A program made the translations under genes and the position numbers. From the NCBI RefSeq assembly GCF_036409155.1, contig NZ_JAZGLW010000001.1:1674001-1738000 (forward strand): a DNA stretch of 64,000 bases. The letters are read 5' to 3'. The DNA comes from Mycobacterium sp. 050128 (GTDB taxonomy: Bacteria > Actinomycetota > Actinomycetes > Mycobacteriales > Mycobacteriaceae). Positions 1 to 64,000 of this stretch are shown in pieces. The notes below the pieces were generated by a model. That model was not told the DNA's origin. It saw only the letters and a list, made by a program, of their open reading frames with translations, and searched no databases. Within the stretch, counting starts at the first letter, position 1; each line of letters opens with the position of its first letter.

Positions 1-475
1 GTGGGAGGACGCCCGGCGCGGGATCGTTCCGGCCGACCCGACGGTCGTGTTGCAGATCCCCTCGCAGAACGATCCGGACCTGGCGCCCGACGGCAAGCAT
101 GCCGCGTCGGCATTCGCGCTGTTCTTCCCCATCGAGGGCGACGTGGATTACGGGCAGGCGAAGGTCGAGATGGGTCAGCGGGTGATCGACAAGATCACCC
201 GGCTGGCACCGAATTTCGAACGCAGCATCATCCGGCACACCACCTTCACGCCCAAGCACATGGGGGTGATGTTCGGCGCCCCCGGCGGCGACTACTGCCA
301 CGGGCTGTTGAACGCGAACCAGATCGGTCCGAACCGGCCGGGTCCGAGAGGCTTTCTCGGCCAACCGATCCCGATCAAGGGACTGTACCTGGGCAGTGCG
401 GGTTGTCACGGCGGACCCGGGATCACCTTCACCCCTGGTTACAACGCCGCGCATGCGGCGCTGGAAGACCGCTAG
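1..475 (+). CDS. FAD-dependent oxidoreductase, C-terminal part (phytoene-desaturase-like)
   Basis: The frame is open from the window edge (codons begin at base 2) and ends in TAG at 473-475, so only about the last 157 residues are present. The stretch GLYLGSAGCHGGPGITFTPG near the end is the kind of C-terminal glycine-rich FAD/substrate segment seen in CrtI/phytoene-desaturase-like amine-oxidase-fold proteins. MGVMFGAPGGDYCHG upstream fits the same family. The best guess is an Rv3829c-type dehydrogenase, but the substrate cannot be told from this part. It converges on the next gene with a 4-base overlap of the two 3' ends. Confidence 0.7.
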   Translation, partial: WEDARRGIVPADPTVVLQIPSQNDPDLAPDGKHAASAFALFFPIEGDVDYGQAKVEMGQRVIDKITRLAPNFERSIIRHTTFTPKHMGVMFGAPGGDYCHGLLNANQIGPNRPGPRGFLGQPIPIKGLYLGSAGCHGGPGITFTPGYNAAHAALEDR

Positions 476-804
476 CCGAGCCGGGCCAGCAACTCGTCGA
501 GCAGGGCGATGAATTCGTCCGGCCGCGCCGGTGTGAACGCGGGATTCGGCCGGGCGCCCGGAATGTCCAGGGTGATCAGCGTCGACCGGAGTGGTCGTTG
601 TACGTCCAGCGGCAGCCAATAGCGCGGGTCGGTACCGCCCCACAGGGTGAACCGCGCCGTGAACCAACCCAGCGGTTGGGATTTGTATCCGCGGATCGCG
701 CCCAGTGCGATGATCTTCGACGTACCGTCAGGAAAGTGGTAGCGCCGCAACGTAATCGCAGCGCGGTCCAGCTGCACCAGGCCGTCGTCGTAGGTATCGG
801 TCAT
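472..804 (-). CDS. Conserved small protein, Rv3819-like
   Basis: A 110-residue protein starting MTDTYDDGLVQLDRAAI. This start was chosen because its ATG overlaps the stop of the upstream Rv3818-like gene (ATGA), which suggests translational coupling; the frame is open further upstream. The size and position beside the Rv3818 homologue match Rv3819 (about 111 aa). There is no signal peptide or membrane segment. Alternating beta-type stretches (TLRRYHF, SKIIALGAIRGY) and a C-terminal helix (EFIALLDELLARL) resemble a PH-like fold, which is only an impression. Function is unknown; coupling suggests it works with the metal-dependent enzyme upstream. Confidence 0.75.
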   Translation of the reverse strand: MTDTYDDGLVQLDRAAITLRRYHFPDGTSKIIALGAIRGYKSQPLGWFTARFTLWGGTDPRYWLPLDVQRPLRSTLITLDIPGARPNPAFTPARPDEFIALLDELLARLG

Positions 805-2351
805 ACCCGGCGGCTCCGCAGCTCGTGACCGCGGGTGGTCAGGCAGCGGCCGTTGTCGAGCCGCCACTGCCAGCCATGCAGATTACAGGTGAGCGTGTCG
901 CCCTCGACCACACCGAATTTCGACAGGTCGGCCTTGAGGTGGGGGCAGCGGCGCTGAATCTCCCAGCCGTCCATAGTGATCGACGCGGAGTCGTCATGCG
1001 TTTCGGCGAACCAGCCGTCGGCGTAGGCGATGCGTTCGTCGGTCAGGCACTTGAAGAAGGTGTACAGGTATTCGTTGTAGCCGCCGACCCGCCACGCCTG
1101 GAAACGCGTGGACAAGAAGATGGTGTTGACCCAGTCCGGTTCCCGATCGCGCAATACGGTCCGCACCAACTCGGGGGCGATCGCAAAGCCATAGCGGATC
1201 CTCTCATGCGCAATGCGTTCGCGGACAATCCGTTTCGGGAAGTCGAGGATCACCGTCTCGGGGCCGATCACCAGCTCGACCGGGTAGCCGATGCCGTCGC
1301 AGATTTCGTCGCTTTGCAGCATGATCGGCTCGAACAACGCGCGCAGCGGTTCCAGCAGCGACTCGCCGGCCGCGGGTGCCCAGCCGGCCCGCTCGGCGGC
1401 CAATACCGGGGCCATCCGTTCGGCGTAGTCGGCGATGTACGCCGCCTTGCCGGTGGTGAAGATGGCCTCGACGTCGTCGTCGGGCAGCGGGTGATGTAGC
1501 GAAATCAGGGAACTACCAGAGAAATCCGCTACCGACCCGGGAATCATCAGCAGGCCGCGATCGTGCCCGTGGCGGCGCATCTGGTCCAGGAACACCAGTT
1601 GGTCCGGGAAGATGTTGGCCGGATCGCCGTGGTCGTCGTTGAGGTGACGCAACTCGGGGTCCAAAAAGCACGGCGGTCCCGCGGACGGCACCACCCAGGT
1701 CGCATCCACCTGCGCGATGTACTGGCGGGCGCGATCCATTTGGCGCTGCCGCTTCTGGATCCCGAACGACTCCTTGGCCCGGGCCGGCATGTCGTAGACC
1801 ATCGGATACCAGATCGCCCCGGAGTACTGCAGCAGGTGGACGTCGATATGCCCGAACTCGGTCGCCAGCATGTCCAAATCGACCGGCCGGGCGTCGTTCA
1901 TGTTGAAAACCGTTGTCTCGCCGTCGGAGACGACGAGGGCCGAGTCGCCGATCGGGCCGTCGGCGGGTGCCCGCAGCGCGACGACCATGATGTCCAGGTC
2001 GCCCTTGGGTCCGCTGACGTGGTGCTTGACGGAGTCGCCGGTCTCGAAGAAGCGGTGAAAGCCTATTTCCTGCAGTTCATTTCGCAGATCCGGGACGGGG
2101 AAGTCGGGCAGCAGCACCACCGCGTCCTTGTTGACGTGATCGCGCAGGAGGTTCGCGTCGAAGTGGTCCTTGTGCAGGTGTGAGACATACAGGTAGTCGC
2201 AGTCGCCGAGGGTGTCCCAGTCCAGTGCGGTGTTGTCCGGGAACGGGAACCACGACGCGAAGTAGGCCGGATTGACCCAGGGATCGCACAGAATGCTGCC
2301 TGCCCGGGTCTGGATCAGAAATCCGGCGTGGCCGACGCTCGTGACCTGCAC
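801..2351 (-). CDS. Metallo-beta-lactamase-fold plus Rieske [2Fe-2S] protein, Rv3818-like
   Basis: 516 residues from a GTG start (MQVTSVGHAGF), the same length as Rv3818 as I recall it. The N-terminal half has a metallo-beta-lactamase-type metal motif, SHLHKDHFD at about residue 58. The C-terminal part has a Rieske pair, CPH near residue 475 and CNLHGW near 495, giving the CxH...CxxH ligands of a [2Fe-2S] cluster. This domain combination recalls CMP-N-acetylneuraminate hydroxylase-type enzymes and suggests an oxygenase on an unknown substrate. No signal peptide, so probably cytosolic. It is the first gene of a two-gene unit with the Rv3819-like protein. Confidence 0.85.
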   Translation of the reverse strand: MQVTSVGHAGFLIQTRAGSILCDPWVNPAYFASWFPFPDNTALDWDTLGDCDYLYVSHLHKDHFDANLLRDHVNKDAVVLLPDFPVPDLRNELQEIGFHRFFETGDSVKHHVSGPKGDLDIMVVALRAPADGPIGDSALVVSDGETTVFNMNDARPVDLDMLATEFGHIDVHLLQYSGAIWYPMVYDMPARAKESFGIQKRQRQMDRARQYIAQVDATWVVPSAGPPCFLDPELRHLNDDHGDPANIFPDQLVFLDQMRRHGHDRGLLMIPGSVADFSGSSLISLHHPLPDDDVEAIFTTGKAAYIADYAERMAPVLAAERAGWAPAAGESLLEPLRALFEPIMLQSDEICDGIGYPVELVIGPETVILDFPKRIVRERIAHERIRYGFAIAPELVRTVLRDREPDWVNTIFLSTRFQAWRVGGYNEYLYTFFKCLTDERIAYADGWFAETHDDSASITMDGWEIQRRCPHLKADLSKFGVVEGDTLTCNLHGWQWRLDNGRCLTTRGHELRSRRV

Positions 2352-2418
2352 AAATGCCTTTCGAATGGTTCTGTCGAATCGCTTCGAGCTTAGCGTGAGG
2401 TGCGGTCGGCGGTTGGTT

Positions 2419-3144
2419 CTAGGCCTGCCACAGGCGGCGGTAGTAGTCGATGCGCGCCGGGTCGGGTTGCACGCCGTAGGCGGCGAAGAACTCGGGTTCC
2501 CAATTCCGGCCGGGATAGTTCCACCCCAGCGAGAGTGTGGCGACCGCCAGATCGGCCCATCGATCGGCCACCCCGAGATCGCCGAAGTCGACGTGTCCGC
2601 AACAACGGCCGTCGTCGTCGATCAGGGTGTTCGGTGCGCACGCGTCACCGTGGCAGACCACCATCCGGTCGACCGGCGGCGGCTCGCCGACGCGGTCCCG
2701 GGTCGTCGGGGGCAGCGCGTCCAGCCGGGCGGCCACCGACCATTCGAAAGGACATGTGGCCGTCGGCAATCCGTCGTGTAGTTCGCGCAGTCCGGCACCG
2801 ATCGCGCGCACCGCCAGCTGTGGGGCCGCCAGCCACCGTGGGTGCACCGCGGACCGGCCCGCCAGCCCGCGGGTGTGCAGCCAGGCGCGGTCGCCGGCGA
2901 CCCCGAATCCGAGCACCTGCGGCACCGCCACGTACCGGGCCGCCCAGCGCAGCCGCCGCGCTTCGGCGGCGAAGTCGGTGTCGCGCGGGTTAGCTGTCTT
3001 GACGAACTCCGGGCCGGTGCCGCCCCGGCCGAGCCGGAAGGTCACCCCGGCTTCCTCGTTGACCCAGACCGCGCGCACGGGCCGGCCGTCGGCGAGGCGG
3101 TCGACGATCGCGGGCACCGGCGGCGGCGCCGAAGGAAAGCTCAT
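2419..3144 (-). CDS. Aminoglycoside phosphotransferase-family kinase, Rv3817-like
   Basis: 241 residues. Kinase-like hallmarks are CHGDACAPNTL at about residue 164 (the HGDxxxxN catalytic loop) and GHVDFGDLGVADRWADLA at about 184 (the metal-binding Asp and family tail motif), as in APH(3')-type small-molecule kinases. The N-terminal lobe has an ordinary nucleotide-binding beta pattern with FVKTA as the likely Lys strand. The natural substrate of the mycobacterial chromosomal homologue is not known, and resistance should not be inferred. It is divergent from the acyltransferase cluster, with about 60 bp between starts. Confidence 0.82.
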   Translation of the reverse strand: MSFPSAPPPVPAIVDRLADGRPVRAVWVNEEAGVTFRLGRGGTGPEFVKTANPRDTDFAAEARRLRWAARYVAVPQVLGFGVAGDRAWLHTRGLAGRSAVHPRWLAAPQLAVRAIGAGLRELHDGLPTATCPFEWSVAARLDALPPTTRDRVGEPPPVDRMVVCHGDACAPNTLIDDDGRCCGHVDFGDLGVADRWADLAVATLSLGWNYPGRNWEPEFFAAYGVQPDPARIDYYRRLWQA

Positions 3145-3204
3145 GCGTCACCTCTTTTCACCACTTCAGGCGGCTCACAGTCGGGAGCACTAGGCTGACG
3201 AGCT

Positions 3205-3972
3205 GTGGAACCGGTATACGGGACTGTTATTCAGCTTGCTCGCCTGGTCTGGCGTCTCCAGGGCCTGAAGATCACTGTCTCCGGCGTCGAGAACCTACCG
3301 ACTAGTGGCGGCGCGGTCATCGCGATCAACCACACCGGTTACCTCGACTTCACGTTCGCTGGGCTCCCGGCGTATGAGCAGGGCCTCGGCCGCAAAGTGC
3401 GGTTCATGGCCAAGCAAGAGGTGTTCGACGACAAGATCACCGGCCCCATCATGCGCAGCCTGCGGCACATCCCGGTGGATCGGCAGGACGGGGCGGCGTC
3501 CTACGAGGCGGCCGTCCGCAATCTCAAGGACGGCGAACTGGTCGGCGTCTACCCCGAAGCGACGATCAGCCGCAGTTTCGAGATCAAGGAATGCAAGAGC
3601 GGTGCCGCGCGGATGGCCGTGGAGGCCGGAGTGCCGATCGTTCCGCACATCGTCTGGGGCGCGCAGCGAATCTGGACCAAGGGCCACCCGAAGAAGCTCG
3701 CTCGCCCGAAGGTGCCGATCACGGTGCTGGTGGGTGAGCCGATCGAACCGACACTGGGTGTGCCGGAACTGCGGGGGCTGCTGCGCTCGCGGATGCAGCA
3801 CTTGCTGGAACGGGCGCAGGAGCAGTACGGCCCACACCCGGCCGGTGAGTTCTGGGTGCCGCACCGGTTGGGCGGCGGCGCCCCATCCTTGGCGGAAGCC
3901 GCTCGGATGGACGCCGAGGAGGCGGCCGCGCGGGCAGCACGGCGGGCTCAAGCCGCGGGGGCGCCGGAGTAG
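3205..3972 (+). CDS. PlsC-type acyltransferase 1, Rv3816c-like
   Basis: 255 residues from a GTG start (MEPVYGTVIQLARL). The acyltransferase motif I is NHTGYLDF at about residue 42 (H-x4-D) and motif III is YPEATISRSF at about 118. Both are typical of lysophospholipid/glycerol-phosphate acyltransferases that move acyl groups from acyl-CoA or acyl-ACP to a lipid hydroxyl at the inner membrane face. The C-terminus is Ala/Arg-rich and low complexity. It is the first of three tandem paralogues separated by 6 and 21 bp, clearly one operon. The exact acceptor is unknown. Confidence 0.87.
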   Translation: MEPVYGTVIQLARLVWRLQGLKITVSGVENLPTSGGAVIAINHTGYLDFTFAGLPAYEQGLGRKVRFMAKQEVFDDKITGPIMRSLRHIPVDRQDGAASYEAAVRNLKDGELVGVYPEATISRSFEIKECKSGAARMAVEAGVPIVPHIVWGAQRIWTKGHPKKLARPKVPITVLVGEPIEPTLGVPELRGLLRSRMQHLLERAQEQYGPHPAGEFWVPHRLGGGAPSLAEAARMDAEEAAARAARRAQAAGAPE

Positions 3973-3978
3973 CCGCCG

Positions 3979-4728
3979 ATGGTGGAGCCGACCTATCGCA
4001 CGTTGGAGATCCTGTCCCAGCTGGGAGTCTTCGCCTCGGGCACCAGGATCAGCTACCGCGGGATCGAGAACATCCCCGGTCGCGGGGGTGCGGTGGTGGC
4101 CATCAACCACACCAGCTACGTCGATTGGCTGCCGGCCGGGCTGGCCATGCGGCGGCGCCGCCGCCGGCTGCGGTTCATGATCAAGGCCGAGATGCAGCAG
4201 GTGAAGGTGGTCAACTTCCTGATCAAGCGCACCGGAACCATTCCCGTGGACCGCAACGCCGGGTCGGGTGCGTACGCGGTGGCCGTGCAGCGGCTTCGGG
4301 AGGGGGAGCTGGTCGGGGTGTACCCGGAGGCCACCATCAGCCGCAGTTTCGAGCTCAAAGAGTTCAAGACGGGGGCGGCCCGGATGGCCCGCGAAGCCGA
4401 CGTGCCGATCGTGCCCGTCGTCGTCTGGGGTGCGCACCGGATCTGGACCAAGGACCATCCCCGCAGCATCGGCCGCCACAACGTGCCGATCACCGTGCAG
4501 ATCGGACCGCAGCTGCGCGCCGACGGCGACATCGCCCAGACCGACAACGCGCTGCGGGAGGCCATGACCAAGCTGCTCTACGAGGCGCAGCAGCAGTACC
4601 CGCACCCGGCCGGGGAATTCTGGGTCCCGCACCGGCTGGGCGGAGGGGCGCCGACAATGGCCGCGGCGGCGCAGATCGAGGCTGACGAGGCCGCGGCGCG
4701 CGCGGCGAACCGCATGCCGCGCCAGTAG
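3979..4728 (+). CDS. PlsC-type acyltransferase 2, Rv3815c-like
   Basis: 249 residues starting MVEPTYRTLEIL, 6 bp after the previous gene. Motif I is NHTSYVDW (H-x4-D) and motif III is YPEATISRSFELKEFKTG. The C-terminal block HPAGEFWVPHRLGGGAP is almost the same as in its two neighbours, so the three genes arose by tandem duplication. It is probably membrane-associated through amphipathic segments; no clear transmembrane helix is visible. Predicted acyl-CoA-dependent acyltransfer to a lysophospholipid or related lipid. Confidence 0.87.
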   Translation: MVEPTYRTLEILSQLGVFASGTRISYRGIENIPGRGGAVVAINHTSYVDWLPAGLAMRRRRRRLRFMIKAEMQQVKVVNFLIKRTGTIPVDRNAGSGAYAVAVQRLREGELVGVYPEATISRSFELKEFKTGAARMAREADVPIVPVVVWGAHRIWTKDHPRSIGRHNVPITVQIGPQLRADGDIAQTDNALREAMTKLLYEAQQQYPHPAGEFWVPHRLGGGAPTMAAAAQIEADEAAARAANRMPRQ

Positions 4729-4749
4729 CCTTACGGCTGAGGAGACGAC

Positions 4750-5535
4750 ATGGCAGAGGGGTTTTACCGGTTCGGGGAATTAGTCGTTCCCCCGCTGGTC
4801 GCGATGAACGGGACCAAGTTCACGTTCCACGGGCTGGAGAACATTCCGCAACGCGGCCCGGCGCTGATCGCGCAGAACCACACCAGCTACCTGGACTGGC
4901 TCCCGTCGCTGTTCGCCGCGCGGGAACGGGGCCGACGGATGTATTTCATGATCAAGGCCGAGATGGCCGACGTGAAGGCCGTCGACTACGTGATCAAGCA
5001 CGCCAGGCTCATTCCGGTGGACCGCCGCAACGGTCACGACGCCTTCGCGACGGCGGTGCAGCGACTGCGGGCGGGCGAACTGATCGGGATGCACCCCGAG
5101 GCCACCATCAGCCGCAGTTTCGAACTCCGGGAATTCAAGTCCGGTGCCGCGCGGATGGCGTTGGACGCACAGGTGCCGATTGTTCCGCTGATTGTCTGGG
5201 GCGCACACCGGATTTGGCCAAAGGATCATCCAAAGAAGGTGTTCCGCAACAAGATTCCGATCACGGTGTCCGCCGGGCGGCCGATTGCTCCGCACGGTTC
5301 CGTCGAGCAACTCAACGCGACACTGCGCCGGGCGATGAACGAGCTGCTCTACCGGGTGCAGGAGGAGTATCCGCATCCGCAGGGCGAGTTCTGGGTGCCG
5401 CGGCGCCTCGGCGGCAGCGCGCCGAACCGCGACGACTCCCAGCAGATCCGGCTGGTCGAATTGCAGCAGCGGGCCCTGAAGTACGGGACCGACGGAGTCA
5501 CCCGGCCGGGGGACAAGCAAAGCGGACGGCATTGA
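4750..5535 (+). CDS. PlsC-type acyltransferase 3, Rv3814c-like
   Basis: 261 residues starting MAEGFYRFGELVV, with GGAGACGAC just upstream of the ATG as a plausible ribosome site. Motif I is NHTSYLDW at about residue 44. Motif III reads HPEATISRSFELREF, with His in place of the Tyr seen in the two upstream copies. The length equals that recalled for Rv3814c (261 aa). It is the third gene of the tandem array, followed after 55 bp by the HAD phosphatase gene. The acyl acceptor is unknown. Confidence 0.87.
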   Translation: MAEGFYRFGELVVPPLVAMNGTKFTFHGLENIPQRGPALIAQNHTSYLDWLPSLFAARERGRRMYFMIKAEMADVKAVDYVIKHARLIPVDRRNGHDAFATAVQRLRAGELIGMHPEATISRSFELREFKSGAARMALDAQVPIVPLIVWGAHRIWPKDHPKKVFRNKIPITVSAGRPIAPHGSVEQLNATLRRAMNELLYRVQEEYPHPQGEFWVPRRLGGSAPNRDDSQQIRLVELQQRALKYGTDGVTRPGDKQSGRH

Positions 5536-5590
5536 CGAGGGCGGGGTTCGCCGTCGGGCTGGACGGGCGGATCGCCTGAGTGACGGCTCA

Positions 5591-6418
5591 ATGACGGCGC
5601 CGACTTCGCGGCCGGCGCTTATCGCCTGCGATGTCGACGGCACCCTGTTCGACGACGACGAAACCATCACTCCGCGTACCCGTGCGGCGGTGCGCGCCGC
5701 CGTCGACGCCGGCGCCGAATTCATAGTGGCAACCGGTCGCCCGCCGCGCTGGATCCGTCCCATCGTCGACGAGCTGGGCTTCGCGCCGATGGCCGTGTGC
5801 GCCAACGGCGCCGTCATCTACGACCCGGCCACCGACCGGGTGGTGTCGACGCGCACGTTGCCCGTCGACACGCTGGCCGAACTGGTCGAGCTCGCGACCC
5901 GCGTCATTCCGGGGGCCGGCCTGGCGGTGGAGCGGATCGGCCGCAGCGCCCACGACACGGCGACCCCGCAGTTCGTCAGCTCGCCGGGCTATGAGCACGC
6001 GTGGCTGAATCCGGACAACACCGAGGTGTCGATCGAAGACCTGCTCAGCGCGCCGGCCATCAAACTGTTGATTCGCAAGGCCGGTGCCCGCAGCGCGGAC
6101 ATGGCCGCCGAGCTGGCCAAGCACGTCGGCGTCGAGGGCGACATCACCTACTCGACCAATAACGGACTGGTGGAGGTGGTGCCGCTCGGAATCAGCAAGG
6201 CCACCGGCATCGAGGAGGTCGCCAGGCCGCTGGAGATCGTCAGCGCCGAGGTGGTGGCCTTCGGGGACATGCCCAACGACCTGCCGATGCTGCGGTGGGT
6301 CGGTCATGGCGTGGCCATGGGCAATGCCCATCCCGAGGTGCTTGCCGCCGCCAACGAGGTCACCGCGCGCAACAGCGACGACGGCGTGGGACGCGTGCTG
6401 GAACGGTGGTGGGGATAG
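5591..6418 (+). CDS. HAD-superfamily (Cof-type) hydrolase, Rv3813c-like
   Basis: 275 residues. The N-terminal DVDGTLFDDDE (about residues 14-24) is HAD motif I with the nucleophile and acid Asp. VATGRPPRW near 46 is motif II, and GDMPNDLPML near 222 is motif IV with the metal-binding acids. The long cap between motifs II and IV fits the Cof/SupH class of sugar- or nucleotide-phosphate phosphatases. It follows the acyltransferase operon on the same strand. The substrate is not assignable. Confidence 0.85.
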   Translation: MTAPTSRPALIACDVDGTLFDDDETITPRTRAAVRAAVDAGAEFIVATGRPPRWIRPIVDELGFAPMAVCANGAVIYDPATDRVVSTRTLPVDTLAELVELATRVIPGAGLAVERIGRSAHDTATPQFVSSPGYEHAWLNPDNTEVSIEDLLSAPAIKLLIRKAGARSADMAAELAKHVGVEGDITYSTNNGLVEVVPLGISKATGIEEVARPLEIVSAEVVAFGDMPNDLPMLRWVGHGVAMGNAHPEVLAAANEVTARNSDDGVGRVLERWWG

Positions 6419-6518
6419 CCCGGCCGCGCCGGTGCTGATCGCTGCCGAAGCCGTAGCAAATGTGGCAGACTGCCCGCGTGCCCGCCTTCCGGCCCGTTGT
6501 CCCTCGTCAGGTGTTGTA

Positions 6519-7187
6519 GTGGGGTCGCACGTCGAGCCGCCGAAGGGCGGCGAGCCCACCGACGACAAAGCCGACAACGCGGACGACAAGGCCGGCGATC
6601 AGCCGGAGCCGGAGAAACCCACCGGCAGCGACGTCGGGCAACCCGCCGACGACGACGAGTCCGGACGATTCCCGTCCGGCGGCAGCATGGAGTTCCAGGA
6701 CGCGGCGACGACGAAGCCACGGCCGCCCTCGCCCGCCGAATTGCGGGCGCGCAAGAAGTACGAACAAAAGCAGAAGGAGCTGGAAGAGGCTCGGCAGGCC
6801 GCCGAAGAGAAGCGGCGCCACCAGAAGCGCGTGTTGATGGGCGCCGCGGCCGCCGTCGGCGTGGTGGGCCTGGTGGCCGGCCTCGGGTATTGGATGCTGT
6901 CGGAGCCGACCGTCACCGCGCAGTGCGTCCAGGAAGATCCGAGCGGTCAGCCGGTGATCGTGCCGGACAGCTACTGCACCGGTCATACCGAGGGACTCAA
7001 CGGCTTCTTCTACTACGGCGGGCACCAATACCACTACTACTACGGCAGTTCGGGCTCGGTGGGTTCGCGACCGAGCGGCGGGACGACGACCGCGCCCAAG
7101 GGCGCCAACATCACCACCAAGTCGGGGAGCAGCATTTCGCGCGGCGGCCTGGGCGGCTCGTCGCCCGGGAAGAGCAGCGGCTCGTGA
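6519..7187 (+). CDS. Single-pass membrane protein, YgiB/YjfM (DUF1190)-like, of the ATP-grasp cassette
   Basis: 222 residues from a proposed GTG at 6519; a GTG at 6462 is in the same frame and cannot be excluded. The N-terminal 90 residues are acidic and Pro-rich (KADNADDKAGDQPEPEKP), then a charged coiled coil (KKYEQKQKELEEARQAAEEK). One membrane helix follows near residue 115 (AVGVVGLVAGLGYWML). The outer part has two Cys (AQCVQEDP, DSYCTGH), a Tyr-rich patch (FFYYGGHQYHYYYG) and a Gly/Ser-rich tail. The paired Cys, aromatic patch and position before a YgiC-like gene match the E. coli ygiB-ygiC and yjfM-yjfC pairs. Its stop overlaps the next start (GTGA). Confidence 0.72.
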   Translation: MGSHVEPPKGGEPTDDKADNADDKAGDQPEPEKPTGSDVGQPADDDESGRFPSGGSMEFQDAATTKPRPPSPAELRARKKYEQKQKELEEARQAAEEKRRHQKRVLMGAAAAVGVVGLVAGLGYWMLSEPTVTAQCVQEDPSGQPVIVPDSYCTGHTEGLNGFFYYGGHQYHYYYGSSGSVGSRPSGGTTTAPKGANITTKSGSSISRGGLGGSSPGKSSGS

Positions 7188-8350
7188 GACGCGCCACGCA
7201 GCGACCGCGGCCGAACTGGCAGAAGATCGTCGAATCGCAAGGCCTGGTGTATGGGACGCCCGCGCGTGACGCCAGGGGGCGGGACCGCCCGTACTGGGAC
7301 GAATCGGTGTATTACGAGTTCGAGATGGACGAGATCCTGGCGCTGGAAGCCGATGTCGAACTGCTGCATTCGATGTGCCTGAACGCCGTCGAGCAGGTCG
7401 TGCTGATGGAGCGTTACGCGGAATTTGGTCTGCCGGAATGGAGTTGGCAACCGATTGCCGAGTCGTGGCGCCGGTCGGACCCACATGTGTACGGTCGCTT
7501 CGACTTACGCTACGACGGGCGACGGCCTGCGGTGCTGCTCGAGTACAACGCCGATACGCCGACGACGCTACTGGAAGCCGCTATCCTGCAATGGTATTGG
7601 CTCAAGGACTGCTTCCCCGACGACGACCAGTGGAACTCCTTGCACGAGCAGCTGGTCGACCGGTGGAAGCTGCTGCGCGATCTGCTGCCCAACGACGAGC
7701 TCCACCTGAGCTGGTCGGGGGTGGAGGCCACCGGCGAGGACCAGATCACGACCACCTACATGCAGGAAACGGCCGCGGAGGCGGGTTTTCAAACGGTCGG
7801 CCTGACGATTGAGGACATCGGCTGGGACTCCGCGCTGAAGCGCTTCGTCGACCTCGAAGAGTCACAGATCCACGCGGTCTTCAAGCTCTACCCCTGGGAG
7901 TGGGTGCTCGACGACGAGTTCGGCAAGCACGTGGTGTCCACCCTGCCGCAGACGGCGTGGATCGAACCGCTGTGGAAGACGCTGTTGTCCAACAAGGCGA
8001 TTCTCGGCATTTTGTGGGAGATGTATCCGGGCCACCCGAACCTGTTGCCCGCCTACATCGACGATCCGCACGAGTTGACCGAATACGTCCGCAAACCCAA
8101 GCTGGGGCGTGAAGGCGCGAACATCACCGTCGTCGGCGCCGGCCGCCAGACCGCGACGGGCGGTGTCTACGGCGAAGAGGGATACGTCTATCAGCTGTTG
8201 GACCCGCTACCCGAATTCGACGATATGCGGCCCGCGTTGGGCGCCTGGATCGTCGGCGATACAGCCGCCGGCCTCGGCATCCGCGAGACTGCGGGACTGA
8301 TCACCGACGACGGCGCGGCCTTTGTCCCACACCGGATCCCCCAGAAGTGA
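7184..8350 (+). CDS. ATP-grasp amidoligase, glutathionylspermidine synthase-like (YgiC/YjfC family)
   Basis: 388 residues from a GTG overlapping the previous stop (GTGA), about the length of E. coli YgiC/YjfC. Recognisable family stretches are LLEYNADTPTTLLEAA near residue 120, KLYPWEWVLDDEFGKH near 235, LPAYIDDP, and REGANITVVG near 310, where the ATP-grasp Lys and acids lie. No N-terminal CHAP amidase domain is present, so this is the stand-alone synthetase form. The family joins an amine to a carboxylate using ATP; in E. coli the relatives do not appear to be the true glutathionylspermidine synthetase. Mycobacteria use mycothiol rather than glutathione, so the substrate must differ. A decarboxylase-aminopropyltransferase gene nearby points to a polyamine. 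Confidence 0.82.
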   Translation: MRRATQRPRPNWQKIVESQGLVYGTPARDARGRDRPYWDESVYYEFEMDEILALEADVELLHSMCLNAVEQVVLMERYAEFGLPEWSWQPIAESWRRSDPHVYGRFDLRYDGRRPAVLLEYNADTPTTLLEAAILQWYWLKDCFPDDDQWNSLHEQLVDRWKLLRDLLPNDELHLSWSGVEATGEDQITTTYMQETAAEAGFQTVGLTIEDIGWDSALKRFVDLEESQIHAVFKLYPWEWVLDDEFGKHVVSTLPQTAWIEPLWKTLLSNKAILGILWEMYPGHPNLLPAYIDDPHELTEYVRKPKLGREGANITVVGAGRQTATGGVYGEEGYVYQLLDPLPEFDDMRPALGAWIVGDTAAGLGIRETAGLITDDGAAFVPHRIPQK

Positions 8351-8382
8351 ACGTCTGAGCAAGTGAACGGAGTTGATCGTCG

Positions 8383-8850
8383 ATGACAAACATCGTGGCG
8401 CTGAATTCAGGCTATTGGGATCAGGGCTATTGGGCGGTGCTCGGCCGTGGCGCGGGCGCCATCATCTTGTACGCGATCGTTGGACTGATCCTGATGCTGG
8501 TCGGGTTCTACGCCATCGACCTCACCACGCCGGGTCCGCTGCGCAAGATGGTCAACGTCGGAAAACCGAACGCGATCATCGTGTCCGCCGCGGGAATGGT
8601 GAGCATGGCGTTGATCGTGGTGCTGGCGATTTACTCGTCGTCCGGAAAGCTGGCCGAAGGGCTGGTGGGATCGGCGGTCTTCGGGCTGGTGGGCATCGTC
8701 GCCCAGGTGGTGATGATGCGGATCGCGACCATGGTGATCGGCATCGACATGGACGCGTTGTTCAACTCCGATGAGTTCAACTATGAGGCGCTGATGGTGG
8801 CCGCCGCGCAGGTGGCGCTGGGCATCGTGGTGGCGGTCGCGATCCTCTGA
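8383..8850 (+). CDS. DUF350 membrane protein (YjfL-like)
   Basis: 155 residues with four hydrophobic segments: about residues 17-42 (GAIILYAIVGLILMLVGFYA), 65-88 (IIVSAAGMVSMALIVVLAIY), 95-120, and 130-153 (ALMVAAAQVALGIVVAVAIL). This four-helix, two-repeat pattern with TMs in pairs is the DUF350/YjfL layout. It begins 32 bp after the ATP-grasp gene in the same operon. In E. coli the DUF350 gene yjfL likewise sits with a DUF1190 gene and an ATP-grasp gene, which supports a common membrane-linked function. The molecular role is unknown. Confidence 0.83.
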   Translation: MTNIVALNSGYWDQGYWAVLGRGAGAIILYAIVGLILMLVGFYAIDLTTPGPLRKMVNVGKPNAIIVSAAGMVSMALIVVLAIYSSSGKLAEGLVGSAVFGLVGIVAQVVMMRIATMVIGIDMDALFNSDEFNYEALMVAAAQVALGIVVAVAIL

Positions 8851-8860
8851 CGGCAGCCGC

Positions 8861-10786
8861 CTAGCGGGAATCGCTATCCCGCAGGCTCTTTGGCGGCACG
8901 GTCGCCGCGGTGAGCGTGTCCGCATCGATGGTCTGGGGGCGGTAGGGCAGCGTCGGCAGGCGCGCCGACATCGTTGCGACGGGGTCGTCGCAGGTTTCGG
9001 TCAGCCCGCAAAGAAATGCCCATTCATGTTCGTCGCTACCGAAATACAGGACGGTGGGGAAGGTTTCGTGGAACCGCCGCCACGACGCGTGCAACGATTC
9101 GTTGCGCCACACCGTAGGACAGCCGGCCTGAGCGACGACCACCCGGCCGATACTCGCGCAGCGTCGCAGGAAGTCGGTGCCGTAGAGCCGGTTGTGCTGG
9201 ACCGCCTCGGTGCGCTCGTCGGGAAGATCGATCACCACGACGTCGTACTGCGTGGTAGCGCGGTCCACGAATTCCCAACCGTCGCAATAGTGCATGGCAA
9301 CCGGCCCGGAACCTGTTTCCGCCCTTAGTAGTTCGTCCACCGTGTAGCCGTAGGGCAGGTGTCGCGCGCACAGCCGCACGGCCTCGCGATCGATGTCGAC
9401 GTGATCGACGTGGGCCGCCCCCGCCGATACCGCCTGCTGGCTGACCACGCCCTCGCCCGAGCCGATGACGAGCACCCGCTCGATCTGGCCGGCCAGCAGC
9501 AGCGCCGGTACCAGTAGCGCCTCGTGATAGATGAGCTGACTGAACTCGGTGCTTTGACGTTCGCCGTCGCTGAACAACGACACGCCCTGCCGGGTGCGGC
9601 CGATCACCAGGTTCTGGAATTCGGTGTCGACGTCGCAGATGACCTCGGCGAGGTCCCAGATTCGGGTCAGTCCCGGCGCCAGGGGTTCGGCGACCTCCCA
9701 TCGGTTGTCGGAAGGCTCATCGAAATATGTTGGCAACGACGGGAATCCATTGAACTGAACCGACGAATAGCTCGCGGTGTACGCGCCGGTGTCGGCGATC
9801 TCGACCCGGTCGCCGGGACTCAGGGTGACCGGAAGCGGATAGCTCTGATAGAGCACGTCGTCGCCGTCGCAGGTCGGACCCGCGATTACCGCGTCGGCGA
9901 ACGGATCACCATCACGGTCGGTCCGCAGGCGGTACCGGATGTACTCGTTTTCGGTCTCGGCGAGACCGCCGTAGCGGCCGATGTCGAGGTACACCCAGCG
10001 CCGGGCGTCGGTGCCCGTACGCACCGCCACCACCTCGCAGCTGATCGTGCCCGCCGAACCCGCGATCGCCCGCCCGGGCTCGATAGCCAGCTGCGGCGGG
10101 TTCGTGCCGAAGTGGCGGGCCAGTGCCGCGTGGATGGCCTCGGCGATGACGTCGAGATGCGGTGCGCCGACCGCGTACGCCAGCGGATAACCGCCCCCGA
10201 TGTTGATCGTGCCGATTTCTCCCAGTCCATCGAAAACTGCTGCAGCACAACGTATTCCCAGCTCCCATGCCGATGGGTCGAGTTGCTGTGACCCGACGTG
10301 AAAACACACGCCTTCGGGGCGAAGTCCCCGCCGCGCGGCCCGGTGCAGCAATTCGGCGGCGGCATCGGCAGCGCAGCCGAACTTGTGACCGAACGGGGTC
10401 ACCGACGACGGAAAGTCCGGCGCGATACGGCATTCCACCGCCGCTGCGGGCGCGCGTTCGGCGATGGCGTCGAGTCCTTGTTCGGTGTCGAACGCGAACC
10501 GCCGCACCCCGCGCGCATGTGCCTGGGCGATGTCGGCGGGCTTCTTGACGGGATTCCCGAACGTCAGCAGGCTGCCGTCGATCCCGGCCGAGGCGCACGT
10601 GTCGATCTCGCCGACCGATGCGACGTCGAATGCGCAGCCCTGGGCGGCCAGCAGGCGCAGGATCGGCTCGGCGGGGTTCGCCTTGACCGCATAGCGGATT
10701 TGCGCCTGGGGAAACGCGGCGCGCATCGCCTTGAAGTTCTCGCGCACCCGACCCAGATCGATGCTCAGATACGGCGTCTCGGGCAC
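8861..10786 (-). CDS. Fusion of PLP-dependent (ornithine-type) decarboxylase and spermidine synthase-like domain
   Basis: 641 residues. The first 360 are a fold-III (alanine-racemase-like) basic amino-acid decarboxylase: YAVKAN at about 32 (PLP Lys), HVGSQ near 165, GGGYP near 199, EPGRA near 238, GPTCDGDDVLY near 306 (the Cys-Asp pair for the active site in trans), and GAYTASY near 334. Residues from about 375 are spermidine-synthase-like: QLIYHEALLVPALL, VLVIGSGEGVVS (usual GGGDGG altered to GSGEGV), HVDIDREAV, and VVIDLPDE where a catalytic Asp is expected. The domains are joined without a frameshift. It could make a diamine and then aminopropylate it. No S-adenosylmethionine decarboxylase gene is in the window. 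It converges on the DUF350 gene with 10 bp between stops. Confidence 0.86.
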   Translation of the reverse strand: MPETPYLSIDLGRVRENFKAMRAAFPQAQIRYAVKANPAEPILRLLAAQGCAFDVASVGEIDTCASAGIDGSLLTFGNPVKKPADIAQAHARGVRRFAFDTEQGLDAIAERAPAAAVECRIAPDFPSSVTPFGHKFGCAADAAAELLHRAARRGLRPEGVCFHVGSQQLDPSAWELGIRCAAAVFDGLGEIGTINIGGGYPLAYAVGAPHLDVIAEAIHAALARHFGTNPPQLAIEPGRAIAGSAGTISCEVVAVRTGTDARRWVYLDIGRYGGLAETENEYIRYRLRTDRDGDPFADAVIAGPTCDGDDVLYQSYPLPVTLSPGDRVEIADTGAYTASYSSVQFNGFPSLPTYFDEPSDNRWEVAEPLAPGLTRIWDLAEVICDVDTEFQNLVIGRTRQGVSLFSDGERQSTEFSQLIYHEALLVPALLLAGQIERVLVIGSGEGVVSQQAVSAGAAHVDHVDIDREAVRLCARHLPYGYTVDELLRAETGSGPVAMHYCDGWEFVDRATTQYDVVVIDLPDERTEAVQHNRLYGTDFLRRCASIGRVVVAQAGCPTVWRNESLHASWRRFHETFPTVLYFGSDEHEWAFLCGLTETCDDPVATMSARLPTLPYRPQTIDADTLTAATVPPKSLRDSDSR

Positions 10787-10833
10787 AGGTCGCAGACTAG
10801 TACGCGGGTCGGCGCCGTGTGCGGGACCCGGAG

Positions 10834-12492
10834 TCAGGCGTCCGGATGTGTCGGCAGCGTGAAGTGTTCCGGCGGGACGGCCGGGGCGCTGGGCGCTTGT
10901 CCCGAGAGCTGTGTGGTGATCCCGTCGAGGATCTGGTTGACGTCGCCGGTGAGACGGTTGTAGTTCAGCGTGCCATGCTGGAAGTTCTGCGTGATCTGCA
11001 GCGGCTCTTGGATTTCGGCGCTGGTCGGCAAGCCGAGCGGGCCGCGCTCGTAGCTCTGCGAGGCCCAGGCGTCATAGATCGCGCCGGTGACGGGTTGTGC
11101 TCCGGTCGCCGGCGACCAGTACATCGCGCCCCTGGCGAAGGTGGAGTAGCGGGCGTCGCCTTCGGCGTTGTCCTCCGGCGAGGTGGGCGCGCCCAGCACA
11201 CTGTTCATCCCGCCCAGCTCCAGCCAGTGCTGGTAGATCGCGCCGCCCTGCAGCGCCTTGATCAATTCCTCCGGTGGGTCGTTGAAATGGGATGCGATAT
11301 CCCGGATTTCGTCCATCAGTGCGTAGGCGGCGTTACCGGGGCAGTCGGTGTTGCCGACGTCGCGGTGGGTGAAGATAGTCGGCAGCGTCGCCACGGCGCC
11401 GGCCGGATACGTGGTGTAGTGGCTGCCCGCGGACTCCAATGTCACCGTGCCCTTGGGGTCGACCCCGTCCAGGCCGAGGCGCCAGCCCAGCAGCCGGCCG
11501 ACCGAGCGAAGCTGCAGCGGGGTCGGCGGGACGTCGTCGAAGTTGCCAATCATCGCGACACCCCAGGTGTTGCGGTTGAAGCCGCCGGTGTGGAAGCCCT
11601 CGACGGCCTTGGTGAGACCGCCGGCGCTGCCTTCGAACACCTGGCCGTACTTGTCGACCAGCGCGTTGTAGGCGATGTCGCACCAGCCCAACGTCTTGCT
11701 GTGGTAGGTGTAAATGGCCTTGACGATGCCCGCCGATTCGAGCGGCGAGTAGTCATTGCTGCCCGCGGTGTGATGGATGACGGCCGCGCGAATCCCGTTG
11801 TCGTACTGGGGACTACCGCATCGCAGTGACTCGTCGGCGCCCCATTCCTGTCGGCTGATGATGGGCGGCGCCTGGCCGGGCATCACGACTCCGGCCGGCG
11901 GCGTCCACTGAGTCTTGGCCGGTGCCTGCGGCGGGGAGATGAGGATCGCGGAGATGTTCTGCCCGAACGGTTGTTCCCGCGACGCGGGCCGGTAGCCGAG
12001 ATCGTTGACCGGTGCGGCGGTTGGAGCCGCCACGGTTACCGCGGCGTCGAGCGGGCGGGTGACCGCGATCTGCACGGTCGTCGTGGTGCCGACGAACACC
12101 GGATCGGTGCTGCGGGGTCCCTCGGTCGGTCCGGGCGGCGGGGCCGACTCGCCGGCCGCTGGGCCGTTGTCCGGCGCCGCGGTCTCGTACTCGGTCTGAT
12201 ACCAGGGCCCCCACGAACCGTCGGGGTGCTTAGCCCGCACCCGAGTGGAGGTGCCGGCCAGGTCGCCGGTGAGTGCGACCAGAGAAAACGGCGTGTCCTG
12301 GGTGACTTCGCGAACCGTGACGCCGCCGCCGAGTCCGACCAGCGGCTGCTCGGCGAGCTTGGTGTCGTGAGTCGGCCGAGCGGCGGCGGAGGTGCCGTGG
12401 TCGCGGGTCAGGTCCGCGACCGCCGAGACCAGGACAACCGTCGCCGCGATGGCCGTAAGCAACATCGTTGGCGGACGGTGACGAGACAACAC
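10834..12492 (-). CDS. Secreted N-acetylmuramoyl-L-alanine amidase with LGFP repeats, Rv3811-like
   Basis: 552 residues. The N-terminal hydrophobic segment (MLLTAIAATVVLVSAVADL) is a signal peptide or anchor. A linker domain spans about 40-200. The amidase/PGRP domain spans about 215-400, with zinc-type ligands in VIHHTAG near 237, TIFTHRDVGNTDCPG near 376, and a Tyr/His-rich core (YHSKTLGWCDIAYN). After about 420 come LGFP-type repeats (NSVLGAPTSPE, RGAMYWSP, GPLGLPTSAEI), which anchor corynebacterial and mycobacterial wall enzymes. The likely role is peptidoglycan amide hydrolysis in the envelope. It is downstream of erp on the same strand but separated by a strong hairpin, so probably transcribed on its own. 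Confidence 0.85.
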   Translation of the reverse strand: MLSRHRPPTMLLTAIAATVVLVSAVADLTRDHGTSAAARPTHDTKLAEQPLVGLGGGVTVREVTQDTPFSLVALTGDLAGTSTRVRAKHPDGSWGPWYQTEYETAAPDNGPAAGESAPPPGPTEGPRSTDPVFVGTTTTVQIAVTRPLDAAVTVAAPTAAPVNDLGYRPASREQPFGQNISAILISPPQAPAKTQWTPPAGVVMPGQAPPIISRQEWGADESLRCGSPQYDNGIRAAVIHHTAGSNDYSPLESAGIVKAIYTYHSKTLGWCDIAYNALVDKYGQVFEGSAGGLTKAVEGFHTGGFNRNTWGVAMIGNFDDVPPTPLQLRSVGRLLGWRLGLDGVDPKGTVTLESAGSHYTTYPAGAVATLPTIFTHRDVGNTDCPGNAAYALMDEIRDIASHFNDPPEELIKALQGGAIYQHWLELGGMNSVLGAPTSPEDNAEGDARYSTFARGAMYWSPATGAQPVTGAIYDAWASQSYERGPLGLPTSAEIQEPLQITQNFQHGTLNYNRLTGDVNQILDGITTQLSGQAPSAPAVPPEHFTLPTHPDA

Positions 12493-12571
12493 CAGCTGAT
12501 GTTACGTGTGTTTCTGATGTTATTAATGAGGCGACACGTTTTCCGCGTGTCAAACCGGTCCTGAACTGTTC

Positions 12572-12610
12572 GACGGCACCGCAGAGGATTGGTGACTCTG
12601 CGGTGCCGTC
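12572..12610 (-). terminator. Hairpin downstream of erp
   Basis: A perfect 15-bp inverted repeat, left arm 12572-12586 (GACGGCACCGCAGAG) and right arm 12596-12610, with a 9-base loop. It lies 22 bp past the erp stop codon. There is no clear U-tract, which is common for mycobacterial terminators. Confidence 0.75.
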
Positions 12611-12632
12611 AGGTGACAGGACCCCCGAAGCT

Positions 12633-13691
12633 CTAGACGGGAGGCAGCGCCGGAGGAAGCGCCGCAGCCGCGCCCGGCAGGGCGCCAGCGGCACCCGGCA
12701 GCGCACCGGCCACACCCGGCAGCGCACCCGCGGCACCCGGCAGGGCGCCAGCGGCACCCGGCAGGGCACCGGCCACGCCCGGCAAGGCGCCAGCCGCACC
12801 CGGCAAGGCGCCAGCCGCACCCGGCAGCGCACCGGCCGCGCCGCCCTGAGCCTGCATGATGGCCGGCATCACCAGGCCCTTGAGCAGGTCGATGGCCTGA
12901 CCCGCACCGAGCTGGTTAGCGGCTTGCATCACGTCGTTGACGAGGCCACCGCCGCCGCTGCTGCCGGTGCTGGCACCGCCGATCGGCGAACCGCCACCCA
13001 GCGTCGACGGGTCACCCAGGATCGGGTAGGTGCCGTCCGCGCCCGGGTCCATCGGGGCGCTGATCGGCACCTCGTTGGGAGCGCCCAGGCCACCGGGAGT
13101 CAATCCGGCCGGGCTGGTCAGCCCGGGGTTGGCCAGCGCCGGGTTGAGCCCCGCGCCTGGCATGGTGGGCATACCGGGAGTGGTCGGCGTGCCGGGCACA
13201 CCGGGCGTCAGCGCACCGGGCGCGGCACCCGGTGTCAGACCCGGGCTGGTGAGACCGGGCGTCAGGCCAGGGCTCGTCAGGCCGGGGCTAGTCAATCCAG
13301 GACTCAGACCCGGACTCGTCAGGCCCGGAGTGCCCAGGCCAGGACTGGTGAGGCCGGGGCTGGTCAGACCGGTGGTCCCGAGGCCCGGAGTGCCCAGGCC
13401 CGGGCTGGTCAGCCCAGTGGTCCCGAGGCCCGTCGTCCCGGTGCCGCCACCGCCCAAGGCGGGAATCGGCGGCAGGTTGACCCCGAACTGGGACAGACCC
13501 TGAGTCAGCGCGCCCACCAGCTCGCCGGGCAGGTCGGTCATGACCGCTGCCTGCTTGAAATCGTGGTGCTCGACCGGCTTACCGCTGGCGGTCGATTCGT
13601 AAACAAGGAAGTAAGCGCATGGACTCGCCACTGCCAGGGCGGCGACCGCGCTCATGGCTGTCGAGAGCTTGCGACGGCGTCGATTCGGCAC
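12633..13691 (-). CDS. erp: Exported repetitive protein Erp (PirG)
   Basis: 352 residues. The first 30 (MPNRRRRKLSTAMSAVAALA...) match the M. tuberculosis Erp signal sequence as I remember it. DLPGELVGAL and the region PGADGTYPILGDPSTLGGG to NDVMQAANQLGAGQAIDLLKG are the conserved N- and C-terminal Erp domains. Between them lies a Pro-Gly-Leu-Thr-Ser repeat block (about residues 83-165). At the end is an extra run of ALPG[A/V]AG heptapeptides, not in the M. tuberculosis protein as I recall it. Erp is a surface-exposed virulence-associated protein that affects envelope integrity. It is divergent from glf. Confidence 0.93.
   Translation of the reverse strand: MPNRRRRKLSTAMSAVAALAVASPCAYFLVYESTASGKPVEHHDFKQAAVMTDLPGELVGALTQGLSQFGVNLPPIPALGGGGTGTTGLGTTGLTSPGLGTPGLGTTGLTSPGLTSPGLGTPGLTSPGLSPGLTSPGLTSPGLTPGLTSPGLTPGAAPGALTPGVPGTPTTPGMPTMPGAGLNPALANPGLTSPAGLTPGGLGAPNEVPISAPMDPGADGTYPILGDPSTLGGGSPIGGASTGSSGGGGLVNDVMQAANQLGAGQAIDLLKGLVMPAIMQAQGGAAGALPGAAGALPGAAGALPGVAGALPGAAGALPGAAGALPGVAGALPGAAGALPGAAAALPPALPPV
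12655..12840 (-). repeat. 21-bp in-frame tandem repeat at the 3' end of erp
   Basis: About eight 21-bp units encode successive A-L-P-G-A/V-A-G heptapeptides, closing with ALPPALPP. Units differ mainly by Ala/Val at one position. In-frame units of this kind often vary in copy number between strains. Confidence 0.85.
13217..13446 (-). repeat. PGLTSP-type repeat block in the centre of erp
   Basis: Short imperfect repeats encode PGLTS, PGLG and TTGL units in varying order. The block corresponds to the variable central domain known to differ between mycobacterial Erp proteins. Confidence 0.85.
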
Positions 13692-17018
<3,327 letters not shown>

Positions 17019-17026
<8 letters not shown>

Positions 17027-17537
17027 AACGGCGCCGCGCGGCGAAGTGGCCGCGATGGTCGCCGTTCAGTCGGCACTGGCCGGGCGCCCCGGGGTGTTGG
17101 CCACCGCGCGCGGAATGTCGCACTTCGGGGAGCACAGCGTCGGGTGGCTGATCGTCGAACTGCTGGGCGCCCTGTTGCGGGAGCGTCGCCGCCGGGAATG
17201 GCTGGTGGCCGCGGCCGGCACCTTCGCCGCGCACGCGGCCGCCGTGCTGATCAAGCGGGTGGTGCGGCGCAAACGCCCGCACGATCCGGCAGTGCGGGTC
17301 AATGTCGGTACTCCCAGCCAACTCAGCTTCCCGTCCGCGCATGCCACCTCCACGACGGCCGCCGCCATCTTGATGGGCCGGGCCACCGGACTGCCGCTGC
17401 CGGTGGTGCTGGTTCCGCCGATGGCGGTGTCGCGGATACTGCTGGGCGTGCACTATCCCAGCGACGTTGCTTTCGGCGTGGCGCTCGGCGCCGCGGTCGC
17501 TCGCCTTGCACTCTGGCTCGATAGAAAGTCGAGATAG
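17019..17537 (+). CDS. PAP2-family membrane phosphatase, Rv3807c-like
   Basis: 172 residues. The acid phosphatase triad is visible: VVRRKRPHDP near residue 77 (KxxxxxxRP-type), FPSAHATST near 105 (PSGH-type), and SRILLGVHYPSDVAFG near 140 (SRxxxxxHxxxD). Hydrophobic helices surround these motifs. The position between glfT2 and ubiA suggests it removes the phosphate from decaprenyl-phospho-5-phosphoribose on the way to decaprenyl-phospho-arabinose. The reaction is inferred from context and reports on Rv3807c. Confidence 0.88.
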
Positions 17538-17548
17538 GTGTGGCCGAG

Positions 17549-18460
17549 ATGAGTGAAGACGTGGTGACCGGACGACCCCCGGCCAACCTGATCACCGGGT
17601 TGATCAAGGCCGTGCGCCCGCGCCAATGGGTGAAGAACGTGTTGGTGGTGGCCGCGCCGGTGGCCGCGGCCGGCCGCGGCGTCCGCTACGACTACGCGGA
17701 GGTGGCGTCGAAGGTCGGCGTGGCATTCGTGGTGTTTTGCCTGGCGGCTTCGGCGATCTACCTGGTCAACGACGTCCGCGACGTCGAAGCCGACCGGGAG
17801 CACCCCACCAAGCGATTCCGGCCGATCGCCGCCGGCGTGGTGCCCGAATGGCTGGCCTACGCGCTGGCCGTGGTGCTCGGTGCGGCCTCGCTGGGCATTT
17901 CGTGGTGGCTGACGCCGAACCTCGCGGTCGTGATGGGCATCTATCTCGCGATGCAGCTGGCCTACTGCTTCGGCCTGAAACACCAGGCGGTGATGGACAT
18001 TTGCATCGTGTCGTCGGCGTATCTGCTGCGGGCCATCGCCGGGGGTGCGGCCACCGACATCCCGTTGTCCCAGTGGTTCTTGCTGACGGCGGCGTTCGCG
18101 TCGCTGTTCATGGTGGCGGGCAAGCGCTACGCGGAGTTGCAGCTGGCTGAGCGAACCGGGGCGGCGATCCGCAAATCGCTGGAAAGCTACACCAGCACCT
18201 ACCTGCGATTCGTCTGGACGCTGTCGGCGACCTCGGTGGTGTTGTGCTACGGGATGTGGGCGTTCGAGCGGGACCGCTATTCGGGGTCCTGGTTCGCGGT
18301 CTCGATGGTCCCGTTCACGATCGCGATCCTGCGCTACGCGGTCGACGTCGACGGCGGACTGGCCGGCGAGCCCGAAGACATTGCGCTGCGTGACCGGGTG
18401 TTGCAGCTGCTGTTCCTCGCGTGGATCGCAACAGTTGGTGCCGCCGTTGCCTTCGGCTAG
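17549..18460 (+). CDS. ubiA: Decaprenyl-phosphate phosphoribosyltransferase (DPPR synthase), UbiA family
   Basis: 303 residues starting MSEDVVTGRPPANL; a GTG at 17540 would add three residues. It transfers phosphoribose from PRPP to decaprenyl phosphate, the first committed step to the arabinose donor. YLVNDVRDVEADREHPTKRFRP near residue 72 is the first Asp-rich (NDxxDxxxD) motif, and YAVDVDGGLAGEPED near 262 the second. About nine membrane helices are visible. It lies 11 bp after the phosphatase gene in one operon. In M. tuberculosis, mutations in this gene modulate ethambutol resistance. Confidence 0.94.
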   Translation: MSEDVVTGRPPANLITGLIKAVRPRQWVKNVLVVAAPVAAAGRGVRYDYAEVASKVGVAFVVFCLAASAIYLVNDVRDVEADREHPTKRFRPIAAGVVPEWLAYALAVVLGAASLGISWWLTPNLAVVMGIYLAMQLAYCFGLKHQAVMDICIVSSAYLLRAIAGGAATDIPLSQWFLLTAAFASLFMVAGKRYAELQLAERTGAAIRKSLESYTSTYLRFVWTLSATSVVLCYGMWAFERDRYSGSWFAVSMVPFTIAILRYAVDVDGGLAGEPEDIALRDRVLQLLFLAWIATVGAAVAFG

Positions 18461-18500
18461 CCCGGGTCTGGATGCGCTGAAGCGCTTCAACGGCACTGTG

Positions 18501-20450
18501 ATGCGCCACCGGCCCAGGGTCGGTCGCGGTCGCCGGCCGCCGTTCCCATACGACACCTCGGTCCGGGTCAGCCTGTGGGTGAGCGTGGCGGTGGTCGCCG
18601 TGCTGTTCGGCTGGGGAGCCTGGGAGCGGCGCTGGATCGCCGACGACGGACTGATCGTGTTGCGCACGGTACGCAACCTGTTGGCCGGCAACGGGCCGGT
18701 TTTCAACCAGGGTGAACGGGTCGAGGCGAACACCTCCACGGCGTGGACCTACCTGATGTACATCGGAAGCTGGGTCGGCGGACCGGTGCGCATGGAGTAC
18801 GTCGCGCTGGCGCTGGCGCTGACGCTTTCCGTCTCGGGCGTGGTGCTGCTGATGCTGGGCGCCGGTCGGCTCTACGCCCCCAGCCTGCGCGGACGCCGGG
18901 CGATCATGCTGCCGGCCGGGGCGCTGATCTACATCGCGTTGCCCCCGGCGCGGGACTTCGCCACCTCGGGGCTGGAGAGCGGGCTGACGCTGGCCTACCT
19001 GGGGTTGCTGTGGTGGATGATGGTCCGCTGGGCGCAGCCGTTGCGGAACCGGCCCGATAACGACGTGTTCCTCGGGGTGCTGGCCTTCGTCGCGGGGTTC
19101 AGCGTGCTGGTGCGTCCCGAGCTGGCGCTGATGGGCGGCCTGGCTCTGATCATGATGCTGATCGCGGCCCGGACCTGGCGCCGGCGGGTGCTGATTGTCG
19201 TCGCCGGCGGGTTCCTTCCGGTGGCCTACCAGATCTTCCGGATGGGCTACTACGGCTTGCTGGTGCCCGGGACCGCTTTGGCCAAGGACGCCGCTGGTGA
19301 CAAGTGGTCCCAGGGCATGATCTACCTGTCGAACTTCAGCTCGCCCTACGCCGTCTGGCTGCCGGTGCTGCTGCTGGTGCCGCTGGGGCTGCTGCTGATG
19401 ATGGCGCGGCGGCGGCCGTCGTTCTTGCGCCCGATGCTCGCGCCCAACTACGGCCGGGTGGCGCGGGCCGTGCAAAGCCCGCCGGCGGTGGTGGCCTTCG
19501 TCCTCGTGAGCGGGTTGCTGCAGGCCCTCTACTGGACTCGGCAGGGCGGCGATTTCATGCACGCGCGAGTGCTGCTGGCGCCGTTATTTTGTTTGCTGGC
19601 CCCGGTCGCCGTGATCCCCGTGCTGATCCCCGACGGGCAGGACTACTCACGCGAAACGGGCTACTGGCTGTCCGGTGCCGCCAGCCTGCTGTGGCTGGGT
19701 ATCGCGGGCTGGTCGCTGTGGGCAGCAAACTCGCCGGGGATGGGTTACGACGCCACCCACGTCACCTACACCGGCATCGTCGACGAGCGCCGCTTCTATG
19801 CCCAGGCGACCGGACACGCGCACCCGCTGACCGCCGCCGATTACCTCGATTACCCGAGGATGGCGGCGGTGCTGGCGGCCCTGGACAACACCCCGGACGG
19901 GGCGTTGTTGTTGCCGTCGGGCAACTACATACAGTGGGATATCGTGCCCCAGGCACAGCAGCCGCCGCCGGCCCCGGGAAGCCCCCCCGACAGCAAACCG
20001 CCGCAAAAGCCGCAACACGCAGTGTTTTTCACCAACCTGGGCATGCTGGGCATGAACGTCGGGCTCGATGTCCGGGTGATCGACCAGATCGGGTTGGCGA
20101 ACCCGCTGGCTCAGCACACCCAGCGCCTGGCGCACGGCCGGATCGGGCATGACAAGAACCTCTTCCCGGACTGGGTGATCGCCGACGGCCCGTGGGTGAA
20201 GGTGTATCCGGGCATTCCGGGCTATCTGGACGCGAATTGGGTCGCCCAGGCGGTGGTGGCGCTGCAGTGCCCGGAGACCAAGGCGGTGCTGGCGTCGGTG
20301 CGCGCCCCGATGTCGGTGCACCGGTTCGTCTCAAACTTCTTGCACTCCTTCGAATTCACCGCTTACCGGATCGACCGCGTCCCGCTCTACGAACTCGCCA
20401 GGTGTGGCCTGCCGGTGCCGGATCCGAGTCCACCGCCCCCCCGCGAGTGA
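18501..20450 (+). CDS. aftB: Terminal beta-1,2 arabinofuranosyltransferase AftB
   Basis: 649 residues from the ATG at 18501. In-frame upstream starts inside ubiA (for example GTG 18438) are possible. The homologous core begins at SVRVSLWVSVAVVAVLFGW. This GT-C membrane enzyme adds the terminal beta-1,2 arabinose on arabinan using decaprenyl-phospho-arabinose. WIADDGLIVLRTVRNLLAG near residue 45 includes the GT-C acidic pair in the first periplasmic loop. There are around ten hydrophobic helices, then a soluble C-terminal domain (from about 420, GIVDERRFYAQATGHAHP). It is the last gene of the glf operon. Confidence 0.93.
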   Translation: MRHRPRVGRGRRPPFPYDTSVRVSLWVSVAVVAVLFGWGAWERRWIADDGLIVLRTVRNLLAGNGPVFNQGERVEANTSTAWTYLMYIGSWVGGPVRMEYVALALALTLSVSGVVLLMLGAGRLYAPSLRGRRAIMLPAGALIYIALPPARDFATSGLESGLTLAYLGLLWWMMVRWAQPLRNRPDNDVFLGVLAFVAGFSVLVRPELALMGGLALIMMLIAARTWRRRVLIVVAGGFLPVAYQIFRMGYYGLLVPGTALAKDAAGDKWSQGMIYLSNFSSPYAVWLPVLLLVPLGLLLMMARRRPSFLRPMLAPNYGRVARAVQSPPAVVAFVLVSGLLQALYWTRQGGDFMHARVLLAPLFCLLAPVAVIPVLIPDGQDYSRETGYWLSGAASLLWLGIAGWSLWAANSPGMGYDATHVTYTGIVDERRFYAQATGHAHPLTAADYLDYPRMAAVLAALDNTPDGALLLPSGNYIQWDIVPQAQQPPPAPGSPPDSKPPQKPQHAVFFTNLGMLGMNVGLDVRVIDQIGLANPLAQHTQRLAHGRIGHDKNLFPDWVIADGPWVKVYPGIPGYLDANWVAQAVVALQCPETKAVLASVRAPMSVHRFVSNFLHSFEFTAYRIDRVPLYELARCGLPVPDPSPPPPRE

Positions 20451-21815
<1,365 letters not shown>

Positions 21816-21837
21816 ACGCTGTAGAGCACGCGATTAG

Positions 21838-21864
21838 CGGCGGAAACCCTTCGGGTTTCCGCCG
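21838..21864 (+). terminator. Intrinsic terminator after fbpA
   Basis: A 12-bp perfect stem, arms 21838-21849 and 21853-21864 around loop TTC, containing GGCGGAAACCC. A short T-containing stretch (TTATTC) follows. It lies 22 bp past the fbpA stop, so fbpD must have its own promoter. Confidence 0.8.
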
Positions 21865-21966
21865 TTATTCGTTCTGCGGTGTGACTTGTTTCACTACCCT
21901 GCGGATCGGCTGCACTTCGGCCCTGGTTACTGTGCAAACACAGCGACTACACGATGGAGGGCGGAC

Positions 21967-22872
21967 ATGGGTAGCGTGCGGGGTCTGGCAATGCTGCTGC
22001 GGGTGCTTTGCGTTGCCGCGCTGACACTCGGATTCGGCGGTGTGGCGGCAGGAATCACCGGCAAGGCCACAGCGGCGCCCTACGAGACGTTGATGGTGCC
22101 GTCCGGCGCCATGGGCCGTGATATCCCGGTCGCCTTCCTCGGTGGTGGTCCGCACGCGGTGTATCTGCTGGACGCCTTCAACGCTGCGCCCGACGTCAGC
22201 AACTGGGTGACCGCGGGCAACGCGATGGGCACCCTGGCCGGCAAGGGGGTCTCCGTGGTCGCGCCCGCCGGCGGCGCCTGGAGCATGTACACGAACTGGG
22301 AGCAGGACGGCAGTAAGCAGTGGGACACCTTCCTGTCCGCCGAGCTGCCCGACTGGCTGGCCGCCAACAAGGGCCTGGCACCGGGCGGGCACGCCGCCGT
22401 GGGCGCGTCCCAGGGTGGCTACGCCGCGATGGCACTGGCCGCCTTCCACCCCGACCGCTTCGGCTTCGCCGGCTCGCTGTCCGGATTCCTGTACCCGTCG
22501 AACACCACCACCAACGGTTCGATCCTGGCGGGCCTGCAGCAATTCGGCGGCGTGGACGGCAACGGCATGTGGGGCGCGCCGCAGCTGGGCCGGTGGAAGT
22601 GGCACGACCCCTACGTGCACGCGGCGCTGCTGGCGCAGAACAACACCCGGGTGTGGGTCTGGAGCCCGACGAACATGGGCGGCGATGCGGCCGCGATGAT
22701 CGGGCAGGCCGGCGAGGCGATGGGTAACAGCCGCATGTTCTACCAGCAGTACCGCAGCGTCGGCGGCCACAACGGCCACTTCGACTTCCCGGGCGGCGGC
22801 GACAACGGCTGGGGTTCGTGGTCCGGGCAGCTGGGCGCCATGTCGGGCGACATCGTGGGAGCCATCCGCTAG
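21967..22872 (+). CDS. fbpD: FbpD/MPT51, antigen 85-like secreted protein
   Basis: 301 residues. The start at 21967 is preceded by GGAGGGCGGAC, and a signal peptide ends near ATAAPYETLMVPS. Overall fold and length match MPT51, a non-enzymatic antigen 85 relative thought to bind fibronectin or wall glycans. VGASQGGYAAM near residue 144 has Ser where antigen 85 has its nucleophile; I recall Ala at that place in M. tuberculosis. The region matching the catalytic His reads GDNGWGSW, so the His is absent, which argues against normal mycolyltransferase activity. It lies between fbpA and the Rv3802c-like gene. Confidence 0.93.
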   Translation: MGSVRGLAMLLRVLCVAALTLGFGGVAAGITGKATAAPYETLMVPSGAMGRDIPVAFLGGGPHAVYLLDAFNAAPDVSNWVTAGNAMGTLAGKGVSVVAPAGGAWSMYTNWEQDGSKQWDTFLSAELPDWLAANKGLAPGGHAAVGASQGGYAAMALAAFHPDRFGFAGSLSGFLYPSNTTTNGSILAGLQQFGGVDGNGMWGAPQLGRWKWHDPYVHAALLAQNNTRVWVWSPTNMGGDAAAMIGQAGEAMGNSRMFYQQYRSVGGHNGHFDFPGGGDNGWGSWSGQLGAMSGDIVGAIR

Positions 22873-23003
22873 CCACGCGGGCCCGCTGGCAGGACGGACG
22901 GCGCCACGCGCCGAGCCGGTACCGTGTATTGAGCAGCAGAGGGCGGGGTGGCCGCTTGCCTGGTAAACAAGCTGCGACCTACCGACTCTGCTAGCAGGAG
23001 AAC

Positions 23004-24020
23004 ATGACCTCGAATGCCCAGCGGCTGCGCAAGCGCCGCCGAATTCTCGCCTGGGTAGCCGCGCTGTCCATGGCCGTCGTCGTGCTGTTGGTCATCGTGG
23101 CCGTCGTGACGATGCTGCGCAGTACCGAGGCGCCGCCCAGCGCGGTTCCGCCCGGCATCCTGCCGCCTTCCTCGACCACGACACATCCGCACAAGCCGCG
23201 GCCGGCTTCCCAGGATGCTTCCTGCCCGGACGTGCAGATGATCGTCGTTCCGGGCACCTGGGAGTCGTCGCCGACCGACGATCCGCTCAACCCGATGCAG
23301 TTCCCAAATGCGTTGCTGCACCAAGACACTGTGGCGATCGGCCAGCAGTTCCCGCCGTCGCGGTTGCAGATCTTCACCGTCCCCTACACGGCTCAGTTCA
23401 ACAACCCGCTGGGCGGCGTCAAGCAGATGTCGTACAACGACAGCCGGGCCGAAGGCACCCGCGCGATGATCCAAGCGCTGACCGACATGAACAACAAGTG
23501 CCCGCTGACCAGCTACGTGCTGGTCGGCTTCTCGCAGGGCGCGGTGATCGCCGGTGACATCGCCAGCGATATCGGCAACGGCCGCGGCCCCGTCGACGAC
23601 GACCTGGTGTTGGGTGTGACGTTGATCGCCGACGGTCGTCGCCAGCAGGGCGTGGGTAACGACATCGGGCCGAACCCGCCGGGCCAGGGTGCGGAGGTCA
23701 CCCTGCACGAGGTGCCGATGTTGTCCGGGCTGGGTTTGACGATGACGGGCCCCCGGCCCGGCGGCTTCGGCGACCTCAACAGCAAGACCAACGAGATCTG
23801 CGCGGCCGGCGACCTGATCTGTGCGGCCCCGGACGAGGCGTTCAGCGTCGCGAACCTGCCGAATACGCTCAACACGCTGGCCGGCGGGGCGGGCCAGCCG
23901 GTGCACGCGATGTACGCCACCCCCCAGTTCTGGAATCTGGACGGCGCCACCTCCACGGATTGGACATTGAACTGGGCGCGTAATCTCATCGAAAACGCGC
24001 CACACCCCAAGCACGGGTAG
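23004..24020 (+). CDS. Cutinase-like envelope lipase/thioesterase, Rv3802c-like
   Basis: 338 residues. One N-terminal membrane helix ([20 protein letters not shown], about 16-35) and a Pro/Ser/Thr-rich linker precede a cutinase fold. The catalytic Ser is in [11 protein letters not shown] near residue 175, the Asp in [10 protein letters not shown] near 275, and the His in [12 protein letters not shown] near 297. Cysteines at SCPDVQ, NKCPL, EICAAG and LICAAP can form the two family disulphides. Rv3802c is an essential phospholipase/thioesterase tied to mycolate metabolism. It is preceded by AGGAG and lies between fbpD and fadD32. Confidence 0.92.
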
Positions 24021-24345
24021 CCGCCCGGGTGGCCTTGAACATTGCCAAGACGATGCCGGCGAGCTGGGCAAGGGGACACAGCAGCCAGGTGGGCGGTACC
24101 GAGGGCAATCGGCGGTACCTTGAGATTTGGTCTGCCGCGCGCTGCCGCCTAACATTAAGAGAAAACTAAGAGCAATAAGAGTTTGGCGGTTCCCGACCGG
24201 GTGGAAGCTCGGCCGGACCGGCGCAAGTTTGCGCCGTGCACGAGGCCGGCCCGCGCGCAGGGGACGCAGAGGACATTGTCGGCCAAGGCCGACACCAGGA
24301 CCGCCGGAATAGCTAACCGGCGAGTGTGTAACAGGAGAGGGCGGC
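24021..24345 (+). promoter_or_regulatory. Intergenic region upstream of fadD32 with TAAGAG repeats
   Basis: 325 bp between the lipase gene and fadD32, with no supported gene. Three direct TAAGAG copies lie at 24156, 24167 and 24176 in an unusually A-rich stretch. The AGGAGAGGG before 24346 is the fadD32 ribosome site. The region most likely holds the promoter of the fadD32-pks13-accD4 operon. The repeats could be an activator site, which is a guess. Confidence 0.5.
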
Positions 24346-26244
24346 ATGGCGTACCACAACCCGTTCATCGTGAACGGACGAATCAAGTTCCCGGATAACA
24401 CGAACCTGGTTCGGCATGTCGAGAAGTGGGCGAAGGTGCGCGGCGACAGGCTGGCCTACCGCTTCGTGGACTACTCGACCGAACGCGACGGTGTCTACCG
24501 CGACATCGTGTGGCGCGACTTCAGCGCCCGCAACCGCGCCGTGGGCGCACGTCTACAGCAGGTCACCGAGCCCGGCGACCGGATCGCGATCCTGTGCCCG
24601 CAGAACCTGAACTACCTCATTGCCTTCTTCGGCGCGCTGTATGCGGGCCGAATCGCGGTGCCGTTGTTCGACCCCGCCGAGCCGGGCCACGTCGGCCGTC
24701 TGCACGCCGTGCTCGACGACTGCTCGCCTTCGACGATCCTGACCACGACGGAGGCCGCCGAAGGCGTCCGCAAGTTCATCCGGGCCCGGGCGGCCAAGGA
24801 GCGGCCGCGCGTGATCGCCGTCGACGCGGTGCCCGACGAGGTCGCCGCTACCTGGATCGAGCCGGACGCGGACGAGAACACGATCGCCTACCTGCAGTAC
24901 ACCTCCGGGTCCACCCGCACCCCGACCGGCGTGCAGATCACCCACCTGAACCTGCCCACCAACGTGCTGCAGGTGCTCAACGGCCTGGAAGGCAAGGACG
25001 GCGACCGCGGCCTGTCCTGGCTGCCGTTCTTCCACGACATGGGTCTGATCACCGCGCTGCTGTCGCCGGTGCTCGGCCACCACTTCACGTTCATGACCCC
25101 GGCCGCCTTCGTGCGCCGGCCCGGCCGCTGGATCCGGGAGATGGCGCGCAAGCCCGACGACGGCCCGGACTGCGAGGTGTTCACCGTGGCGCCGAACTTC
25201 GCGTTCGAGCACGCCGCCGTGCGCGGCGTCCCCAAGGAGGGTGAGCCGCCGCTGGACCTGAGCAATGTCAAGGGCATCCTCAACGGCAGCGAGCCGGTGT
25301 CCCCGGCGTCGATGCGCAAGTTCTACGAGGCGTTCGAGCCTTACGGTCTGCGCAAGACCGCGATCAAGCCGTCCTACGGTTTGGCCGAGGCGACGCTGTT
25401 CGTGTCCACCACGCCGATGGACGAGGCACCCACCGTCATCCACGTCGACCGCGACGAGCTGAACAAGCAGCGCTTCGTCGAGGTGGCCGCGGACTCGCCG
25501 AAGGCCGTCGCGCAGGTGTCGGCCGGCGTCATCGGCGTCGACGAATGGGCCGTCATCGTCGATCCCGACACCGCCAGCGAGCTGCCGGACGGCCAGATCG
25601 GCGAGATCTGGTTGCACGGCAAGAACCTGGGCACCGGCTACTGGGGCAAGGAAGCCGAGAGCACCGAGATCTTCCGCAACATCCTCAAGTCGCGGATCAG
25701 CGAGTCCCACGCCGAGGGCGCCGACGACGAGGGGCTGTGGGTGCGCACCGGCGACTACGGCACCTACTTCAACGGCCACCTCTATATAGCGGGCCGCATC
25801 AAGGACCTGGTCATCATCGACGGCCGCAACCACTACCCGCAGGACCTCGAGTATTCGGCGCAGGAGGCCAGCAAGGCGCTGCGCACCGGATACGTCGCCG
25901 CCTTCTCGGTGCCGGCCAACGAACTGCCGCAGGAAGTTTTCGACAACCCGCACACCGGGCTCAAGTTCGACCCCGACGACACCTCCGAGCAGCTGGTGAT
26001 CGTGGCCGAGCGCGCTGCGGGCTCACACAAACTGGACTACCAGCCCATCGCCGACGACATCCGGGCGGCCATCGCCGTCCGGCACGGGGTCACCGTCCGT
26101 GACCTGCTGCTGGTGCAGTCCGGAACGATTCCGCGTACCTCCAGCGGCAAGATCGGGCACCGTGCCTGCCGTGCCGCCTACCTCGACGGCAGTCTGCGCA
26201 GCGGCATCGGGTCCCCCGACGCTTTTGCCAGTGCCACAGACTGA
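24346..26244 (+). CDS. fadD32: Long-chain fatty acyl-AMP ligase FadD32
   Basis: 632 residues; M. tuberculosis FadD32 is about 637. It activates the long meromycolic acid as acyl-AMP and loads it onto the N-terminal ACP of Pks13. The adenylation core shows [15 protein letters not shown] near residue 185 (P-loop-like A3), [11 protein letters not shown] near 343 (A5), [13 protein letters not shown] near 465 (A7), and [20 protein letters not shown] near 484 (A8). The C-terminal [14 protein letters not shown] holds the Lys of A10. The FAAL-type insertion makes AMP ester formation favoured over CoA transfer. It lies 11 bp before pks13 in one operon. Confidence 0.96.
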
Positions 26245-26255
26245 AATCAGGAACC

Positions 26256-29200
26256 ATGGCTGACACAGAACCTGACCTGCCGGACACCTCTGACAACGTG
26301 GCCGCCGATGGTCCGGGCGGGGACGCACCCGCCAAGAAGACCGACATGACGGTCCCCGAGATGCGCCAATGGCTGCGCAACTGGGTGGGCCGGGCGGTCG
26401 GGCAGTCACCCGACGCGATCGACGAGTCGGTCCCGATGGTGGAACTGGGTCTGTCCTCGCGCGACGCGGTGGCAATGGCCGCCGACATCGAGGACCTGAC
26501 CGGCGTCACACTGTCGGTGGCAGTCGCCTTCCAGCACCCGACCATCGAATCGCTGGCCACCCGCATCATCGAGGGCGAACCGGAGCGGCCCGACGACGAC
26601 CTCGGTGAAATCGACTGGACCCGGACCGGGCCGGCCGAACGCGTCGACATCGCGATCGTGGGCCTGTCCACCCGACTGCCCGGCGACATGAACACCCCGG
26701 ACGAAACCTGGCAGGCCCTGATGGAGGGCCGCGACGCCATCACCGATCTGCCCGAGGGCCGCTGGTCGGAGTTCCTGGAAGAGCCGCGCATCGCCGCAAT
26801 GGTCGCCAAGGCCCGCACCCGCGGCGGCTACCTGAAGGACGTCAAGGGATTCGACTCCGAATTCTTCGCGATCGCCAAGACCGAGGCCGACAACATCGAC
26901 CCGCAGCAGCGGCTGGCGCTGGAGCTGACCTGGGAGGCTCTCGAGCACGCCCGCATTCCGGCGTCGAGCCTGCGCGGCGAGGCCGTCGGCGTGTACGTCG
27001 GCTTCTCCAACCACGACTACCAGTTCCTGGCGGTGTCCGACCCGACCGTCGCGCACCCGTACGCGATCACCGGTACCGCGAACTCGATCATCGCCAACCG
27101 GGTGTCCTACTTCTACGACTTCCGCGGTCCCTCGGTGGCGATGGACACCGCCTGCTCGAGTTCGCTGGTGGCCACGCATCAGGCGGTGCAGGCGCTGCGC
27201 AACGGCGAATGCGACGTCGCGCTCGCCGGCGGGGTCAACGCACTGCTCACCCCGCTGGCCACGCTCGGCTTCGACGAGATCGGCGCGGTGCTGTCTCCCG
27301 ACGGCCGGATCAAGTCGTTCTCCTCGGACGCCGACGGCTACACCCGCTCCGAGGGTGGCGGCATGTTCGTGCTCAAGCGGGTCGACGACGCGCGCCGCGA
27401 CGGCGACCAGATCCTGGCCGTCATCGCCGGCAGCGCGATCAACCATGACGGCCGGTCCAACGGCCTGATCGCCCCCAACCAGGACGCCCAGGCCGAGGTG
27501 CTGCGTCGGGCGTACAAGGATGCCGGCATCGATCCGCGCAACGTCGACTACATCGAGGCGCACGGCACCGGCACCGTCCTGGGTGACCCGATCGAGGCCG
27601 AGGCGCTGGGCCGGGTGGTCGGCCGAGGTCGTTCCGCCGACCGTCCCGCGCTGCTGGGCGCGATCAAAACCAATGTGGGACACCTGGAGTCGGCCGCCGG
27701 CGCGGCCAGTTTGGCCAAGGTCGTGTTGTCGTTGCAGCACGACAAGCTGCCGCCGTCGATCAACTTCGCCGGGCCGAGCCCGTACATCGACTTCGACGGC
27801 ATGCACCTGAAATTCGTTGACACCGCGACCGATTGGCCGCGCTATGGCGGGTACGCGCTCGCCGGGGTGTCGAGCTTCGGCTTCGGTGGGGCCAACTCGC
27901 ACGTGGTCGTCCGCGAGGTGCTGCCGAGTGATGTCGTCGAACGCGAACCCGCACCCGCCCAAGAGGCGACCGCGGCCGCCGAAGGCGATCAGGCCGAGAC
28001 GTCCACGGGTGAAAGCCATTCGCTGCGGTTCGACGACTTCGGCAACATCATCACCGACGAGTACGAGATCCCGGATTTCGAGCCCGAGCTGCCGGGTGTG
28101 ACCGACGAGGCGCTGGAGCTCAAGCAAGCCGCGCTGGAAGAGCTTGCCGCTCAACAGGAGTCGGAGCCGACCAAACCGCTGATTCCGCTTGCGGTGTCGG
28201 CGTTCCTGACGTCGCGCAAGAAGGCCGCCGCGGCGGAGCTGGCGGACTGGATGGAAAGCCCCGAGGGGCAGGCGTCGTCGCTGGAGTCGATCGGCCGGTC
28301 GCTGTCGCGGCGCAACCACGGCCGCTCCCGCGCGGTGGTCCTGGCCCACGACCATGACGAGGCCATCAAGGGCTTGCGCGCGATCGCCGAGGGCAAGCAG
28401 CGGCCCAACGTGTTCAGCGTGGACGGGCCGGTGAGCAACGGCCCGGTGTGGGTGCTCGCCGGATTCGGTGCGCAGCACCGCAAGATGGGCAAGAGCCTGT
28501 ACCTGCGCAACCCGGTGTTCGCCGAGTGGATCGAGAAGGTCGACGCCCTGGTACAGGACGAGCTGGGCTATTCGGTGCTCGAGCTGATCCTCGACGACTC
28601 GCAGGACTACGGCATCGAGACCACTCAGGTCACCATCTTCGCGATCCAGATCGCGCTGGGTGAGCTGCTCAAGCATCACGGTGCCAAACCCGCTGCGGTG
28701 GTAGGGCAGTCGCTGGGTGAGGCCGCATCGGCCTACTTCGCCGGCGGCCTGTCGCTGCGTGACGCCACCCGGGCGATCTGCTCGCGATCGCACCTGATGG
28801 GCGAGGGCGAGTCGATGCTGTTCGGTGAGTTCATCCGGCTGATGGCGCTGGTGGAGTACTCCGCCGACGAGATCAAGACGGTGTTCTCCGACTTCCCCGA
28901 CCTGGAGGTGTGCGTCTACGCCGCACCGACCCAGACCGTCATCGGCGGCCCGCCCGAGCAGGTGGACGCGATCATCGCCCGCGCGGAATCCGAGGGCAAG
29001 TTCGCCCGCAAGTTCCAGACCAAGGGCGCCAGCCACACCTCGCAGATGGACCCGCTGCTCGGCGAGCTGGCCGCGGAGCTGCAGGGCATCAAGCCGATGA
29101 GCCCGACGGCCGGGATCTACTCGACCGTGCACGAGGGCAGCTACGTCAAGCCCGGCGCCGACCCGATCCACGACGTCGACTACTGGAAGAAGGGGCTGCG

Positions 29201-31619
29201 CCACAGCGTCTACTTCACCCACGGCATCCGCAACGCCGTCGACAGCGGGCACACCACGTTCCTGGAGCTGGCGCCCAACCCCGTCGCGCTGATGCAGGTG
29301 GGCCTGACCACGGCGGATGCCGGCTTGCACGATGCCCAGCTGATCCCGACGCTGGCCCGCAAGCAGGACGAGGTCGACTCGATCACGTCGACCCTGGCGC
29401 AGCTCTACGTCTACGGACACGACCTGGACATCCGGACCATGTTCAGCCCCGCCCAGGGACCGCAGGACTACGCCGACATCCCGCCGACCCGGTTCAAGCG
29501 CAAAGTGCATTGGCTGGACGCACACTTCAGCAGCGACGGATCGATCATCATGCCGGGAGCGCACGTCGCGTTGCCGGATGGCCGCCACGTCTGGGAGTTC
29601 GCGCCCCGGGGCGAGACGACAGACCTGGCCGCGTTGGTGAGAGCCGCTGCGGCTCAAGTGATTCCGGATGCGCAGATGACGGCGGCCGAGCAGCGCGCGG
29701 TGCCGGGCGACGGCGCCCGGCTGGTGACGACGATGACCCGGCATCCCGGCGGTGCGTCGGTGCAGGTGCATGCCCGTATCGACGAATCGTTCACGTTGGT
29801 CTACGACGCGCTGGTTGCGCGGGCGGGTGCGGCAGTGGGCGCCTTGCCCACCGCGGTCGGCGCCGGTGCCGCGATCGCACCCGTGGCCGCAACGGGATTG
29901 GCCGAAACACCGGTCGCGGCGCCCGTCGAAGAACCCGAGAACGCGGAAACGTTGTCGGACAGCCTGACCAACCGCTACATCCCGTCCGGATTCACCAAAT
30001 GGTCACCGGAATCCGGTGAGACCATCGCGGAGCGACTCGGCGCGATCGTCGCGGCGGCCATGGGTTACGAACCCGAGGACCTGCCGTGGGAGGTGCCGCT
30101 GATCGAGCTGGGCCTGGACTCGCTGATGGCGGTGCGGATCAAGAACCGCGTCGAGTACGACTTCGACCTGCCGCCAATCCAATTGACGGCGGTGCGCGAC
30201 GCCAACCTCTACAACGTCGAGAAGCTGATCGAGTACGCGCTCGAACACCGCGACGAGGTCGAGCAGCTGCACGACTACCAGCGGACGCAGACGGACGAGG
30301 AGATCGCCCGGGTGCAGGCCGGATTGCTCAGCGGCGCAACGCCGGAATCGCTGGGTGCTCCCGCGCCGGATCCGCAGGCGCCGCCGCCGTCGGATGTGGC
30401 GATTCCGCCGCCGCCGACCGATCCGTCGGGCCCGGCGGGCAACGGCGTCGCCAACGGCGCCAAGCCGAACCTGGCCGGCGCGGCCGAAGCGCTCACCTCC
30501 GAGGCGGTCGCCAAGGCGCTGAACTCCGATGTGCCGCCGCGCGATGCCGCCGAGCGGGTCACCTTCGCCACCTGGGCGATCGTCACCGGCAAGTCCCCGG
30601 GCGGCATCTTCAACCCGCTGCCCAAGCTGGACGACGCCAGCGCCGCCAAGCTGGCCGAGCGGCTTTCCGAGCGCGCTGAGGGACCGATCACCGCCGAGGA
30701 CGTGCTGAGCTCGGAGAACATCGAAGCGCTGGGCGACAAGGTGCGCCAGTACCTCGAGGCCGGCACGATCGACGGGTTCGTCCGCACGCTGCGGGCGCCG
30801 GTCGAGGGCTCGACCAAGCCGCCGGTCTTCGTCTTCCACCCGGCCGGCGGATCGACGGTGGTGTACGAGCCGCTGCTCAATCGGTTGCCCGCGGACACTC
30901 CGATGTACGGGCTGGAGCGCGTCGAGGGCACGATCGAAGAGCGTGCGGCGCAATATGTTCCGAAGCTGATCGAGATGCAGGGCGACGGGCCCTACATCCT
31001 GGCCGGCTGGTCGCTGGGCGGGGTGCTGGCCTACGCCTGCGCGATCGGACTGAAGAAGATGGGCAAGGACGTCGCCTGGGTGGGCCTGATCGACGCGGTG
31101 CGCGCCGGTGAAGAGGTCCCGCAGACCAAGGAGGAGGTCCGCGCGCGCTGGGACCGCTACGCCCGCTTCGCGGAGAGGACCTTCCAGGTCACCATCCCGG
31201 CGATCCCGTACGAGCAGCTCGAGGAGCTCGACGACGAGGGTCAGATCCGGTTCGTGCTGGAGGCCGTCAGCCAGAGCGGGGTGCAGATCCCGGCCGGGAT
31301 CATCGAGCATCAGCGCACGTCGTACCTGGACAACCGGGCGATCGACACCGCCGAGATCCAGCCTTACGACGGGCATGTGACCCTCTATATGGCCGATCGC
31401 TACCATGACGACGCGATCATGTTCGAGCCGCGATACGCCGTTCGGCAGCCGGATGGTGGTTGGGGCGAGTATGTCGCCGACCTCGAGGTCGTGCCGATCG
31501 GTGGCGAGCACATTCAGGCCATCGACGAGCCGATCATCGCCAAGGTCGGTGCGCATATGACCCAGGCGCTGAACGCGGTCGACGCAGAGCACCGCCGGAC
31601 AAGTGAGGTAGGCAAGTAG
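26256..31619 (+). CDS. pks13: Polyketide synthase Pks13, mycolic acid condensase
   Basis: 1787 residues in ACP-KS-AT-ACP-TE order. The first ACP has its phosphopantetheine Ser in [10 protein letters not shown] (about Ser68). The ketosynthase nucleophile is Cys300 in DTACSSSL, with [12 protein letters not shown] and [11 protein letters not shown] supplying the two His. The acyltransferase Ser is Ser819 in GQSLGEA. The second ACP has Ser1289 in GLDSLM, and the thioesterase Ser1586 lies in [11 protein letters not shown]. It condenses the meromycolyl chain with the carboxylated acyl chain to the alpha-alkyl beta-keto precursor. Somewhat longer than the M. tuberculosis protein (about 1733), mainly in linkers. 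The stop overlaps the accD4 start by one base. Confidence 0.97.
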
Positions 31620-33199
31620 TGACGGATGTAGCGCCTGGGCCGGCTCCTGTCGTCCACACCACGGCCGAGAAGCTAGCCGAGCTCAACGCTCGCCTGGAAC
31701 TGGCCAAGGAGCCCGGCGGCGCGAAGGCCGCCGCCAAGCGCGACGCGAAGGGCATCCCCAGCGCCCGGTCCCGCATCCACGCGCTGGTCGACCCGGGCAC
31801 CTTCCTCGAGGTCGGGGCGCTGGCCAAGACCCCGAACGACCCCAACGCGCTCTACGGCGACGGCTGCATCACCGGCCACGCGATGATCGACGGGCGGCCG
31901 GTCGGGGTGTTCTCCCATGACCAGACCGTGTTCCAGGGCACCGTCGGCGAGATGTTCGGCCGCAAGGTGGCCCGGCTGATGGAGTGGTGCGCGATGGTCG
32001 GCTGCCCGATCATCGGCATTCAGGACTCGGGTGGTGCCCGCATCCAGGACGCGGTCACCTCGCTGGCGTGGTACGCCGAGCTGGGCCGCCGTCACGAAGC
32101 GTTGTCCGGGATCGTGCCGCAGATCTCCCTCATCTTCGGCAAATGCGCTGGGGGAGCGGTCTATTCGCCGATCCAGGACGATCTCCTTGTTGCGGTGCGC
32201 GACCAGGGCTACTTCTTCGTCACCGGACCCGACGTGATCAAGGAAGTCACCGGCGAAGAGATCACGCTCGACGAGCTCGGTGGCGCCGATGTCCAGGCCC
32301 GCTACGGCAACATTCATCATGTCGTCGACACCGAGGCCGAGGCATTTCAGTATGTCCGGGACTTCTTGTCATTCCTGCCGTCCAACGTGTTCGACAAACC
32401 GCCGATCGTCAATCCCGGGCTGGAGCCCGAGATCACCCCCACCGATCTGGAACTCGACGCGATCATTCCGGACTCCGACAACGCGGCCTACGACATGCAT
32501 GAGATCCTGCTGCGGATCTTCGACGACGGCGATTTTCTCGAAGTCGCCTCGCAGCACGGGCCGGCGATCATCACCGGGTTCGCCCGCGTCGACGGGCGCC
32601 CGGTCGGTGTGATCGCCAACCAGCCCATGTTCCTGGCCGGCTCGATCGACAACGAAGCCTCCGACAAGGCAACACGTTTCATCCGGTTCTGCGACATCTT
32701 CGAGCTCCCGCTCATCTTCGTCGTCGACACTCCCGGCTTCCTGCCGGGGGCCGAGCAGGAGCGCAACGGCATCATTAAGCGCGGCGGCCGGTTCCTCTCG
32801 GCGGTCGTGGAGGCCGACGTACCCAAGGTGACGATCACGATCCGCAAGTCCTACGGCGGTGCGTATGCCGTGATGGGATCTCGGCAGCTGACCGCCGACT
32901 TCAACTTCGCGTGGCCCACCGCGCGCATCGCGGTGATCGGCGCTGAGGGCGCCGCCCAGCTGCTGATGAAGCGGTTTCCGGACCCGACGACGCCCGAGGC
33001 GCAGCAGATCAAGAAGGACTTCATCGAGGGCTACAACCTCAATATGGCGATTCCGTGGACGGCCGCCGAGCGCGGTTTCATCGATGCGGTCATCGATCCG
33101 CACCAGACCCGGCTGTTGATCCGCAAGTCGCTACATCTGTTGCGGGACAAGCAGATCTGGTTCCGCGTCGGTCGCAAGCACAGCCTGCTTCCGCTCTAG
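31619..33199 (+). CDS. accD4: Acyl-CoA carboxylase beta subunit AccD4
   Basis: 526 residues from GTG at 31619 (TAGTG overlap with pks13). It is the carboxyltransferase subunit that, with a biotinylated AccA3 subunit and AccD5/AccE5, carboxylates the C24-C26 acyl-CoA used by Pks13. Carboxyltransferase signatures are [18 protein letters not shown] near residue 135, [14 protein letters not shown] near 175 (oxyanion region), [20 protein letters not shown] near 366, and [12 protein letters not shown] near 406. It is the last gene of the fadD32-pks13-accD4 operon. It is convergent with fadE35 across 94 bp. Confidence 0.96.
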
Positions 33200-33223
33200 C
33201 CACACCCGGCGTCGCGCCGGTCC

Positions 33224-33249
33224 GCCGGTCCACCACGCCGGTCCACCAC
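33224..33249. repeat. Two 13-bp tandem copies between accD4 and fadE35
   Basis: GCCGGTCCACCAC occurs twice in direct succession (33224-33236, 33237-33249). It lies in the short convergent intergenic space where M. tuberculosis carries an insertion sequence. Confidence 0.7.
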
Positions 33250-33293
33250 GCCGAGTGTGAGTCTTACGACGCGACACGCCGTTTCAGCGTCGC

Positions 33294-35090
33294 TCAGTTC
33301 ACGCTCGGCAACGCCAGCGCCCCGTCCACCAACTCGTCGAAGCGATCCAGCGCAACCTCGGATTCGGCGTCGAGACCGCGCAGCGGTCCGCGATCGGCCA
33401 GATACCGCTGCGCGTAAAGCTGGGCCACCAGCGCCTTGCGCTCACCGCCGCGGGTCTCCCGCTCCCAGGCCGCCTGTTCGATCAACAGCGCCCCCGCGTA
33501 CACCTCGCCCATGAATTGGGCCAGCGGGTACAGCCGTGCCTCGGCGACGGTGCGGTCGAGTTTGGTCCAGGCCGTGATCGCGGCGTCGAGATCCTCAATC
33601 CGGCGGGCGACCAGGGCGGTGGTCTCGTCGTCATCGGAGACCGACACCGCGTCGTGCAACCGCGCCAACAATGCGTCGTGCGCCTGGGTCTGCTCGATGC
33701 CGCGGCGCACATCGAGACACAGGATGTTGTCGGGCCCCTCCCAAATCGTGTTCACCTGCGCGTCGCGCAAAAGCCTTGCCACCGGCCAGGTCTCGATGTA
33801 GCCGTTGCCGCCGTGGATCTCGATCGCATCGGAGGCCGCGGTGATCCCCAGCCGGCACACCTTGAGTTTGGTGACGGGCACCGCGATGCGCTGGCGCACG
33901 CTACGCGGCTGGCGATGGTTGGCAGCGCCGGTGCCGTCGAAAACCATTGCCTGCGCGGCCTCGACGTCGACGATCAGCTCGGCCAGTTTGCGTCGCATCA
34001 GCGGCTTGTCGATCAGCGCGCCGCCGAACGCGTGGCGCTGGCGCGCATAACACAGCGACTCGACCAGGGCGCGGCGCGCATTGCCCAGCCCGAACAACGC
34101 GATGCCCAGGCGCGCGGCGTTGGTCAGCTCCATCATCCGGCCCAGGCCCTTGCCGTCGGAGGGGCCCGAATCGCCGCTTGGCTTGTCCGACAACAGGAAC
34201 GCCTCGGCGTCGACGAACTCGACCTCGCCGGAGGCCACCGAGCGGGTGCCGAGCTTGTCCTTCAACCGCCGCACCCGCACGCCGTTGCGCGAACCGTCGC
34301 GGCGGGTGCGCAGCACCAGGAAGTTGGCGATGCCGCGGGTGGAGTCGGGCGCCCCCTCCGGTTTGGCCATCACCACGAACGCCTCGCCGGCACAGTTGGA
34401 CGCAAACCACTTGAATCCGTTCAACAGCCACGCTTGCCCGTTCTCGCCGCCTACGCGTCGAGCCGTCGTCTCCAGCATCCCGAGGTCGGAGCCGCCGGTG
34501 CGTTCGGTCAACAGCTGCGCGGTCTCGCCGGCCCACTCGCCGGAGGCGAACTTGGCCTGCACATACTCGGCTACGTCGGGCGGTGCGTAGGCGGCCACCA
34601 GCGACTGGACCATGCCGCCGCCGGTGCCCAGCGCGCAACCCATCCCGATGTCGGCCTGGTTGAGCAGATAGTTGGACGCGAACAGCGCCAGCCCGGAGCT
34701 CACCTTCGCCGAGCGCGCGTCGGTGCGCAGCGCCTGCTGAGCATCCAGCACCGCGCGCTTGGACTGGGTGAACGACGCCGGCATGACGACCTGGCTGACG
34801 TCGTGTCCCCACCGGTCGTAGCGCTCCAGCCGCGGCGGGTTGCGGTCCGTCTCGTCGGCCCAGCAGGCAACCGGGCCGCCCATCAGTTCGCCGATGCTGG
34901 TCAAATGTGGCTCTACGACGGCTAATTCGTCGGGCCGCAGGTAGTAGGCCATCGTGAACTGCAGCGTGGGGTCGGTCCGATACCAGTTCAGGCCGACCGC
35001 TCCGGTGTAATTGTCCGTCTGGTAGCGCCGCGACTTTTCCGGGGTGGAGAAGGGTAGCCGGTCCACGGCCTCAACGTCGTAGTCGCTCAT
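33294..35090 (-). CDS. fadE35: Acyl-CoA dehydrogenase FadE35 (AidB-like)
   Basis: 598 residues (M. tuberculosis FadE35 about 593). QSLVAAYAPPDVAEYVQAKF begins the helical domain. TERTGGSDLGMLETTA near residue 195 binds FAD/substrate. NAARLGIALFGLGNARRAL and ARQRHAFGGALIDKPLMRRKLAEL near 320-370 are core helices. GGNGYIETWPVARLLRDA near 430 is the family C-terminal signature, followed by NTIWEGPDNIL as in the AidB branch. It is larger than ordinary 380-residue acyl-CoA dehydrogenases. It lies on the opposite strand to accD4, downstream of the FHA gene by 73 bp and perhaps partly co-transcribed with it. Confidence 0.92.
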   Translation of the reverse strand: MSDYDVEAVDRLPFSTPEKSRRYQTDNYTGAVGLNWYRTDPTLQFTMAYYLRPDELAVVEPHLTSIGELMGGPVACWADETDRNPPRLERYDRWGHDVSQVVMPASFTQSKRAVLDAQQALRTDARSAKVSSGLALFASNYLLNQADIGMGCALGTGGGMVQSLVAAYAPPDVAEYVQAKFASGEWAGETAQLLTERTGGSDLGMLETTARRVGGENGQAWLLNGFKWFASNCAGEAFVVMAKPEGAPDSTRGIANFLVLRTRRDGSRNGVRVRRLKDKLGTRSVASGEVEFVDAEAFLLSDKPSGDSGPSDGKGLGRMMELTNAARLGIALFGLGNARRALVESLCYARQRHAFGGALIDKPLMRRKLAELIVDVEAAQAMVFDGTGAANHRQPRSVRQRIAVPVTKLKVCRLGITAASDAIEIHGGNGYIETWPVARLLRDAQVNTIWEGPDNILCLDVRRGIEQTQAHDALLARLHDAVSVSDDDETTALVARRIEDLDAAITAWTKLDRTVAEARLYPLAQFMGEVYAGALLIEQAAWERETRGGERKALVAQLYAQRYLADRGPLRGLDAESEVALDRFDELVDGALALPSVN

Positions 35091-35163
35091 TCCGCGACGG
35101 TATTACAGTCGGGGACTCCGGGTGAAGACACTGCGCCGACCGGCATTCGACGTGCCGCACGGT

Positions 35164-35604
35164 TCAGCTCTTCACCGGCCCGACAAGAAAGAGCAGACGG
35201 AAATTGCCGATCTGTATCTCGTCGCCGTCGCTGAGCACAGCCGAGTCGACAGGTTCGCGGTTGAGGTAGGTGCTGTTGAGGCTGCCGAGGTCGACGATGT
35301 GGAATCTGCCGCCTTCCCTGCGGAATTCGGCATGCCTGCGGCTGACCGTGATGTCGTCGAGGAAGACGTCGCTGGCTGGATGCCGGCCAACCGAGACGAC
35401 GGGCTGATCCAACCGAAACTGCGCTCCGGCATTGGGACCGCGCTTCACCACCAGCACGGCCACCCCGGTTCCCAACGTGCGCATGTCCTCGACGGCTGCC
35501 TCGGCGATCGCCGCCGAGTCGTCGAAGGCGCTGGGCCCGCCGTTGCGCAACGCGGCGGGCATCTTGGTGGTCCTTTGCGGGATGTGTTCTGCTGCCGCGG
35601 TCAT
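35164..35604 (-). CDS. GarA-like FHA-domain protein
   Basis: 146 residues. The C-terminal FHA domain (about 47-142) is very close to GarA: VLVVKRGPNAGAQFRLDQP, VGRHPASDVFLDDITVSRRHAEF with phosphothreonine-binding Arg, Ser and His, and LNSTYLNREPVDSA, where GarA has NGT. The 45-residue N-terminus (HIPQRTTKMPAAL) lacks GarA's ETTSVF phosphorylation motif, though a TT pair remains. GarA binds and inhibits 2-oxoglutarate dehydrogenase and glutamate dehydrogenase in a kinase-dependent way; this paralogue may bind phosphorylated partners with different control. The gene ends soon after the FHA domain. It lies 29 bp after the four-helix membrane gene, in what looks like a DosR-type operon. Confidence 0.87.
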   Translation of the reverse strand: MTAAAEHIPQRTTKMPAALRNGGPSAFDDSAAIAEAAVEDMRTLGTGVAVLVVKRGPNAGAQFRLDQPVVSVGRHPASDVFLDDITVSRRHAEFRREGGRFHIVDLGSLNSTYLNREPVDSAVLSDGDEIQIGNFRLLFLVGPVKS

Positions 35605-35633
35605 AGTTGTCTTTCGGCTCGATCAGGGCTGGA

Positions 35634-36101
35634 TCAGGCGGCTCGCGGTAGATGCGGACCGGCGCTCACGGCTCGTGGCTCCGGCCGACGCGGTACCGGG
35701 ACCCAGCCCACGTAGGTCAGGTACAGCCCCACCAGGGTGACTGCGAGGCAGAGCGCCATCCACCACCCCTGCGCACCGATCATGCTGTTGGCGACCGTCG
35801 CAAAGGCCTTGGGAAACGCGAAAAGAAGCAGGCCGCGCAGCGTGATGAGCCAGCCCGTCAGCGACACGATGATCGCCGCGGCGCCTTTCCAATATTGGTG
35901 GGCTGCCACGATGACAAGGCCGAAGGCCAGGATGAAGGCACCGGCCACCCACGACCACAGCGGGCTTGCCTCGAAGTCCGAAAGCACCGTCTGCATGTCC
36001 GACGCGCGCGCCACGGCCGTGATATCGACGATGACCAGGAACGGGCCGAGCACGCGGGCAAACATGCGTGTCTTGGCCTGCGCTTGCGGTGAAGCGTCCA
36101 T
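35634..36101 (-). CDS. Four-helix membrane protein of unknown function
   Basis: 155 residues from an ATG preceded by ACGGAGG; the frame is open further upstream but this start has the clear ribosome site. Four hydrophobic helices: LGPFLVIVDITAVARA, WVAGAFILAFGLVIVAAH, AAAIIVSLTGWLITLRGLLLF and WWMALCLAVTLVGLYLTYV, ending in a short basic tail. It is the first gene of a probable two-gene operon with the GarA-like FHA gene. Its start is about 75 bp from a DosR-like palindrome. I do not recognise a named family with confidence. Confidence 0.78.
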   Translation of the reverse strand: MDASPQAQAKTRMFARVLGPFLVIVDITAVARASDMQTVLSDFEASPLWSWVAGAFILAFGLVIVAAHQYWKGAAAIIVSLTGWLITLRGLLLFAFPKAFATVANSMIGAQGWWMALCLAVTLVGLYLTYVGWVPVPRRPEPRAVSAGPHLPRAA

Positions 36102-36164
36102 TGTTGTGCCTCCGTCTGGTGCTGGTTCTTCACATTCATCGCAGCATTCGACGGCAGTGCTGCG

Positions 36165-36184
36165 GTAGGGACGGAAGTCCCGTC
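36165..36184 (-). promoter_or_regulatory. Probable DosR (DevR) box, proximal to the membrane-FHA operon
   Basis: The core GGGACGGAAGTCCC at 36168-36181 matches the DosR consensus core GGGACTWWAGTCCC at 12 of 14 positions and is almost palindromic. It lies about 65-80 bp before the start of the leftward membrane gene, a normal DosR distance. Confidence 0.68.
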
Positions 36185-36223
36185 CGGCTGGGGCATTCGT
36201 AAGTGACCGGGCAGATGTCGTCC

Positions 36224-36243
36224 CTAGTGACTTACGGCCCTCG
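36224..36243 (+). promoter_or_regulatory. Second DosR-like box, proximal to the DUF1918 gene
   Basis: The core GTGACTTACGGCCC at 36227-36240 matches the DosR core at 11 of 14 positions. It sits about 60-75 bp before the rightward start at 36302. A nearby CGTAAGT (36198-36204) is the inverted copy of ACTTACG (36230-36236). Confidence 0.5.
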
Positions 36244-36301
36244 CCCGGCGTGTGGGCCGGGCGCATGATCGCCGAGAGGTCACAGACTGAGGGAGACGGC
36301 G

Positions 36302-36622
36302 ATGAAGGCCGAGGTGGGTGACTGGCTCGTGCTCAAGGGCACCACGACGGGGTCAGCGGATCAGCGGGGCTTGATCACGGCGGTGCGCGGGGCTGACGGC
36401 GCACCACCGTTTGTGGTGCGGTGGCTCGCCAGCGGCCATGAGACAACGGTGTTTCCGGGTTCGGATGCCATCGTCGTCACCGCGGCTGAGCAGCGGCGGT
36501 CCGACGAGCAGGTACGCGAACGGATAGCCGCAATACAGTCAGAACTGACGCATCACCATACGAGTGCGGACGTCGCGCCGACCGGCGGGTCTTACACCGG
36601 CGCGACGAACTCCGACGTGTAG
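36302..36622 (+). CDS. DUF1918 protein, Rv0569/Rv2302-like
   Basis: 106 residues. The first 65 carry the DUF1918 fold: KAEVGDWLVLKGTTTG, RGLITAVRGADGAPPFVVRW, and GHETTVFPGSDAIVV. A polar helix (RRSDEQVRERIAAIQSEL) and a short Thr/Gly tail follow. Family members Rv0569 (DosR regulon) and Rv2302 are small dormancy-linked proteins of unknown biochemistry, possibly nucleic-acid binding. The start is preceded by GAGGGAGACGGCG. It is divergent from the membrane-FHA operon and overlaps the 3' end of the next, opposite-strand gene by 31 bp. Confidence 0.85.
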   Translation: MKAEVGDWLVLKGTTTGSADQRGLITAVRGADGAPPFVVRWLASGHETTVFPGSDAIVVTAAEQRRSDEQVRERIAAIQSELTHHHTSADVAPTGGSYTGATNSDV

Positions 36623-37098
36623 AACTCGGCCGGATTCTGGGAGTGCGGATTCGGACGCTGGATAACGACCCAGACGCCCGTCGTGCCCGGCCGGATGGTG
36701 TCGGAAACGGTCATAGTTGCCCCGCCGGCCGCGTCGGTGTCCATACCGGAAAACGCGGTGCCGGGATCCCCGGGACCACAGCCACCCGACCCCGGCCGTG
36801 GTTCCTGAATCAAGCCGACGTCGAAATGGGTGCCCGGATCGGGCGCGTCCGACAAGTGCACCTCTGCAAACGCTTTCCCCCCGGCCGAATGAACAATGAC
36901 CGACCCCGTGCCCAGGGCGGATTGCGGCACCGCGGGGACGGTACTTATCAGGCTGAAATCGCAGCGCCGCAATTTGCTGTCTAACACAACCGTTGTCCCG
37001 GCTTCGGCCCCCGCCGTGGTGATCCCCGCGGTCACCACCGTCGACATGGCCGCGGTGAACGCGGCCCCGTATGCGGCGCGGCATGTCCGTGTGTACAT
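36592..37098 (-). CDS. Small secreted protein of unknown function
   Basis: 168 residues starting MYTRTCRAAYGAAFTAAM; a start at 37137 would add 13 residues and is less likely to give a signal peptide. The N-terminus is a signal-like segment to about residue 32 (GITTAGAEAGTTVVLDSK). The mature part is beta-rich, with one probable disulphide (RRCDF, GGCGPGD), and ends NPHSQNPAEFYTSEFVAPV. I do not recognise the family. The 31-bp tail-to-tail overlap with the DUF1918 gene could give antisense effects. Confidence 0.65.
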   Translation of the reverse strand: MYTRTCRAAYGAAFTAAMSTVVTAGITTAGAEAGTTVVLDSKLRRCDFSLISTVPAVPQSALGTGSVIVHSAGGKAFAEVHLSDAPDPGTHFDVGLIQEPRPGSGGCGPGDPGTAFSGMDTDAAGGATMTVSDTIRPGTTGVWVVIQRPNPHSQNPAEFYTSEFVAPV

Positions 37099-37288
37099 AA
37101 GGTCCCCGATCCCTCCCTGCTGTGTTACCCCAATCACAGCGGAGTAGATATTGACCTTTATTTGCTGAATTTAAACCAATTCACCGAATTACTGCGACGT
37201 CAATTTAATGCTTTATTCGACCGGTGACTAATTACTCATTCCGCATTTCGTAGAAGCCTTGCAACGCAGGCGGTTTCGTCAGGCCTAT
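37099..37288. other. AT-rich intergenic segment beyond embB
   Basis: About 190 bp between the start of the secreted-protein gene and the stop of embB, both on the minus strand. From 37140 to about 37235 the base composition is clearly AT-rich compared with the rest (GACCTTTATTTGCTGAATTT). It must hold the promoter of the secreted-protein gene. No terminator hairpin was found after embB. Confidence 0.5.
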
Positions 37289-40200
37289 TTACGGCTTGAT
37301 CCGGATCTGCCCGGGCGACCACCATCCGGTGCGGGTCGCGGTGCCCAAGTCGAGCTGGGCAGGCTGGGCGTCGGCGATCGTGTCGAACCTGCGCAACGAC
37401 CCCCAGTCGCGGCCCCAGTCGTGGGACAGGTAGGTCGACATCACATGGGCGCGCAGCAGCAAGTCGGTGATGCCCAGCAGGCCGCCGTTGACGCCGTCCT
37501 GCCAGGTGTCGGTGTCCTGCTTCTTGGCCGTGTAGTCCGGCGTGATCCGGAACTTCGGAATCTCGGTGACACCGTTGACATGGAGCATCGGCTGCTGGCA
37601 CGGGAACGCCAGCCCGACCGCCCAGTCCATCAGCACCGGCTGCGTCGAGCCGACGTACTCCTGCAACGAGCGCAGCTCCGGCACCCGCGGCGGGGTCACC
37701 GCGATCCAGTCTTCCGGCGTCAGCGACAGGTCCTCGGCCACCACCCGGACCGCGACCGCGTCGGCGGGCATCGCCGAGCGCGCGAAGCGCAGATTGCGCC
37801 ACACCTTCGGCTGCTCTCCGTAGAGGTCATACGGCACCAGCCGGCCGCCCGGCTGCACGGCGCCGCCGGGTCCGGGCATACCGAATTCCAGTTCCACGGT
37901 CTGCCCGGTGGTGTGGTGGTGCAGGATGCTGTTGCCGGCGATCGCGCCCGCGGCGGTTACCACCACCAGTGGATGCCCGGCGTCCGGCTTCGGCAGCTGG
38001 TACCACGCCGAGGTGAGCCTGCTCTGCTGTTGCGGGCCGCTGGTGTAGCTGCCGGCCACCGGCACCTGCGCGGGGTTCAGCCCGTAGGGCAACGGGAGCA
38101 ATGAGCCGTTGATGCCCGGCGCCGTAAGCTTCGTCGGCCCGTACCAGTCGTAGTCGGTACCGGGCTGCGGGACCGCGGTCTCCCGCACGGCTTCGGCCAG
38201 GGTGCGTTCCGGTATTCCGTTGGGGCTGAATCCCGTTGGGTTCACTCCACCCAGCGCCCCCAAGGGACCGTAATCACCCGGCTCGGCGGTTTTGACGGGC
38301 GCCATGAAGCCGGCGTTGCTGTCCGGCTCGACGAGCACGTCGTCGGCCAGCCCGCAGCCGCCGCTGAATTCGCGCAGGTTGTCCCAGGCATTGGAGTAGG
38401 TGGGGTACTGACGCACGATGCCGGCCGTCATCGACGCGATGAACACCAGCGCCATGAAGCCCGCCGCGATCGGGATCGGCGCCGCCGTCAGTGCCCGCGC
38501 CAGCCGGCCCTCGCCATGGCTCGGGTCGGCGAAGTGTAACCACGCCGCGTACACCGCGGTAATCGCGAAGAGTGCGAAAAATATTGTGCTGATTGAGATT
38601 CCGCCGACCTTCGGCATCGAACTGTTGAACGGCACGCCGTAGCTCGAGACGTACCACCATCCGTTGGTGGTGGCGAAGCACAGGGCCAACACGAACATCA
38701 GCGCCGCCAGGAACGCCATGCGGTTGCGCGACCAGCGCAACACCTTCGGCGACACCAGCACCGTCGTCAGGGCGGCCATCGCCGCGCCCACCGCGGCGAA
38801 CAGCCCGAAGTGGTGAACCCACTTGGTCGGGGTGAACATCAGGAAGAACATGGTGCCGAAGATGACACCCATCAGCCGCCAAGCCGGCCCGCGTGCCACT
38901 CCGGGAACTCGCTTGCGCCGCAACATGATGAATACCGCGGTGAACAAGCACAGCGCCGTGACCAGGAAGCCGAACCGGCGCGACAGCGAACCGTCGACGG
39001 TCGGCAGGATCAGGTAGTAGTAGCGCAGGTTCTCGGTGTACCAGGCCTGGCTGGGCCCGATGTCGGTGCGAATCCTGGTGGCTTCCAACACCGTTGACAG
39101 CGTCTGATCGGCGAACACCACCGTGAGGATCACGAAACCAGCGGCCAGCATCGGCGCTACCAGCGGCCAGGTCCCGACCAGGCGATGCCGTTTCACCAGA
39201 ATTCGCAGGATCGGGCGACCACCGGCAACCAGCGCGGCCACCGCGATCAGCCCGGTCGGCTGCACGCCCAGGGTGAACGCCGCGGTGACCACGGCCAGTG
39301 CCGCCGGGGTAAGCCGCGAGGCGCACATGGAGCGCTCGATCAGCACCCAGGTCAGCAGTGAACCCAGCGCGATGATCGGCTCGGGCCGCAGACCGTTGTC
39401 GAACGGCATCCACGCGGTCAGCAGAACCAGGCCCGCCGCCCAGTTCGCCGCCTTGCTCGACGTGACCGCGGGCCCCAACCGGGGCAGCACCTCACGCGAC
39501 AGCAGCAGCCAGCACACCAGCCCGGCGATCAAGTCGGGCAGTCGCATCCACAAACTGTCGTCGCTGACGTGGGTCATCAGCGCCAGCAAGTTGTAGTACC
39601 AACCGAACGGATCTTCCGGGCTGCCGAACCAGCGGAAGTAGTTGGACATGTAGCCGGCATGGTCGGCGACCCTGGCCATGCCCAGGATGTAGCCGTCGTC
39701 CGACGAGTTCGCCCCGATCACATGCCACAGCACGAATCCGAAGATCACCGTGGCGTCGGCCAGGGTGAACTTCTTCCAGCGCGTCGGAATCCACCGCTGC
39801 ATCCGGCGGCCGTCGAGCTGATCGAGCCGCCACAGCGCGACCAGCGAGACAATAGTGGACAGGATAGCGCCCACCATCGCCAGCAGCTTCAATGTCGTTG
39901 GGGTGGTGGAGAACCGGGTGTCGATGGTCGCCGAGAACTTCAGTCCCGGCGGCGCGGGACCGGTCAGGTCGGTAAACACGCCGACGATCTGCGGGCGCAG
40001 GTTGGGATCGTTGAAGCCTCCGCCGAGCGGCTTACCGGCCGGGTCGGTCAACCCGACGAAAGTAGCGAAAGTGCCTGCGCGGGTGGAGGTTATCTCGACG
40101 CGCTGGCACTGGCCCCCCTCCACTTGCTCGCGCGAGGCGCTCGCGATGACCACGTTGCGGTCTGTCACGTCGACGCGCTTGGCGTTGACGACGACGAACA

Positions 40201-40525
40201 GCGCGTTGAGTGCGGCGTCCTTACCCTTCTTTGGTGCGGTGCTCAGCACCACGCCGCCCTCGGGAGGCAATCCGCGCACCGCGCTGCACGGCACCGTCGC
40301 CGTCACGTCGACCGGGCTCAGTGAAATGAGTGGAGCCGTAACGCTATTCAGTTGGCCGTTTTGCGGCCAGTTCAGCATCGCGGTGGTCTGCACCACCGGC
40401 AGCAACGGTGTGGCGACCGACAGTACGAAGCCGATCAGCCCGGCGATCGTGGCCACCAACCGGGTGACGCGGACGTTGTCGCGGGTGCGGCCGGCCGCTT
40501 GTGCCTGGTGTTCGATGACGCTCAC
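37289..40525 (-). CDS. embB: Arabinosyltransferase EmbB
   Basis: 1078 residues (M. tuberculosis EmbB 1098). It adds arabinofuranose from decaprenyl-phospho-arabinose, with EmbA, to build the hexa-arabinan ends of arabinogalactan. There is an N-terminal helix, a jelly-roll periplasmic domain, a GT-C core with about 15 helices, and a C-terminal carbohydrate-binding domain. The GT-C acidic motif is [19 protein letters not shown]. Met283 (codon 39677-39679) is the residue equivalent to Met306, the main ethambutol-resistance site, and here it is the wild-type Met. Its start overlaps the embA stop (ATGA), so the two are translationally coupled. Confidence 0.95.
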
Positions 40526-43500
40526 GGTAGTGCCCGAATCGGTCCCTGCCGGCTCCAGCCGTTCACGGTCATCACACCCTGTTCGACGACGGCGTTAGGC
40601 GCCAGATCACTGGGCACCAATGGGTAATACTGCTCGACCGACCCCCAGTCGCGATACCAGTCCCCGCGCAGGTAGGTCGAGATCGTCGACGTCCGCAACA
40701 GCGTCTGGGTGAACAGGAACGGGCCACCGGCCTCGCCGGCCTGCCACCCGTTCGACGACGCCGCCGTCTGTTTGTGGTCGGGAAGGATGCGGTACCCCGG
40801 AAGTTCGGCAACGCCAAGGTGTTCGGCGAACGGCCGCTGGCATGGGAAGTTCGCCCCGGTGGCGATGTCCATCAGCACGGGGGTCTGTGACCCCATCAGC
40901 TGCTGCAGGGTCTTCAGCACCGGGACCCGCGGCGGCGTGAACGCGAACCACTGATCCTCGCTGAGGTTCGGGTCGTAGGCGACGATGCGCGCCACGTTCG
41001 CCTCCGGCGGCGCCCAGGTCAGCGGGAACCGCAGATTGCGCCACGCCGGCTCGGGTCCGATGTCGATCGGCTGCACCTCCGTCAGCGGCTGGGTGGTTCC
41101 GTCGGGACGGGTGACACCCCACTGCAGTTTCAGCGACTGCCCGTAGGTGAAGGTGCCGTCCTCTTTGTAAGACCAGATGGCGCCCGCGGCGGAGACCACC
41201 ACCAGCGGCCGCTCCGGTGTGCGCGGCGGCAGCTGATACCAGGACGAGGTGGCGGTGGCCGACAGTGAATTCTCGCCGTAGCTGCCCATCACCGGCGTGC
41301 GGGCCGGGTCGAGGCCGAACGGTAGCGCCACGTTCGACCCGTTGACTCCGATCGGGCCTTTCCCGCCGGCGGTGCCCGCGGAGTCACTCATGGCGGCGTT
41401 GGGCTTGTTCGGTGATGCGTCGGAATTCACCACGCCCGGTTTGGTCACCACCGGGTACGACCTCAGGTCGTCACCGACCCCGTCGGGTTTGAATCCGACG
41501 GGATTGCTGCCGCCGAGTGGGCCGTCGGGTCCGAACGTCTGGCCGCCAACCGGCTGCAGCAGGCCGACATTGGGGTCGGGTTCGGTCAGCACGTCGTCGG
41601 CCATCGCGCAGCTGGTGTTCGAGAGCCCGGAACTGAGCGCGGCCAGGTTGGCCTTGGCGGTGGTGTAGAGCGGGTAGCGGAACACCGCGCCCTTGGCCAG
41701 CGAGCCGACCTCGCCGAGCACCATGATCGTCGCGACGATCAACAGGGGAGTGGCCGCCAGCACGCGGTTGCGCCGGCTCTCCTTGATCTCGGTGTGCCCG
41801 GTGTAGTCCATGCGGAAGTGCAGCCAGGCGGCCAGCAGTCCGGTCGCGATCGACATCGCCAGGAACATCGACGTCACCGGGTGACTGGCGACGACGGGCT
41901 GGATGTCGAACCACGGCACCCCGTAGTTGCCGACGTAGAACCAGCCGTTGATGCCCGAGGTCGCCCAGGCCAGCAGGAACAGCAGGGCCGTCACATACAG
42001 CGCCAGGTTGCGGCGGCTGTGCAGGCCGATCCGGGAGAAGGCGAACGCGGTGACCGCGCCGAGCGCGCCGGCCAGACTGGCAAACGCACCGAATTGCACC
42101 GCCCACTTCGTCGGCGTGAATGTCAGCAGGAGCAGGCCGAGTGCGGTGGTGCCGATCAGCCGCCAGGCCGGTCCGCTGGCCAACCCCTGGACCCGGCCGC
42201 GGCGCAGCAGCACCACCAGCATGCCGAACAGGCAGAGGAACAGCACCAGGACGGCGAAGCGTCGCGCCATCGACCCGTCGGGGTTGGACTCGACCGTGAG
42301 GAAGTAGTAGCGCAGCCAATCCTGGTACCACGCGATCGTCGGCCCGACCTTGTATTTGATGCGGGCCGACTCGGCGACCGTGGCCAGCGTCTGGCTGCGG
42401 AACACCACCACCAGGATCAGCGATAGCGATGCCGCCAGCACGGCCAGCGGTGCTAGCAGGCCGTCGGTCGCCCGCCGACGCCGGATGATCGTCGCGATGG
42501 CGCGCGCTCCGGTCAGCAGCGCCGCGACGGCGATCAGGCCCTGGGGCGCCAACGTCACGGTGAGCATCGCGACCACGATGGCCACCGCGGCGGGGGCCAG
42601 CCGCTGCAGCGCGATCGCACGCTCCACCAGCATCCAGGTGACGATCACACCGAGCGCGATCAGCGGCTCGGGGCGCAGGCCGTTGTTGAACGGCAGCCAC
42701 GCGGCCAAAAACACCACGCCGCCGGTGAGCACCGCCACCGTGTTGGATCCCAGCCCGCCCTTGCCGGGCCCCAGCCGGCGCAGCCCCCAATGGCTGATCA
42801 CCAGCCAGCATGCGATCCCGGCCAGCGTGGCCGGCAGCCGCATCCACACCCCGGCGGTGCTGACCGACGCCAGCTTGGACAGGACGGCGAGATACCAGTC
42901 GAACGGCGCCTCGGTGGTGCCGAAGTAGCGGTAGTAGTTGGCCACGTAACCGGCCTTCGGGGCCACTCGCGCGATGGTCAGGTTGTAGCCGTCGTCGGAC
43001 GAGGTGGCGCCGATGACGTGCCACACCAGCAGCGTGGCGATCACGCCCACGTCGCTCAGCCAAGTGGCCCAGCCGATCCGCCACCAGTTGGCCCGTCGCT
43101 CACGCGGGCGGTGCCGGGACAGCGTGGGGGCACCTCCCGCTTGCGGGGGAGCGACCGGGGAGCGCCAGTTGACCAGGGCGCCGCCGCGGCTGTGGCGATC
43201 GAGCATGGCCAGCGCGACAATGGCGACCAGGACGGCCAGTACGCCGGCACCCATCACCAGCTTCTTCAGGGCAGTCGGCGCCGTGATGAATCGGGTGTCG
43301 ATGTCGACCCGGGCCGACAGCCCCGGCTGCGGCGCGACCTTCAGGTCGGTGAAAATGCCGCCCACCTGCGGCTTCTTCTCGGCGGACAGGATTCCGCCGG
43401 CGCCCGGGATGCCGACGAAGTCCGCGCCCGCCGCGCGGGCGTCGGCCCAGACGTGCAGCACGCTGCAGGCGCCTGCGGCGATGGCCGATCGCTTGGCCAC

Positions 43501-43863
43501 CGCGGCCACGGTATCGCGGAACGCGACGACGACCACGTCCTTATCGGCGCGGACGAACAGGCCGTTCTTGCCCGGGTCCACGCCGCCGGTCGGCAACGTC
43601 GAGACCACTAATCCGCCGCTGTCGGGCAGGGTGGCCATCGCCGGGCAGGGAATGGAGATGTCGAGGGCCCGCGGCGCCCCGGATACCAGGGGCGAGGTGA
43701 TCTGGGTGATGTGCCCGTCGATCGTGCCCTGCGGCCACGCGATAGTCGCCGTGGTCTGCTTGACCGGGAGTAACGGCACAACGAGGCACAACAGCAGGCC
43801 CGCGAGCCCGGCGACGACGGCGACTAAGCGCAGGATCGGCTGCGGTCGCTCGTCGTGGGGCAC
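40522..43863 (-). CDS. embA: Arabinosyltransferase EmbA
   Basis: 1113 residues from GTG ([19 protein letters not shown]); M. tuberculosis EmbA is 1094. Partner of EmbB in arabinan branching. The GT-C loop motif is [19 protein letters not shown] near residue 285, and the C-terminal module ends in [14 protein letters not shown]. The region near residue 240 ([20 protein letters not shown]) looks inserted relative to other EmbA proteins and coincides with a short DNA repeat shared with aftA. It is divergent from embR, with 147 bp between starts, and coupled to embB. embC is not adjacent, unlike in M. tuberculosis. Confidence 0.94.
43124..43156. repeat. Short GC-rich repeat inserted in embA
   Basis: The 15-bp core GGGGGCACCTCCCGC (43126-43140) occurs identically in aftA at 51504-51518. 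Here it is followed by TTGCGGGGGAG, giving a small hairpin (CCCGC/GCGGG). It adds an in-frame Pro/Ala/Gly segment. Confidence 0.65.
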
Positions 43864-44010
43864 GGGGTTCGATGGTAAGCGACGCGCCTTTGTCGGTTGA
43901 GGACGCGGGGCCGCGCAACGGGCCGGTTAACGCGAGGAAGTCCCGCGGAGCTGCCGGCTCGTTCGAAGATTCGTCCCGTTCTGCAGCCAGGTCTGAAACC
44001 ATTCAATGCG
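43864..44010. promoter_or_regulatory. Divergent promoter region between embA and embR
   Basis: 147 bp separate the two starts. The arrangement suggests EmbR acts on embAB from a neighbouring site. No clear direct or inverted repeat stands out, so no operator is proposed. Confidence 0.5.
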
Positions 44011-45144
44011 ATGACGGCCTCAGGTCTCGGGTTCGGGGTGTTGGGTCCCTTGCAGGTGACCGCCAACGACACCCGGCTGAATCTTGGCGCACCGAAGCAG
44101 CGCGCGGTGCTGGCGATGCTGGTGATCAACCGCAACCGGCCGGTGTCCGTCGACGCGTTGATCGGCGCGGTGTGGGACGAGGACCCCGTGCCGGCCGCCC
44201 GGATCAGCATCCAGTCCCACGTGTCCAACCTGCGGCGGCTCCTGCGCACCGCCGAGGCCGAACAGATGCTGGCGAGCGTCCCGCCCGGTTACCAGCTCAG
44301 CATCGCCGACGCGGACTGCGACCTCGGCCGCTTCAGCGCCGAAAAGGCCGCGGGCACCCAGGCCGCCGCCGCGGGCCGGTTCGAGGACGCCAGCAGCCAC
44401 CTGTCCGCGGCACTGAGCGAATGGCGCGGGCCGGTCCTCGACGACTTGCGCGACTTCGCATTCGTCGACGCGTTCGCCACCGCGCTGCTCGAAGAGAAGG
44501 TCGCCGTCCACACCGCGCGCGCCCACGCAGAAATCGCCTGCGGGCGGGCCGAATCGGTCATCGGAGAGCTCGAGGCGATCACCGCCGAGCATCCCTACCG
44601 GGAACCACTTTGGGCGCAGTTGATGACCGCCTACTACGTGACCGAGCGGCAATCCGACGCCCTCGGTGCGTATCGGCGGCTGAAGACGGCGCTGGCCGAG
44701 GGGCTCGGCATCGATCCCGGGCCGACGGTCACCGAGCTGCACGGGCGCATCCTGCGCCAGGAACCGCCGGCGCGTACCCGAGCGGCCCTGACCACCCTGA
44801 AGGTCAGCGTCGACGCGCCCGTCGTCGAGTCGGCCGCGATTCCGACCGACGGGTCCGTCGTTGTGTTGTTGCGCGACAAGGCCGGAAGCCAGTACCGGCT
44901 CAACGATGCGACCACCCGGATCGGTCGATTCATGGACAACGACATCGTCCTCGACGACAACGACGTCAGTCGCTATCACGCGGTGATCACCGACAGCGCG
45001 ACCGGTTTCGTGATCACCGATCTGCGCTCTACCAACGGCGTGCAGGTGCAAGGTAAGCGCATCAGAGGCAGCGTGGTCCTTGGCGATGGCGATCACATCA
45101 AAATCGGCAGCCGCGAGTTCACCGTCGAAATACGTTCGGAATGA
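44011..45144 (+). CDS. embR: Transcriptional regulator EmbR (SARP-BTAD-FHA)
   Basis: 377 residues starting MTASGLGFGVLGPLQV; the frame is open upstream but homology begins here. The N-terminal winged-helix domain (about 1-95: LGAPKQRAVLAMLVINRN, RISIQSHVSNLRRLL) is SARP type. The bacterial transcriptional activation domain (100-250) follows: WRGPVLDDLRDFAFVD, EHPYREPLWAQLMTAYY. The FHA domain (about 285-375) has RIGRFMDNDIVLDDNDVSRYHAVI and DLRSTNGV. M. tuberculosis EmbR (Rv1267c) is phosphorylated by PknH, binds emb promoters, and lies far from embAB. Here it is divergent from embA, as I recall for M. avium. It ends 3 bp before the convergent DinB-like gene. Confidence 0.9.
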   Translation: MTASGLGFGVLGPLQVTANDTRLNLGAPKQRAVLAMLVINRNRPVSVDALIGAVWDEDPVPAARISIQSHVSNLRRLLRTAEAEQMLASVPPGYQLSIADADCDLGRFSAEKAAGTQAAAAGRFEDASSHLSAALSEWRGPVLDDLRDFAFVDAFATALLEEKVAVHTARAHAEIACGRAESVIGELEAITAEHPYREPLWAQLMTAYYVTERQSDALGAYRRLKTALAEGLGIDPGPTVTELHGRILRQEPPARTRAALTTLKVSVDAPVVESAAIPTDGSVVVLLRDKAGSQYRLNDATTRIGRFMDNDIVLDDNDVSRYHAVITDSATGFVITDLRSTNGVQVQGKRIRGSVVLGDGDHIKIGSREFTVEIRSE

Positions 45145-45147
45145 CCG

Positions 45148-45774
45148 CTATTCGGGCAGCCTCGCCCCCAGTGCCGCGCAGCCCGGGCCGCTGAGGTCGG
45201 CCAGCGCCGCCCGGCGTCCGGCCATCGCCATCAGCAGGGCTTCCCCCGGGCCGGTGACCTCGGGCCCGCTGCCGTGGGTCCAGTCGACATCGATGGCCCG
45301 CAGCCGCAGCCCCCTGATCCGGCGGCCCGCGCCCAGCCGTGGATTACCGGGTACGAGGCCAAGCACCCGCTCGAGCCGGTCGGCCGGCACAGTGCGGGGC
45401 CGACCCAGCGAACGTCGGATGTCCTGGTGATGGATCGTGCCGTCGACGAGGGCGATCATGCCGCCGAAACCCGCAGTCAATCCCCGTGGTTGGAGGTGGC
45501 TGCGCAGAAATGCGAGCAGTTGCTGGGTGCTCAACGTGGCGAATTCGTCGACCCCCACCTGATTGGCCCGGACAACCCAGCCCTTCGCGAAACGCTTCAG
45601 CAGCCCGACCTTGTCGAGCTCTTCGTAGCTGATCACGTGTGCGACAACGTCTTTGACGGTCCACTTGGAGCACAGGGTGGGCGACTCCCAGTCTCGCGGC
45701 GCCAAGGTGGCCAGGAAATCCGCGAGGTCGGCCCGCTCGTCGCGGGCCATGCTCATCATGGAGGGGGCGGTCAT
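45148..45774 (-). CDS. Maleylpyruvate isomerase/DinB-like (mycothiol-dependent type) protein
   Basis: 208 residues from an ATG overlapping the upstream stop (ATGA). DERADLADFLATLAPRDWESPTLCSKWTVKDVVAHVI (about 10-48) is the four-helix DinB/MDMPI signature, with the His of VVAHV as a possible metal ligand. GTIHHQDIRRSLGRP near 113 supplies further His ligands. The family binds divalent metal and often uses mycothiol to modify or detoxify small molecules. It is the third gene of an ArsR-SRPBCC-DinB operon. The substrate is unknown. Confidence 0.83.
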   Translation of the reverse strand: MTAPSMMSMARDERADLADFLATLAPRDWESPTLCSKWTVKDVVAHVISYEELDKVGLLKRFAKGWVVRANQVGVDEFATLSTQQLLAFLRSHLQPRGLTAGFGGMIALVDGTIHHQDIRRSLGRPRTVPADRLERVLGLVPGNPRLGAGRRIRGLRLRAIDVDWTHGSGPEVTGPGEALLMAMAGRRAALADLSGPGCAALGARLPE

Positions 45775-46256
45775 TCCAGTATTCCGGCGCTGAGGCCGAC
45801 GTAGCGGTGCAGGTACAACGGCCACCCGGCCTCGCCGTCGACTCCGTCGGCGACCGATTGCCAGCCGGGGCCGTGCCGGTCGAGGTGGCGGTGATCCAGG
45901 TCGACGCGCGTGCGCGTTTCGGATTCCGCGGTGAAGCGCACCTCGACCTCGCTGGTTCGCGACTGGTCGGGTTCGGGTTGCCAGGACGGACTGATGTCCC
46001 AGGTGAACAGCAGCCGGTGCGGGGGCTCGTAGGCCAGCACGCGCGCCCATCGGCACTCGCTGCCGTCGACACCACGGTCGTAAATGTGGCCGCCCGCATG
46101 GGTTTCGAACACCGTCTCGGCGATCGGGACCGCCAGCAGGTTATGGTCACGCGGTTTGAAGTCGCCGAACTGCTCGGTGAAGACGGCGAACGCGCGCTCG
46201 ATCGGGGCATTGACGATGACCTGGTGTCGAATCTCGGAGATTCGCGGCTGGGTCAC
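45771..46256 (-). CDS. SRPBCC/AHSA1-family protein
   Basis: 161 residues from a GTG overlapping the arsR-like stop (GTGA). The START-like fold is seen in RHQVIVNAPIERAFAVFTEQFGDFKP (first strand and helix), EPPHRLLFTWDIS, SEVEVRFTAESETRTRVDLDH, and the closing helix WPLYLHRYVGLSAG. Such AHSA1-type domains bind hydrophobic ligands and are very often paired with ArsR-type repressors. It is coupled both to the repressor gene before it and to the DinB-like gene after it. Confidence 0.87.
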   Translation of the reverse strand: MTQPRISEIRHQVIVNAPIERAFAVFTEQFGDFKPRDHNLLAVPIAETVFETHAGGHIYDRGVDGSECRWARVLAYEPPHRLLFTWDISPSWQPEPDQSRTSEVEVRFTAESETRTRVDLDHRHLDRHGPGWQSVADGVDGEAGWPLYLHRYVGLSAGILE

Positions 46257-46579
46257 GACGCCTCTCCTTCGATCTTGGTGAACGTGGCCGCGTAGTTGGC
46301 CAGCGCTTGCGTCCAGAACCGGTCCAGCTCGGCGCGCAACACCTCGAGGCCGGTCGCATCGAGCTGGTAGACGCGGCGGGTGCCCGCCGCCTGGTCGCGC
46401 ACCAAACCGGCGCATTTGAGCACCTTGAGGTGCTGTGAAACGGCCGGGCGGCTGACCGGCAGATCCCGCGCGAGTTCACCGACGGCCGCCGGGCCGTGCG
46501 CGAGGCGCTCCATGATGGCCCGACGGGTGCGATCCGCCAGGGCGACCCAAGCGTCACCACCGGCTTGGTAAGTTGTCAC
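46253..46579 (-). CDS. ArsR-family repressor
   Basis: 108 residues from GTG (MTTYQAGGDAWVALADRTRRAIM). The winged helix-turn-helix is clear: RRAIMERLAHGPAAVGELARDLPVSRPAVSQHLKVLKCAGLV, then RRVYQLDATGLEVLRAEL for the wing. No pair of metal-binding Cys is seen apart from a single Cys in the recognition region (KCAGLV), so it is likely a ligand- rather than metal-sensing member, as is usual for ArsR genes coupled to SRPBCC genes. A perfect dyad just upstream of the start is the probable autoregulatory operator. Confidence 0.87.
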   Translation of the reverse strand: MTTYQAGGDAWVALADRTRRAIMERLAHGPAAVGELARDLPVSRPAVSQHLKVLKCAGLVRDQAAGTRRVYQLDATGLEVLRAELDRFWTQALANYAATFTKIEGEAS

Positions 46580-46584
46580 GAACC

Positions 46585-46600
46585 GTAAGCCTACGCTTAC
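46585..46600 (-). promoter_or_regulatory. Probable ArsR operator
   Basis: GTAAGCCTACGCTTAC is a dyad with perfect 6-bp arms (GTAAGC/GCTTAC), 5-20 bp upstream of the repressor start. Position and symmetry fit autorepression. Confidence 0.72.
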
Positions 46601-46787
46601 CAGTAGCGGCCGGCAATGCCTCCACACTCCGTGCCGAGCCTCAAATGTCCTGGTCACAGCCACATGAATTTCGCAAGAATCTCGCAAAGACCCGGCAAGC
46701 GGCGCGCGTGAGACTACCGGCGTCGGCAAACAGCAACCAGAAAGAGTCGCACAAGCCGACGGCGACAACAGCGCAAAGGAGTCGATC

Positions 46788-47015
46788 ATGAACTGGACAC
46801 GGATTATCGCCGGAGCGGTGGTGTCGGGCGGCGTTGCGGCCGCCGGGTTGGGCTTGGCCGTGTTCGCCACGGCCGATGGACCCCACTACTGGTGCCCCGG
46901 CGACGCCATGCCGGGCTCGGCTGAAGCCCTCAGCTGGGACATGACCGTCTGCCACCAGTACCACCGGCTTCCCGGCGGTCAAGTCGCCGAAGGGCCCGCG
47001 CCCGGCAACCGCTAA
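46788..47015 (+). CDS. Small secreted cysteine-containing protein 1
   Basis: 75 residues with AAAGGAG before the ATG. The signal peptide is MNWTRIIAGAVVSGGVAAAGLGLAVFATA. The mature part has HYWCPGDAMP and WDMTVCHQYH, giving two cysteines that could form one disulphide. The W-C-P-G and W-D-x-x-V-C-H motifs recur in the next gene, so the two are paralogues. It is divergent from the ArsR operon. Function is unknown; such proteins are common in the mycobacterial secretome. Confidence 0.78.
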   Translation: MNWTRIIAGAVVSGGVAAAGLGLAVFATADGPHYWCPGDAMPGSAEALSWDMTVCHQYHRLPGGQVAEGPAPGNR

Positions 47016-47058
47016 ATGTATGGGATCGGTAGCCTCCTTGACCGGATGCACTGGCGGC

Positions 47059-47409
47059 ATGAACATGCACTTCACTATGAAACGAGCGCTCGCCGGGGCG
47101 GTGCTGTCGGGCGGGTTCGCCGTCGTCGGGTTGGGCTTGGCCGCGGGAATCGGCCAGGCTCAGCCCGCCCCGATGGTGTGCCAGGACGGTGGCACGGTCC
47201 CAACCCCGACAAACAGCTGCACCTATCAATGGTGCCCGGGCTCACCGGTAATGAAGAACATGCCGAACTGGGACAGAAACGTCTGTCACCCTTGGTATTT
47301 CGACAAGAACAGCCCGGTGACCGACTCCACCATCATCGAAGGTTTTCCGCCGCCGCGGCCACCGTCGCCGCCCTGCATCCCATTCATCAACTGCCTGCCG
47401 GGCCTGTAA
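47059..47409 (+). CDS. Small secreted cysteine-containing protein 2
   Basis: 116 residues; start MNMHFTMKRALAG at 47059, with a second ATG at 47077 (MKRALAG) also possible. The signal peptide is ALAGAVLSGGFAVVGLGLAAGIGQA. The mature part has VCQDGGTVP, SCTYQWCPGSP and WDRNVCHPWY, then a Pro-rich tail with two more cysteines (SPPCIPFINCLPGL), so it has six cysteines against two in its neighbour. It shares WCPG and WD-x-x-VCH with protein 1, 43 bp upstream. Its stop abuts the embC stop on the other strand. Confidence 0.78.
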   Translation: MNMHFTMKRALAGAVLSGGFAVVGLGLAAGIGQAQPAPMVCQDGGTVPTPTNSCTYQWCPGSPVMKNMPNWDRNVCHPWYFDKNSPVTDSTIIEGFPPPRPPSPPCIPFINCLPGL

Positions 47410-50400
47410 CTAGCCGCGGCGAAGCGGAGCCGGATCCCACAGGCCGCTGCGCGTCGCCGTGCCCAACTGCAGACGGGCGGGCTGGGCATTGGGGTAATAC
47501 GGCGTCAGGCGCTGCAGCGAACCCCAGTCGCGCGACCAGTCGTCTTTGAGGTAGGTGGAAATCGTGGTCGGCTTCGCCAGCAACTCGGTGACACCCAGTG
47601 GGCCACCGCCGTTGTTGTCCATCACCGGCGAATTAGCCTCGGCGCCAAACCGATCCGGCAGGATGCGCCACTTGGGTGTCTCGTCGACACCGTTTTGATG
47701 GCCGAACGGCCGCTGGCACGGGAACGCCAAACCCACCAGCCAGTCCAGGAACACCGGGTCCGCCGAGCCCACCACCTGCTGCAGCGTGTGCAGCTGGGGA
47801 ATTCGCGGTGGCGTGACCGCGATCCAGTGCTGCGGCGCCAGGTCTTCGTCGTTGGCGATCAGGCGGACCTGGGTCGCGTTGGCGGGAATCCATGACATCG
47901 GCATCCGCAGATTGCGCCATGCGGGGGAGGCGCCGACATCGAAGAACTGGAACGACCCGCCCGGGTGTCCGCTGGCCGCCTGGTCGTCGGTGGCCCACTG
48001 CACCTGCACCTCGCGGGGATCGAACCGGCCGGCCGCCGAGACCACCAACAGCGGCCCGGCCTTGTCGCGCGGCGGCAACCGGTACCACCCGGAGCGCAGC
48101 ATGGCGGGCACCTGGATGCCCGGCCGCCAGCTGCCCAGCACCGGGGTGTGCGCCGGATCAAGGTTGTAGGGCAGCTGGGCGCGTGAGCCGTTGACTCCGG
48201 GCGCGGCGCTGGTACCGCCCTCGGTGCCGGCCTCGCTGGTGGTCGTCTTACCGTCTTCGTTCACGAAGCTGCGGTCGCCCGGACGCTCCATCACCGGGTC
48301 GGCCGAGACGTCGGCGGGAATACCGTTGGGCGTGAAGGCTTCTGACAGGCCGGAGCCCAGCGCGTCGCCCACCGGGCCGGACATCGGCGACAGCATGCCG
48401 GCGTTGGGATCCTGCTCCACCATGACGTCCTCGGCCAGGCCGCAAGACTTGCCGGTCAGTGCCTCCAGGTTGGATCGGCCCACCGACCAGGCGGGGTATT
48501 GCCCGATCATCGCCAGCGTCAGTGAGACCACCTCGAATGTCACCAGTGCCCACGCTGCAATTGCTAGCGGGGACTGGATGATTGCGGACATTCGGGCCCT
48601 GTTGCCGGCCTTCGGCGGCCCACTGGATGGCCCGTCGGGCGACACGAAGTGCAACCACGCCGCCAGCAACAGCACCACCAGCGTCAGCCCGAGCAGGACG
48701 GTCGCGAACGCGTAGTGCCATGCCGGGAATGCATTCGACCATGGCACACCGAAATTGGAGACATACCACCAGCCGTTGACGCTGGCGAACGACATCGCCA
48801 CCAGGAACAGCACGGTCGCGGAGAACACGGTGCGGTTGCGGCGTGAGCGCATCGCCGCACTGGTGACCGCGACGGCGGCCAATGCGCCCAGCGAGCCGGC
48901 CAGCCCGGCGAACACGCCGAAGTGGTGTGTCCATTTGGTCGGAGTGAACATCATCGCGAGGAACGAGATGATCGTGATGCCGACGATGCGGCGGCTCGGT
49001 CCGGCCGCGGTGCCGGGAATTCGGCCCTTGCGCAACGACATTGCCACCGTGATGCCCAGTGCGAGCAGCACCGCGAGCACCGCGAAGCGGCGGGCGACCG
49101 ATCCGTCGGGACTGGCCATGAACAGCCGCTCGTAACGGATGTGCTCGTCGAACCAGCTCAGGCTGGGCCCGAGCGCGCGCTTGAGCGCGGTTGCCTGCAG
49201 CTCGCCGGCCAGGGTCTGGTCGCGGAAGATCAGGATCACCGTCACGGTGGCCGCGGCCGCAATGGGCGCCAGCAGCGCCAGCGCCCCGAACTGTCGGGAT
49301 CTGCGATGGATGATGGTCCGCAACGGCCCGACCGCGACCAGCAGGGCGCCGATGGACGCAATGCCGGTCGGTCCGGAGAACAGGGTCAGCGCGCCGATGA
49401 TGCAGGCGACCGCGACCGGCAGCAGGCGGTTGGTGGCCACCGCACGCTCGACCGAGCACCAGGTGAGCAGGATGCCCAGGGCGATGATCGGTTCGGGCCG
49501 CAGCCCGTTGTCGAGCGGCAACCACGTCGCCAGGAAGAGCCCCGCGGCGGTCCACGCCGCCGCGCGGTTGGTCTTCACGGCGTGGCCCAGCCGCGGGATG
49601 ACCTCACGGCTGATCGCCCACCAACAGGTCAAGGCCATCGCCAGGGTGGGCAGCCGCATCCAGATGCTGCTGGTGTTGACGTGCGCCCATATCGCCAGCA
49701 GGTCGTAGTACCACCCGAACGGGGCCTCGGGTGTGCCCAGCCAGCGGTAGTAATTGGCCATGTAGCCGGCATGCTCGGACACCCGGGCCATGGTCAGGAT
49801 GTAGCCGTCGTCGGAGGTGTTGGCGCCGACGAAGTGCCACCACACCAGCACCGCGATGACCAGCGCGTCGAGCCCGCCGATCGACCACCACCGCGACGGC
49901 AGGAAGCGGCGGTGCCGGGTGCCGTCGGCGGTGTCCAGCGCGTGTAGGGCGATCAGGGCGACGCCGGTCAGCACCACGCCGAGGATCATCGCGGCCATCT
50001 TCAGCGGCGTGGGGCTGCTGGTGTAGCGGGTGTCGACGGTCGCCGACAAGCTCAGGCCCGGCGGTGCGGCCCCGGACAGATCGGTGAAGACGCCGACGAT
50101 CTGCGGCCGGAAGTCGTAGCCGCTCTTCTCCCCGCGCAGCGGTGAGCCGGGATGTTCGGCGTTGGGTCCGTAGCTCAGCCCGACGAATTCGGCGGTGACC
50201 CGGTCGGCATGCGCGGTGAAGGTCAGGCGCTGGCAGGCCGGGCTGAGGACCTGGTTGAGCGGCGCGACGACGACCGGGACATTGCGGACTATCACCACCA
50301 GTTCGTCGTTGGCGCGCTGGATCAGCAGCCCGCGGTCGATGGCCTTCGGGGCCTGTTTGGGGACCGTCGACAACAGCACGGTTTTGCCGGCGCTCTGCGG

Positions 50401-50685
50401 ACCGGTCAGCCCGGCGGCGGCCTGGCAGGGGACGGAGATGTTCAGCTCGGTGGCGACATAACCGATCAGCGGCGCTTCGACGCTTTGAAAGGTGCCGTTC
50501 TGCGGCCAGTTGAGCTGGGCGGTGGTTTGGTTGACCGGCAGCAGCGGTGTGGCGATCGCCAGCAGCACTCCGAGCAGACCGGCGACGACGGCCACGATGC
50601 GAGCGGTCCGCTGCCTTGCTCCCGCTCCCTTCACGGACCTAGATGGTAGTTCTTCGGCCAAGTCGCGCGCCGTGTCGGTCGCCAT
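47410..50685 (-). CDS. embC: Arabinosyltransferase EmbC
   Basis: 1091 residues (M. tuberculosis EmbC 1094) starting [13 protein letters not shown], where the ATG shares one base with the aftA stop. It extends the arabinan of lipoarabinomannan from decaprenyl-phospho-arabinose. The GT-C motif is GANTSDDGYILTMARVSEH near residue 270, with about 13-15 membrane helices, and a C-terminal carbohydrate-binding domain ending WSRDWGSLQRLTPYYP. It is the last gene of the dprE1-dprE2-aftA-embC run. In M. tuberculosis embA follows directly; here about 3.5 kb intervene, ending with embR. Confidence 0.95.
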   Translation of the reverse strand: MATDTARDLAEELPSRSVKGAGARQRTARIVAVVAGLLGVLLAIATPLLPVNQTTAQLNWPQNGTFQSVEAPLIGYVATELNISVPCQAAAGLTGPQSAGKTVLLSTVPKQAPKAIDRGLLIQRANDELVVIVRNVPVVVAPLNQVLSPACQRLTFTAHADRVTAEFVGLSYGPNAEHPGSPLRGEKSGYDFRPQIVGVFTDLSGAAPPGLSLSATVDTRYTSSPTPLKMAAMILGVVLTGVALIALHALDTADGTRHRRFLPSRWWSIGGLDALVIAVLVWWHFVGANTSDDGYILTMARVSEHAGYMANYYRWLGTPEAPFGWYYDLLAIWAHVNTSSIWMRLPTLAMALTCWWAISREVIPRLGHAVKTNRAAAWTAAGLFLATWLPLDNGLRPEPIIALGILLTWCSVERAVATNRLLPVAVACIIGALTLFSGPTGIASIGALLVAVGPLRTIIHRRSRQFGALALLAPIAAAATVTVILIFRDQTLAGELQATALKRALGPSLSWFDEHIRYERLFMASPDGSVARRFAVLAVLLALGITVAMSLRKGRIPGTAAGPSRRIVGITIISFLAMMFTPTKWTHHFGVFAGLAGSLGALAAVAVTSAAMRSRRNRTVFSATVLFLVAMSFASVNGWWYVSNFGVPWSNAFPAWHYAFATVLLGLTLVVLLLAAWLHFVSPDGPSSGPPKAGNRARMSAIIQSPLAIAAWALVTFEVVSLTLAMIGQYPAWSVGRSNLEALTGKSCGLAEDVMVEQDPNAGMLSPMSGPVGDALGSGLSEAFTPNGIPADVSADPVMERPGDRSFVNEDGKTTTSEAGTEGGTSAAPGVNGSRAQLPYNLDPAHTPVLGSWRPGIQVPAMLRSGWYRLPPRDKAGPLLVVSAAGRFDPREVQVQWATDDQAASGHPGGSFQFFDVGASPAWRNLRMPMSWIPANATQVRLIANDEDLAPQHWIAVTPPRIPQLHTLQQVVGSADPVFLDWLVGLAFPCQRPFGHQNGVDETPKWRILPDRFGAEANSPVMDNNGGGPLGVTELLAKPTTISTYLKDDWSRDWGSLQRLTPYYPNAQPARLQLGTATRSGLWDPAPLRRG

Positions 50686-52673
50686 CAGCGGCCTGCTGTC
50701 GGTTGGGCCAGCGGGCGGCGGATGGCCAGCACAAACGGGCCAACGCTTTGCACGGCAAATCGCGGGTCGTCGAACAGGGCGGCCCGCAGGTCGACGGTGT
50801 AGCGACGCACGTTGGGCTGGTTGGGGTAAACGTCCTCGGCCAGCCGCAGGGTGTAGGTGTTGTTCGCGCCGCGGCGCATCAGAAACACCGTCGGCGGCGG
50901 CCACGGTGAGGTGTCCAGCGCGTGGAGGAACTCTTCGGGGCTCTTGAGGCTGGACCACTTCTTGATCTGCGCGGCCCGCAAGTCGAACTGCGCCAGGGGA
51001 TTGGCGTAGTGCGACGTCAAACCCTGGAAGCCCCAGTAGGGGTAGTAGGACAGGAAGCTGTAGTCGGCGGTCAGCACCACGGTCTGATCCCGAGGCTTCC
51101 CGGTGACTCCCACGATCGCCGCGTCGATGGCGGAGTAGAACTTCTCGGCACCCGGCGGGCGCCGGTCGCCGCGCTGGCCGTGGCCGTCGGTGTCGGTGTA
51201 GGCGATGGTCAGGTCCGGGCGCAGCACATCGGGAATGTCCTGGCTGAAGGCAATGGCGGCGGTCATCCCGATCGCGCCGGCCACCGGGACGGCCGCCTTT
51301 TCCCAGGCGCGGCCGCGGTCCTTGAGGGTGACTGTCGCCTCGATGAAGCCGAACACGCCGGCGGCCACCAGCAGCACGCTCAGCGTGGGCTGCAGCCGAA
51401 ACGACAGCAGCGTGGTGCGCGCCAGCGTGGTCAGCATCGACAGCAGCGACCACAGGTAGACGGCCAGCACGCCGATCGTCAGTGCGCCGGCCCGGGTTGA
51501 CGCGGGGGCACCTCCCGCACGCGGCGGACGCGTGTGCACGACCAGCCACAGCGTGCCCAGCATGCAGATCGCGCCCAGCAGCGAGAACTGCAGCATCGGG
51601 AAGGTCAGCTCCGCGCCGTCGGCCGGGAGGTAGTGGAATGCGCTGCCGCTGTTGCTGACCGGATTGCTCGCCGCCCGTATCAGGAACGGCAGCCAGGTGG
51701 TAGCCGCGATGGCCGCGGCGATCGCCGCGATGACGGCGACCCGGCGCAGCGGATCGAGCGCGGCCTTCCAGCCGGCCCCCCGCCAGCGCGCGACGACCAG
51801 CACCAGCGCCATCAGCGCGATCGTGAAGGCGGTATAGCCGAACAGCAGCGAGTACCACGTCGCGGTGAAGCCGAGGAACAGCCCGGCGCCGAGCACCGCC
51901 GCCCAGCCATTGCGTCCGGGCGCCCGGCTGGCCGGGTCGTCGGTGTCCAGCGCCCGGCCGGCCGGGCGTTCGCCGGCGCGCAGGCCCGACCACGTCAGCA
52001 CCAGCACCGGCGGCAGCAGCATCGTGATCATCGCCGCGTAGGGCTCCGGCGAGCTGTAGGCCAGCGTCACCGCGGCGGTCGCGGTGGTGACCATCAGCGC
52101 GTACTCGAACCGGATCATCCGCCACCACAGCACCAGCGCACCGGCGACGGCGATGGTGATCGAGGTGATCGCCCACGGCTTGAACAACTCCCACGCGGGC
52201 ATCCCGGTCAGCGCCGCCGCGCGCCCGCCGATCCAGAACCAGCCCGGCGGGTAGAAGGACGGCAGCCCGAGATAGGTCATGTCGTGCAGGGCGGGGCTGT
52301 CGGTCAGGCGCGTCAGGTACTCGGTGCGGAACTGCTGATCGACGGAGATACCGAAGAGATACAGCTTGGTGGCGCCCAGCGGCATGCCGAGCGTCACGAC
52401 GGAAAATGCCGACACGAACACCAGCCCGCCCAGTCGGGCGACCAACCGCCACCGGCCCTCCCGCTGCCACAGCCAGCCGACGCCGAGCAGCCCGATCAGG
52501 CAACCGACCTGGCCGACGGTGGTCAACGCGTGCAGCTGGTTCGACGACGGGAAGGCCGGCCACTGGACTCGCGCAATGGCCATCAGCGAGACCACCGAGA
52601 CCCCTGAAGACACCAAGACGGCCACGATTACTGCCGCCACCATCTGGCCGAGGCTGGCCAGCGCGTTCCGCAT
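50685..52673 (-). CDS. aftA: Arabinofuranosyltransferase AftA
   Basis: 662 residues starting [17 protein letters not shown]; the ATG lies 2 bp after the dprE2 stop, and an open frame runs further upstream inside dprE2. It adds the first arabinose to galactan. [39 protein letters not shown] (periplasmic loop with the catalytic acids) and [12 protein letters not shown] are family-specific. Around 11 helices precede the soluble C-terminal part ([18 protein letters not shown]). Compared with the M. tuberculosis protein (643 aa) it has inserts near residue 265 ([18 protein letters not shown]) and 395 ([15 protein letters not shown]); the second coincides with a repeat also found in embA. Confidence 0.94.
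51503..51527. repeat. Short GC-rich repeat inserted in aftA
   Basis: It contains the same 15-bp core (GGGGGCACCTCCCGC, 51504-51518) in the same orientation as the copy in embA. It encodes the Arg-Ala-Gly-Gly-Ala-Pro insert. Confidence 0.65.
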
Positions 52674-52675
52674 GA

Positions 52676-53440
52676 TCAGATGGGCAGCTTGCGGAAGATG
52701 GGCCGCGGGATATGTCGCAACACCATCATCACGTACTTGAATGCTGCTGGCGCCCAAACCAATTCCTTACCTTTTGCGGACGCGGTCACCGCGAGGTTGG
52801 CGACGTACTCCTTGTCGACGGTCAGCGGCGCTTCCTTGACGTGCGCGCTCATCCGGGTACGTACCTGGCCGGGGCGGATCACCAGAACGTGAACCCCGTA
52901 CTCGCGCAACGCCTCTCCGAGGCCGAGATAGAAACCGTCCAGGCCGGCCTTGGTGGAGCCGTAGACGAAGTTGGAGCGCCGCACCCGCTCCCCGGCGGCC
53001 GAACTCATCGCGATGATCTGACCGAATCCCTGAGCGCGCATCTTCTCGCCCAGTAGCACACCCACCGAAACCGCCGCCGTGTAATTGATCTCGGCGGCAA
53101 GCACGGCCTTGTGCTGGTTCTGCCACAGCTCTTCGGCGTCGCCCAGGATGCCGAACGCGACGATGGCCACGTCGACGTCGCCGGCCGCGAAGGCCGCGTC
53201 GATCATCTTGGGGTGGCTGTCGGGGTCGGTGGCCTCGAAGTCGATCAGCTCGACCGAGCGCGCACCGGCGGCCTTCATCTGCGCGACGGCGTCGTCACGT
53301 CCGGGGTCACCGGGCATGGCGGCCAACAGGATTCGCGCGTGCGCGTTCTTCAGGTAGCGCGCGCAGATCGCGAGCCCGATCTCGGAGGTGCCGCCCAGCA
53401 ATAAGATTGCCTGCGGGTTTCCCACGGCATCAAGAACCAT
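52676..53440 (-). CDS. dprE2: Decaprenylphosphoryl-2-keto-ribose reductase DprE2
   Basis: 254 residues, equal to the M. tuberculosis protein. It reduces decaprenyl-phospho-2-keto-arabinose with NADH, completing the ribose-to-arabinose epimerisation begun by DprE1. The Rossmann motif is [13 protein letters not shown] near residue 13, the catalytic Ser lies in [10 protein letters not shown] near 145, and the YxxxK pair is in YGSTKAG near 159. [10 protein letters not shown] follows as in short-chain dehydrogenases. It starts 10 bp after dprE1 and is followed after 2 bp by aftA. Confidence 0.95.
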
Positions 53441-53450
53441 TGCGCACCAT

Positions 53451-54845
53451 CTAGAGCAGCTCCAAACGTCGGGCCATGTCGGAGGCGAAGACCCGCAGCG
53501 GGTCGGCCTTGCGGCGCACGGCGATCCACTCGTCGATGCGCGGATACATGGCGTGGAAGGTTTCGGCAGTGGTGCGCGAGTCCTTGGCGGTATAGACCCG
53601 TCCGCCGAATTCGAGTACCCGGCGGTCGAGTTCGTTGAGGAACTCGTTGATCCCGGGCTTGTTGGGGAAGTCCATCGCGACGTTCCAGCCGGCCATCGGG
53701 AAACTCAGCGGCGCGCGATTGCCCGGGCCGAACAGCTTGAACACGTTGAGCGCCGAGTAATGCCCCTGGGTCTGGATCCAGCGGATGATGGTCTTGAATT
53801 CGGCAAGAGCATCCGGCGGCACCAGGAACTGATGCTGAGCGAAACCCGTTGGCCCGTAAGCGTTATTCCAGCCGCTGACCAGGTCGAGCATGTGGTAGAA
53901 CTGCGACAGATTCTGGATCTTGCCGGTGTAGTTTCCGCCCAGCCGGTAATACGTCTCGCCGATCGCCATGAACGACAGTTTGTTCATGGCGCTGATCGGA
54001 AACAGGTTCGGCACCGTCAACAGGTGTGGTGCATCGAATTTCAGCGGATTCTTGGCGAGCTTCTTTGGCAGCTGATCCAGCTTGGCGAGGCTGCCCCGGC
54101 TGACCGAGGCCCGGCCGAGCTTGGGCGGCGGGCTGATCAAATCGAACCAGGCGCTGGAGTAGGTGTAGCGACTTTCGCTGCCGTCGACGTGCACGGCGAC
54201 CGTCTCGTCGAGGTCCTTGGTGGCCACGCCGTCGGCGATGAAGTACGCCGTCTCGGTCGGGGTCATCGCGATCGTGGCGCGCAACACGATTCCGGTCAGG
54301 CCGTTGCCCCCGACGGTCGCCCAGAACAACTCGGACTCCGGGCCCTCGGGGGTGATCGTGTGCACCGAGCCGTCGGCCATCAGCAGGTCCATCGACCGCA
54401 CATGGCTGCCGAAGCTGCCCGCGCTGTGGTGGTTCTTGCCGTGGATGTCCGACGCGATCGCGCCGCCGACGGTGACTTGGCGGGTTCCCGGCAACACCGG
54501 GACCCACAGCCCGAACGGCAGCGCCGCCTTCATCAGTTGGTCCAGGCTGACACCGGCGTCGGCATCGACCAATCGGGTGTCGGCGCTGATCGAGTGGATG
54601 CGGTTGAGCACCGTCATGTCGATTACCAGGCCGCCGCCGTTTTGCGCGTTGTCGCCGTAGGAGCGCCCCAGCCCGCGCGCGATCACGCCCCTCCCGTTTT
54701 GGAGGCCGCCGGAGTCGGCGACCCGGGCCACTGCCTTGGCGATCACCTCGGGATCGGGCGTCGACAGCACGTGCGCCACCGACGGCGCGGTGCGGCCAAA
54801 GCCCATCAGCCGGGTCGGGGTGGTCGGGAAGTCGGCGCTCAACAT
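53451..54845 (-). CDS. dprE1: Decaprenylphosphoryl-beta-D-ribose oxidase DprE1
   Basis: 464 residues. It oxidises decaprenyl-phospho-ribose at C2 using [23 protein letters not shown] near residue 60 and [21 protein letters not shown] near 122 are the FAD-binding segments. [20 protein letters not shown] near 365 and the C-terminal ESA-like [17 protein letters not shown] complete the fold. At the place where M. tuberculosis has Cys387 (NICVDFP), this protein reads NVAMDFP, with Ala390 encoded at 53676-53678. Benzothiazinones bind that Cys covalently; an Ala there has been reported for naturally insensitive M. avium. The start at 54845 matches the known N-terminus (MLS). Confidence 0.96.
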
Positions 54846-54877
54846 CGTCAAAGAGGGTACCGCTTGCGCGGGACGGC

Positions 54878-55300
54878 TCAGTGTATGCGGAAGATTACGA
54901 CTCGCTGCACGATGAAGTTGATCACCGTGGCAGTGCCCTGCGCGATCACGAATGCAACCACGGCCGCCCACCCGCTGTAGTGCATCAACACCAGACACAG
55001 ATGGTTGAGCCCGACCTGGACCGCGAAGGTGACGCCGTAGAGAATCATGACCGCGACGAAGCGCGCGGTGCTCGGCTCCGCCTGAAAGGTCCACCGGCGG
55101 TTGATCAGGTAGGCGGTAATGGTGCCCACCACGAAGCTGGTGGCCTTGGACACGTCGACCTGCACGCCCAGGACTTTCCACAGCAGCATGTAGAGGCTGA
55201 AGTCGACGACGGCAGCCAGCCCGCCCGTCGCCACGAAGCGCACGATCTGGGTGGTCAGACTCAGGCGCGCCGACGCGGTATCCGGCTCCGGGGGAAGCAT
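54878..55300 (-). CDS. GtrA-family small membrane protein, Rv3789-like
   Basis: 140 residues. Four helices: [60 protein letters not shown] and [21 protein letters not shown]. The GtrA signature N-R-x-W-T-F is visible (LINRRWTF). Rv3789 has been proposed as a decaprenyl-phospho-arabinose flippase and as an anchor that recruits AftA; both fit its position directly upstream of dprE1. It starts 39 bp after the Gre-like gene. Confidence 0.9.
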
Positions 55301-55339
55301 TGGGGGAGTTTATCGGGGTCGTGCGCGCCCCAGCGGCAG

Positions 55340-55819
55340 CTACTTGGGCAGCTTCACCGAGATCAGTTCGACCTGGCTTTCGCCCTGCGGGGTCGAGTAC
55401 GTGACCTTGTCGCCCGCCTTGTGCCCCAGCAGGGCCAGCGCCAACGGGCTGTGCGACGTCAACGTCTCGGCCTCGCGACCGACGGGGGTCTCCTCAACGA
55501 TCGAGATGACGTGCATCGTGACGACCTCGCCGTCGGCGAATTTCAGGGTCAACTCGGTGCCGCCGGGCAGCGCCTCGTCCTCGTCGGAGTGCGACGGCCC
55601 GGTCCGCAGCCGCCGGTCCAGCTCGTTGATCCGGTCGCCGAGGACAACGAGTTCCTCGGCCCGCTGGATGGCCTCGGCCGCGTCGCCGTGATCGCCGATC
55701 ATCCCGCGGTCGTCCTTGACCTCGGCCTCGAGGGCGTCGCGCCGCTGCCGCAGCCGGTCCAGTTCCGCGGCGAGGTTCTCCCGCGCCGCATCCGCCACTG
55801 ATTGGACTTTTTTACTCAC
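55340..55819 (-). CDS. Gre-factor homologue, Rv3788-like
   Basis: 159 residues from GTG ([15 protein letters not shown]); an open frame extends upstream to 55912. The N-terminal coiled coil ([20 protein letters not shown], then [22 protein letters not shown]) leads to a C-terminal FKBP-like domain ([40 protein letters not shown]), as in GreA. The tip region carries acidic residues ([16 protein letters not shown]) but Rv3788 is reported to inhibit RNA polymerase through the secondary channel rather than to stimulate transcript cleavage. It heads the gtrA-dprE1-dprE2-aftA-embC run. Confidence 0.9.
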
Positions 55820-56008
55820 GTCCGTCGACCTTCCGCGGCGCCCGTCTCTGTCACGAGGCGCACTAATTTGCCTGGTGGTGAATTTGTGGTGCTTCAGTGT
55901 TGCACCACACAAACCCGGCCGCCACCCTTATTCGGCGAGCGGTTGTCATCGGTTATACACGCGCGTCACGACCCGGCGGCGGCACATTTCGCACCGCCGG
56001 GCAGCGGA

Positions 56009-57133
56009 TTACTGGTGTGAGTCGGTGTTCGGGACCAGCGAGGTTTCTGGCTCGTCGTAGTCAAAGGTCTCGCCGCGCAGCGCGTCGAAGATCGCCTTGC
56101 CCTGCGACACGAGTCCACTGGCCACCTGGCTGAGCCCGTCCGCACCGTTGAGCACGGTGAGATTCGCGCCGGCGAGCCCCGCGGCCGCGCGCTCCACGAT
56201 GTCGGGCAACTGGTCGATCAGCGCCTTGTCCAAGGCCACCCGGTTGTGCGATGCCGCCGCCTCGGCCAGGATCTTCATCTTCTCGGCATCGGCGACAGCC
56301 AGGATCCGGACGCGTTCGGCCTCGGCCTCCGCGGGCTTGACCACCTCGGCGACCAATTCCTGCTGGCGTAGCTCGGCGGCGCGCTGGGCCAATTCGGTGC
56401 GCATCGCCAGCACCTCGCGCTGAGCCTCGGCCTCGGCCAGCGGGCCGGCTTGGGCGGCCTCGGCCTGAGCCTTGTCGACCTCGGCCTTGTACTGCGCCTT
56501 GACAACGGCGGTCTGACGGGCGAATTCGGCTTGCTGGCGCTGCGATTCCTGTTCGGCCTCCGCGGCCTTCTGATTCGCCTGGGCCTGGGCGATCTGCGCC
56601 ATCTGCTGGATGGCGGCGTTGTGCGGTGCCGACATCGCGTTGATGTAGCCCAGGCCGTCGTCGTCGATGGACTGGATCTGTAGCGCGTCGACGGTCAGGC
56701 CGATCCGGGCCATCTCCTCCTTGGAACCGTCGAGGACCTCGGTGGCCAGCTTCTGACGTTCCCGGATGATCTGCTCGACGGTCATCGACCCGATGATCGA
56801 GCGCAGGTGACCGGCGAAGATCCGGCCGGTGAGTACCGACATCTGGTCTTGCTCGGACAGGAATCGCTGCGCGGCACTGATGATGCTTTCGGTGTCGTTG
56901 CCGACCTTGAAGGCGATCACCGCCCGCACGTTGAGAGTGATGCCCTGCTGAGTGACGCATTTTTCGCCGACCTCGGACTCGCACATGGCCAGCGTCAGGA
57001 ATCGGGCCTTACGAAAGAACGGGACGACGAATGCGCCGTGACCGGTCACCACCCGGAAGGGCGCATCGCCCTTGGCTTTGGCGCCGGATATCAGCATCGC
57101 CTCGTCCGGCGCGGGCACTTTGTAACCGAGCAT
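56009..57133 (-). CDS. Flotillin-like SPFH/band-7 protein
   Basis: 374 residues. The N-terminus is short and hydrophilic (MLGYKVPAPDEAML). The SPFH domain runs about 5-170 (FRKARFLTLAMCESEVGEKCVTQQGITLNVRAVIAFKVG, ILAGRIFAGHLRSIIGSM-like stretch, RIGLTVDALQIQSIDDD). A long Glu/Ala/Gln-rich coiled coil follows (about 190-300), typical of flotillins, and then a Gly/Ala-rich oligomerisation tail. Flotillins organise membrane microdomains and are usually encoded with NfeD. The gene before it on this strand, 59 bp away, is a mini-NfeD. Confidence 0.88.
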   Translation of the reverse strand: MLGYKVPAPDEAMLISGAKAKGDAPFRVVTGHGAFVVPFFRKARFLTLAMCESEVGEKCVTQQGITLNVRAVIAFKVGNDTESIISAAQRFLSEQDQMSVLTGRIFAGHLRSIIGSMTVEQIIRERQKLATEVLDGSKEEMARIGLTVDALQIQSIDDDGLGYINAMSAPHNAAIQQMAQIAQAQANQKAAEAEQESQRQQAEFARQTAVVKAQYKAEVDKAQAEAAQAGPLAEAEAQREVLAMRTELAQRAAELRQQELVAEVVKPAEAEAERVRILAVADAEKMKILAEAAASHNRVALDKALIDQLPDIVERAAAGLAGANLTVLNGADGLSQVASGLVSQGKAIFDALRGETFDYDEPETSLVPNTDSHQ

Positions 57134-57192
57134 GTCATGGACTCCTTGAGTATTCGCTGTTGTGTATCAGGGGATTTCGCTCGTCGCTGGGG

Positions 57193-57438
57193 TCAACTGA
57201 GGTCCTGCTGGGCTGGTTCCCAAGGCTCGACCACCACCGTCCGTCCGCCGCGGATCTCCACCACCAGGACCTTGCTGCCCTTCGGTAGTGGGTCGTCGGA
57301 CCAGGCCAGGAAGGTCTCCTTCGACCCCCGCACGGTCACCAACACCTCGCCGGGGCCGCGGTCGCCGCGGGTTGCCACGACCAGCTTGCCCACACAGCCG
57401 ATTGCCAAGGCGTCGCTCACGATCGCATATTCCTCCAT
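57193..57438 (-). CDS. Truncated NfeD-like OB-fold protein
   Basis: 81 residues starting MEEYAIVSDALAIGCVGK; an upstream ATG in the same frame (57516) is less likely. The OB fold is recognisable from GKLVVATRGDRGPGEVLVTVRG, LPKGSKVLVVEIRGGRTVVVEPW. Standard NfeD proteins have several membrane helices (and often a protease domain) before this fold; none is present here, so only the soluble domain remains. The pair with the flotillin gene is the usual SPFH-NfeD operon arrangement. Confidence 0.75.
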   Translation of the reverse strand: MEEYAIVSDALAIGCVGKLVVATRGDRGPGEVLVTVRGSKETFLAWSDDPLPKGSKVLVVEIRGGRTVVVEPWEPAQQDLS

Positions 57439-57742
57439 CGACGGGTTCCAGCGTCGAGTTTCGGCACGTTTGCCGCAAGGATAGACGCCGGCATCGCACT
57501 GTCGAATCGGGTGCATTCCAGTCCTTTCGTGGCATGCCGCAGCCCTACTAAATCGGCTGTTTTTCAGGGCTTTTCCTGTCAGAACAGCGTCTGGCCGAGG
57601 CCTTGGCGGATTCTCGAAGGATCCTTGGCGCGTCCAGCTCGGCGGTGGTCCTGCCAGGGCTCCAAGGATTCATTCAGGGCGATGACCGAGCCTTTTCTCA
57701 CGCACCTCAATCGCTACGCGCAGATGAGCAAAGGAGCCCATC
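57439..57742. promoter_or_regulatory. Divergent region between the flotillin operon and the C39-like gene
   Basis: 304 bp without a convincing gene. AAGGATCCTT at 57617-57626 is a 10-bp palindrome, and ATCCTTGG (57621-57628) pairs with CCAAGGAT (57662-57669) across 33 bases. These may mark a regulator site or leader structure for the rightward gene, whose ribosome site is AAAGGAG near 57730. Confidence 0.45.
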
Positions 57743-58465
57743 ATGACCACCGCCAAGCTGGCCGGAAAGGCCACTCGGACTGCCGGTCTCGCGATCATCG
57801 CCTTCTTTCTGAGCCTCGCGTTCGCGACGGGGTTGGCGCACGCCGACGACATCACCACCGGTGGGATGTACGGCGACCCGACCGCGGCCGCCGCGTTCTG
57901 GAAGCCCCAGACTTACGACGACTGCGCGTTGATGGCCGCCGCCGATGTGATCGGCGAGGTGACCGGCCGGCCGGTCTCGGAGCAGGAGATCATCGCGCTG
58001 GCCCAGAAGCTGCCGAGCCAGAGCCACCCGGGGTCGATCTACACCGTGCCCAAGAACCCCAGCGACCCGAACAGCGGCCAGGGCACCAGCCCGGACGACC
58101 TCCCGTTACTGCTGGCGCACTACGGCGTCACCGCCAGGTTGACCAACACCAGCGACGCGCCCACAACGGGCCTGTCCAGCGGCATGCCCGCCCTCAAGCA
58201 GTACCTGTCCAGCGGTCGCAAGGTGATCGTCGAGGTGAACGGCGAGATGATCTGGGGCCAGCCGGTGGATGCCAAGGACCGCAACGGCCAGCCCACCTCC
58301 GACCACGCGGTCGTGGTCACCGGGATCGACGTCGTCAACTCCCAAGTGCACATGAACGACAGTGGCGCCGACGACGGCGCGAACGAGACGGTGTCCCTGG
58401 ACCTGTTCACCAGGGCGTGGGCCACCAGCGATGACGAGATGATCGTCACCGACGCAGCCCGCTAG
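57743..58465 (+). CDS. Secreted C39-like cysteine peptidase family protein
   Basis: 240 residues with a signal peptide ending near LAHADDITTGG. A papain-like C39_2 layout is seen: Cys in YDDCALMAAADVIGEVTG near residue 60, His in TSDHAVVVTGIDVV near 190, and an Asn/Asp in VHMNDSGADDG near 205. The order Cys-His-Asn/Asp and the surrounding sequences fit. It may cut peptides or bind them outside the cell; substrates are unknown. Its 3' end overlaps the ABC permease gene by 4 bp on the other strand. Confidence 0.8.
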   Translation: MTTAKLAGKATRTAGLAIIAFFLSLAFATGLAHADDITTGGMYGDPTAAAAFWKPQTYDDCALMAAADVIGEVTGRPVSEQEIIALAQKLPSQSHPGSIYTVPKNPSDPNSGQGTSPDDLPLLLAHYGVTARLTNTSDAPTTGLSSGMPALKQYLSSGRKVIVEVNGEMIWGQPVDAKDRNGQPTSDHAVVVTGIDVVNSQVHMNDSGADDGANETVSLDLFTRAWATSDDEMIVTDAAR

Positions 58466-59292
58466 ACCCAGTACGGCACCCGGGCGCGGTATTGCCGCAT
58501 CGCGAATGCCGCCAGCAGCCAGCCGACGACGGTGAGGACCAGCACCACCGCCCAGTGCCGCATCTCCTGGTGGGCGCCCAGCAACGGCGCCCGCACGATG
58601 TCGAGGTAGTGCAGCAGCGGGTTGAGTTCGACGATCTTGGCCCAGTTGCCCGCGCCCTGCTGGCGCAAGGTGTCGTCGTTCCAGATGATCGGCGTCATGA
58701 AGAACAGCAGCTGGACGATCGAAAACAGCAGGGGACCGATGTCGCGGTAGCGGGTCGCCAGGATGCCGAAGCACAGCGACACCCAGATGCAATTGAGCAC
58801 GATCAGCGCCAACGCCGGAATCACCGACAGGTCGGCCCACGACCACGGCTTGGGATAGATCATCGCGACGACGACATAGATGACGATGTTGTGGCCGAAC
58901 AGGATCATCTGTCGCCACACCAGCCGATAGACGTGCACGCTCAACGGCGTCGGCAACTGCTTGATCAGACCTTCGTTGGCGACGAACACGTCGGCGCCTT
59001 CCAGGATGGCGGCATTGATCAGATTCCAGATGATCAGGCCCAGAGTCACATACGGCAGATGCTTGGCCAGTTCGAGGTGGAACAGCTTCGAATACAGCCC
59101 GCCCATCGCGACGGCCGTCGTCCCGGTGGCGATCGTGATCCAGAACGGGCCCAGCACCGAGCGGCGGTAACGCTGCTTGATGTCCTGCCAGCCCAGGTGT
59201 AGCCACAGCTCACGACGGCGAAATCCGTCGACCAGATCGTTGCGGGCCCGGGTGAAGGTCCGCGACTGGGCGGCGGCGTCGATGAATGTCAC
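58462..59292 (-). CDS. ABC-2 type permease for galactan export, Rv3783-like (Wzm)
   Basis: 276 residues. The amphipathic N-terminus RRRELWLHLGWQDIKQRYRRSVLGPFW is typical of polysaccharide-exporting ABC-2 permeases. Six hydrophobic segments follow, including GTTAVAMGGLYSKLF, MILFGHNIVIYVVVAMIY, LALIVLNCIWVSLCFGIL and LLFFMTPIIWN. With the ATPase gene 1.0 kb upstream on the same strand it probably carries lipid-linked galactan across the membrane. Its start overlaps the glfT1 stop (4 bases). Confidence 0.92.
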   Translation of the reverse strand: MTFIDAAAQSRTFTRARNDLVDGFRRRELWLHLGWQDIKQRYRRSVLGPFWITIATGTTAVAMGGLYSKLFHLELAKHLPYVTLGLIIWNLINAAILEGADVFVANEGLIKQLPTPLSVHVYRLVWRQMILFGHNIVIYVVVAMIYPKPWSWADLSVIPALALIVLNCIWVSLCFGILATRYRDIGPLLFSIVQLLFFMTPIIWNDDTLRQQGAGNWAKIVELNPLLHYLDIVRAPLLGAHQEMRHWAVVLVLTVVGWLLAAFAMRQYRARVPYWV

Positions 59293-60317
59293 GGGGTTCC
59301 TCCAGATCCGGATGGTGGCGACCCGGTTCGCCCGGCTGCGCCGCGCTCCCGGTCGCCACTGGGTTCCGATGGTGGCGACCCGCTTCGCCCGGCTGCGCCG
59401 CGCTCCCGGTCGCCACTGGGCTTGCCGAACTGCTCACGACGTCCCAAGCGGCGCAACCGAATCCATTCCAGCAGACCCTTGGGATCGCGACGCGATATCA
59501 GGAAGAACCAGCCGAACCGAACCCACTCCTGCACCAGCAGCTTGCGTAGACCCGGCTGGGACAACAGATAGCCGCGGTTGCGGTAGGTGTAGAACCGCTT
59601 GGTCGCGTTGTCGGGATACTGCGTGTGCATCCGGCCGCCCAGGATCGGGCGGAACTCGTCGGATCCGCAGGGGTGCAGGTAAATCGCGTCCAGGCAGGTC
59701 CCGAACGGCAGGCCCGAACGCACCAGCCGGCGATGCAGCTCCACTTCGTCGCCCCGGATGAACAGCCGCATGTCCGGGACGCCGACGGCGTCCAGGGTGG
59801 ACGCCCGGAACAACGCGCCGTTGAACAGCGATGCGATCCCGGGCAGCAGATCCTGTCCCGTTTCGGTGCGCAATTCGCTTGCGCGCCTGCGCCATACCAG
59901 GCCGCGCCGCAATGGGAATGCCAGCCGCTCCGGGTCGTCGGAGTTGCAGACCATCGGTGAAACCTCGGCCAGGCCGTGCTTTTCGGCGCAGGCCAGCAGC
60001 GTGGCCAGTACCTGCGAATCCTGTGGACGTCCGTCGTCGTCGGCCAGCCATACCCAACCGGCGCCCTGTGCCAGCGCGTGCAGCATGCCCAGCGCGAAAC
60101 CGCCTGCGCCGCCCAGGTTTCGGCGCGACGCCAGGTAAGTCGTCGAAATGGGTTGGGCGGCAACAAGATCGCGGACCTGGGCATCCGACCCGCCGTCATT
60201 GTCGACGACGATCAGGTGATCGGGCAGCCGGGACTGCGCGCTGAGCATGCCCAGCGACTTGGCGAGTTCCTGCGCACGCCGGTGGGTGACCACGACGGCG
60301 AAGATGGATTCACTCAT
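59289..60317 (-). CDS. glfT1: Galactofuranosyltransferase GlfT1
   Basis: 342 residues, longer than the 304 or so of the M. tuberculosis enzyme. The start MSESIFAVVVTHRRAQEL overlaps the ABC ATPase stop by 8 bases. A GT2 fold is seen from residue 5: DNDGGSDAQVRDLVAAQ, RNLGGAGGFALGML, and WVWLADDDGRPQD near 88 with the DxD. LYHP-type acceptor motif reads AIYLHPCGSDEF near 213. It adds the first two galactofuranose units to the lipid-linked rhamnose primer. The last 40 residues (GDRERGAAGRSGSPPSEPS, repeated) come from a 57-bp duplicated element and are not part of the enzyme fold. Confidence 0.92.
   Translation of the reverse strand: MSESIFAVVVTHRRAQELAKSLGMLSAQSRLPDHLIVVDNDGGSDAQVRDLVAAQPISTTYLASRRNLGGAGGFALGMLHALAQGAGWVWLADDDGRPQDSQVLATLLACAEKHGLAEVSPMVCNSDDPERLAFPLRRGLVWRRRASELRTETGQDLLPGIASLFNGALFRASTLDAVGVPDMRLFIRGDEVELHRRLVRSGLPFGTCLDAIYLHPCGSDEFRPILGGRMHTQYPDNATKRFYTYRNRGYLLSQPGLRKLLVQEWVRFGWFFLISRRDPKGLLEWIRLRRLGRREQFGKPSGDRERGAAGRSGSPPSEPSGDRERGAAGRTGSPPSGSGGTP
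59311..59420. repeat. Tandem 57-bp element at the glfT1 3' end
   Basis: Two near-identical copies start at 59311 and 59368. Each contains GTGGCGACC and, about 30 bases on, GGTCGCCAC, so each copy can form a 9-bp stem hairpin. It encodes the extra Gly-Asp-Arg-Glu-Arg-rich tail of GlfT1. Confidence 0.82.
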
Positions 60318-61158
60318 CCCCGGAAGCGCTTTGCGCCAGCGGCTTTTCGGCCTGGATCTGCAACCGGGTCTCTTCCAGCACCTCGCGGACGTGCCGGGCG
60401 GCGTCCTCACCCTCGTAGGCGCGCACCACGTCTTCGATGCCGCCGGTTTGGCGGATGATGCCGTGGTCGATCCACATCGCGGTCTTGCACAGCCGGGCCA
60501 GGAATTCGTTGGAATGGCTTGCGAAAACCAGTATTCCGGAACGCTCCACCAGACCCTGCAAGCGCGACTGCGCCTTCTTCATGAAGTCGGCGTCGACGGC
60601 GCCGATACCCTCGTCGAGCAGCAGGATCTCGGGGTCGATGCTGGTGACCACGCCCATCGCCAGCCGAACCCGCATCCCGGTGGAATACGTGCGCAGCGGC
60701 ATCGACAGGTAATCCCCGAGCTCGGTGAACTCGGCGATCTCATCGACCTTGGCCAGCATCTGCTTTCGGGTCTGCCCCAGAAACAGTCCGCGGATGATGA
60801 TGTTCTCGTAGCCGGAGATCTCGGGGTCCATCCCGACGCCGAGGTCGAACACCGGGGCGACCCGACCGGTGACCCTAGCCCAGCCCCGAGTGGGTTCGTA
60901 GATGCCCGAAAGTAGGCGCAGCAGAGTCGATTTCCCGGCTCCGTTGTGGCCGACCAGGCCGACGCGGTCGCCCAGCTCGAGCGACATGGTGATGTCGCGC
61001 AACGCTTCGACGACGACGACGTTGGAGTTGTTGCGACCGATCGAGCCGCCGGCCTTGCCGAGGAAGGCCTTCTTCAACGATCGCGACTTGGCGTCGAAGA
61101 TGGGGAACTCCACCCACGCGTTACTGGTCTCGATATGCGGACCGCGAGGACCTGACAC
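60310..61158 (-). CDS. ABC transporter ATPase for galactan export, Rv3781-like (Wzt)
   Basis: 282 residues (M. tuberculosis about 273). Walker A GHNGAGKSTLL near residue 69, signature YSTGMRVRLA near 157, Walker B EILLLDEGIGAVD near 176 and the switch His in FASHSNEFL near 210 are all present. The family-specific N-terminal strand is AWVEFPIFDAKSRSLKKAF. It pairs with the permease to export the lipid-linked galactan. The ATPase-glfT1-permease gene order ties priming to export. It starts 12 bp after bpa. Confidence 0.93.
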   Translation of the reverse strand: MSGPRGPHIETSNAWVEFPIFDAKSRSLKKAFLGKAGGSIGRNNSNVVVVEALRDITMSLELGDRVGLVGHNGAGKSTLLRLLSGIYEPTRGWARVTGRVAPVFDLGVGMDPEISGYENIIIRGLFLGQTRKQMLAKVDEIAEFTELGDYLSMPLRTYSTGMRVRLAMGVVTSIDPEILLLDEGIGAVDADFMKKAQSRLQGLVERSGILVFASHSNEFLARLCKTAMWIDHGIIRQTGGIEDVVRAYEGEDAARHVREVLEETRLQIQAEKPLAQSASGDE

Positions 61159-61170
61159 TGACGCCTGCTC

Positions 61171-61713
61171 TTACAGGTACTGCCCGGTGCCCGAGCCCGG
61201 ACCGTGGCGCCCGATGCCCGGGGGCAGCGCTCCCTGGCGCATCTGCTCGAGCTGCGCGCGGGCGGCCATCTGCTGGGCGAACAGTGCGGTCTGGATGCCG
61301 TGGAACAGCCCCTCCAGCCAGCCGACCAACTGGGCCTGCGCGATCCGCAATTCGGCGTCCGACGGATCTTCGTCCTCGTTGAACGGCAGGGTGAGGCGAT
61401 CGAGTTCCTCGCGAAGTTCCGGCGCGAGACCGTCTTCGAGCTCCCGGATGCTGGTGGCATGGATGTCGCGCAGCCGCTTGCGGCTGGCCTCGTCGAGCGG
61501 AGCCGCCCGCACCTCTTCGAGCAGTTGCTTGATCATCGTGCCGATGCGCATCACCTTGGCGGGCTGCTCGACAAGGTCGGTCAGGGAACGCTCGTCGGAA
61601 TCGTCGTCGTCGCCGGCATCGTGAAGCGCCATGATTCGCGGATCGACCCCGCCGATGATCTCGACGCCGTCGTCGCCCGAGCCGTCGTTGCCGTTAATCA
61701 ATCCGGTCACCAT
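61171..61713 (-). CDS. bpa: Bacterial proteasome activator Bpa (PafE)
   Basis: 180 residues. The family core AKVMRIGTMIKQLLEEVRAAPLDEA, ATSIRELEDGLAPELREELDRLTLPF and VGWLEGLFHGIQTALFAQQMAA is almost unchanged from M. tuberculosis Rv3780. The C-terminus is GQYL, the motif that docks into the 20S proteasome alpha ring and opens its gate without ATP. The N-terminal 45 residues are acidic and variable (DGSGDDGVEIIGG). It lies between the Rv3779-like gene and the exporter genes, all on one strand. Confidence 0.95.
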   Translation of the reverse strand: MVTGLINGNDGSGDDGVEIIGGVDPRIMALHDAGDDDDSDERSLTDLVEQPAKVMRIGTMIKQLLEEVRAAPLDEASRKRLRDIHATSIRELEDGLAPELREELDRLTLPFNEDEDPSDAELRIAQAQLVGWLEGLFHGIQTALFAQQMAARAQLEQMRQGALPPGIGRHGPGSGTGQYL

Positions 61714-61725
61714 CCTCTTGTACGT

Positions 61726-63780
61726 CTATGGGCGGGGCGGTGTGGCATTTCCGCGCCATTCGTAGATCTTGGCCCCACCGTTGTCGTAGATCAGCGCCCA
61801 CGACTTCGATTTTTCCAGCGACACTAGTCCGTCGGGGACGGCGAACCCGCGAACCGTCGGCTCACTGCTGTAGATGTAGCGGATATTCAGCGCCTTGATC
61901 GCCTCGACGACCCTCGGATCGGAATTGCCACGGTTGGCGTAGGCCCAGATGACGTAGCGCTGCGGTCCCGGCCCGGTCTGCTGCGGGAAGTCGTAATGGG
62001 TCCACAGCGGGTGCAAATCGGCCACCGCATACATCCAGGCGGTGCCGTCGGTGTTCGCGTTGGCGATCAGGGTGTCGTGGGCGCCGGGCAGTTTGGACAA
62101 ATACTCCATCGCCATCAGGTCGCGCTGGTCGATCATCACCGAGTCGTATTTGTCGCCGAACAGCACCAGGTGTCGATAGAAGTAATGCCGCGCGCTGAAC
62201 AGGGTCGTCAGTACCAGCAGGACCGCGGTGGTCGAGACCCAGAACGGTGCGGGCAACTCCTTGAACCGGCCGGTGATTCGTTTGACGACCGCGACCGCGA
62301 GCGCAACCCCGCCGAACAGCGCGATGGCTGCCATCGGCATCACCAGCATCGTCACCACCGAGGTGAGGCGGCGCGGATCGTTGTAGAAGAACTGGCTGAA
62401 CTCCTCGATCGCGGCGCCGACCGCGTTGTGAAACGGGGCCCCCGCGTAGACGGTCGCCACCGTCAGCACCAGCCAGACCGCCACCGGCCACCAGATCCGC
62501 TTGTACAGCAGATACGCCATGCCGAGGTACATCAGCGCGACGAGGCCGTACTGGGTCGGGAAATCGTTGAGGTGGCGGGTGTGCAGTAGCAGCGCATCGA
62601 TGACGCCCTGCTTGGCGCTCTTGAAGCTGGGGAAGGCATGCCCGGCGATGATGTCGGCCTGTTTGAGCACCCCGATGAACTGCGGCGCCAGGATCACCCC
62701 CGTCGGCACCGCCACCGCGGCCAGGATTGCGGCGTCGGCGACCCGCCCGCGCACCGGATGCCACAACACGTCCAGCAGCCACCAGCCCAACAGGAACAGG
62801 ATGACGATGAATCCGCCGGTCAGGTGCACCGACAGCACGCCGACCAACGCCAGCACGGCCATCGGGATGCGGTCGCGATGCCGCAGCGTGGAGGTGATCA
62901 ACAGGAATGTCGGGATCGCGACGCCGTAGGCGGCCAGGTTGGGCATCGCGGCGACGCCGAACTCAACGTAGGGCACCGAGGTGAACGACGCCGACAGCGC
63001 GGCCGCGGTGGCCGAGATCGCGGCGGCGCGGCCCGGCGTCATCACCGGGCGCAGCAGATGCCAGGTCAGCATCGCCGCGCTGGTCGGAAACAGCCAGATC
63101 GAGGCCGCGACCGAGTTCAGGGTGTAGCCGGTGGTCGGGGCCGCTCCGGTGAGCTGGCAGAACACCGCGGTCAGGGCGTGGAACACCGACGGGTAGTACA
63201 GCGTCTGGTGGGTCTCGACGTTGCGCAGCTCGCCCATGTGGGTGGACGACGCCTGGCCGGTGTCGAGGATGTAGCGCACTTCGTTGGCATGCCACACCGC
63301 ATCCCAGGTGCTGGGGACGGCCTGCCAGTGAGCGGCCAGCCCGCGGTAGGCCGCCCACATGATCAGCAGCGTGCCCAGCGCCACCCCGGCCCCAACCGCC
63401 AGCGCCGGCCAGCCGGCGATGCCCCGCGCCTCGGCGTCGGTGTCGCGGTAGCGGGCCAGTAGCAATTGCAAACCCGTCGCCACCACACACACGACAGCCA
63501 GCGCCGCGAGCGCAGTCCAACCGTTCCACGGGATTCCGAGCGCACCGTAGGGAATGATCGCCAGCGCGACGACACCGTAGGTCAGCGCCGGGCCGACTGC
63601 GACCGCGATTGGCCAGGTTAGCTGGGCGATACGCGCAACGATTGTCCCCGGGGCGATCAGCAAAAACAGTGCGATCAGCGTTCCGATCCAGAGCCCCACT
63701 GGACTAGTATGGCTGGCCGGGTGACCTGGCTCGGGCAGCCACCGGCTGGCTCTGACGTCTGTGGCACCCGCTATCGTCAC
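61726..63780 (-). CDS. Polytopic membrane protein, Rv3779-like (lipid-linked sugar synthesis)
   Basis: 684 residues (M. tuberculosis about 666). About 11-13 membrane helices, for example LWIGTLIALFLLIAPGTIVA, GVVALAIIPYGALGIPW, AVLALVGVLSVHLTGGFIVI and VAVWLVLTVATVY. The luminal loops hold polar motifs such as STWDAVWHANEVRYILDTGQ (with acid and His residues as in GT-C enzymes) and NETHQTLYYPS-like VETHQTLYYPSVFHAL. A soluble C-terminal part follows (DLMAMEYLSKLPGAHDTLIA). Rv3779 has been linked to polyprenyl-phospho-mannose production. It is the first gene of the bpa/exporter run. Confidence 0.85.
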   Translation of the reverse strand: MTIAGATDVRASRWLPEPGHPASHTSPVGLWIGTLIALFLLIAPGTIVARIAQLTWPIAVAVGPALTYGVVALAIIPYGALGIPWNGWTALAALAVVCVVATGLQLLLARYRDTDAEARGIAGWPALAVGAGVALGTLLIMWAAYRGLAAHWQAVPSTWDAVWHANEVRYILDTGQASSTHMGELRNVETHQTLYYPSVFHALTAVFCQLTGAAPTTGYTLNSVAASIWLFPTSAAMLTWHLLRPVMTPGRAAAISATAAALSASFTSVPYVEFGVAAMPNLAAYGVAIPTFLLITSTLRHRDRIPMAVLALVGVLSVHLTGGFIVILFLLGWWLLDVLWHPVRGRVADAAILAAVAVPTGVILAPQFIGVLKQADIIAGHAFPSFKSAKQGVIDALLLHTRHLNDFPTQYGLVALMYLGMAYLLYKRIWWPVAVWLVLTVATVYAGAPFHNAVGAAIEEFSQFFYNDPRRLTSVVTMLVMPMAAIALFGGVALAVAVVKRITGRFKELPAPFWVSTTAVLLVLTTLFSARHYFYRHLVLFGDKYDSVMIDQRDLMAMEYLSKLPGAHDTLIANANTDGTAWMYAVADLHPLWTHYDFPQQTGPGPQRYVIWAYANRGNSDPRVVEAIKALNIRYIYSSEPTVRGFAVPDGLVSLEKSKSWALIYDNGGAKIYEWRGNATPPRP

Positions 63781-63816
63781 GATTTCGCTCTAGTGCGCAA
63801 GCTCTAAGGTGGCTGC

Positions 63817-64000
63817 ATGGCTTACGACGTCGCCCGGGTGCGCGGACTGCATCCGTCACTGGGTGACGGATGGGTGCACTTCGACGCGCCGACCGGGATG
63901 CTGATCCCTGATTCCGTTGCGACCACCGTCTCCACCGCCTTCCGCCGCTCCAGTGCCACCACGGTGGGAGCGCACCCGTCGGCGCAGCGCAGCGCCGCGG
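63817..64000 (+). CDS. Start of a PLP-dependent aminotransferase/cysteine-desulfurase-like gene, Rv3778c-like (partial)
   Basis: The first 61 residues only ([27 protein letters not shown]...). The opening RVRGLHPSL and [22 protein letters not shown] is the characteristic N-terminus of class V aminotransferase-fold proteins of the cysteine-desulfurase branch. The gene runs off the window. It is divergent from the Rv3779-like gene with only 36 bp between the starts. Confidence 0.8.

Follow-up and report, generated by a model that had tools for sequence, protein, structure and literature searches.

A predicted polyamine ligase and its tail-bearing membrane partner, beside a SpeD-less decarboxylase-aminopropyltransferase fusion, suggest protein modification in a mycobacterium

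In this work, we analyzed a locus at positions 6519-10786 of the window (the whole stretch of 64,000 nucleotides from Mycobacterium sp. 050128), in which a predicted polyamine ligase and a membrane partner with a conserved C-terminal tail lie beside a fused enzyme devoid of its donor-making part, an arrangement that suggests protein modification. All four genes of the locus (Table 1) were found at the positions and on the strands given in the preliminary description, with the 10 bp it had reported separating the stop of the DUF350 gene from that of the converging fusion gene. The GTG start of the amidoligase gene and the stop of the partner gene overlap by 4 bp, and such an overlap occurs in 31 of 59 loci. 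We infer a mechanism that we regard as having about equal chances of being right or wrong: the amidoligase would recognize the core motif RGG[FLYI]G in the partner tail and, with ATP, couple the amine of a polyamine to the carboxylate at the C-terminus of the protein encoded beside it in the operon; the fused ODC-SpeE enzyme would supply the polyamine, as putrescine or cadaverine made by its first domain, which the second (SpeE) domain might extend; and the DUF350 protein may assist within the membrane.

Table 1. Features of the locus, in window coordinates.
Feature	Position	Strand	Remark
Tail-bearing protein, 222 aa, a single membrane helix predicted; predicted ligase substrate	6519..7187	+	
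C-terminal tail SISRGGLGGSSPGKSSGS, RGGLG core, Gly-Ser end; predicted site of recognition and ligation	7131..7184	+	Extent is the analysts' choice
YgiC/YjfC-type ATP-grasp amidoligase, PF03738, 388 aa	7184..8350	+	GTG start
DUF350 membrane protein, 155 aa	8383..8850	+	
Fusion of ornithine/lysine-type decarboxylase (residues ~1-355) and SpeE-type aminopropyltransferase (~364-636)	8861..10786	-	

The assignment of the second gene as a YgiC/YjfC-type amidoligase, made in the preliminary description, is borne out by its match to PF03738 (E 1.1e-149; spanning 19-392 of 395 scanned residues, with no second family matched) and by its identity to YgiC (43%) and YjfC (40%); its best PDB match is the solved YgiC (E 1.6e-88). 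Residues R105, D107, K271, K304, R367 and E368 are invariant in 12 alignment rows, and E120 and N122 are present in YgiC and YjfC as well; we take these conserved ATP-grasp and substrate residues to have catalytic roles. GspS, the glutathionylspermidine synthetase/amidase, joins spermidine to a peptide carboxylate through an amide bond and has the same PF03738 ATP-grasp domain, but it differs in its amidase domain, which was absent from the Pfam scan of the window ligase, and a GspS-type bifunctional enzyme was thereby ruled out. Mycobacteria are not known to contain glutathione. The RefSeq name for YgiC and YjfC is peptide--spermidine ligases, and the link to polyamines drawn in the preliminary description is supported. 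The DUF350 protein matches PF03994 (E 1.1e-16; 61.5 bits, cut-off 26). In a 2025 paper, YgiC and YjfC are termed peptidylpolyamine synthetases (PMC12568646); no statement of their natural substrate was found in the literature passages searched.

The first protein of the operon had been called DUF1190-like, a label that holds for its position, membrane anchor and C-terminal tail but not for the family model, since Pfam DUF1190 (PF06693) gave no match at E 0.01 and was again absent at E 10, where two weak unrelated families were the only hits. In contrast, the E. coli partner YjfM fits that model (2.9e-17). The feature common to the window partner, YgiB and YjfM is the tail, in which RGG[FLYI]G is followed by a short Gly/Ser-rich stretch and then mostly by GG or GS; in YgiB and YjfM it reads RGG[FY]G and ends in GG. 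The E. coli loci confirmed the ygiB-ygiC and yjfL-yjfM-yjfC arrangements as previously claimed, and they resemble the window in ligase family, DUF350 (yjfL), tailed partner and gene adjacency, whereas no polyamine gene lies in the stretches shown and the yjf operon has additional PspA-family, DUF2170 and DUF2491 genes; no Pfam match to PspA or DUF2491 was found among the window neighbours scanned. The tail is present in 59/59 mycobacterial loci with a partner match (64 loci had a ligase match), and, of 1935 called genes, 31 carry the strict motif, every one of these belonging to the partner cluster. The tail adjoins the ligase in 15 of 16 ligase-bearing Actinomycetota genomes (two of the 16 are Mycobacterium), as well as in 12 of the 15 plasmid loci examined; in other Actinomycetota it often sits on lipoprotein-like proteins that match no Pfam family, and tails with an adjacent ligase were also found in Proteobacteria; no adjacent tail was found at loci L161, L170, L182 and L183. 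In the genus sample (198 genomes), ligase and tail protein occupy an identical set of 55 genomes, which, together with tail conservation, supports the earlier proposal of the membrane protein as carboxyl partner. The open-licence literature searched yielded no description of the tail; subscription papers, including a 2023 paper on YgiC/YjfC, could contain one. A point against the proposed mechanism, by a hydropathy estimate only, is that positive charges precede the partner's membrane helix and suggest an extracytosolic tail; as an ATP-using ligase must act inside, modification would then have to precede export or insertion.

This predicted location of the tail would also suit a different reading, unlikely in our view, in which the ligase product is a soluble peptide- or metabolite-polyamine conjugate and the tail serves only to anchor the ligase to the membrane or to control it. 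Such a product would fit the RefSeq naming of YgiC and YjfC as peptide ligases, the small-peptide substrate of GspS, and a last tail residue that is not constant, being Ser in 56 of 59 mycobacterial tails versus Gly in 24 of 27 others, which also counts against the proposed mechanism. Nevertheless, the extreme end of the tail stays restricted to small residues, with GG or GS in 82 of 86 tails, and docking by itself would not call for this. The fused enzyme may play no part in the ligase system and be a neighbour through locus inheritance, a case we consider comparably unlikely. The decarboxylase and SpeE loci fetched from Nocardia and Mycolicibacterium have no ligase in the available flank, 25 of the 55 ligase genomes have no fusion match, and the spacing between DUF350 and SpeE matches runs from 6 to 6075 bp across loci, distances of up to ~6 kb being in favor of this case. 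However, the ligase is present in 30/30 genus genomes in which the ODC and SpeE parts are both full-length; among them are G433, with ligase and fusion parts >2 Mb apart, and G425, with these on different contigs. Across the sample, the ligase was found in 30/32 genomes with a fusion match versus 25/166 without one, a difference whose p values overstate the association because members of a single genus do not count as independent. The ligase is absent from G373, which has a partial fusion in a gene with a stop, and from G398, which has SpeD-SpeE only. The four genes thus do not always go together, and a fixed four-gene joined system, as suggested in the preliminary description, is not supported, in view of the 25 ligase genomes with no fusion match and the variable spacing. 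Under the proposed mechanism, the ligase in those 25 genomes would depend on polyamine taken up from outside or on a different amine.

The fused protein matches PF02784, PF00278 and PF01564. Its first domain carries lysine 35, EPGR, GPTCDGDD and GAYT..FNGF, motifs of fold III ornithine/lysine decarboxylases that presumably keep their roles here, and it looks like an ornithine/lysine decarboxylase. The database label diaminopimelate decarboxylase was rejected because the best-scoring solved relatives are lysine/ornithine decarboxylases (PDB 5gjm and 2plj), which have GP[TS]CD and FNGF/FN motifs in common with the domain but are separate enzymes as deposited, with no SpeE domain by the chain lengths listed. 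The SpeE part keeps YHE, GxGEG, DID, DG, DLPD and Q, which we take to be its working active-site residues, and these columns are identical to those of SpeD-associated relatives. A decayed SpeE domain was ruled out by a simple Nei-Gojobori estimate limited to pairs with Ks 0.1-1.5, in which median dN/dS was 0.185 for SpeE versus 0.198 for the decarboxylase at 36 fused loci (627 pairs), and 0.261 versus 0.272 at 11 split loci.

SpeD-SpeE fusion proteins are said to have been described from Nocardia farcinica by Green in 2011. The window SpeE part groups with SpeE of Nocardia and Mycolicibacterium loci, in which a single frame encodes both SpeD and SpeE, but the window fusion has ODC joined in place of a SpeD part. 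In relatives, SpeD sits between decarboxylase and SpeE and is lost when these are fused, an observation absent from the preliminary description. Pfam detected no N-terminal SpeD domain in the fusion, and SpeD (PF02675) was not found in the source genome (0/1; control positive in 8/14), in 26/27 fused genomes of the genus sample or in 33/33 named fused genomes. The one fused genome counted with an AdoMetDC match, G391 (45 bits, above cut-off), has it in a 170-aa ORF that is >4 Mb away from the fusion gene and does not contain the ESHAS-H motif of the other SpeD sequences. As for the carboxynorspermidine route, nspC was matched in none of G000, G242 and G281, while G391 had a partial match that was weak and below cut-off; the eukaryotic-type AdoMetDC PF01536 gave 0/4 matches, a count that a silent control leaves uninformative.

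The loss of SpeD alongside a retained SpeE active site puts the aminopropyl donor in question. Decarboxylated AdoMet may come from an enzyme outside the AdoMetDC family searched, the fusion being a normal spermidine synthase, and we hold this to be nearly as probable as not. Besides the retained active site, it would be in line with the presence of SpeE homologues in 85/198 genomes of the genus sample versus speD in 6/198, and with the mention, in a 2025 paper, of earlier reports of de novo spermine synthesis in Mycobacterium (PMC11841054), whereas no candidate gene for an alternative AdoMet decarboxylase was found and M. smegmatis is described as being without detectable polyamines (PMC8503589). 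Alternatively, the SpeE domain could use AdoMet itself and transfer a 3-amino-3-carboxypropyl group to the amine, the fused decarboxylase then stripping the carboxyl to leave an aminopropyl product without decarboxylated AdoMet. The missing speD, the non-decaying SpeE domain and the housing of both steps in one protein would agree with this route, but no donor-site change was seen with the loss of SpeD and the decarboxylase resembles an ornithine/lysine enzyme, and we judge it very improbable.

Systems related to this one have been described as PspA-linked polyamine operons (PMC11237479), in which, too, a GspS-like ligase is grouped with members of the DUF350 and DUF1190 families and a connection to polyamines has been proposed; in contrast, the tail, the ODC-SpeE fusion and the loss of SpeD are not mentioned in the accessible part of that paper. 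In a broader sense, it is conceivable, with a probability that we place somewhat under one half, that C-terminal polyamine amidation is a widespread envelope-protein modification, in which YgiC-type ligases read an RGG[FYLWI]G tail on diverse membrane proteins and lipoproteins of Actinomycetota and Proteobacteria, and which slow-growing mycobacteria feed by an ODC-SpeE fusion without SpeD via another donor route. If the tail is modified, a specific function of polyamines would emerge, that of tags covalently joined to envelope proteins, and the conserved tail offers a direct and cheap test of the YgiC/YjfC substrate in E. coli K-12. The SpeD-less fusion, in turn, reduces the puzzle of SpeE without AdoMet decarboxylase in most SpeE-bearing mycobacteria to a single enzyme assay.

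Promoter and terminator scans of the locus gave nothing exceeding chance. At three loci (L040, L050 and L065), a gene that we read from its sequence as PE-like lies between the DUF350 and fusion genes.

The gene layout in the preliminary description, a trio on the forward strand and a fusion gene converging on it with stops 10 bp apart, was borne out (table; ODC, decarboxylase; SpeE, aminopropyltransferase). Upstream lie acyltransferase genes (two with a PF01553 match, and a third that groups with those two) and a HAD hydrolase gene; downstream lies an LGFP-repeat amidase gene, and the genes beyond it are presumably the galactan cluster. In three related loci (L040, L050 and L065) a gene read from its sequence as PE-like (protein cluster c35) stands between the DUF350 and fusion genes. 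Elsewhere in the window's own genome (locus L001, C4:384107-384598), a second SpeE homologue, of the membrane type, adjoins another DUF350 gene, so that this genome has two loci where DUF350 and SpeE are neighbours.

Genes of the cassette, with their positions in the window
Position	Strand	Gene	Remarks
6519-7187	+	partner	222 aa, one predicted membrane helix
7184-8350	+	amidoligase	GTG start; 4 bp overlap with the stop of the partner gene
8383-8850	+	DUF350 protein	
8861-10786	-	ODC-SpeE fusion	converges on the DUF350 gene

The ligase matches PF03738 over nearly its full length, with no other Pfam match; its best solved relatives are YgiC and YjfC, with 43% and 40% identity. In a 12-row alignment R105, D107, K271, K304, R367 and E368 do not vary; E120 and N122 recur in YgiC and YjfC. 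RefSeq names both of these proteins peptide--spermidine ligase; a table in PMC12506659 lists YgiC as being without Gsp activity. On a Roseomonas plasmid (L181:2209-4559) two tandem ligase genes are followed by DUF350 and DUF1190 genes.

The partner had been called DUF1190-like; a Pfam search gave no DUF1190 match for it, but it does share an RGG-x-G tail with E. coli YgiB (RGGFG...SMGG end) and YjfM (RGGYG...HWGG end), its own C-terminal residues being SISRGGLGGSSPGKSSGS. Among 64 mycobacterial loci with a ligase match, the partner was matched in 59; of the five others, at least four are truncated at an edge. All 59 partners carry RGG[FLI]G with 9-19 residues after the core, ending in Ser (56) or Gly (3). 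A strict tail (RGG[FYWL]G within the last 45 residues, final residue G or S) was found in 31 of the 1935 genes called in the loci and the window, all 31 in partner cluster c8; this number is a lower bound, because the simple gene calling overlooked some other partners or merged them. Furthermore, ligase and tail protein occur in the identical 55 of the 198 genomes of the genus sample, and no genome breaks the pairing; p values computed for associations in the sample come out too small, since the genomes are related within the genus.

The pairing extends beyond Mycobacterium. Sixteen of 246 sampled Actinomycetota genomes have the ligase, and in 15 of them (13 of 14 outside Mycobacterium) a tail-bearing ORF lies near it, with core variants REGFG, QGGFG and RGGFF; none was found near the ligase of the remaining one, L161. 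Short lipoprotein-like proteins are frequent among these partners; genome family f18 is taken as Streptomyces. We scanned eight partners besides that of the window against Pfam, namely seven from Actinomycetota and YjfM as positive control: the seven gave no curated-level match, and DUF1190 was unmatched except weakly, at the C-terminal end only, in the partner of locus L157 (E 0.014, under the cut-off). Of 164 plasmid records with a YjfC relative, 15 loci were chosen for breadth among the 40 matches listed; 12 have a tail, some with looser cores (RQGFG, YGGFG, SAGFG, RAGFG), and three have none (Photobacterium L170, and L182 and L183, distant relatives of 24-27% identity). Leaving out the four tail-less loci, the 27 tails outside the mycobacterial 59 end in Gly (24) or Ser (3); over both sets together, 82 of 86 tails have GG or GS as their last two residues. 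Among the YjfM homologues in the matches listed, fragments included, 58 of 112 have the core within the last 45 residues, 55 of these with a GG end. An Arthrobacter gene adjoining the ligase (L180:2763-3266), annotated as tRNA-dihydrouridine synthase, encodes a lipoprotein-like tail-bearing protein.

The suggested co-occurrence of all four families seems to hold in one direction only. At E 1e-60 the fusion query matched 32 genomes of the genus sample: 27 full-length and fused (five with one in-frame stop) and three split with SpeD (AdoMet decarboxylase); of the remaining two, G398 has SpeE alone and G373 a partial match containing a stop. All 30 fused or split genomes carry the ligase; G398 and G373 lack it. 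Since 25 of the 166 genomes without a fusion match also carry it, in other neighbourhoods in those fetched, ODC and SpeE seem to go with the ligase and not the reverse; ligase genomes without the fusion would need to import the amine or use a different one. In Mycobacterium tilburgii (locus L067 and genome G373) the fusion gene is broken, and neither the L067 flank nor G373 yielded a ligase.

The first domain of the fusion scores highest against lysine/ornithine decarboxylases and the second against aminopropyltransferases; the closest named relative found for the fusion is from Mycobacterium ahvazicum (93%). Decarboxylase and SpeE are separate in Nocardia, genomes of family f14 and Mycolicibacterium, and SpeD was read in all 14 gaps inspected between such halves; where Mycolicibacterium and Nocardia loci were read, it shares a frame with SpeE. 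The fused Mycobacterium genes have no SpeD part: the end of ODC continues into SpeE, which starts (I/V)xEPLAPG(L)(T/S)R. In a tree of 63 rows, which omits L066, L067, L076, L099 and similar short or broken matches, 38 fused and eight split Mycobacteriaceae rows fall together, the latter as one group (96/96). One or two origins of the fused form are possible: the best tree needs two fused/split changes, and only one is forced by its well-supported branches. The tree tends towards two, one change sufficing in only 2% of 200 bootstrap trees. Besides, the SpeD-bearing loci L068 and L076 already show the arrangement beside the ligase, so it is either older than the fusion or arose repeatedly. In L020 (G271) the three parts are apparently fused in yet another order, ODC and SpeD sharing a reading frame and SpeE standing apart.

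SpeD was not found in the window's own genome (search control positive in 8/14), in 26 of the 27 genus-sample genomes with a full-length fused match, or in any of the 33 named fused genomes searched (35 were available), a set that overlaps in species with the genus sample and includes L067 (broken gene) and L066 (lacking the start of the SpeE part). Run alongside, all nine others gave SpeD: eight with separate halves and L099 (SpeE, no decarboxylase match). In L132 (G391) an AdoMetDC-like ORF of 170 aa, scoring 45 bits, is not linked to SpeE and lacks the usual ESHAS-H motif; L133 (G387) and L134 (G398), from Mycobacterium genomes without a ligase match, encode SpeD-SpeE single proteins of 431 and 403 aa.

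GspS acts on a C-terminal glycine carboxylate, and by analogy we think that the ligase would cap the C-terminus of the tail with a polyamine. Against this, mycobacterial tails end in Ser, and the tail is predicted to lie outside the membrane, so that the timing of modification would matter. As to the aminopropyl donor, our favoured explanation is that a hidden AdoMet decarboxylase makes it; a bolder one is that the SpeE domain takes AdoMet directly and the fused domain then decarboxylates the product. Active-site columns of SpeE are kept in fused rows (44 against 76 others, 73 split and three without decarboxylase, some rows being one genome twice), and column 37, near the active site, is His in 72 of the 76 others and variable in the fused set. 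Decarboxylase motifs are likewise kept; 42 fused and 72 split rows differ at 43 other columns, and we tentatively take these to be clade differences. The dN/dS ratio is low in both domains. SpeE homologues occur in 85 of the 198 genus genomes against SpeD in six, which makes SpeE without SpeD a genus-wide puzzle.
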